Origin: Synechococcus sp. ARS1019 | GTDB lineage: Bacteria > Cyanobacteriota > Cyanobacteriia > PCC-6307 > Cyanobiaceae | Reading direction: 5' to 3' | Length of the DNA stretch: 39,926 bases | NCBI GenBank assembly: GCA_002690325.1 | Contig: NZED01000027.1 | Location: 59,202 to 99,127, forward strand | Shown here: positions 1 to 39,926 of the stretch, in pieces | How the letters are laid out: each line of letters starts with the position of its first letter | Numbering within the stretch: the stretch's first letter is position 1 | Notes under the pieces: model-generated | Databases searched by the model: none | What the model was told of the DNA's origin: nothing | The model's input: the letters and a program-made list of their open reading frames with translations, nothing else | Program-made: the position numbers and the translations under genes

Positions 1-954
1 GTGCGCACGCTGGTTCCCATCGACCCCTGTCAGTCAGTCAACCCCGATGAGGTTGTTGCTGTGGGTGCAGCCGTTCAGGCAGGGATCCTGACCGGTGAAT
101 TGCGAGATCTCCTGCTGAATGATGTGACCCCCCTGTCGCTGGGGCTCGAGACGGTGGGTGGTCTGATGAAGGTGTTGATCCCTCGGAACACGGCGATTCC
201 GGTTCGTCAGTCCGATGTGTTCAGTACATCGGAAGCCAATCAGTCATCCGTTGAAATTCACGTTTGGCAAGGCGAACGTCAGATGGCCTCTGACAACAAG
301 TCGCTCGGTCGCTTTCGCCTTTCGGGTATTCCTCCGGCTCCCCGAGGTGTGCCTCAGGTTCAAGTCGCTTTCGATATCGATGCCAACGGCTTGCTTCAGG
401 TGAGTGCAACTGACCGCACAACCGGGCGGAAACAGTCGGTCTCGATTCAGGGTGGCTCCAATCTCAATGAACAAGAGGTTCAAGCTCTCATCGCTGAGGC
501 GGAAGCACGCTCCGATGAGGATCGCCGCCGTCGAGCGGTCATCGAGCGGCGGAACCGTGCTCAAACGTTGGTGGCCCAGGCCGAACGTCGTTTGCGCGAC
601 GCGGCCCTTGAACTGGGGCCCTATGGCGCTGAGCGTCAGCAGCGTGCTGTTGAGATGGCCCTGCGAGACGTTCAGGACTGTTTGGCCCAGGACGATCTCC
701 AGGAACTTGACCTGATGGTTAGCGGTCTCGAAGAGGCGATGTTTGGCCTGAATCGTCGCTTGGCTGCTGAACGACAGGGTGATGGCAGTCCACTGCAGGG
801 CATTCGATCCACCCTCGGTTCCTTGAAAGATGAACTGTTTGCTGATGATGACTGGGACGATGACCCCTGGGGATCGCCTCCGCGACCCCGCGCCGGTAGT
901 CGAGGCATGAGTCGTCGCGATTCAGATCCCTGGGACGATGACTTCTATCGCTGA
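1..954 (+). CDS. dnaK: Hsp70 chaperone DnaK, C-terminal part (5' truncated by window)
   Basis: NPDEVVAVGAAVQAG, LLLNDVTPLSLGLETVGG and the substrate-binding domain; acidic Trp-rich tail; the frame is open at the window edge. Confidence 0.95.
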   Translation: MRTLVPIDPCQSVNPDEVVAVGAAVQAGILTGELRDLLLNDVTPLSLGLETVGGLMKVLIPRNTAIPVRQSDVFSTSEANQSSVEIHVWQGERQMASDNKSLGRFRLSGIPPAPRGVPQVQVAFDIDANGLLQVSATDRTTGRKQSVSIQGGSNLNEQEVQALIAEAEARSDEDRRRRAVIERRNRAQTLVAQAERRLRDAALELGPYGAERQQRAVEMALRDVQDCLAQDDLQELDLMVSGLEEAMFGLNRRLAAERQGDGSPLQGIRSTLGSLKDELFADDDWDDDPWGSPPRPRAGSRGMSRRDSDPWDDDFYR

Positions 955-1849
955 TCCCGATTACTGGTCGTTGCTTGGCCTCGAGCCAGCGAGTGACCCT
1001 GATCAACTGAAGCGTGCTTTCCGACGAGAGGCTCGCCGCTGGCATCCCGACCTCAACGGGAACGATCCCGTTGCGGAAGAACGCTTCAAGTTGGTGAACG
1101 AGGCCTACGCCGTTCTGAGTGACCCGCGGCGTCGGGCCGATTGGGAAAAGGGCCAAGGCCGCACCGTCAGCGTTGATCCATTTGCAGAGGGGTTCCCCGA
1201 TTTCGAGCACTATCTCGATGTTGTCCTCGGCGTTGTGTCTCCCGCGCCGCGCGACATCGATGAGGCTTCGCTGGAGGAGGAGCTAACCGATGCCCAACCA
1301 GCGGATCGCCCGGTTGCTGCACCGCCACCGCCGCCTCCCGTCCGCGCTGTTGAGGATCTCGAATCAGAAGTGATGCTCACCCCAGAGCAGGCCTTAGACG
1401 GAACCACGGTGGAGGTTGCGTTGCCGGATGGGTTGGTGATCGAGCTTGAGACCCCGCCAATGGCTGGTGATGGATGGCGTCTGCGTTTGGAGGGTGTGGC
1501 TCCTGGTGGGCGTGATCATTTTTTGCATCTGCGTGTCATCACAGATCAAGGCCTGCGCATTGATGGCCTTCGTGTTCATTACCGCCTGGAACTGTTTCCA
1601 CCCGATGCAGCCCTCGGGTGTGCAGTGGACGTGCCGACGTTGGATGGTCCGGTGACCCTTCAAGTGCCGCCTGGATCCTCCACCGGACGGCTGTTGCGAC
1701 TGCGTGAACGAGGGCTTGAGGCCAACGGGCGCGTCGGGGATCAGCTTGTGGAGATCGTCGTCGTGATTCCCGCCGATCTTGGTGATGCGGAACGTGCGTT
1801 GTACCGGCGTCTCCAGGAACTGGCTCTCGATGATGCCGCCGCGATCTGA
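938..1849 (+). CDS. dnaJ: DnaJ-type co-chaperone (J domain with HPD, C-terminal domain, no zinc finger)
   Basis: DYWSLLGLEP...RRWHPDLNGND...FKLVNEAYAVLSDP; 17-nt overlap with the dnaK end. Confidence 0.9.
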   Translation: MTSIADPDYWSLLGLEPASDPDQLKRAFRREARRWHPDLNGNDPVAEERFKLVNEAYAVLSDPRRRADWEKGQGRTVSVDPFAEGFPDFEHYLDVVLGVVSPAPRDIDEASLEEELTDAQPADRPVAAPPPPPPVRAVEDLESEVMLTPEQALDGTTVEVALPDGLVIELETPPMAGDGWRLRLEGVAPGGRDHFLHLRVITDQGLRIDGLRVHYRLELFPPDAALGCAVDVPTLDGPVTLQVPPGSSTGRLLRLRERGLEANGRVGDQLVEIVVVIPADLGDAERALYRRLQELALDDAAAI

Positions 1850-1891
1850 AGGGCGAATCAGTGAGAGACTCCATGTCTCCGTTGGTGGTGA

Positions 1892-2308
1892 ATGCTCGTC
1901 CACGTTCTTCTCTTTGATGCCGGTAGTGACGCTGAAGGCATTCACTCTCTGGAGATGTCAGGCAGAACAGTGGTCCTGCTGTTTGAGAACCCCGACGATG
2001 CTCAGCGCTATGCCGGATTGCTGGAAGCTCAGGACTTCCCCGTTCCAACAGTGGAAGCCTTAGATCGCGAGGAGATCGAAGCGTTCTGTGGTCAATCGGG
2101 TTATGAAGCTCGGTTCATCGAGGCGGGTTTCGTTCCGGAAAGTGATGAGGAGCGGCTGTTTATGGCCCCCCCGGAATCGAACCGCGATGTCACCACTTGG
2201 AAGGACGATGAGCAGGTCACACCCTCTCAAGACAGTGAGAAGGAGTCGGCCCCTGGGGAGTCGGCTGAACTGGATGCGTTGCGTCAGCGTCTTGAGGGAT
2301 TGCTCTGA
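1892..2308 (+). CDS. DUF3110-like cyanobacterial conserved protein
   Basis: MLVHVLLFDAGSDAEGIHSLEMSGRTVVLLFENPDDAQRYAGLLEAQDFP; resembles the DUF3110 family from memory. Confidence 0.7.
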   Translation: MLVHVLLFDAGSDAEGIHSLEMSGRTVVLLFENPDDAQRYAGLLEAQDFPVPTVEALDREEIEAFCGQSGYEARFIEAGFVPESDEERLFMAPPESNRDVTTWKDDEQVTPSQDSEKESAPGESAELDALRQRLEGLL

Positions 2309-2313
2309 GCGCT

Positions 2314-3264
2314 ATGGCTGGATTTGATCCTGATCTCCAACCATCCGTTGATCGAGGCCACCTCCTAACGGAACAGGCCAATTCCCGCAGCAACGATCTT
2401 GATCAGCTCTCAACAGCTGATCTCGTCGATTTGTTTGTCAGTGAGGATCTGCGTCCACAACAGGCGGTTGCTGGGGCTTCAGAACAACTCACAGAAGCGG
2501 TGACCGCGATCACAGCGCGTCTCCGCCAGGGAGGAAGGCTGTTTTATCTCGGAGCCGGTACCTCAGGGCGTTTGGGTGTTCTCGATGCTGCCGAATGTCC
2601 GCCAACGTTTTGCAGCGATCCCGACATGGTTCAGGGCGTGCTCGCCGGTGGGGCGCCAGCTTTGCTGCGCAGTTCTGAAGGACTGGAAGATTTGGAGGAG
2701 GCTGGCCGGCGTGATCTCGAAGAACGAGGTTTCACAACCGCCGACTGTCTGATCGGGATTGCTGCCGGTGGAACAACGCCTTATGTGAAAGGAGCTCTAC
2801 AGCACGCGCAAGACATCGGTGCTTTGGCGATTGCGATGGCCTGTGTTCCGTCTCACCAGGCCCCATTGCCCTGCGATATCGACATTCGCCTGCTCACGGG
2901 CCCCGAATTGCTCACGGGCTCGACGCGGCTCAAAGCCGGCACTGCGACCAAGATGGCGCTCAACATCATCTCGACCACTGTCATGGTGGGCCTTGGCAAG
3001 GTCTACGGGAATCGGATGGTGGATGTGTCTGCCAGCAACAGCAAGTTGGTCGACCGTTCCTTGCGCATTCTTCGCGATCTCGTAGAACTCGATCGTGAGC
3101 AAGCCCTGTCGTGCCTTGAGCAGAGTGACGGTTCGGTCAAGCTGGCGTTGCTGATGGCGGCAGCCAATTTGGATCGTGACGCAGCGCAGACCTGCTTAGA
3201 GCAGCATTCACAACAGCTGCGCGCCGCTCTAGAGAGCTGCAATTGTCAGTTGGCTGTTTCCTGA
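2314..3264 (+). CDS. murQ: N-acetylmuramic acid 6-phosphate etherase
   Basis: GGRLFYLGAGTSGRLGVLDAAECPPTF, TSRLKAGTATKMALNIIST, VYGNRMVDV. Confidence 0.95.
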   Translation: MAGFDPDLQPSVDRGHLLTEQANSRSNDLDQLSTADLVDLFVSEDLRPQQAVAGASEQLTEAVTAITARLRQGGRLFYLGAGTSGRLGVLDAAECPPTFCSDPDMVQGVLAGGAPALLRSSEGLEDLEEAGRRDLEERGFTTADCLIGIAAGGTTPYVKGALQHAQDIGALAIAMACVPSHQAPLPCDIDIRLLTGPELLTGSTRLKAGTATKMALNIISTTVMVGLGKVYGNRMVDVSASNSKLVDRSLRILRDLVELDREQALSCLEQSDGSVKLALLMAAANLDRDAAQTCLEQHSQQLRAALESCNCQLAVS

Positions 3265-4154
3265 GACCACGCCCCCCAATAGGGGGAGGTCAGCAGGTCG
3301 AGTCGTTGACGGGTTTCGGCTGGGACAGCGTCCTTCGGTGTGATCAGTGCTGATGCCAAGGCTGTGTGTGCTTCTGATCGAGGTCGTTCAGATCGGAGCC
3401 GCTCCATCAGCTTGCTCAAGATGGGTTCGGTGGCCGCAGCATTGGCTTGAAGATTGCCAATGACCATCTCAACGCTCACCGCGGCATGGTCGCTGTGCCA
3501 GCAGTCGTAGTCGGTGACCATGCTCAGCGAGGCATAGGCCAGTTCTGCTTCACGGGCCAGCCGTGCTTCGGTGTGGTTGGTCATGCCGATCACTGAACAG
3601 TTCCAGCTTCGATACAGCTCGCTTTCCGCCCGCGTCGAAAACGCCGGCCCCTCCATGCAGAGATAGGTGCCACCGCGATGGAGACGATGGCCTTCAGGCA
3701 GTGCGGTTTCCGCGCTGTCCGCCAAGAGTTCGCTTAGCACCGCACAAAAGGGGTCAGCGAGGCTGACATGGGCAACGCAGCCCTGCCCAAAGAAGCTTTG
3801 CGGTCGTTGCTGGGTTCGATCGATGAATTGATCCGGAACCACCATGTCCCGTGGGCGTAGATCCTCACGCAGTGATCCAACGGCGGAGACCGAGATCAAC
3901 CAACGCACTCCGAGCTGACGCATCGCCCAGATGTTTGCTCGATACGGAACTTCCTTTGGCAGTAGGTGGTGATGTTGACCATGGCGAGCGAGAAACACGG
4001 TGTCCATCCCATTCAGCTGTCCCACCCGCAGCACGTCGGATGGGCAGCCGAAAGGAGTGTCGAGTTGGTGTTCGGAAACGTTCTCCAGCCCCTTGATGGC
4101 ATACAAGCCACTGCCTCCGATGACACCGACCCGTGCAGTTTCGAGTTCACCCAT
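3246..4154 (-). CDS. mtnP: S-methyl-5'-thioadenosine phosphorylase
   Basis: [74 protein letters not shown]. Confidence 0.95.
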
Positions 4155-4203
4155 GTCCTCGATTCGGTCTCATGTACTTACACTCCAGTTTTGCTCGCGT
4201 CCC

Positions 4204-4644
4204 ATGACCAAGGCCTTGATGGACACCGAGGCAGGCCTGATTGAGCTCGAGCTGTTCGAGGCCGACGCGCCCAACACCGTGGCCAACTTCGTCAAATTGG
4301 CCAAGGATGGCTTCTATGACGGGCTTGCGTTTCACCGCGTCATCCCCGGCTTCATGGCTCAGGGAGGCTGCCCGAATAGTCGGGAGGGTGCCCGTGGCAT
4401 GGCTGGGACCGGTGGCCCTGGTTATCAGATCGATTGCGAGATCAACCCTCAAAAGCATCAGGCTGGAACCCTGGCGATGGCCCATGCAGGCCGCAATACC
4501 GGTGGCTCACAGTTCTATATCTGCCATGAAGCTCAGCCCCATCTCGATGGTGTTCACACCGTGTTTGGGCTCACCGGCAACATGGATGTGGTCTTGAAAC
4601 TGTCCAACGGATCACGGATCAACAAGGTCACCATCCAGGACTGA
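4204..4644 (+). CDS. Cyclophilin-type peptidyl-prolyl cis-trans isomerase
   Basis: [28 protein letters not shown]...[19 protein letters not shown]; start moved to ATG 4204 ([11 protein letters not shown]). Confidence 0.93.
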
Positions 4645-4661
4645 TCCTGGTTTAGGACCAG
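4635..4661. terminator. Possible bidirectional terminator between the convergent cyclophilin and ribBA genes
   Basis: CCAGGA-CTGA-TCCTGG overlapping an alternative CTGGT-TTAGG-ACCAG hairpin at the stop codons; no strong T-tract. Confidence 0.3.
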
Positions 4662-6298
4662 TTCACTAGGGAGGGGCTCGTCTGGATGAGCTCCTCCTCG
4701 TGGGCGTCTTGCTGAAGATCTGACAGCACGCGTTCCGTTCTGTCGAGGGTCTGAGTGGGATGAAGAGCCATGGGCTCCGATGGTGTTCGCATCCATCCGA
4801 TTCGACGGACCGTTGTCCAGTTCGCCAATGTCCTGAGAAGCGGCTCGGGATTGGTGTTCGTGGGCGTCAGTTTCCAGACGAACTGCGGGCGCTCCCAGAG
4901 CGCCAGAATTCTCGGGGCGTGCAGCGCTTCCAGATCGAATCCATGCTGCTTGGCTGCCGCTTCCGCTTCAATCCGTAGCTTTGGCAGCTCATCGATGTTG
5001 GCCTCTACGGCGAGAGCAAGGACGCAACACGGTGTGGCATCGCTGAACATGTGCCCGAGTTTGTCTCGCTTGGCCGCCAGATAGTTGGCGTTGTGATCCC
5101 CTGCGTTGATTTCCAGCGGCACACGTTCAACAACTTGAAGGCCATAGCCACCCAATCCAGCGATTTTTCGCGGGTTGTTGGTGAGCAGGCGCAGGCGATG
5201 AATGCCGAGGTCCGTGAGGATCTGTGCACCAACCCCGTAATTGCGGAGATCGGCAGGAAAGCCCAGCTTTTCATTGGCTTCCACGGTGTCGAGCCCGCCG
5301 TCTTGCAGGCTGTAGGCCTTGAGCTTGTTGATCAGGCCGATTCCTCGCCCCTCTTGGCGCAGGTACACCACAACACCTTCACCCTCTTGCTCGATGCGAC
5401 ACAAGGCCGCTTCGAGCTGAGGACGGCAGTCGCAACGCAGGGAGCCGAACGCATCACCGGTGAGGCATTCCGAATGCATGCGCACCAGCACCGGCTCCGT
5501 GAGTGCCGATGGGTCCCCTTTGACCAAGGCGACATGTTCTGAACCATCTAGAGCATTGCGGTAGCCGATGGCTTGAAATCGCCCAAACAGGCTTGGAAGT
5601 TCGGTATGGGCCTGGCGCTCGATGAAGCGCTCGTTGTCGAGCCTGTAGCGGATGAGATCCGCAATGCTGATCAACATCAAGCCCCATTGATCGGCATACC
5701 GACGTAACTCGGGAAGGCGCGCCATGGAGCCATCGGTGTTCTGGATCTCACAGATCACGCCGGCAGGTGTCAGCCCCGCAAGCTGGGAGAGATCAACAGC
5801 TGCCTCGGTGTGTCCTGCCCGTTTCAGGACACCACCCTTTCTCGCTCGCAGAGGAAAGATATGGCCTGGTCGTCGGAGTTCTGCAGGTCGAGTGGCTGGG
5901 TTGAGGGCAACCTGAATGGTTCGGGCTCGATCCTCAGCGGAGATGCCTGTGCTCACGCCATGTTCCAAGCCGGCATCGATGCTGACGGTGAAAGCCGTTT
6001 CGTTGGCATCGGTGTTGCGATCCACCATCAGTGGCAGATCGAGTTCATCCAGGCGCTCTCCCTCCATCGCCAAGCAGATCAGGCCACGGGCCTCGGTCGC
6101 CATGAAGTTGATCGCCTCTGGTGTGGCGAACTGGGCGGCGCAAATCAGATCACCTTCGTTTTCTCGCTGCTCGTCGTCGACCACAACAACGCAGGCACCG
6201 TTACGGATCGCTGCCAGGGCATCGGGGATTGAATCGAAGCGGATGCGCTCTGCGGTGCTGGTGGTCAGGGGTCCAGACGCGAAGGGTTGTCTTGTCAT
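4652..6298 (-). CDS. ribBA: Bifunctional DHBP synthase / GTP cyclohydrolase II
   Basis: [15 protein letters not shown] (RibB) and [32 protein letters not shown] (RibA). Confidence 0.96.
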
Positions 6299-6339
6299 TA
6301 TCGATACCTAGTACTTTCAGCTGACGCCTGAGCAAGCTC

Positions 6340-7446
6340 ATGCAAAGCAGCTCCTCGCCTTCCATGAGTCAATTGGCATCCCCCACGGCATCACGTGTGG
6401 CCGTGATTGGTGCTTCTGGATACGGCGGGCTTCAGACCCTGCGCCTTCTCCTCGACCATCCGGTCCTATCGGCGACCTTTCTAGGAGGTGAGCGCAGTGC
6501 TGGTCAGCGCTGGAGTTCGATCTGTCCGTTTCTGCCCCTTCCGGATGATCCTCTGGTGCAGTCGGCTGATCCCGATCGCATCGCGGATGCCGCTGATTTT
6601 GCGATTCTCAGCCTCCCCAATGGAGTAGCGGCTCGGCTCGCTACTCAACTCATTGAGCGTGGAGTTCGTGTCGTCGATCTCTCGGCCGATTTCCGTTACC
6701 GCTCCTTAGATCAATGGAGCAAGGTCTATGCGCAGGAAGCTCAAACGCTCAATCGCAGTGATGCAGAGCTCTGCCAGAACGCTGTGTATGGACTTCCTGA
6801 ATGGCAAGGGCCTGCCATTGCCGAGGCGTCGCTCGTTGCAGCGCCAGGTTGTTTCCCCACAGCCAGCTTGTTGCCCCTGCTTCCGTTCCTCAAGCAAGGG
6901 CTGATCGAGATCGACGGAATCATCATCGATGCCAAAACGGGGACGTCTGGAGGAGGAAGGGTGCCGAAGGAGGCCATGTTGCTGGCTGAAGCGTCCGAGT
7001 CCATTGCGCCCTATGGCGTGGTTGGGCATCGCCACACGTCTGAGATTGAGCAGATGGCGACTGAAGTGGCCGGTCAGCCTGTTCAGTTGCAGTTCACCCC
7101 CCATCTGGTGCCAATGGTCCGTGGCTTGTTATCCACGGTTTATGCCCGGTTGCGTGACCCAGGGCTCACGGCCGATGACTGCACCACGGTTCTCAATGCG
7201 GTGTATCGACACCATCCCTGTGTTTCGGTGCTGCCTGTTGGCACGTATCCAGCCACGAAATGGGCTCGACACACCAATAAAGCCCAGCTGTCTGTGCAGG
7301 TGGACAAGCGGACAGGCCAACTGGTGCTGATGAGTGCCATCGACAACTTGATTAAGGGGCAGGCCGGTCAGGGCGTCCAATGCCTCAATTTGATGGCTGG
7401 TTTGAAACCGGAGACCGGTCTTCCATTGCAGTCGTATTACCCCTGA
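6340..7446 (+). CDS. argC: N-acetyl-gamma-glutamyl-phosphate reductase
   Basis: VAVIGASGYGGLQTLRLLLDHP, AAPGCFPTASLLPLLP, KTGTSGGGR. Confidence 0.96.
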   Translation: MQSSSSPSMSQLASPTASRVAVIGASGYGGLQTLRLLLDHPVLSATFLGGERSAGQRWSSICPFLPLPDDPLVQSADPDRIADAADFAILSLPNGVAARLATQLIERGVRVVDLSADFRYRSLDQWSKVYAQEAQTLNRSDAELCQNAVYGLPEWQGPAIAEASLVAAPGCFPTASLLPLLPFLKQGLIEIDGIIIDAKTGTSGGGRVPKEAMLLAEASESIAPYGVVGHRHTSEIEQMATEVAGQPVQLQFTPHLVPMVRGLLSTVYARLRDPGLTADDCTTVLNAVYRHHPCVSVLPVGTYPATKWARHTNKAQLSVQVDKRTGQLVLMSAIDNLIKGQAGQGVQCLNLMAGLKPETGLPLQSYYP

Positions 7447-8111
7447 CTCCACCGTGAAGCGGCCAGTTGAACGGCGTGGGGAAGCAAGCGATGTTCCTGG
7501 CGGTGAATTCGTGCTGCCAGGCTTTCGTGGTTATCACTCTTCAGCACAGGGACGGCCGCCTGAGCAATGATCGGCCCCGCATCGAGCTCTTCGCTCACCA
7601 AGTGAACGGTGCATCCACTGATGCACACTCCAGCCTCTAAGGCCTGCCCGACGGCATCGAGGCCACGAAAGCTCGGCAGCAGGGAGGGATGAATGTTGAG
7701 TAGACGACCAGCAAAGGCACCGATCAGTACGGGGGTCACGATGCGCATCCATCCCGCCATCACCACAGCATCAACTTGGACGGCGTTGAAGCTCCGGACC
7801 AGCTCCTGATCCAAGCGTTCTCGGTTTTTCCAGACCCTGTGGTCAATGACCGTGTGGGGAATTTGAAGTCGCTCCGCTCGTGTGACAGCCCCACATCCGG
7901 GATTATTCACGACCAACAGCACGATCTCAGCGTTGAGTCGTCCGGCCTTGACCGCTGTTGCGAGTGCCTCAAAGTTGCTCCCATTGCCCGAGGCCATCAC
8001 CCCAAGCCGAATGGGTGGCCCCGACAGCGTGGTTGGGGTGTTCTGCATCGGAGGCTGCAGCAAGGCCTGTTCACCAGCTTGATGATCGCTAGGGTCTGAA
8101 AAAGCGGGCAT
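7437..8111 (-). CDS. purN: Phosphoribosylglycinamide formyltransferase
   Basis: RLGVMASGNGSNFEALA...VVMAGWMRIVTPVLIGAFAGRLLNIHPSLLPSFRGLDAVGQALEAGVCISGCTVHLV; start chosen at ATG 8111, upstream ones possible. Confidence 0.93.
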   Translation of the reverse strand: MPAFSDPSDHQAGEQALLQPPMQNTPTTLSGPPIRLGVMASGNGSNFEALATAVKAGRLNAEIVLLVVNNPGCGAVTRAERLQIPHTVIDHRVWKNRERLDQELVRSFNAVQVDAVVMAGWMRIVTPVLIGAFAGRLLNIHPSLLPSFRGLDAVGQALEAGVCISGCTVHLVSEELDAGPIIAQAAVPVLKSDNHESLAARIHRQEHRLLPHAVQLAASRWSQG

Positions 8112-8118
8112 CCGATTT

Positions 8119-8469
8119 ATGTCCCATCTCTCCATCCTGCCGACCGTCTTCACCCGCATGGATCTGCTTGAAGCAGCCCTGCTTGAGGAGGGGTTTTTGG
8201 TTAGTCAACAGTCGGATCTTGAGGTGTTCGATGCACAGTCGTGCCGTGTCGATCTCCTGGCCCAACGTCCCGAACACCGTCCCATTGGCTGGAAGCGTTC
8301 CGGATCTGGAGCAATCACCATGATCGGTGACCTGCAGCGGATGAGCCTTCAACCCGGCTTGGGTTCTCGGCTGCAGAACGTGACCCGGCGCTATGCCCTG
8401 CTGGAGGCCATGGATCAGCTCGAATCCAATGGTCTTCAGAGGGCTCAGGTCACCGTTGAACCCATCTGA
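8119..8469 (+). CDS. DUF1257 / Ycf35-like protein
   Basis: MSHLSILPTVFTRMDLLEAALLEEGF...LGSRLQNVTRRYALLEAMDQLESNG. Confidence 0.75.
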   Translation: MSHLSILPTVFTRMDLLEAALLEEGFLVSQQSDLEVFDAQSCRVDLLAQRPEHRPIGWKRSGSGAITMIGDLQRMSLQPGLGSRLQNVTRRYALLEAMDQLESNGLQRAQVTVEPI

Positions 8470-8470
8470 C

Positions 8471-10168
8471 TTGTCCGACACCGTTCAGGTTCAACTCGAT
8501 CTTCGTCAACCGCACACCCAATCCATTGGGGTTCGGATGCAGTGGACTCCGACCACCCAGCGTCAGGTCTGGCAGCTGCCGGTGTGGACTCCGGGCTCTT
8601 ACACGGTGAGAGATCACGTTCAGCACTTGCACAGCCTGCGTTTATTCGCTGGATCGTCGGAGCGTCCCATTCGTCGCCTTGGGCCATCTCAGTGGTTGGT
8701 TGATCTTGATCAGCTCGAACCCCTCACTCTTGACTACACAGTTACAGCAAGAGATCTCACGGTTCGTACCTGCTATCTCGATCCAGACGTGGCTGCCCTC
8801 TGTCTCGCTGGCCTGGTGATGGAGCTTGATGGATGCCGTTGGAGCTCCCATGCACTCAGCGTCTTAGCCCCTGAGCATTGGCAGGTGCATGTGCCCCTGG
8901 ATCGCTTGGGGGATGGATGGTCTGCAGCCGATCTCGATGCTCTGATCGATAGTCCGGTCCATGCCGGTCGCTTCTCCTCCACGGCGTTCAAGGTTGCTGG
9001 GCAAGACCATGAGCTCGTTTTGATTGATGCTCCACCGTCTGGTTGGCCGGAGGCACTTCAAGCCGATGTGGAAGCGGTTTGTGCGGCGACATGCCGATTG
9101 ATGGGGACGGCGCCACCAGCAGGAGATCGGTATCAGTTGGTGATTCAGCTCTTGGAACGCGGATATGGCGGGCTTGAGCATGATCACAGCAGTGTTTTGC
9201 ACTACAGCCGGACCGATCTGCACAACCCGGATGGCTACCGGAAGCTCTTGCAGTTGATCGGCCACGAATATCTGCACCAATGGAACGTGCGTCGATTGCG
9301 TCCCCTTGAATACAGGCCTTACGACTACAGCCGGGCGGTGGTGAGTGAAGGGCTTTGGTTCGCTGAGGGCATCACCAGCTACTACGACCTCACGTTTCCT
9401 TTGCTGGCTGGTCGCAGTGACCGCCGCACCTTGCTGAAGGATCTCGGCGATGATCTGTCGCGGGTTCTGCTTACACCGGGTCGACAGATTCAGTCGCTCG
9501 CAGCCAGTGCTCGCGAAGCTTGGGTCAAGCTCTACAAAGCCACTCCGGCCTCCCGTGATGATCAAGTCAGTTACTACGGGCTAGGAGCAGCGACCGCGTT
9601 TTGTCTGGATGTGCGTCTGCGTGATGCGGGGTCGTCCCTGGCGATTGTTCTGCGGGCGCTCTGGCAAAGCCATGGTGTTCACGGCCGTGGTTACGGCCGC
9701 GGCGATTTGGTTGGTTTGATTCGCACACACAATCAGGAGTTAGCGGATGCTCTCGCTGAATGGCTCGACGATCCCGATTCCCTTCCTCTTCATGAGACTG
9801 CTTCGATGCTGGGGTTGGACCTTGTGCCGAGTCCAAGCAAAGATCCACACCATGGCTTGACCTTGTCTCTCGAGAAAGGCTGCATTGTGGTGACTCGAGT
9901 TGAAGCAGGCAGTCCTGCGCAGCTCGCGGAACTTGTCGTGGGTGATGAATTGATCGCAGTTGAGGGTCTGCGCTTACGACGAATGGAAGATTTACCTGGT
10001 TTGTTGCGTCATCGGGAGACGTCCCGAATGACCTACGCAAGACGGGGACGTCTTGGCGAGACGTCAGTTTCACCAGTGTCTGGGGTGGACCACTGGCAGC
10101 TCAGTTGGGACCCTGGAGCGTCAGTTCAGCAACAAGAGCTTCGCGATCGATGGTTCGAGTTCCTCTGA
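8471..10168 (+). CDS. M61-family peptidase (glycyl aminopeptidase-like) with C-terminal PDZ domain
   Basis: QLPVWTPGSYTVRDH, HEYLHQWNVRRLRP (HExxH-like zinc motif), WFAEGITSYYDL; PDZ-like VEAGSPAQLAELVVGDELIAVEG. TTG 8471 chosen as start. Confidence 0.88.
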   Translation: MSDTVQVQLDLRQPHTQSIGVRMQWTPTTQRQVWQLPVWTPGSYTVRDHVQHLHSLRLFAGSSERPIRRLGPSQWLVDLDQLEPLTLDYTVTARDLTVRTCYLDPDVAALCLAGLVMELDGCRWSSHALSVLAPEHWQVHVPLDRLGDGWSAADLDALIDSPVHAGRFSSTAFKVAGQDHELVLIDAPPSGWPEALQADVEAVCAATCRLMGTAPPAGDRYQLVIQLLERGYGGLEHDHSSVLHYSRTDLHNPDGYRKLLQLIGHEYLHQWNVRRLRPLEYRPYDYSRAVVSEGLWFAEGITSYYDLTFPLLAGRSDRRTLLKDLGDDLSRVLLTPGRQIQSLAASAREAWVKLYKATPASRDDQVSYYGLGAATAFCLDVRLRDAGSSLAIVLRALWQSHGVHGRGYGRGDLVGLIRTHNQELADALAEWLDDPDSLPLHETASMLGLDLVPSPSKDPHHGLTLSLEKGCIVVTRVEAGSPAQLAELVVGDELIAVEGLRLRRMEDLPGLLRHRETSRMTYARRGRLGETSVSPVSGVDHWQLSWDPGASVQQQELRDRWFEFL

Positions 10169-11085
10169 ATCGAACACTTCGATCCGCCTGGATGCGCTGT
10201 CGCAGTCATCCCAAGGCGACCGTTGGGATTGCGGGCCTCGCTGCCCTCTCAACGATTGTGACCATTGGTTTTTCGAGTACCAGTGGGCGCCCACTGAATG
10301 CTGACGGCCGAACCTCTCTGCTAGAGCTGCTCGAACAGATCAGCCGTGAGAAAGGACAAACCCCGGAGGCTGGACCGATGGGATCCTCCCCCCAACCTCC
10401 TGTCGCCCGCAGCTGGTCCTCTCCGCTCACCCGCCAATGTTCAGGGATCGATCCAGCGATACGTCGCCGTCTTGAAGCTCAGCTTCGACGTGAATCGTCC
10501 TGGAGAGCAACGGTTCCAATCGACCCAACCAATTTCGGGATTCGTCATCCCGAGGATGCATATGGTCAGCCTTTAGACACGACACCGAGGGTGGTGGTGC
10601 TGCACGAGACCGTTTACTCGCTTAATTCGGCTGTGAATACCTTCCTCACGCCCCATCCCAGGGATGAAGACCAAGTCAGCTATCACACCTTGATCGGTCT
10701 GAATGGAAAGGTGCTCGATCTTGTTCCCCCAAGCAAACGGGCCTACGGGGCGGGATATTCAGCCTTTCTTGGGGAGTGGGCGATTACCAACAAACGCTTC
10801 AAGGGTTCCGTCAACAACTTCGCGCTTCATTTGAGTCTGGAAACTCCCAGAAATGGAGCGAACAACAATTCATCTCATCACGGCTACACCCGCCAGCAGT
10901 ACGACGCCATGGCGCTGGTGCTTTCCGATTGGATTAAGGCGTTCAATCTGCCTCCAGCTGCGATTACCACCCATCGTCATGTGGATATTGGTGGAGAGCG
11001 CAGCGATCCAAGAAGTTTCAACTGGTCTGAGCTTCAGCTGCGTCTTGCGGCATTGGGCGACCTTTGTGTTGCTGAAGCTCAGTAG
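10150..11085 (+). CDS. N-acetylmuramoyl-L-alanine amidase (Amidase_2/PGRP type), membrane-anchored or secreted
   Basis: VVVLHETVYSLNSAVNTF, VSYHTLIGLNGKVLDLVPPSKRAYGAG, ITTHRHVDIGGERSDPRSFNW; N-terminal hydrophobic segment. Confidence 0.85.
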   Translation: MVRVPLNRTLRSAWMRCRSHPKATVGIAGLAALSTIVTIGFSSTSGRPLNADGRTSLLELLEQISREKGQTPEAGPMGSSPQPPVARSWSSPLTRQCSGIDPAIRRRLEAQLRRESSWRATVPIDPTNFGIRHPEDAYGQPLDTTPRVVVLHETVYSLNSAVNTFLTPHPRDEDQVSYHTLIGLNGKVLDLVPPSKRAYGAGYSAFLGEWAITNKRFKGSVNNFALHLSLETPRNGANNNSSHHGYTRQQYDAMALVLSDWIKAFNLPPAAITTHRHVDIGGERSDPRSFNWSELQLRLAALGDLCVAEAQ

Positions 11086-11089
11086 GTGG

Positions 11090-11347
11090 TTACTGGAGTT
11101 TGATTCCATCGGGCAAGCTTGGGAACTCCACCTTGGGTTCCCGTCCTTCCAAAACAGCGGTGAGTGAACTGACCATCACAGTGTTTCCGGCCTTCTGAGC
11201 TGCAGCAAGGGCCATTTCGAGGCGTTGCTGGCGGGTTTTGCTGCCATTGAATGTTGCGTCGCTGTTCTGCGCTGAAGCGATCTGCACCGTGGCGGAAGAG
11301 CGGACACTGTCGAGCTGAGTCGAAAGGTTCTCCCAGAGCAGAGCCAT
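11090..11347 (-). CDS. Conserved hypothetical small protein
   Basis: 85-aa ORF with coding-like composition, convergent with the amidase gene. Confidence 0.5.
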   Translation of the reverse strand: MALLWENLSTQLDSVRSSATVQIASAQNSDATFNGSKTRQQRLEMALAAAQKAGNTVMVSSLTAVLEGREPKVEFPSLPDGIKLQ

Positions 11348-11492
11348 GGTTGTGGGTGTAGAGACCTCAGTTCATAAGCCTCTGTTGTTGATCGTTGATT
11401 GGGATGAGAAACAACGTCACATGGGGTGGATGCTGGCCGTCCCAGCCCCATGCCATGCAAAGTGGCCCAAGACGTGGTGGTCCTTTCGATCG

Positions 11493-11828
11493 ATGGCTTT
11501 GAGAGGTCACGTTCTGTTGATTGTTCTGCTTGCTCTGATTCCGGTTGGGCTGGCCCGTGCGAGCGATTGTGCGTTGTTAAAGAAGCAACTCGCCACCATC
11601 GAACAGCAACACGACAGGGCTCTCAAAGCCGAGACCGAGAGTGTTGTGGAGGATCGGTGTGGTCCGGAAACGGCGTCTTGGGTTGGAGGCCCAGCAGGAG
11701 CACAGCGCTATCAATACCTTCGCTGCCGCAGATCAGCGCGTCGTCAGGTTCGTCGAACCTGGGAGCAGGAGTCCCCAGAGCATCAATTGTTGAAGGACGC
11801 ACGCGTCAGCGTTGAGCAGCAGTGTTGA
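11493..11828 (+). CDS. Secreted small protein, possibly DUF1090-like
   Basis: From ATG 11493: MALRGHVLLIVLLALIPVGLARASDCALLKKQLATIEQQHDRALKAET, a clear signal peptide and Cys/coiled-coil pattern. Confidence 0.55.
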   Translation: MALRGHVLLIVLLALIPVGLARASDCALLKKQLATIEQQHDRALKAETESVVEDRCGPETASWVGGPAGAQRYQYLRCRRSARRQVRRTWEQESPEHQLLKDARVSVEQQC

Positions 11829-11861
11829 AGACCGGATGGATCTGCTCACTGCTGATTACCT

Positions 11862-12065
11862 GTGGAAACCATCGAACAACTTGCTGCCGTGATCGTCACT
11901 GCTGGATTGGTGGCAGGCAATTTTTTGTTATTCACGCCATGGCGTGACGGTGTCGACCCTCGGGATCGTCAACAACAGAGTTCTGACGTCAGCCATCGGG
12001 ATGAAGGGTTATCGGCGTCTGTTGTCCCTGAGGGTCAGCATCCACACCCATATCCCAAACAGTGA
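11862..12065 (+). CDS. Hypothetical small membrane protein
   Basis: GTG start; METIEQLAAVIVTAGLVAGNFLLFTPWRDG has one hydrophobic segment. Confidence 0.35.
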   Translation: METIEQLAAVIVTAGLVAGNFLLFTPWRDGVDPRDRQQQSSDVSHRDEGLSASVVPEGQHPHPYPKQ

Positions 12066-12128
12066 TCCCACTGGAAGAATGATCACAAGCAATTGTTGGA
12101 TGATGAATTGTTGAACCTCTGAATCCAT
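12009..12128 (-). CDS. Candidate small single-pass membrane protein (39 aa), absent from supplied ORF track
   Basis: Hand translation of the minus strand: MDSEVQQFIIQQLLVIILPVGSLFGIWVWMLTLRDNRRR*, a hydrophobic helix with a basic tail. Confidence 0.35.
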   Translation of the reverse strand: MDSEVQQFIIQQLLVIILPVGSLFGIWVWMLTLRDNRRR

Positions 12129-12303
12129 CGTGTTGGGTTGTTGATTGTCTTTTCTTGATTGAAGTCGATAAGAATGACGCTGGCTTGTTGAATGGTTAAG
12201 TACCTAGTTACATTTGATGAGGTCGCGATTAGGACTTGGTTTCAGGAGCTTGATCTTTTGAGCAAGCTGAGCTGACAAATCTTGTCCTTCGCCCGGGTGG
12301 ATT

Positions 12304-12600
12304 ATGGCCGCAACGCAGCGTTTTTCGAAAGATCTTCCGCTTTTGATGTCGACGGGTGCAGCTGAAGAGTGTCGAGTAAGAAATGATCGGCAATCTTATT
12401 TCGCTGTAGTAAGGGACCTTGTTCTCGCTCAATTTGTGCTTGGAGATCAGGAGCTTACGGCACGGCTTTGGAAGGATGTGGGTGATCGAGATCTTGATGT
12501 GAGCAGAATCGTGCATCTTTTGTACTGCTGCTCCTTCCACGACGATGATGACGTGATGCGGGAAACTGATGAAGAGTTTCTTGCGCTTGATATGTATTGA
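12304..12600 (+). CDS. Hypothetical protein
   Basis: 98-aa ORF, MAATQRFSKDLPLLMSTGAAEECRV...; plausible soluble acidic protein. Confidence 0.4.
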   Translation: MAATQRFSKDLPLLMSTGAAEECRVRNDRQSYFAVVRDLVLAQFVLGDQELTARLWKDVGDRDLDVSRIVHLLYCCSFHDDDDVMRETDEEFLALDMY

Positions 12601-12717
12601 TTTGGCTTGAACGTGTTGTGTCTTTATTGCGTTTGACGCCTTGTGTGTCGACATCAGGCCGTTGGATGGTGACTCTGGACGAAGCGCACTGCTGGCACTG
12701 AGTCGCGGCTCCTCTCA

Positions 12718-13116
12718 ATGCATTTGTTGTCAATCACTGTTCGTTGTTGGTGTCATAGGGGCGACAGTGCTTTGGAGGACTTGGTTCTCGGTATGGACGA
12801 GCGTGCTGTTAGAGACGACAGCAACCAGTTGTCGTCGGAAGAGTTTGATGAATGCCTGGCAATTGTGTGTTGCCAAACCGATCACAATTGTTTTGCCCAT
12901 CTCGGTCAGATCGTTGGCCACTACAAGGGCAACGCTGAAGAGGTTTGGGACCGCAGCCCCTCTGGGGGGCCTCCGATGTCCGGGGGGACCTACGAGATGA
13001 AGCCTTTGACACGCGTGCATCGTGTGCCGTCTTCGCTGGTTGGTGAATTTGGCGATGAAGGGATCAACCCTGAACAACGGATCGCTGTGGTCCATTACCT
13101 GTTGGATATGGGTTGA
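12718..13116 (+). CDS. Hypothetical protein (alternative start ATG 12793)
   Basis: MDERAVRDDSNQLSSEEFDECLAIVCCQTDHNCFAHLGQIVGHYKGNAEEVWDRSPSGGPPMSGG...; coding-like composition. Confidence 0.5.
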   Translation: MHLLSITVRCWCHRGDSALEDLVLGMDERAVRDDSNQLSSEEFDECLAIVCCQTDHNCFAHLGQIVGHYKGNAEEVWDRSPSGGPPMSGGTYEMKPLTRVHRVPSSLVGEFGDEGINPEQRIAVVHYLLDMG

Positions 13117-13137
13117 TCTGACCTGACCCGGTGACAA

Positions 13138-13169
13138 CAAAAAAAGAGCGCCCCATTGTTGGGACGCTC
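13138..13169 (-). terminator. Rho-independent terminator downstream of tRNA-Pro
   Basis: Minus strand reads GAGCGTCCCAACAATGGGGCGCTCTTTTTTT: GAGCG-CCC stem with one mismatch, then a U-tract. Confidence 0.75.
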
Positions 13170-13198
13170 GTTCATCGGGGTGACCGGAACTAGAAGGA

Positions 13199-13275
<77 letters not shown>

Positions 13276-13286
13276 GATTCAAGTTA

Positions 13287-13634
13287 TCACAGTGCATCCC
13301 GGCGACGCGGCAAGCGTCTTTTCATTCTGCGAAGAAGGCGACGGGTCAGCCTGTCTCTCGAATCGGCGGCATAACCGATCAACTTCATTCGTGCGGCGAA
13401 TCGACGTAAATCAGCCAACGACAGTGCCGCGAGCTGTAGCTCTGGGACGGCCTTCCAAGCCGGACCACTCATCGGGAGAGGATCCTGTGAAGCGCGTCCG
13501 CCGATGCTCAGTGTCCCATCGGCGATCCATTCGGGAATGAGCACCACAAGCACGGCGATCAGGCCGTAGACCTCAACCAGCCCTCTCGGGAGCGGGTGCA
13601 GCTGTCTTGGCTCACCTTTCTCGCGGGAGGCCAT
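13287..13634 (-). CDS. Conserved hypothetical protein
   Basis: 115-aa ORF with a hydrophobic segment (VYGLIAVLVVLIPEWI) and a basic C-terminus. Confidence 0.6.
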   Translation of the reverse strand: MASREKGEPRQLHPLPRGLVEVYGLIAVLVVLIPEWIADGTLSIGGRASQDPLPMSGPAWKAVPELQLAALSLADLRRFAARMKLIGYAADSRDRLTRRLLRRMKRRLPRRRDAL

Positions 13635-13709
13635 GAAGTGGTTTGGTCTCCGCGTCGTCGAGTCAGCGACAGATTGCCACCTTTGACGGACCGTAAAGTC
13701 CGAGAGTGG

Positions 13710-13874
13710 TCAGATCTGCAAAGTTTTTGCTTGCCCCGAGGGTGAGTCCCTCCATAGGAATGGAGGGGTGTTGTCTTCCACAGAGTGGCGCAGGCCGAAC
13801 ACCAAACCAAACACGATGATGAGAGTCATCAGAATGGCTAGCAAGACTTGACGGTCACTCAGCTTGTCGGGCAT
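13710..13874 (-). CDS. Small single-pass membrane protein (54 aa), absent from supplied ORF track
   Basis: Hand translation: [54 protein letters not shown]; the ATG overlaps the msrA stop (TAATG). Confidence 0.65.
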   Translation of the reverse strand: MPDKLSDRQVLLAILMTLIIVFGLVFGLRHSVEDNTPPFLWRDSPSGQAKTLQI

Positions 13875-14581
13875 TAGCTCAAAGTGATTGGTGCGTTGTT
13901 TCCCCGGAGAACGCAGTGGTCGATACTCCAGTCGTAGTTGTTCCAGACCGTGGCCGGAAGTTTGTAAGCGCTACCGGGAAATGCCTCCAGGCTCACCCGG
14001 GTCGGCATCGCTGAGCAGTACGGGCGGCTCCCTGGTTTAGCCAGGTATTGCTGGTGGTAACTCTCGGCGTAATGGAAGGTCTGGTCGGCCTTGATCTCCG
14101 TTGTGATCAACCCAAAACCAGCGGCACTCAGCTTGTGTTGATAGGCCTCCTGGCTGGCAAGAGCGAGTTCTAACTGTCGCGACGTCGTCGTATAAATCGC
14201 TGAGCGATATTGATTGCCCCGATCATTTCCCTGGCGATCTCCTTGGGTTGGGTCGTGGCATTCCCAAAACAGCTTCAGAAGATCGCTGAAATCAATTGCC
14301 GGTGAACTCCAAACCACTCTGACGACTTCGGTATGACCCGTTCGTCCCGAGCAGACATCGTTGTAACTGGGTTGGTCGACCTTTCCTCCGGCATAGCCCA
14401 CTGCAGTGGTGATCACACCGGGAAGCCGCCAAAACCCTTTTTCGGCACCCCAGAAGCATCCACAGGCAAAGATCGCTTCCTCTTGATCAGCGAGCAGTGG
14501 CAATCGAAGGTTGCTGCCGAGCACGGCATGACGTTCCTCGGCTTGGTTGTTCTGCTGAGGGGACAACCAGTTCGCAAACAT
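13874..14581 (-). CDS. msrA: Peptide-methionine (S)-S-oxide reductase
   Basis: [49 protein letters not shown]. Confidence 0.95.
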
Positions 14582-14605
14582 GCAGTTTTAGATATTGAGT
14601 GAAGT

Positions 14606-14872
14606 CTAGGGAGCAGAAGTTTCAGCTGATTGCTTCGGCTCTAGCTGAATGTGATTCAGCAGCGTGGTGACAAAGGCGAACAATAAAAAGGGAAGACTCA
14701 GCACCAGAATCAACCCAACGCCAACCAGTGCGTAGACAGGGCGAGACGATCCCATTAATGCCAATCCTGAGGCAAGACTCACAAAAATGACGGCCATCCA
14801 GGCGAGTACCTGGCCGTAGATGTCTCCAAATGTGAGCGTGCAGCGCACAGAAAAGGGAGTGCCGCTGGTCAT
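14606..14872 (-). CDS. Small membrane protein, conserved hypothetical
   Basis: 88-aa ORF with two hydrophobic helices. Confidence 0.6.
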   Translation of the reverse strand: MTSGTPFSVRCTLTFGDIYGQVLAWMAVIFVSLASGLALMGSSRPVYALVGVGLILVLSLPFLLFAFVTTLLNHIQLEPKQSAETSAP

Positions 14873-14939
14873 GACATCACCTCAATCGTTCTTAGCTAAG
14901 CCGACAGGGTCGACTTTGGTTCAAACCAAGGAGAACTCT

Positions 14940-16700
14940 TCAAGTTGCAATTGCGTTGAGCTGATCGGCGGCCTGCTCGCGCTCCCATAGGCGGCGATAA
15001 ACGCCCGGTTGTTGAATCAGATCGCTGTGATGGCCCTGCTGAACCAGTCGTCCTTGGTCCATCACCAAAATTCTGTCGCAAGCTGCAGCAGCAGAAAGCT
15101 GGTGACTGATCATCACGATCGTGCGGCCGTCCTGTGCGCGAATCGAATCGAGAATCGCGGCAGCTGTGTTGTTGTCAACGCTGGCCAAGGCATCATCCAG
15201 AACAAGCACTGGCGCAGTCACCAGGAGGGCTCGACCTAAGGCTGCGCGTTGACGTTGACCACCGCTCAATGTGATTCCACGTTCCCCAACCAAGGTGTTG
15301 AAACCATCAGGGAAGCCTTTGATGTCATCCATCAACCGTGCCTGCTCGGCTGCCCTTTGCACCTGATCAAGGCCAGCCTGAGGCTCTCCATAGCGAAGAT
15401 TATCAGCGAGAGAATTGGTAAAGAGAAAACCCTCTTGAGGCACCATCGCAATATCACGTCGAAGTTCACTTAGTGGTAGTTGGTTGATATCAACACCGTC
15501 TAAAAACAATTGATTTTCGGCAACGGGAATCATCCGTCCGAAAGTCCGAGCCAAGGTGGTTTTTCCGCAACCAACAGCTCCAACGACTGCGACGAGTTCT
15601 CCGGCTTCGATCGTGAAGTTCAGATCCTGAAGCGTGTCCCGTTCGGCTCCGTCGTAACGAATGCTGAGTCCACGGGCTTCAATCTTTCCCCGTTTTGTAG
15701 GACCTTGGCTTGGCTTTGCAGTCGCCTTGGCGTCTGTGATCAGGGGTTGACGTTGGAGGAGTTGTTCAACCCGCTCAAGACTCACTTGTCCCGTTTGGAA
15801 TGTATTGAGGGTGAAGCCGAGCAAAGCCGTTGGGAAAACCAGGCGCTCGACATAAAGAATCAACGCAACGAGGCCACCAATGGTTAGGTCACCGGCTTCG
15901 AGCTTTCCGCTGCCCAAAGCCAGCAGAAGGAGTAAGGAAATGGACGAGATTCCCTCGAGCAGGGGGAACAGGGTGCTGCGGGTGCGGGCCAACTGAATGG
16001 CACTGTCGCGGTAGCGGCGGTTGCAATCGCTAAAGGCTGTGAGTTCGGCCGCTTCCTGGCCGTAGATCTTGATGGCTCCAATTCCTGAGAGATCTTCTTG
16101 AATCAGTTCACTCAGGCCTGATAAGGCTTCCTGTTGTTTGCGTTGCTGCCGCATCATCCGACCGCCAAACAGCCGGACAGTTCCAAGCATCAGTGGGTAT
16201 AGCCCAATGGCGGCGACCGTTAGGCCGGGATCAATCGCCAGCATGGCTGGAAGTGTGAGTGCATACGCCAACACGGTGTTCGTGAGGCTTAGAACTGCAA
16301 ATCCAAGAAGCCGACGGATATTTTCGACGTCGCTGGTTGCACGGCTAATGACTTCACCGCTTCCGGTGGTTTGAACCCATGCCGGTTCTTGGCGAAGCAT
16401 GTGATCAAACAAGCGCTGGCGGAGTTCCACTTCCACTTGCCGTCCAACCCCGAAGACCAGCTGACGGGAAATCAGTCGGATGATTCCCATCGTGCTCGCC
16501 AACAGCACGATCCATCCAGCCTGTCGAAGGATGCCCGCGTAGGAAAAACCGTCTTGGAGTTCGTCGATGACACGACGCACTTCCATTGGGATGGTGACAC
16601 TGAGGATGTTCACCACCACCAGTGCGACAGCCCCGATCAGAACGGTTTTGCGATGCGGCCTGAGGTAACGACCGATCAGATCAAGGCGGAACGTCGCCAT
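14940..16700 (-). CDS. ABC exporter, fused transmembrane and ATP-binding domains (lipid A/multidrug exporter-like)
   Basis: VAVVGAVGCGKTTLART (Walker A), LSGGQRQRAALGRALL signature, VLVLDDALASVD (Walker B), six N-terminal TM helices. Confidence 0.93.
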   Translation of the reverse strand: MATFRLDLIGRYLRPHRKTVLIGAVALVVVNILSVTIPMEVRRVIDELQDGFSYAGILRQAGWIVLLASTMGIIRLISRQLVFGVGRQVEVELRQRLFDHMLRQEPAWVQTTGSGEVISRATSDVENIRRLLGFAVLSLTNTVLAYALTLPAMLAIDPGLTVAAIGLYPLMLGTVRLFGGRMMRQQRKQQEALSGLSELIQEDLSGIGAIKIYGQEAAELTAFSDCNRRYRDSAIQLARTRSTLFPLLEGISSISLLLLLALGSGKLEAGDLTIGGLVALILYVERLVFPTALLGFTLNTFQTGQVSLERVEQLLQRQPLITDAKATAKPSQGPTKRGKIEARGLSIRYDGAERDTLQDLNFTIEAGELVAVVGAVGCGKTTLARTFGRMIPVAENQLFLDGVDINQLPLSELRRDIAMVPQEGFLFTNSLADNLRYGEPQAGLDQVQRAAEQARLMDDIKGFPDGFNTLVGERGITLSGGQRQRAALGRALLVTAPVLVLDDALASVDNNTAAAILDSIRAQDGRTIVMISHQLSAAAACDRILVMDQGRLVQQGHHSDLIQQPGVYRRLWEREQAADQLNAIAT

Positions 16701-16893
16701 GAAGGTGCGCGAGGGCTGTCAACTTAGGAACTCGACGCCTTGCCTTCGTGGGGTCTTTGCTTTTGGCGGATCAAAATCATGCCGCCTGGGTGAAATTTGG
16801 CATTAGTCCAAGGGACGCCCGCCATTGCGTCACGTCTGGGGCTGGCCTGGATCGACCAATCTGAGTGATATTGGGCATGTCCCCATCACCCAG

Positions 16894-16922
16894 CCCGGAG
16901 TGCCTAGCACCCGGGTTTTTTT
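16894..16922 (+). terminator. Terminator-like hairpin directly upstream of trpD
   Basis: CCCGG-a-GTGC-CTA-GCAC-CCGGG followed by TTTTTTT; the trpD start codon is ~15 nt downstream. Confidence 0.7.
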
Positions 16923-16937
16923 GTTTTCACCCCCCTA

Positions 16938-17972
16938 ATGACCTCTTCTTCTATTGCGTGGTCCGCTCTCTTGGAGAGCGTCATTCAGGGACAGCATCTC
17001 AATCGAGAGCAGGCCACTGCCTTGATGCAGGCATGGCTGGCGGAAACGCTCACCCCAGTCCAAACCGGGGCTTTCCTTTCAGCGCTGCGTGCAAAGGGCA
17101 TGGTGGCCGATGAACTGGCGGCGATGGCGACCGTTCTCCGCGAAGCCTGCCCGTTGCCCTGTGCCCGCCCAGAGTTGTTGATGGTGGATACCTGCGGCAC
17201 TGGCGGCGATGGTGCCGACACCTTCAATATCTCCACCGCTGTGGCATTCACTGCAGCTGCTTGTGGAGTGTCGATCGCTAAACACGGCAACCGCAGTGCC
17301 AGCGGAAAGGTGGGTTCTGCCGATGTTCTTGAAGGGCTGGGGTTGAACTTGAAAGCTCCTTTGGACACTGTCGTGAACGCCATTGGCTCGGCAGGTGTCA
17401 CCTTTTTGTTTGCGCCGGCCTGGCATCCAGCGTTGGTCAATTTGGCTCCACTGCGGCGAAGTCTTGGCATCCGCACGGTGTTCAATTTGTTGGGTCCCCT
17501 GGTCAACCCCCTGCGTCCGGATGCGCAGGTTCTCGGTGTGGCCAGGGAGGACCTGCTTGATCCCATGGCCGGTGCGCTTGGTCAGCTCGGTTTGAAAAGG
17601 GCTGTTGTGGTTCATGGCGCGGGAGGACTGGATGAGGGCTCCCTCGCTGGCCCGAATCAACTTCGATTCATTCATCAGGGCTCAATCCAGTCTCAAACCC
17701 TGGCTCCTGAGGATCTGGGGCTCAGCTCTGCACCATTGGACTCCCTTCGGGGTGGAGATTTGGCTGAGAATCAGACGATTCTTCGAGACGTTTTGGCCGG
17801 GGCTGGAACCGATGCTCAGCGGGATGTTGTGGCGCTGAATACAGCCTTCGTACTCTGGTCTGCCGGTGTGGAAGACGATCTCAGCAAAGGAGTTCGCTTG
17901 GCGTTGGATGTGCTGGAGGCTGGCCAGCCTTTTGAGCGCCTGGAAGCTTTAAAAAGCAACCTGTCCCACTGA
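16938..17972 (+). CDS. trpD: Anthranilate phosphoribosyltransferase
   Basis: [53 protein letters not shown]. Confidence 0.96.
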
Positions 17973-18013
17973 AATGGAGAATGAAGAGCGGAGACCACCG
18001 CTCATTTGGGTTG

Positions 18014-19168
18014 ATGTCTGAATCCTCTTCAGCGCAGGCTTATCTCGTCTTGGCCGATGGAACCGTGTTGACGGGTCATGCCTTTGGTCACCGTGGAGCC
18101 GTGGTCGGTGAGGTGGTGTTCAACACCGGGATGACTGGTTATCAGGAGGTGTTGACCGATCCGAGTTACAACGGTCAGCTGGTCACCTTCACGTATCCCG
18201 AACTGGGCAACACCGGGGTCAATCCTGATGATCAAGAGGCTGATCGTCCCCATGCTCGTGGGGTGATCGCTCGTCAACTGTCGCCGCTGCCCAGTAGCTG
18301 GCGAAGCCAGCAGACGCTCGAGGACTGGATGGATGCGAATGAGGTCGTTGGGATTTGCGGAGTCGATACCCGTGCTCTTGTCCGCCATTTGCGTGAGGGC
18401 GGAGCGATCAATGGAGTGATCTGTAGCGATGGGCGACAGCCTTGTGCCTTATTGGATTTGGTCCGAGAGGCTCCGTCGATGGAGGGGCTCAACCTTGCCA
18501 ATGCTGTGAGCACCGAGGCTGTCTACACCTGGGAAGACCCTTGTCGCGTGGGGTTTGATCAGCGCATGAACCACGCCGTGAATGCAGAGCCTTATCGCGT
18601 TGTTGCTGTTGATTTTGGAATCAAACGCGCCATTCTCGATCGCTTGGTTGCCCATGGATGCAAGGTCACCGTTGTCCCTGCGGACAGTGACCTCAAGGCT
18701 GTTCTGGACCATCAGCCCGATGGTGTATTTCTCTCCAATGGCCCTGGCGACCCTTCCGCAGTGACGTCTGGAATTCAGCTCGCGACAGACTTGTTGGGAA
18801 CCACCGACCTACCACTTTTTGGGATTTGTCTTGGTCATCAGATCCTCGGCTTAGCCCTTGGAGGGCGGACTTACAAGTTGAACTACGGCCATCGCGGACT
18901 GAACCATCCCTGTGGCACGACCGGCCAGGTGGAGATCACCAGTCAGAACCACGGATTTGCTCTGGATGCCGAGTCCTTGAATCCAGAGTTAGTGGAGGTC
19001 ACCCACCTCAATCTCAATGACAGAACCGTGGCGGCCATGGCACACCGTCACAAGCCTGTGTTCGGGGTTCAGTACCACCCAGAGGCCAGTCCTGGACCCC
19101 ATGACGCTGACCATCATTTCGGTCGTTTCGTCACGCTCATGTCAGATCGTCGCTCCGGAGGTGGTTGA
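18014..19168 (+). CDS. carA: Carbamoyl-phosphate synthase small subunit
   Basis: [53 protein letters not shown]; start taken at ATG 18014. Confidence 0.95.
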
Positions 19169-19584
19169 GCTCTGTCGAGCTCCCTAAACTTCGGCCGAAC
19201 GTGTCGGGGGATGATCCCATCAGTGAACTTCAACGGCTGACCGTCTCACTTCGCGGCGGTTTTGAGCATCTCGATGGCGGCCTGGTTCTGCATTTCACCG
19301 GTCAACTTGACGCTTATTCCGAGAAGCAATTCATCGGTTACGTCACCGATGTGTTGCAAGCCAATCAACTGCCGATCGTTTTAGACCTCAGCAAAATCGA
19401 TTTTCTCGATTCCTCTGGACTCGGTGCCTTGGTTCAGATCGCCAAAGTGTGCAAAGACGCCAAGCGTCGCTTGCAACTTGTTGGCAACACAAGGGTGAAC
19501 CAAACAGTCAAGTTGGTTCGATTAGACGAGTTCTTGCATCTTGTCGATGATCTGCCAACAGCATTGAGTCAGATCGCCGCTTGA
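19165..19584 (+). CDS. STAS-domain anti-sigma factor antagonist
   Basis: [39 protein letters not shown]; 4-nt overlap with carA. Confidence 0.85.
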
Positions 19585-20006
19585 GTCATTGGATTCGTTC
19601 GCAGGCCCCCTCCTCGGTGACGGGAGCCCTTGGGCCGCTTCAACTGGCTTGGATTGGGGATGCAGTTTGGGAACTGCACCAACGCTTACGTCTCGGTCGG
19701 TCCCCAGGAAAAGCCAACGCACTTCACAAGGCAGCCGTATCAGTCGTTCGCGCTGATGCCCAGGCCGATGCATTGGAGAGATTGACACCAATTTTGGATC
19801 CGACGGAACAGGATCTCGTGCGTCGTGGGCGCAACAGTGCTGGTCGTGGCCCACGCCGTGCTGACGCAGCTATCTATGGGAAAGCCACAGGGTTTGAGAC
19901 AATGGTTGGCTGGCTGTTTCTTCACAACCCAGCTCGGCTGGCCGATCTCTTTGATCATCTGGAGAATGCCGGCGCCTTCTCGCCAACGTCACCGCCTAAC
20001 CCATGA
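19581..20006 (+). CDS. mrnC: Mini-ribonuclease III-like protein
   Basis: LQLAWIGDAVWELHQRLRL...RRGRNSAGRGPRRADAAIYGKATGFETMVGWLFLHNPARL. Confidence 0.88.
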   Translation: MSHWIRSQAPSSVTGALGPLQLAWIGDAVWELHQRLRLGRSPGKANALHKAAVSVVRADAQADALERLTPILDPTEQDLVRRGRNSAGRGPRRADAAIYGKATGFETMVGWLFLHNPARLADLFDHLENAGAFSPTSPPNP

Positions 20007-21520
20007 CCCCTCGTTTTGAACGTCGTTCCGGCGCACCGTCTCGTGGGGGCCGCTCGGGCGCCGGAGGTCGATCCCCCGACGGTGGAGGTTCCGGCCGAGG
20101 GGACCGACGCCGACCCGGTGGTGGATCGAGGCCAGAATCGTCCTGGCGTGGGGGGGATGGTCCGAGAAAAAGTTTTCGTTCCCGCGGCGATGACAACGGC
20201 AGGCGTTCGGATTGGGGGCGGTCTGGAGAGTCGAATCGGGATCGAGGTCGCGACAACTATCGGGATCGAGACAGGGATCGGGGGAGATTTGATTCGGATC
20301 GCTCCCATCAGGGAGGTGGACGCGGTGATGGATACCGCCCAGATGGATACCGTTCAGAGGGCTATCGAGAGGAACGCGGGACGTCAGGCCAAGGTCGCCG
20401 CTTTGATCGGGACTCGTCTCGACCCGGACGAGACCGCAATGGCTCGTCCCGGCCAAGGGTGTCCTCCTTCGATCGCCGTCGTTCATCGGACGAACGTCGT
20501 TCCTCTGGTCCAAGGCCAAGGCCTAATTCCTCCAGGCCACCCGAGGCATCGGCGGCGACACCACCCGCAGATGATCTGATTTGGGGACGTCATGCGACGC
20601 AGGCTGCTCTGGAATCCGGTCGCCCGATCCATCGCATCTGGTGCACGTCTGAGATGCGCAGTGCGGCCAAGTTTCTCCAATTGCTTCGGGATGCCAAAGC
20701 ATCTGGTGTGTTGGTTGAGGAGGTCACATGGGCTCGCTTAGGGCAGATCACCGGCGGGTCTGTGCATCAAGGCATCGCCTTACAAACTGCAGCAGCAGAG
20801 ACGCTCGACCTCGATGGGTTGATTGATGGGTGTGCGGATCTTGGCGAGCCACCGTTGTTGTTGGCCCTCGATGGCGTGACCGATCCGCACAATCTTGGAG
20901 CGATTGTGCGCTCTGCTGAAGCGATGGGTGCCCACGGTGTTGTCTTGCCACAACGACGAAGTGCTGGATTGACGGGTTCAGTGGCCAAGGTGGCCGCGGG
21001 CGCTCTGGAGCACATGCCCGTTGCCAGGGTGGTCAACCTCAACCGATCTCTGGAAAAGCTGAAGGATGCGGGCTATCGGGTGATTGGGCTCGCCGCCGAG
21101 GGCGATGTCACCCTTCCTGATGTTGATCTTGATGGTCCGTTGGTGCTGGTCACAGGTTCAGAGGACCAAGGGCTTTCCCTACTGACCCGCCGCCATTGCG
21201 ACCAGCTGGTCAGGATCCCCCTGCGGGGCATTACACCCAGCCTGAATGCTTCTGTGGCGACGGCGCTTTGTGTTTATGAGATCGCTCGTCGTGGCTGGAT
21301 GAAGGACATTCATGGACAGGCTCCCTCTCCACCGATCAGCCGTCCGCGCACGTTGGCTGAACAGTCTCCAGACCCTGTTGCGGAGACCTCTGAGATCCAT
21401 GAATCGGAGGCACCAACCCCCGCTCCGCCCCCACGGGAAGAGATCGATTTATCGATTTCTGTCGAATCCACTAGATCGACGCCGGTGCATTTCGACGAAA
21501 GCGTCCAGCTTTCAACTTGA
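20003..21520 (+). CDS. rlmB: SpoU-family 23S rRNA (guanosine-2'-O-)-methyltransferase with ~190-aa Arg/Gly/Asp-rich N-terminal extension
   Basis: LIWGRHATQAALESGRPIHRIWCT...LLLALDGVTDPHNLGAIVRSAEAMGAHGVVLP...SLNASVATALCVYEIAR; ATGA overlap with mrnC. Confidence 0.92.
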   Translation: MTPRFERRSGAPSRGGRSGAGGRSPDGGGSGRGDRRRPGGGSRPESSWRGGDGPRKSFRSRGDDNGRRSDWGRSGESNRDRGRDNYRDRDRDRGRFDSDRSHQGGGRGDGYRPDGYRSEGYREERGTSGQGRRFDRDSSRPGRDRNGSSRPRVSSFDRRRSSDERRSSGPRPRPNSSRPPEASAATPPADDLIWGRHATQAALESGRPIHRIWCTSEMRSAAKFLQLLRDAKASGVLVEEVTWARLGQITGGSVHQGIALQTAAAETLDLDGLIDGCADLGEPPLLLALDGVTDPHNLGAIVRSAEAMGAHGVVLPQRRSAGLTGSVAKVAAGALEHMPVARVVNLNRSLEKLKDAGYRVIGLAAEGDVTLPDVDLDGPLVLVTGSEDQGLSLLTRRHCDQLVRIPLRGITPSLNASVATALCVYEIARRGWMKDIHGQAPSPPISRPRTLAEQSPDPVAETSEIHESEAPTPAPPPREEIDLSISVESTRSTPVHFDESVQLST

Positions 21521-21550
21521 TCGGCCGCTTTCTGCGCTGATCAGGCCACA

Positions 21551-21820
21551 ATGCAACTGATTCTGTCCACGTCAATGAGTCCCGTCATTCGTCCTTTACG
21601 CAGTCTTGCCAATGGCTTCGGCCTGGCGTGGTGGGCATGCGTTGAGACGAGTGCCCCGGATGTCACCTATTGGTTCGGACCATTCCTGACCCGGCGGGGG
21701 CTTGAAGCTGAATTGGTGGGCTTCATGGATGACCTTCGTTCGGAAGCTCCCGGTTCCATTGAGCATGTGGTTTTGAGGACTCGCCGCGGCGAGCCGTTGA
21801 CCATCGAAGGCAAGGCTTGA
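21551..21820 (+). CDS. DUF1816-like protein
   Basis: [43 protein letters not shown] pattern; resembles cyanobacterial DUF1816. Confidence 0.7.
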
Positions 21821-21848
21821 CCGAGCAGCTGATAGCGTCGCTCCTGCA

Positions 21849-23324
21849 ATGGATTTCGGGTCAATGACGATCACCGCGTTGCGTCAGCAGCTCTCGAGTG
21901 GCGACGTCTCGGCCCGAGAACTGGTTGATCAGCATCTGGAGCGGATCTCATCGGTTGATTCTCAACTCCACGCCTTTGTTGAGGTCACTGCCGAGCGAGC
22001 CCGTGCTGATGCTGATCGTGTTGATGCAGCACGTACAGCAGGGGAATCCTTGGGTCCCCTGGCAGGGCTTCCCCTGGCGATTAAAGACAACCTCTGCACG
22101 AAGGGAGTCAAAACAACCTGTTCCAGCCGAATGCTGGAGGGATTTGTTCCTCCCTATGAATCCACTGCAACGGATCGTCTTTGGCAAGCGGGTGCCGTTC
22201 TGATTGGGAAGACCAATCTGGATGAATTTGCGATGGGGGGATCCACGGAAACGTCGGCCTTTGGTCCGACTAGTAATCCATGGAATCCAGCCCATGTCCC
22301 TGGTGGTAGTTCTGGCGGGAGTGCCGCTGCGGTTGCGGCTGGTGAGTGCATCGCCTCTTTGGGGTCAGATACAGGTGGCTCCATTCGCCAGCCGGCGTCT
22401 TTTTGTGGCGTTGTTGGCTTGAAACCCACCTACGGACGAGTGAGTCGTTGGGGTTTGGTGGCCTTTGCAAGCTCATTGGACCAGATCGGACCGTTCACAA
22501 CCTCCGTTGCTGATTCCGCTGAACTGCTTCAAGTCATCGCAGGTCATGACACTAGGGATTCCACTTGCCTGAAGGCTGATGTTCCTGATTACAGCGCTGC
22601 GCTGAATCAGTCGATTAAGGGGCTGAAGGTTGGACTCATTAAGGAGTGTTTTGAGGCCAACGGTCTTGATCCAGAGGTCAAACGTTCAGTCGAAGCCTCG
22701 GCCGCTCAGCTGGAAGCTCTCGGAGCAGAACTCGTTGAAGTGAGCTGTCCAAGGTTTACCGATGGAATCGCCACTTACTACGTGATTGCTCCATCAGAAG
22801 CATCAGCCAATCTGGCCCGTTACGACGGCGTGAAGTATGGCTATCGCGCTGAGGATGCTGAGAATCTGGCCGCTATGACGGCACGAAGCAGGGCTGAAGG
22901 CTTCGGAGAAGAAGTTCAGCGTCGAATCTTGATCGGTACGTACGCCCTGTCCGCTGGATACGTGGATGCCTATTACAAGAAGGCTCAACAGGTTCGGACC
23001 TTGATCCGACGTGATTTCGACGCTGCGTTTGCCGGTGTTGATGTTCTGTTGACACCAACAGCACCGACGCCGGCGTTCAAGGCAGGTGCCCATGCCGATG
23101 ATCCATTGGCGATGTATCTCGCTGATCTCCTCACCATTCCCGTGAACCTTGCCGGTTTGCCGGCGATCAGTCTCCCTTGCGGTTTCAGTGCTGCTGGGCT
23201 GCCGATCGGTGTTCAGTTGATCGGCAATGTTCTCGATGAGGCCAAAATCCTGCAGGTGGCTCACCAGTACGAACAGGCAGCCAACATCATGGCCTCAAGA
23301 CCCGAAGCTGCCCTTGCGGCGTAA
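21849..23324 (+). CDS. gatA: Aspartyl/glutamyl-tRNA amidotransferase subunit A
   Basis: [60 protein letters not shown]. Confidence 0.96.
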
Positions 23325-23394
23325 GCGACCACTAGATCTTGTGTGGTTGCTGAAGCCAGACACTGGATCTTGCGTCTGGCCTTAGTCTGGGTGC

Positions 23395-26300
23395 ATGGCT
23401 TTTGTTCCCCTCCACAACCACAGCGATTACAGCCTGCTGGATGGCGCATCGCAGTTGCCAGCCATGGTGGAACGCGCCAAAGAGCTTGGGATGCCAGCTT
23501 TGGCGTTAACCGATCACGGCGTCATGTATGGCGCCATTGAGTTGCTGAAGTTGTGTCAGGGGGCTGGGATTAAGCCGATCATCGGCAATGAGATGTATGT
23601 CATCAATGGCTCGATTGATGATCCGCAGCCCAAAAAGGAGAAGCGATATCACCTGGTTGTTCTTGCTAAAAATGCCATTGGCTATCGAAATCTGGTCAAG
23701 CTGACCAGCTTGAGCCACCTGCGTGGGATGCGTGGGCGAGGAATTTTTTCGAGGGCTTGTGTCGATAAACATCTTTTAAAGAAATACAGCGAAGGGCTGA
23801 TTATTGCCACCGCTTGTTTGGGCGGAGAAATTCCTCAGGCAATTCTTCGCGGTCGTCCTGATGTGGCCCGTGATGTTGCTTCTTGGTACAAAGAGATTTT
23901 TGGTGATGACTTTTATCTTGAGATTCAAGACCACGGTTCTCCTGAAGATCGCATCGTTAATGTAGAGATCAACAAAATTGCTAAAGAGTTAGGGATTGGC
24001 CTGATTGCGACCAATGATGCTCATTATTTGAGCAAACAGGATGTGGAAGCCCATGATGCGTTGCTATGCGTTCTAACCGGAAAACTTATTTCAGATGAGA
24101 AGCGTCTGCGTTATACAGGAACTGAGTACATCAAAACCGAAGATGAAATGCTTCGACTCTTTGCAGATCATTTGGATGCAGAGACCGTTCGCAAAGCTGT
24201 TGAAAATACTGTTGCCGTAGCAGAGAAAGTTGAAGATTACGATATTCTTGGCCACTATCAGATGCCTCGCTTCCCAATTCCCGAAGGGCACGACGCTGTT
24301 TCGTATTTAAAAGAAGTGACTGATCAGGGTCTTCGGCAAAGACTCGAATTGGCTGCCGATGATGTTATTGAGCCAGTTTATGCCGATCGTATGACCCATG
24401 AGCTCAAGATTATGGAGCAAATGGGATTTCCAACGTACTTCTTAGTTGTTTGGGATTACATACGCTTTGCGCGTGAGAATAAAATTCCTGTTGGTCCCGG
24501 TCGAGGCTCAGCAGCCGGTTCCTTGGTTGCCTATGCCTTGGGAATTACAAATATCGATCCAGTCAGTAATGGTTTGCTGTTTGAGCGTTTTCTAAATCCA
24601 GAACGCAAGTCCATGCCTGATATTGATACTGATTTCTGTATTGAACGGCGTGGTGAAGTCATTGATTATGTGACTGAACGTTATGGTGAGGAGAAGGTTG
24701 CTCAAATTATTACGTTCAACAGAATGACATCCAAAGCTGTTCTGAAGGATGTTGCTCGTGTTCTTGATATTCCCTATGGAGATGCTGATCGTCTGGCGAA
24801 ACTGATTCCCGTTGCTCGTGGAAAGCCTGCAAAGCTCAAGGTCATGATTGGTGATGAGACGCCCAATCCTGACTTTAAACAAAAATATGACAACGATCCA
24901 ATGGTGAAACGTTGGGTTGATATGGCTATTCGGATTGAAGGTACAAACAAAACATTTGGAGTCCATGCGGCTGGAGTCGTCATTGCCGCCGATCCATTGG
25001 ACGAGTTGGTCCCTCTCCAACGCAATAACGATGGCCAGGTGATTACTCAGTATTTCATGGAAGATGTTGAGTCAATGGGTCTACTCAAAATGGATTTCTT
25101 GGGCTTGAAAAATCTCACAATGATTGACAAGACCCTTGAACTTGTGGAGGTGAGTAGCGGTAAAAGAATTGATCCAGATAAATTACCCTCGGAAGACCCA
25201 GATACCTTTGCGTTGCTTGCTAGGGGGGACCTCGAAGGTATTTTCCAGCTTGAATCCAGCGGTATGAGGCAGATTGTGCGTGATCTCAAGCCATCCTCCT
25301 TAGAAGATATTTCATCAATTCTCGCCTTGTATCGGCCAGGTCCATTGGATGCTGGCTTGATTCCTAAATTCATTAATCGGAAGCATGGGCGTGAAGCGAT
25401 TGATTTTGCTCACGCAACACTTGAGCCAATTCTTTCTGAGACCTATGGAATCATGGTCTATCAGGAGCAGATCATGAGAATTGCTCAGGACCTGGCTGGT
25501 TATTCCCTAGGTGAAGCCGATCTATTGCGCCGGGCTATGGGTAAAAAGAAAGTGTCTGAGATGCAAAAGCATCGTGGTCTATTTGTTAGTGGTGCTTCTG
25601 CAAAAGGTGTGTCTGAAAAGGTCGCAGATGAGCTGTTTGATCAGATGGTGCTGTTTGCTGAATACTGTTTCAACAAAAGCCATTCAACAGCCTATGGCGC
25701 TGTCACTTACCAAACGGCTTATTTAAAGGCTCATTTTCCAGTTGCCTACATGGCAGCATTGCTGACCGTTAATGCAGGATCTGCCGACAAAGTTCAGCGT
25801 TATATCTCAAACTGCAATGCGATGGGTATTGAGGTAATGCCACCGGATATCAATGCCTCAAGGACTGATTTCACCCCCCAAGGTGACAGGATTCTGTTTG
25901 GACTTTCAGCCGTTCGTAACCTTGGTGATGGTGCCATTCGGCAATTAATTACCTCTAGAGACAGTGATGGACCGTTTTCATCTTTGGCAGAGCTCTGCGA
26001 TCGCTTGCCCTCGTCCATTTTGAATCGGCGTGGTCTTGAATCTTTGATTCATTGCGGCGCGATGGATGCTCTGGAACCATCTGCGAATCGTGCTCAATTG
26101 ATGGCCGATCTTGATCTTTTGTTGGATTGGGCTTCATCCAGAGCGAAGGATCGTGATAGCGGTCAGGGTAATCTTTTTGATTTGATGTCAGCTTCGTCCG
26201 GCACGGATGACTCATCATCAGATTTAAGTTTGGCACCGAAAGCTTCACCGGTTAGCGATTATCCACCAACCGAAAAACTTAGATTGGAAAAGGAGCTTGT

Positions 26301-26916
26301 TGGCTTTTATCTTTCAGACCATCCCTTGAAGCAATTAGATCCATCGGCAAGGCTTTTGGCACCGATTGGTTTGACATCACTAGAGGAGCAAGCCGATAAG
26401 GCAAAAGTCAGTGCGATTGTGATGATTTCAGAGTACCGACAGGTTACGACCCGAAAGGGTGATCGAATGGCCATTCTCCAGTTAGAAGATCTCACAGGTA
26501 GTTGTGAGGCTGTGGTATTCCCTAAAAGTTATGCTCGCCTTTGCGACCATCTTATGGCCGAAGCACGTCTGTTGATCTGGGCAGTCGTTGACCGTCGTGA
26601 TGACAGAGTGCAGCTGATTATTGATGATTGTCGCGCGATTGATGATCTTGAGATCCTTTTGGTTGAGTTAACTCCAGAACGCGCTGCCGATATCGCGATT
26701 CAGCATAAATTACGAGAATGCCTCCAAAAGCACCGTCCTGAGCGCGAAGAGCTTGGAGTGAAAGTGCCCGTTGTTGCGGAAGTGCGTCAGAACAATGCAG
26801 TGCGTTATGTCCGTTTGGGCCAACAATTCTGTGTACGCGATGCTTCTGCTGCCTTGGAAAGCTTGGTTGCCGAATCATTCACCGCGCGGACATCCGCGCG
26901 GATGATTGCCCACTGA
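23395..26916 (+). CDS. dnaE: DNA polymerase III alpha subunit (single uninterrupted ORF)
   Basis: [16 protein letters not shown] (PHP domain), [42 protein letters not shown]. Confidence 0.97.
26882..26901. repeat. GC palindromic hairpin at the 3' end of dnaE
   Basis: CCGCGCGG-ACAT-CCGCGCGG; perfect 8-bp arms, each itself palindromic. Confidence 0.8.
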
Positions 26917-26950
26917 TTCAGTTCAACGACACTTAGGGGGATGGTTGGAA

Positions 26951-27370
26951 CTAGTCCTTCGCAGCTTTTTGTGCGCGAATCGATTCACGCATGCGTTGCA
27001 GGTTGGGTTTCACGTTTTCAATCCCAAGCAACGATCCATTGTTTTGCTCCCAACTTGCGGAGAGCACTCCATAGCTCAGCCCAGCTAAGCCAAGAAGGAA
27101 AAAGAAGCCTGAACCAGCCAGGGTGACTCCAGGCGCAATATCTGCAATTCCTCGAGTCATCAAGAAATAGCTCAAGACAAAAACTCCCATCCCTGCAAGG
27201 GATGGGAGGCCGGTAAACACGGCAACACGACGAGCCATTCTGTTGGCCACCTGCTTTGGAATCGCTTCCTGTCGTGTTGGTTGTTTGGCTCGTCCTTGAC
27301 GAGAACCCTGATTTGGACCTTTCGGTGCCGATTTCGGCTCGAAGGGGAGTGATTGACGTTGATCCGTCAT
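26951..27370 (-). CDS. PAM68/DUF3464-like membrane protein
   Basis: N-terminal charged region, two TM helices (LPSLAGMGVFVLSYFLM, GSGFFFLLGLAGLSYGVLSASWE), C-terminal NVKPNLQRMRESIRAQKAAK. Confidence 0.75.
   Translation of the reverse strand: MTDQRQSLPFEPKSAPKGPNQGSRQGRAKQPTRQEAIPKQVANRMARRVAVFTGLPSLAGMGVFVLSYFLMTRGIADIAPGVTLAGSGFFFLLGLAGLSYGVLSASWEQNNGSLLGIENVKPNLQRMRESIRAQKAAKD
27184..27208 (-). terminator. Intragenic Rho-independent-terminator-like hairpin inside the PAM68-like CDS
   Basis: Perfect 11-bp inverted repeat CTCCCATCCCT-GCA-AGGGATGGGAG; on the minus strand it is followed by TTTTTGTC. Confidence 0.55.
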
Positions 27371-27409
27371 GCAACCCGCTCAATGTCCAAGGATTCTGAC
27401 GGTCTCAAC

Positions 27410-27679
27410 TCAACCGCGGATGCCCAGCTTGGCGATGATGTCGGAATAGCGCTGTTCGCTCTTGTTGCGCATGTAGCTCAATAGACGCTTGCGGCGTCCA
27501 ATCATCTTGAGCAGACCCTGGCGTGAGGAGAAATCATGCTTGTTCTGCTGAAGATGCCCGCTGAGGCGATTGATTCGCTCACTGAGCATGGCTACTTGCA
27601 CCTCGGCAGAACCGGTGTCGGTTCCGTGGGTTTGGTGAGTGTTGATCAGCTGTTGCTTTTCTGTGGTATCGAGCGACAT
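27410..27679 (-). CDS. rpsO: 30S ribosomal protein S15
   Basis: [70 protein letters not shown]. Confidence 0.97.
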
Positions 27680-27743
27680 GCGCGAGGGGCCGGACCCTGA
27701 CGGTTCAAACAACGACTCTACTCGTCGATGTGCCCTGTTTCGC

Positions 27744-28400
27744 TCAGCTGGCCTCTTTGCTGAGCCATTGCAAGCAGAGTTTCAACCACGCATCGACATC
27801 ATTGTCGGAAGGGCTGTTCCCATCGTGCTGTTCATGGACAGCTCGAAGCGCACGGCGGATTTCCAGATCTTCGTATCCCAGTGCTGTCAAGGTGGTCTCA
27901 ACGTCAGTGAAGACGGGATTGCTGTCAGGCATGCAGTCTTCTGGAAGCCCTTCTACCAACGACAATCCAGGAGACTGTGGTACACCAAACCCCGTCAGTT
28001 CGGTTCGCAATTCAACGGCGAGTCGCTCAGCGGTTCGTTTGCCGACCCCCTGGGCTTTACAGAGCCTTCTGAGGTCTCCTCCGGTGATCGCACGGATGAG
28101 GTCTGTGTATCCGCATTCTTGAAGGAGGGCCAAGGCAGCTTGTGGGCCGACGCCATTCACTCGGATCAGTCGCCGAAAGAGCTCCCGCTCGTTTTTGTCG
28201 TCAAAGCCGAAGAGAACACTGGCGTCTTCTCGTTGAATGTGATGAGTCCAGAGAATCAGATCATCTCCTTCCTCCAATTGGCCTTGTTGGCGTTGGGTGA
28301 TCTGTACTTCGTAGCCAACTCCTGCACAATTCAGAACAACACCGGCCTTCGGCCCTTGAGACCATGTGTCCAGGACCGTTCCCTGCAGCCACCCGATCAT
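27744..28400 (-). CDS. ruvA: Holliday junction DNA helicase RuvA
   Basis: [49 protein letters not shown]. Confidence 0.95.
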
Positions 28401-28452
28401 GAAGCCTGCGTTCGATTACTCCATCGTGCATGACATCCAGCGTTTGTGGTGG

Positions 28453-28893
28453 ATGTTGGCTCGATTGCTTCTTTGGAGGGTGCGTGGCCTTGTTCTGGCT
28501 GGTCTGATCAGTGTCTGTTTGGTGTCATGCACGCCGTCGTCTGGTCCGCCACGTGCTGTTGTGCTCGATGCATTGGCACTTCAGATCGAATTAACGCAAA
28601 CTTCGATTGCTCGGACCCTTGAACTCCCTCCTTCGATCGGCCATCCAACGGTGAGCCGGGTCCGTATTGAGGAACAGTCAGTGGTGAAGATGGGTGCTCA
28701 TAACGGTGTTCATCTTTTGGGTCGCTTTGATTGGCAACTGCCAGGGGATCGGATTCAGGTGGATAGTCCGTTCGACCTTTATCTCGAGCAGGGCGACAAA
28801 AAGCAAAGTTGGCGTTTAGCGCAGCAGGCTGATCCTTCAGGTGCGTCTGAGCTGAACCAGCAATGGTTTACCTATCCACTTCCGTTGGCATAA
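28453..28893 (+). CDS. Putative lipoprotein
   Basis: MLARLLLWRVRGLVLAGLISVCLVSC signal with LVSC lipobox; an upstream in-frame ATG at 28399 is possible. Confidence 0.65.
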   Translation: MLARLLLWRVRGLVLAGLISVCLVSCTPSSGPPRAVVLDALALQIELTQTSIARTLELPPSIGHPTVSRVRIEEQSVVKMGAHNGVHLLGRFDWQLPGDRIQVDSPFDLYLEQGDKKQSWRLAQQADPSGASELNQQWFTYPLPLA

Positions 28894-28926
28894 CCAGCAC
28901 AGCTCGTGCTGTTTGATAACGCTTAG

Positions 28927-28954
28927 TTGACGCCTGTGACGACGGAGTTAGAAC
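28927..28954 (+). promoter_or_regulatory. Possible sigma70-type promoter upstream of the mrp operon
   Basis: TTGACG, 16-nt spacer, TAGAAC (4/6 match to TATAAT), ~27 nt before the GTG start at 28981. Confidence 0.3.
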
Positions 28955-28980
28955 TAGAAAGACAATGAATTTTTCATGAC

Positions 28981-29319
28981 GTGACTCCAGAGATCCTCCG
29001 GTTAATTCCGATTGTCGCTCTGATTATCATTGGATGCTTTGGCTTGCTGAATTCAAAAAATATTCTTAATTCCTTGTTCTCCCTTGATGTTATTGATACA
29101 GCGACGATCAGTATTTTTGTTCTGATCGCTGCTGGGAGCGGTGCGCAAACACCCATTGTGACCGCAAGCCGCTATGACAATTATTCAGATCCGTATCCTC
29201 AGGCAATTATTCTCACTGCCATTGTGATTGGTTTTGCAACCCAGGCGTTGTTGTGCTCAGTTGCTCTTCGATTAGGTCGATCGTCGCCATTACTTCGTTA
29301 TAAAGATTTGGAGCGTTAG
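28981..29319 (+). CDS. mrpC: Mrp-type Na+/H+ antiporter subunit C (NuoK-like)
   Basis: Three TM helices; LLNSKNILNSLFSLDVIDTATISIF, DPYPQAIILTAIVIGFATQALL motif. Confidence 0.85.
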   Translation: MTPEILRLIPIVALIIIGCFGLLNSKNILNSLFSLDVIDTATISIFVLIAAGSGAQTPIVTASRYDNYSDPYPQAIILTAIVIGFATQALLCSVALRLGRSSPLLRYKDLER

Positions 29320-29323
29320 TCTA

Positions 29324-30838
29324 ATGAATACCGAAATCATTCTGACTCTCTGCATCTTTTTGCCGGCTGTGATCGGCTTTGCTGGATGTGTTTTCCCTAA
29401 GCCTTTCTTGTGGCTCTCTGGACTTGTATTGTCTGGTTATTCTTATTTTGCGTTGGTTGCCTTTCGTCAGGATCTTGAGTTTTCCTATCGACTCGTTGGT
29501 TTAGGTGGCATTGAATTTTCTTGGGACTCTTATAGTTTTCCAATGATCTTCGGAGCCTCTATCGCTCTGCTGATTACATTTTCTCTGTTTTCATCAAGAT
29601 TTTCTCATTATTTTTATCAAGTTTGCATGGTGCTGTTGACAGCACTGATGATTTCTTTCACGACAGTTGATCTTGTTAGCTTATTTATCGCCCTGGAATT
29701 AACGGGTTTCTCAGCTTTCTTGCTAATCGCCGATCGGAACGACAAAAGATCTCTGTTTAATGCATTCCAGTACTTGATCGGAGGTGGATTAGCGATGTTG
29801 ATCTACCTCGTTGGTGTTGTTCAGGCATTTACTTTCTCTGGAAGCTTTTTGCTCGCAGATCTCGTTAAAGCTCCTCCGACAGCAATTTGTTTGATCATTG
29901 CTGGACTTCTGACCAAGGCAGGAGTTTTTCTTTGTGGTCTTTGGGTTCCCAATATTTACTCCCATGCGAATTGCCAGTCGTCATCAATTTTGGCTGGTTG
30001 TGTGACCTGTGCTGGTATTGCTCCCATCGCACGGCTCAGCCAGGCCCTCACTCCAATTGCGGATTCAATGGTTGTGGTGGGTGTGCTCAGTGGTGTGATT
30101 GCGGCTGTTTATGCGGTTTTTGAACGGGAAAGTGGTCGTGCGCTTGGTTGGAGTTCTGTATCACAACTCGGCTTGGCCATGTTGTCTCCCTCCTATGCCT
30201 GCCTTTATGCCATGCAGCATGGCATTTGTAAGGCACTTCTTTTCTCAACTCTTCACGCTCACGATCGGGACGAATCTGATTCTGATCATCTCCAACATTC
30301 TGTATCCCAAGCCACAAAATCGTCTACGTCGGAACTGCTCAGAGTTGTGGTTTTTTGCCTCGCTTCACTGTCCATTATGGGCTTCCCATTATTGGCTGGA
30401 TTCATCACAAAAAACCTATTGAAATATGATCTACCCTATCAAGCAGACATTATATTCAATACATCTGCATTGTTAACATCAACTGTGTATGTTCGATTGA
30501 TTTATGACCGCTTGCTTGCCTACCGACACCACTTGAAGTTGTATCCATTTTCGCGCGAAAAGTTTTTCGAAAACCTTCCTCATTTTTCCAATATTGTATT
30601 GATCACTTCATCTGTTTTTCTTGTTTGCTTTTCCTTGCAGGATTTCGAACTTTACAAGTACGTCAATATTCAATCCGCCTTTGTTGCGGCAATGATCGGA
30701 GTGATTATGTTTGTATCAGTCAAAGGAATTCAGGCTGGAGAGTTTGTGAAGCCAGTCACTAAAACAATCGACTTGGTTGGAGCTCCATTCTTGGTTGCAG
30801 CATTGCTGCTTGCTAATCTTCTTTACTTCAAAATCTAA
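29324..30838 (+). CDS. mrpD: Mrp-type antiporter subunit D (NuoN/NuoM-like)
   Basis: Multi-TM protein with FIALELTGFSAFLLIA, GLLTKAGVFLCGLWVPNIYSHA. Confidence 0.88.
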   Translation: MNTEIILTLCIFLPAVIGFAGCVFPKPFLWLSGLVLSGYSYFALVAFRQDLEFSYRLVGLGGIEFSWDSYSFPMIFGASIALLITFSLFSSRFSHYFYQVCMVLLTALMISFTTVDLVSLFIALELTGFSAFLLIADRNDKRSLFNAFQYLIGGGLAMLIYLVGVVQAFTFSGSFLLADLVKAPPTAICLIIAGLLTKAGVFLCGLWVPNIYSHANCQSSSILAGCVTCAGIAPIARLSQALTPIADSMVVVGVLSGVIAAVYAVFERESGRALGWSSVSQLGLAMLSPSYACLYAMQHGICKALLFSTLHAHDRDESDSDHLQHSVSQATKSSTSELLRVVVFCLASLSIMGFPLLAGFITKNLLKYDLPYQADIIFNTSALLTSTVYVRLIYDRLLAYRHHLKLYPFSREKFFENLPHFSNIVLITSSVFLVCFSLQDFELYKYVNIQSAFVAAMIGVIMFVSVKGIQAGEFVKPVTKTIDLVGAPFLVAALLLANLLYFKI

Positions 30839-31284
30839 TGACTAATTTCATTCGTTATTTGCTAACAGTTGCTTTCAAGTTTCTTTGTTGGTTCTTGATT
30901 ACTGGTAGTTTGCAAACTTCTAATGTCATTCTAGGTTTGGTTGTTTGTGTGATTTTGCCACCTGGTTCTTACAAGAATCTTCAGGTTAAGGCGATTCTTC
31001 CTGAGTTGATCGCGTCCCTTTCTTTGCCATATGCAATGATTAAGGAAAGTGTTGAGTTAATGCTAATAAATAAGCCTAAAGATCATTTTGTTGTCGAAGA
31101 GGCCAGTGCGTATGCGAAGAAAGGGTCTATCTTCGCAGGATTTATTGACTTGTTTCGCATTACATTTACGCCAATGTCCCTTGTCACTAGAAGATTAAAC
31201 GCCTCACAATGGAGGGTCCATACGGTCAAAAATTTTCATCAGTCCGATGATCCTTCATCATCGTACCAGGAGGTGAGCTCATGA
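30838..31284 (+). CDS. mrpE: Mrp-type antiporter subunit E
   Basis: Two N-terminal TM helices, soluble C-terminal half; position between D and F; ATG overlaps the previous stop. Confidence 0.8.
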   Translation: MTNFIRYLLTVAFKFLCWFLITGSLQTSNVILGLVVCVILPPGSYKNLQVKAILPELIASLSLPYAMIKESVELMLINKPKDHFVVEEASAYAKKGSIFAGFIDLFRITFTPMSLVTRRLNASQWRVHTVKNFHQSDDPSSSYQEVSS

Positions 31285-31559
31285 ATATGTTTACTGATCT
31301 CCATCCCCAATTTTTTGAGCTCCTGGTTATTTATATAATGCTGTTGATTAGTTTTATCCCCTTACTTGCCGTTGCTCGATCAAATGATATGCCGACGAGG
31401 ATTGCGGTGGCGTCTAGTTTCAGTACCAAATTAGCCATGATGATCCTTGTGTTTGGCATCTATCGTGGTGATTGGATGATTGCATGTATTGGTGCATTCG
31501 TTTTAATTGTTGGTGATGCCGGCATGTTGATCCTCTCTTTAATGGAGATGGAAATATGA
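31281..31559 (+). CDS. mrpF: Mrp-type antiporter subunit F
   Basis: 92 aa, three TM helices, RIAVASSFSTKLAMMILVFGIYRGDWM; ATGA overlap with the preceding gene. Confidence 0.82.
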   Translation: MNMFTDLHPQFFELLVIYIMLLISFIPLLAVARSNDMPTRIAVASSFSTKLAMMILVFGIYRGDWMIACIGAFVLIVGDAGMLILSLMEMEI

Positions 31560-31843
31560 CATTATTACCTCTCATCGGAAAGGCCGTCGAAATTACATTG
31601 ATGGCTTTAGGTCTCCTCTTTTGGTTATGGGGAACATTGCCCATTTTGAATAAAAGGCATAGCCTTTTTTATAAATTGCACACGCTGACGGTTTCCGATA
31701 CCGTTGGATCGCTATGTATTTTAACTGCGCTGATTATCCATTCTCCGTCTAACTGGGTTTTGATTGTCACAGCCGGTATTTCATTGTCTCTCTGGAATAC
31801 CTTTTTTAGCTTTATTCTTGGAAGTGCAGCTGACCGATCATGA
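31556..31843 (+). CDS. mrpG: Mrp-type antiporter subunit G
   Basis: LFWLWGTLPILNKRHSLFYKLHTLTVSDTVGSLCILTALII, typical MnhG pattern. Confidence 0.85.
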   Translation: MTLLPLIGKAVEITLMALGLLFWLWGTLPILNKRHSLFYKLHTLTVSDTVGSLCILTALIIHSPSNWVLIVTAGISLSLWNTFFSFILGSAADRS

Positions 31844-32394
31844 ACACGACTGATTACTCGGCTACAGCTCTTCTGCTCCCTTTTGAGCTTCTTCTACCAC
31901 TTCTTGGCATTCTTCTTGTTCGCACTCAGTCACCAACTAATGGACTAATTTATCGTTCATTTCTTGGCAGTATTGCTGCTTTGATTTTTGCTGTCATCGG
32001 TGCCCCTGATGTGGCCTTGACAGAGGTGCTGATTGGTACCCTCCTTTCAATGTTGCTTTACATTGTTACCATTAGATCTTGTTACACAGTAGTGATGATG
32101 CAGGATTCTTCTGCACCGCCTGAGAAAGAAACTTGGAATCATTTGCTAGAAGTATTTAACGAGCTGCATTTAAAAGCGAGTTCAAAAGATTTCATCAACT
32201 CATCTGAAGTTCCTGTCGATAAAATTTTCGAACAATTCAAAGGTCGATCTGGCTCTCCTCATGCATTTATTAGCAACCAAACACTATACGTTGAGTCTAA
32301 TGTTCTAAAAGACGAGATCTTGGATACGCATTATTACCAAAGTAATCCCTTCCTCAATTCAGTTGTTGTTTTAACCCCAGGAGGTGACCAATGA
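31840..32394 (+). CDS. MbhD-like (MrpA C-terminal, DUF4040) subunit with extra soluble C-terminal region
   Basis: GLIYRSFLGSIAALIFAVIGAPDVALTEVLIGTLLSMLLYIVTIR, then ~95 non-hydrophobic residues. Confidence 0.8.
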   Translation: MNTTDYSATALLLPFELLLPLLGILLVRTQSPTNGLIYRSFLGSIAALIFAVIGAPDVALTEVLIGTLLSMLLYIVTIRSCYTVVMMQDSSAPPEKETWNHLLEVFNELHLKASSKDFINSSEVPVDKIFEQFKGRSGSPHAFISNQTLYVESNVLKDEILDTHYYQSNPFLNSVVVLTPGGDQ

Positions 32395-33092
32395 GATTTG
32401 CATTACCGCGTTTTTCAAGCAATCAATTAAAGTCTGCCCTTTATCTTATTGCTATCACGACAGTCATGGTGATGCTCCTTTTTGCAGCACCAGATAATCC
32501 TAATCGTGATACACAAGTAATTGTTGACTATCTTTCTGATTACACCAATATTCCAAATACAGTTACATCGGTGATTCTTGGTACTCGCTTATTTGACACA
32601 ATCGGTGAAGTTACGGTTTTTACAATTGCTGGCTTGGGAGTGAAAATTCTTCTTCATGACGAGGAGGAGGAGTCTGATTTCATTGCGGTTCAAGAACCCA
32701 CCCTTGTGATGTTGCTGGATCTCGCGGCAATCCTCAGTGCATTTCTTGCTATCGATCTTGCACTCAAGGGCCATCTAACGCCTGGCGGTGGCTTTGCTTC
32801 TGGAGTCTCTGGAGCCACGTCGATCACCTTATTAATGGTGACTGGACGTTTAAAGCAAGTTGAACAGTTCTATTTCAAATCTAATGCAGCCGCACTCGAG
32901 AAGTTTGCTGTTATTTGTTTTGTACTAACAGCGTTGGCGACATTTATTGGATTTGTTGATCCAAGTTCTCTATTTGCAACTATTCCTCCTCAAATTTATC
33001 TTCCTGCTCTTAATATCATCGCTGCGTTAAAGGTCACCATTGGCTCGTGGTCAATTCTTCGCTTCTTTATTTTGAGCCGAGGTTTAATGTGA
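32391..33092 (+). CDS. mrpB: MbhE-MnhB fusion (MrpA C-terminal/MrpB) antiporter subunit
   Basis: VILGTRLFDTIGEVTVFTIAGLGVKILL (MbhE-like), LDLAAILSAFLAIDLALKGHLTPGGGFASGV (MnhB-like). Confidence 0.85.
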   Translation: MRFALPRFSSNQLKSALYLIAITTVMVMLLFAAPDNPNRDTQVIVDYLSDYTNIPNTVTSVILGTRLFDTIGEVTVFTIAGLGVKILLHDEEEESDFIAVQEPTLVMLLDLAAILSAFLAIDLALKGHLTPGGGFASGVSGATSITLLMVTGRLKQVEQFYFKSNAAALEKFAVICFVLTALATFIGFVDPSSLFATIPPQIYLPALNIIAALKVTIGSWSILRFFILSRGLM

Positions 33093-33098
33093 TTATCT

Positions 33099-33878
33099 AT
33101 GGAATTTTACCAGTCTGATCGATGGTATTTTGGAGATTATAAAGGAGGTCTCCCCGGTAAAAATTACTCATTCCTTCTTTATGTTGTTATTCTGCTTCTG
33201 CTCGTTCAGATTTCCTTGACGACTGAGCAAACTTTAAAAACTGACTCGATCACGATATGGTTGGATTTTGCTCTTGAGTTGATCGAAATATTCTTTGTTA
33301 GTGATTATATTGGTAAGCTCACGAATAGTTGGTCGAAGTCTGATTACAGAGCAAAGGATGTTCTTCCAATCCTCCTTTCAGCTCCTGCAATTGCAGACTT
33401 TGTGGTCTTAATGATTTTGGTGACTAATAAATTTGACAATGATTCGATCATCGTGATTGGCTCTTATATTATCAAGATGTCCGTATCAATTTACTACTCG
33501 AGTTTTAGGAAAATTCTAGACCGACTTTATTTTATTGTTGCAGACTCGCCTGCTAGAACATTTTTCCCTGTTGTTCTTCTTTCGATTGTCACTTATATCT
33601 TTTCCGTTCTGATGTATATTGTTGAACGTTTTAATGATCCTGAGCATTTTGGGTCAATTGTTCGTTCGTTCTGGTTTTCTATTGTTACTGTTACCACAAT
33701 TGGATACGGGGATGTAACCCCTCCAACTGCGATTGGTAAATGTTTGGCAGTTGCCTTTGGTATTTTAGGGATTGTCTGTATTGCTTTGCTAACGGCGAAT
33801 ATCCTTGACGCGAACGGCCGTTTCGAGCGTCTTCAAGAGACCAAGGAAGGTCCAGAAGCTGACGCTTCTCGTGCGTAA
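33099..33878 (+). CDS. Six-TM K+ channel-like protein
   Basis: SFWFSIVTVTTIGYGDVTPPTAIGKCLAVAFGILGIVCIALLTANIL: TIGYGD filter with flanking helices. Confidence 0.9.
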   Translation: MEFYQSDRWYFGDYKGGLPGKNYSFLLYVVILLLLVQISLTTEQTLKTDSITIWLDFALELIEIFFVSDYIGKLTNSWSKSDYRAKDVLPILLSAPAIADFVVLMILVTNKFDNDSIIVIGSYIIKMSVSIYYSSFRKILDRLYFIVADSPARTFFPVVLLSIVTYIFSVLMYIVERFNDPEHFGSIVRSFWFSIVTVTTIGYGDVTPPTAIGKCLAVAFGILGIVCIALLTANILDANGRFERLQETKEGPEADASRA

Positions 33879-34035
33879 GCGAATTCGTTTCTTCGTTTGT
33901 GGATGGGCTGCCTCTGCCAATATTGGTTGATGTCCTGCTTTCTTCGTGTGACGTGACTTAATTGTTGTTTGCTTTTCTGGAATGGTCGATTAGAATTTTG
34001 ATGTTGGTTGTTTGTCATTTGTTTGACTGCATATC

Positions 34036-34884
34036 ATGATTTCACCGATGGCCAAGATGGTTAAATTTCTTTTGTGTTTTGCATTAATATTCAGCTCTGT
34101 TCTCCCTGTGTCGGCTGCAGAGAATTTATTTATTGATGGCATCCAGAAGCGTGGGGTTTTGAAGGTGGGTATTCCTTCTTACAACACACCACCTGCTTAT
34201 TACATCGATAAAGACTCAGAGCAATTGAAGGGTTATGACATTGATATTGCCCGTGACTTGGCTAACGAGTTAGGCGTTGATGTTCAGTTTGATCGAACTT
34301 CCGAAGATTTAAACACCCTTGTTCGTCGCGTTGGTGCTGGCGATTTTGATATGGCAATTGGAAAGCTTGGGCTTAATTATAAGCGAATGTTTAATGCCTA
34401 CCCAGTTCATTACTTGAATTTCAGACATGCCTTATTGGCCAACCGGACGTTCGTCTCATCTTTATCATCTGAGCCTGGTAATTCGGAATTTGCCGAAGCT
34501 CTGAAGAACTCCAATATTAAAATTGCTTCTTTGGCGAAATCAATTTGGGAAGTAGAAACGGCTACGAATTTCCCGAACGCTACTTATGTTGGCTATCCAG
34601 ACTGGGCAGCTTGTCAACAGGCTCTTTTTGATGGTGATGTTGATGCGATTTACCGAGATATGACTGAAATCAAGCCTTTGGTTTATGCCAAGCCAGAGTT
34701 GATTATTGATTACGTGCCGATTTTATTTGACGACATAGTTGACAAGAAGTCAATCTATTTATCAAAAGACGGATACGTCAACTTCACCAAATTTATCAAA
34801 TTCTATATCTCCAAAGAATGGGGTCAAGTTAAGTCTGACTCAGACATTCTTGAAGAATACAAAGACGTTTACTCAGCTTCTTGA
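34036..34884 (+). CDS. Periplasmic solute-binding protein, family 3 (SBP_bac_3-like)
   Basis: Signal peptide MVKFLLCFALIFSSVLPVSAAE; IQKRGVLKVGIPSYNTPPAYYIDKDSEQLKGYDIDIARDLANELGVDVQFDR. Confidence 0.9.
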   Translation: MISPMAKMVKFLLCFALIFSSVLPVSAAENLFIDGIQKRGVLKVGIPSYNTPPAYYIDKDSEQLKGYDIDIARDLANELGVDVQFDRTSEDLNTLVRRVGAGDFDMAIGKLGLNYKRMFNAYPVHYLNFRHALLANRTFVSSLSSEPGNSEFAEALKNSNIKIASLAKSIWEVETATNFPNATYVGYPDWAACQQALFDGDVDAIYRDMTEIKPLVYAKPELIIDYVPILFDDIVDKKSIYLSKDGYVNFTKFIKFYISKEWGQVKSDSDILEEYKDVYSAS

Positions 34885-36212
34885 TCTCTGTCATGACATT
34901 CTCTTCTTTTGCTGAACTTCTTCAACGTGCTCGTTCACCAAGAAGTTTCTTCCTGTTTATTCTTCCACTCTCGATTGTTCTTGGAACAGTCCTCCCTGAT
35001 ACAGCCGCACCAGTCCTCAATAGCGCCGGACTTGCCTTAGTCCAGCTGATTGCTTTTCCGGCGATCCCGCTGGTTCTCTCTGCTGTGATGATTTCTATCT
35101 CCAATATCTTTGCAAGTCGGGGAGGCGGTTCTTCTGATCAATTTCGTTTCGCTCGACGTTTCTCAGTTTCTCTTCTTTTAGTCGTTGTTTTTGCGGCTTT
35201 CCTTGCCACCTTGCTTTCGATCTACCAAGGCCCAGGGATCTTGTCCCCTGATGGCAAGTTATCGATTGGTCGTTTCATGCTCGATAGTACCGATATCCGC
35301 ATTTCGTCTGCTGCGGTTGCAGCGACTGAACAGGCCAATAGCCAGTTTTGGCTCCAAACATTGTTGCCCAATAATCTGCTCGGCGATGCTTCAGCTAGTC
35401 GAACTCTACGAGTGATTACTGGCTCGATTCTGGCCGGAGTCGCGATGTCGAGGTTGCAGCCGTCGATCACCAAACCTTTGATTGGTGTGTTGCGGAGCAT
35501 CAATAGCACCTCGGTTCAGCTTCTCAATATTGTTCTGAATCTTGCCCCACTTGTTCTAATCTTTTTAATCGCTGGTGCTGTTTCAACCATTAATGCAGAA
35601 ATTGTTGTTGCGCTATTGAATTTTACGATCTGCGTGTTTCTAGCAGCAGTCGCTTCTCTCGGTATCTCACGTCTTGTTTTTAGGCGATTTACCAGTACTA
35701 AAGAACGTTCAACACTTTCAGAGAATCCAATCGATTCGGTCTTTCTTCTCGCATTCTCGACTGGTTCAAGCATGTCCTCTTATTCGTTGATGTTTGAGAC
35801 GATGAAGGGAATGGGACGTGATGAGTCAGAGGTTGAAGCATCGGCATCCTTGAGTTTACTGATTTCTCAAATTGGCAATATTACTTATAGTGTTATTGCT
35901 ATTATGTTCGCTCTCAATCTTTATAACGTTCCGCTTTCGCCGACAACGCTGCTTCAAGTGATGATCTTGGGCATCGTGACCGGCATCTCGGCTGCTGGTC
36001 TTGAGGGTGTGTCTGTCGTACCAACCATTGCAGCAGCTCTGTTGTTTTTTCAGGTGCCGTCGCCTCCAGTCTTGGTGCTTTTGATTGCGATTGACCCTTT
36101 GCTGACCCTACCTCGTGCAGCGACAACGAGCGCTCTGGCCATGGCCATTACGACGATTGCTTCTCAGCGTGAGCAGTCGTCTCAATCGTTCGACGACGCT
36201 GCTTCATCCTGA
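34881..36212 (+). CDS. Divergent SDF/DAACS-family (dicarboxylate/amino-acid:cation) symporter-like protein
   Basis: Multi-TM; LLAFSTGSSMSSYSLMFETMKGMG (HP1-like), ISQIGNITYSVIA, LLIAIDPLLTLPRAATTSALAMAITTIAS (TM8-like). TTG 34881 or ATG 34893 start. Confidence 0.82.
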   Translation: MISVMTFSSFAELLQRARSPRSFFLFILPLSIVLGTVLPDTAAPVLNSAGLALVQLIAFPAIPLVLSAVMISISNIFASRGGGSSDQFRFARRFSVSLLLVVVFAAFLATLLSIYQGPGILSPDGKLSIGRFMLDSTDIRISSAAVAATEQANSQFWLQTLLPNNLLGDASASRTLRVITGSILAGVAMSRLQPSITKPLIGVLRSINSTSVQLLNIVLNLAPLVLIFLIAGAVSTINAEIVVALLNFTICVFLAAVASLGISRLVFRRFTSTKERSTLSENPIDSVFLLAFSTGSSMSSYSLMFETMKGMGRDESEVEASASLSLLISQIGNITYSVIAIMFALNLYNVPLSPTTLLQVMILGIVTGISAAGLEGVSVVPTIAAALLFFQVPSPPVLVLLIAIDPLLTLPRAATTSALAMAITTIASQREQSSQSFDDAASS

Positions 36213-37090
36213 GCCTGTGTTGAGTCCTGCGGTTTTAATCTTGATTTTGCACTGATTAAACTCGCGGTCAGGATCAGGATTCCCCCTAGGGCTGTTGTTC
36301 CGTTGATTTGTTCGTTAAACCAAAGCCATCCCCACAATGCAGCAAATAGAACTTGGACATAATTAATCGTTGTTGCTTGTCCTGCTGGTAAGCGTCTTAA
36401 CCCTTCCGTCACCCAAATTTGTCCAAGTTGCGTGAGGATTCCAACCCCCAATAACCAAAACAGTTCCGTTGCTGTTGGCATCACTCCGTGACGAACAACA
36501 CCTGGCACTGTTGCCGGTATGGAGATCAATGGGAAATAAAAAATAATGACGAGGGGATGCTCGGTCACGCTCAGTTTTCGTACACAGACGTAAGCCATGG
36601 CTGTGCAAAATGCTCCAGCGATTGCGATTAATGCTGGCAGCGTTGGTAATCCCTCTCCAGCCTGGCCAACCCAGCCTGGTTGAACCACCATTGCGACACC
36701 AATCCAACCGATTGGTAACGCAAGAAGAATCATCTTTCCCAGTTGTTCTTTTAGCAGCAACGCTGCGGCTCCAGCCGTGAACGTCGGATAGGTGTATTGG
36801 AGAACAGTGGCTGATCCCAGTGGTAGTGCTGCGATGGCATAAAAGAAACACAGCAGAGCTACCGTCCCTGCCGTTCCGCGCACCAGCAACCCGACCTTGT
36901 CTTGACCCCATGGCGACAGGCCAAGACGTCTGATGGCGATTGACGTTATTAAGAGGCTGATGATGGCCCTGGCAAAAACGATTTCCTCGACCGGGAGTCG
37001 TCCCCCCAACTGTTTGACGCAGACCGTCATCAGACTGAAGGCCAGTCCGCTCAGGACAAGTGCCCTGGTCCCCTTCTGTGCATTCCCCAT
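36182..37090 (-). CDS. EamA/DMT-family transporter
   Basis: Ten TM helices, two EamA-like repeats; LGSATVLQYTYPTFTAGAAALLLKEQL, RLPAGQATTINYVQVLFAALWGWLWFNEQ. Confidence 0.9.
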   Translation of the reverse strand: MGNAQKGTRALVLSGLAFSLMTVCVKQLGGRLPVEEIVFARAIISLLITSIAIRRLGLSPWGQDKVGLLVRGTAGTVALLCFFYAIAALPLGSATVLQYTYPTFTAGAAALLLKEQLGKMILLALPIGWIGVAMVVQPGWVGQAGEGLPTLPALIAIAGAFCTAMAYVCVRKLSVTEHPLVIIFYFPLISIPATVPGVVRHGVMPTATELFWLLGVGILTQLGQIWVTEGLRRLPAGQATTINYVQVLFAALWGWLWFNEQINGTTALGGILILTASLISAKSRLKPQDSTQAQDEAASSND

Positions 37091-37185
37091 GATCGCTGAG
37101 GTTCTGTCCCGACGATTTCACCGCTCCGAGCTTGTCAGACCTTCGTTGTCTGGACTGATTGCCGTCGATCCATCAGACTCCTGCC

Positions 37186-39261
37186 ATGGTGAGTCCCCGA
37201 TTACATCCGCGCACCATTGACGCTGTAAAAGAGCGTGCCGACATCGTTGATGTCGTCGGTGAGCATGTTGTGCTCAAGAAAAAGGGGCGTGAATTTGTTG
37301 GTGTCTGTCCTTTTCATGACGACACCAAACCATCGATGACTGTTTCACCAGCGAAGCAGTTTTATTATTGTTTTTCTTGTGGTGCAGGCGGTAATTCCAT
37401 CAAGTTCTTGATGGAATTCCAGCGTCAAAGTTTTAGTGACGTTGTTTTAGATCTTGCGCGGCGATATCAGCTACCGGTTGAAACTGTCGATGGTCCGCAA
37501 CAGGAACGACTCCGTCAGCAGTTGTCTAGACGTGATTCTTTACAGCGTGCTCTCGCTTTAGCCGCTGGTTGGTTTCGCAGTCAGCTTCTTGCGCCTGGTG
37601 GTCGGGACGCCCTCAACTATCTGACGAATGAGCGCGGGTTTTCACCATCCACCCATGACCAGTTTGGCCTTGGATATGCCCCAGATCAATGGGATGGACT
37701 TCTCAATCATCTCACGCGTGTTGAAGGATTGAGTGTGGACTTACTTGAGTCGGCAGGTCTCATTGTTCCACGTAAAGGCGGATCAGGTTTTTACGACCGT
37801 TTTCGCCATAGAGTCATCGTTCCAATTCACGATCGCCAAGGTCGTGTGATTGGTTTTGGTGGTCGAAGTCTTGACGGAAGTGAGCCCAAATATCTGAATT
37901 CACCTGAAACAGAGATTTTCGAAAAAGGGAAACACCTTTTCGGTCTTGATAAAGCGGCCAATACCATTCGCAAAGACGACCGTGCTGTTGTTGTAGAGGG
38001 TTATTTCGATGTCATTGCTCTCCATGCGGCTGGTGTGACGAATGCAGTTGCATCTCTTGGAACGGCCTTAAGTAGTCAGCAAATTACCCAGTTGTCGCGA
38101 TGTACAGATCGCAAACGGATTGTTCTCAATTTTGATGCTGATGGTGCTGGCATTCGGGCGGCCAACCGTGCCATCGGTGAGGTGGAGCAATTGGCGCTAC
38201 AGGGTCAGCTTGAGCTTCGTGTTCTGCATCTTCCTTCAGGGAAGGATCCGGACGAGTTTCTTCGTGACCATGGCTCAGGCGACTATCAAGCTCTTCTCGA
38301 TCAAGCTCCGCTTTGGTTGGATTGGCAAATTGACCAAGTTCTGGTCGATTGTGATCTCAGTCAGTCTGATCAGTTTCAAACAGCTGTTAGTTCTTTGGTT
38401 GCCCTGTTGGGCAAACTTCCTCAGTCTGCTGTTCGGACCCATTACCTTCAGCGCGTTGCCGAACGGCTCAGTGGTGGTCAGGGTCGCTTAGCGCTTCAGC
38501 TTGAAGAAGATCTTCGTCAACAAGTTAAAGGTCAGCGTTGGCATGGTCGTTCCAGCCGCCATGAACAACCCGGTGAAGCCACTCAGCGGGAGCGATGTGA
38601 GGCTGATTTGTTGCGTCTGTATTTGCATTGCCCTCGTCATCGGCCTGCCATTCGTCAGGAATTGCGTCAGCGTGATTTAGAAGATTTTGCACTTCAGCAC
38701 CATCGTTTGCTTTGGGCCTCGATCACCGAGCTTGAGGAAACGAATCTTGGTATTGGTCGCTTAGAGGCGATCAGCCGTCGTGAGGATGATGGTGATGGTT
38801 TAGATGCTTTGGACTTACCTCGACTGCTGACTGACCAATTGTTGTTGGAAAGCAGCTCCTTGGTTTCTCGTTTAACCCCCCTTCTTGAACCTGGTGAATT
38901 GCAACGTGTTGCCCTAAGCGAACCCCTCGTTCAATTGCGTGGCATTGCGGCATTGTTAGAACGTCAGAAAAGTCTTAAACGCTGTCGCCATCTGTTAGAG
39001 GCTTGGGATAGTCAACGCTTACAAACTCTTGAATCGTGCATTGCTGTTTTGATTGATCAGGATCAAACCACTGATCATGAAACTGTTGATATGGAAGCTC
39101 GTATTCATCAACTTTTTGATGATTTAAACCAAGATGCTCTGCGTTATCAGGAGTTGTACTACACCGAACGCAAACATATTGCTTTTTTAGATCAACAACG
39201 TTGCGCTGGTTACACCGCTACGGCGGAAGCGCCTGCCGAGGTTATCCCACCAGCCGCTTGA
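37186..39261 (+). CDS. dnaG: DNA primase
   Basis: VCPFHDDTKPSMTVSPAKQFYYCFSCGAGG (zinc finger), FGGRSLDGSEPKYLNSPET, VVEGYFDVIALHAAG; start ATG 37186. Confidence 0.96.
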   Translation: MVSPRLHPRTIDAVKERADIVDVVGEHVVLKKKGREFVGVCPFHDDTKPSMTVSPAKQFYYCFSCGAGGNSIKFLMEFQRQSFSDVVLDLARRYQLPVETVDGPQQERLRQQLSRRDSLQRALALAAGWFRSQLLAPGGRDALNYLTNERGFSPSTHDQFGLGYAPDQWDGLLNHLTRVEGLSVDLLESAGLIVPRKGGSGFYDRFRHRVIVPIHDRQGRVIGFGGRSLDGSEPKYLNSPETEIFEKGKHLFGLDKAANTIRKDDRAVVVEGYFDVIALHAAGVTNAVASLGTALSSQQITQLSRCTDRKRIVLNFDADGAGIRAANRAIGEVEQLALQGQLELRVLHLPSGKDPDEFLRDHGSGDYQALLDQAPLWLDWQIDQVLVDCDLSQSDQFQTAVSSLVALLGKLPQSAVRTHYLQRVAERLSGGQGRLALQLEEDLRQQVKGQRWHGRSSRHEQPGEATQRERCEADLLRLYLHCPRHRPAIRQELRQRDLEDFALQHHRLLWASITELEETNLGIGRLEAISRREDDGDGLDALDLPRLLTDQLLLESSSLVSRLTPLLEPGELQRVALSEPLVQLRGIAALLERQKSLKRCRHLLEAWDSQRLQTLESCIAVLIDQDQTTDHETVDMEARIHQLFDDLNQDALRYQELYYTERKHIAFLDQQRCAGYTATAEAPAEVIPPAA

Positions 39262-39305
39262 ACGTTGTTCACCGATAGTCTTCAGATAGACGTCTTGGAT
39301 GGTTA

Positions 39306-39926
39306 ATGGGTCTGTTTGAGCGTTATCTCTCTGTTTGGGTCGGTTTGGCCATTGTGGTTGGAGTGATGTTCGGCGCTCTGTTCCCAGAGACGTCAGCTCT
39401 GATCGCTCAATTGGAGTTTGCTCGCATCAATGTGCCGATCGCGGTGTTGATCTGGGGAATGATTTTTCCGATGATGTTGGCCGTTGATTTCTCTGTGATC
39501 GGTGGCGTGCGTCAGCAGCCCCTTGGTCTGTTGATCACGGCGTCGGTCAACTGGTTGATTAAGCCACTCACGATGACGCTTCTCGCTTGGCTGTTTATTC
39601 GTGGTTTGTTTTCCGCTTGGATCCCCGCATCTGTTGGACAGGAGTACGTCGCTGGAATGATTTTGTTGGGGGTCGCACCCTGTACCGCGATGGTATTCGT
39701 TTGGAGTCGACTAAGTGACGGAGATCCCAATTACACCTTGGTGCAGGTTGCGATCAACGACCTCATCATGCTGTTTGCTTTCGCGCCGATTGCAGCAATT
39801 CTCCTTGGTGTGAGTGATATTCTGGTGCCCTGGGAGACGATGATCACCGCAGTTTGTTTGTTTGTCCTTCTCCCTTTGATTTCAGGTTGCTTGGTTCGTC
39901 TTTATCTGCGTTCTTCTCATCGAATC
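39306..39926 (+). CDS. ACR3-family arsenite efflux transporter, 3' truncated by window
   Basis: Hand translation MGLFERYLSVWVGLAIVVGVMFGALFP...WGMIFPMMLAVDFSVIGGV...GVAPCTAMVFVWSRLSDGDPNYTLVQVAINDLIML; open to the window end. Confidence 0.9.
   Translation, partial: MGLFERYLSVWVGLAIVVGVMFGALFPETSALIAQLEFARINVPIAVLIWGMIFPMMLAVDFSVIGGVRQQPLGLLITASVNWLIKPLTMTLLAWLFIRGLFSAWIPASVGQEYVAGMILLGVAPCTAMVFVWSRLSDGDPNYTLVQVAINDLIMLFAFAPIAAILLGVSDILVPWETMITAVCLFVLLPLISGCLVRLYLRSSHRI

Follow-up and report, generated by a model that had tools for sequence, protein, structure and literature searches.

Carriers of the DAACS/SDF family normally operate without a substrate-binding protein (SBP). Among secondary transporters, only the TRAP and TT systems were known to work with a soluble SBP until TAXI-GltS was proposed in 2025 from gene coupling, fusions and a ligand-binding assay, and elevator mechanics have been suggested as what lets a carrier accept such a partner, an idea that further classes would test (PMC12344293). 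Could an SDF carrier have a binding protein of its own? Here, we describe a gene pair of Synechococcus sp. ARS1019 whose SBP and SDF carrier, judging from sequence, likely act together in uptake as an SBP-dependent secondary transporter. The initial annotation of this DNA had raised the possibility of SBP-assisted secondary transport, and the comparisons below support it.

The window—by which we mean the whole stretch of DNA that was analyzed, 39,926 nucleotides—comes from a 2.26-Mb, Cyanobiaceae-type genome (89% complete) in which the paired SDF gene is the only SDF gene found. The SBP gene (34036..34884, plus strand) encodes a protein with a predicted Sec-type leader that matches PF00497 (SBP_bac_3) at E 1.6e-11, with 44.5 bits against a cut-off of 26.4. 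The gene of the divergent SDF/DAACS carrier follows on the plus strand, at 34881..36212 from a TTG start or 34893..36212 from an alternative ATG, and residues 26-424 of its product match PF00375 at E 3.2e-34 (119.1 bits; cut-off 27.9). The SBP stop codon, TGA at 34882-34884, and the TTG that starts at 34881 make a 4-nt TTGA overlap (34881..34884, plus strand) with the geometry of translational coupling; in a related locus, L014, an ATGA overlap occupies the same position. Thus, the family-3 SBP, the SDF-fold carrier, the overlap and the ATG 8 nt after the SBP stop are all as the initial annotation had them. So is the lack of an ABC permease or ATPase nearby: a Pfam examination of the window ORFs beside the pair found no amino-acid ABC permease or ATPase gene, and the locus is, therefore, not organized as an amino-acid ABC importer. 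The SDF gene is followed by an EamA gene on the minus strand (36182-37090), and dnaG also lies downstream. Upstream are the gene of a K+ channel-like protein (Ion_trans_2, with a TIGYGD filter; 33099..33878, plus strand) and a Mrp-type Na+/H+ antiporter operon (29324..33092, plus strand), which we regard as context and not as a demonstrated part of the system.

How does such a pair compare with the described systems? In TAXI-GltS (Bordetella pertussis BP0403/BP0402; PMC12344293), an SBP gene is likewise translationally coupled to the gene of a secondary symporter, the carrier is of the elevator type, TRAP and ABC membrane genes are absent and fusions occur in other bacteria. The families, however, differ: a TAXI SBP with extra domains and GltS (ESS, 2.A.27) in that case, SBP_bac_3 and SDF/DAACS in ours. 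The order within fusions differs as well, being SBP then carrier in TAXI-GltS and carrier then SBP in the SDF-SBP fusions described below; what is common to both is the logic of the architecture. TRAP and TTT systems also resemble the proposed one in joining a periplasmic SBP to an ATP-independent elevator carrier, but their SBPs belong to other families and their membrane proteins have other folds. None of the ORFs adjoining the pair encodes a TRAP or TTT membrane protein, and the domains of the pair are PF00497 and PF00375 rather than a DctP/TAXI SBP and DctQM-type membrane proteins. The pair is, in other words, an SDF carrier with an SBP_bac_3 protein that falls outside TRAP, TTT and TAXI-GltS, and it is best read, by analogy, as a little-known route that would follow the logic of TRAP and TAXI-GltS with different parts. 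A link to the glutamate system of Rhodobacter sphaeroides, which is Na+-dependent and uses a binding protein, was considered and dropped, that system having been assigned to TAXI-TRAP in 2025 (PMC12632250). We found no description of an SBP_bac_3-SDF unit in the open-access literature, which is not proof that none exists.

The two genes keep company well beyond this genome. When 386 Cyanobacteriota genomes were searched with profile A1 for the SDF and profile A2 for the SBP (E<1e-40), SDFs appeared in 10 genomes (next best match, 1.8e-30) and SBPs in exactly the same 10 (next best, 1.2e-17); the hypergeometric value of 6e-20 for this coincidence ignores shared ancestry and is to be read only as "exact match." The ten genomes represent four families. 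The genes are adjacent in eight of them, and G361, G431 and G352 all have them side by side; in the other two genomes, both genes have been retained although unlinked, ~14 kb apart in G419 and ~99 kb apart in G285. Within the family, 7 of 201 genomes have SDF orthologues, and six of those seven have close SBP orthologues, the seventh being a fragment at a contig end. Wherever both genes of a Cyanobiaceae locus can be read, the SBP gene lies directly 5' of the SDF gene on the same strand, an order that is kept down to 31% SDF identity (G047) and 34% SBP identity. (Locus L024, from a MAG that is 53% complete, G033, has in-frame stops in the 5' part of its SBP gene, and the ORF from 4463 was used.) Paired SBPs, unlinked ones included, form one clade (98/94), and the identities of SBPs and SDFs rise and fall together (r=0.95 over 25 pairs; 0/5000 permutations). 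Loci L079 and L101, whose residues came out in wrong frames, were excluded from the SDF tree. Co-occurrence, tree match and permutation test all partly reflect shared ancestry. One further contig, L015, is binned as a Rubripirellula MAG and carries Synechococcus-like ComA-SBP-SDF genes; it is likely a binning contamination.

Proteobacterial plasmids hold the same pair. A tblastn search of 72,556 plasmids with the ARS1019 SDF gave no match, and a cyanobacterial relative, L083, replaced it as the query. The top four SDF records proved to be the top four SBP records (two from Paraburkholderia and one each from Cupriavidus and Gemmobacter), with the two genes adjacent in all four. The matches that came next were canonical GltP/DctA-type carriers and ABC SBPs, and a near plasmid ABC SBP has permease and ATPase genes with it, unlike the SBP of ARS1019. 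Adjacency is, thus, conserved not just among close strains, which was a doubt left by the initial annotation, but across several families of cyanobacteria as well as Alpha- and Betaproteobacteria. The pair is followed by a second SDF in the three proteobacterial loci; in cassettes L113 (5990-7330) and L115 (5969-7423), this second, very divergent SDF lies downstream of a racemase gene.

In other Cyanobiaceae, the two domains are found within single proteins of ~720-800 aa, an SDF domain at the N terminus and SBP_bac_3 at the C terminus. These fusions occur in 21 of 201 family genomes and 11 of 59 genera, counts in which a distant subset was included without a Pfam check. A second, distant set (L102, L103, L105, L106 and L108; ~750 aa, 28-32% identity to the first fusions) consists of probable SDF-SBP fusions. 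In six of the fusions (L034, L036, L038, L040, L041 and L043), the SDF part is without several HP2-tip residues, and these proteins could be transporters or receptors. The fused SBPs group beside the paired SBPs (82/73, moderate support). The fused SDF domains branch far from the paired ones; their HP2 region is shortened and they do not have the Arg of TM7 discussed below, so that the fusions support the association of the domains more than they do an identical mechanism; the fused carriers may work differently from the paired ones. Taken with co-occurrence, plasmid adjacency and genes that are unlinked but kept, the fusions indicate that SBP and carrier are inherited as a unit. One might still imagine that the SBP serves an orphan ABC importer elsewhere and sits beside the carrier by accident; SBP_bac_3 proteins usually serve ABC importers, after all, and the ARS1019 genome has six SBP_bac_3 matches. 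But a protein that tracks the SDF gene through the same set of cyanobacterial genomes, stays beside it across phyla and has relatives fused to SDFs already largely refutes this idea, which we find scarcely credible.

The proteins themselves look like what their families would suggest. Profile matches of the SBP are amino-acid SBPs and cyclohexadienyl dehydratases, and its AF2 model (pLDDT 79) has the periplasmic-binding fold, resembling family-3 SBPs (Foldseek E 8e-17), with amino-acid SBPs and SAR11_1068 with sulfobetaine among the fold matches. Two of its residues, Arg117 (34384..34386, plus strand) and Asp208 (34657..34659, plus strand, in a conserved RDxxE context), are invariant in profile A2, have equivalents in all paired SBPs and align with the Arg and Asp of AncCDT; we take them to be the alpha-carboxylate and alpha-amino ligand positions of family-3 amino-acid SBPs. 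The paired SBP of G431 (L084, 8713-9948) carries an N-terminal peptidoglycan-binding domain, PF01471, possibly a tether. The carrier's profile matches are an ancestral uncoupled aspartate transporter, GltPh, GltTk and EAAT3, and its AF2 model, at a moderate pLDDT of 74.6, matches GltPh and ASCT2; the top Foldseek matches are all SLC1/GltPh (E 3e-11), as expected of the GltPh fold. The ancestral transporter (9bgz, 9bgy and 9bh0), titled uncoupled, is the best PDB sequence match; unlike the paired SDF, it keeps the NMDGT motif, and the PDB titles name no SBP partner.

It is in the cation ligands that the carrier departs from its family. Residues were aligned by profile to solved SDF structures and by MAFFT with GltPh, and both alignments place S-Q-I-G-N (residues 325-329, numbered from the ATG at 34893; 35865..35879, plus strand) at N310-M311-D312-G313-T314 of GltPh. 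This corrects the initial annotation, which had taken NITYS, four residues farther on, for NMDGT, an alignment that we ruled out. Its reading of TM8 (36093..36140, plus strand; Arg397-equivalent codon, 36114-36116) was accurate: D390 and R397 are kept, and positions 394, 398, 401 and 405 are Thr, Ala, Thr and Ala in place of Asp, Thr, Asn and Asp. The Na+ ligands N310, D312, N401 and D405 are, thus, S, I, T and A, and several Na+ and amino-group ligands are indeed missing, positions 310, 312, 394, 401 and 405 all being substituted, and none reappears elsewhere in the alignment. N310, D312 and N401 are missing from all paired SDFs, as is D405, whose place is taken by Asn in the proteobacterial ones. 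GltPh, GltP and DctA have PF00375, the GltPh fold, D390 and R397 in common with the paired SDFs but retain N310, D312 and N401, even where, as in E. coli DctA and enterobacterial GltP, they are H+-coupled. At the position of GltPh Met311, every paired relative has Arg; ARS1019 alone has Gln (codon CAA at 35868-35870), which from the alignment is a lineage-specific change.

Given that two Na+ sites are gone and that almost every relative has a central Arg, the carrier is probably driven by H+ or one Na+, or else works by exchange. One can go further and suppose that an SDF elevator gave up its Na+ sites, that the TM7 Arg replaces the cation and that the SBP, in this clade along with a partner K+ channel, sets the affinity and direction of uptake in place of Na+ symport. 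The pair would then represent one more class of SBP-dependent secondary transporter, a proposal that we put forward tentatively and think rather doubtful. The Gln of ARS1019, found where its paired relatives have Arg, is a counterpoint to the broader reading of joint uptake. The missing ligands, together with the loss of part of HP2 in fused relatives, could also be taken to mean that the SDF has ceased to transport and serves the SBP as a membrane anchor or receptor. D390 and R397 are, however, invariant in the paired SDFs, the hairpin glycines at 354 and 357 have been retained and the model has the GltPh fold, and we consider such a retired carrier quite improbable.

What of the neighbors? 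Of the 201 family genomes, exactly five have an orthologue of the K+ channel, and each of the five also has the pair; the channel may offset the charge that the carrier moves. A marker of the Mrp operon is found, among 11 genus genomes, in the four members that bear the pair, with a weaker match in one other (G061) and none in the remaining six. G047 has, upstream of the pair, the gene of a Na+/H+ exchanger (PF00999; L025, 3601-4968) in the place taken in the window by the Mrp operon and the channel. In GluR0, an SBP domain gates a channel. Might the SBP, then, act on the adjacent K+ channel, the carrier merely clearing the ligand? The channel does stand beside the pair in all five channel-bearing family genomes, and an Ion_trans protein ends the Gemmobacter cassette. 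But no channel gene adjoins the pairs of G047, G361 and G431, the tightest junction is that of SBP and SDF and the fusions join the SBP to the SDF, all of which makes a channel receptor very unlikely.

A sensory role has a precedent. In Bacillus subtilis, according to a review, DctB is a membrane co-receptor that joins DctA and DctS in a tripartite sensory unit, so that an extracytoplasmic accessory receptor with a DAACS carrier is already known in a setting other than transport (PMC6978683). By that example, the SBP would report substrate or transport state together with a carrier that transports alone. DctB, however, serves sensing with a kinase, and no sensor kinase adjoins the ARS1019 pair. 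The genes flanking the pair include neither a kinase nor a response regulator in the window, in G162, G186, G047 and G361 or in the proteobacterial loci that were inspected; only in G431 are a sensor kinase and a cyclase found nearby. We hold a co-receptor to be improbable, and joint uptake by SBP and SDF is the reading that we carry forward.

The substrate of the pair is probably acidic, as far as residues and neighboring genes can tell. In SLC1 structures, D394 binds the amino group and R397 the side-chain acid of the substrate. The SDFs of G431, Gemmobacter and Paraburkholderia have D and T at 394 and 398, as in GltPh and GltP. The marine Synechococcus paired SDFs read T/R/A at 394/397/398 and E. 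coli DctA reads S/R/A, in line with the DctA-like pattern that the initial annotation had noticed. An Asp/Glu racemase-family gene adjoins the pair in G361, G431, G352, Gemmobacter, Cupriavidus and Paraburkholderia (PF01177 confirmed in G361, G431, Gemmobacter and Paraburkholderia). For these racemase-linked relatives, several of which keep D394/R397/T398, acidic amino acids would be the most likely class. G112, G162, G186 and L019 carry a ComA gene (PF02679) immediately before the SBP gene, as three of the four sampled same-genus genomes with the pair do; it is absent from that position in the ARS1019 window and L014. Its coordinates are 6633-7412 in L021, 4273-5007 in L019 and 6277-7014 in L023, where a glyoxalase-family ORF lies between ComA and the SBP gene. 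Apart from the pair-linked genes, the only ComA found among the 201 family genomes is in G155 (L051, 7310-8068), away from the pair and beside NRPS/adenylation-domain genes. The product of ComA is phosphosulfolactate. With a DctA-like pocket and ComA upstream in most of those genomes, a dicarboxylate or its sulfonate analogue appears the more likely substrate of the marine Synechococcus carriers. The hints disagree, as the SBP keeps the Arg and Asp of amino-acid binders and the carrier is without the amino-group Asp394.

In the mechanism that we propose, the family-3 SBP would catch a small acidic solute in the periplasm, dock on the dedicated SDF-fold elevator carrier and pass the solute to it, and the carrier would bring it through the membrane at no cost in ATP; in this scheme, the physical docking, the transport itself, the coupling ion and the substrate are what we infer. 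Elevators have their archetype in the SDF carriers, for which many structures are available and which include human relatives, the EAATs and ASCTs. An SBP-dependent SDF, if that is what this is, would, therefore, make the idea that elevators can accept SBPs testable on the best-understood elevator of all, and it would connect uptake in picocyanobacteria with acidic amino acids or sulfonates. The pair points to a way in which distant bacteria may import scarce nutrients without spending ATP.
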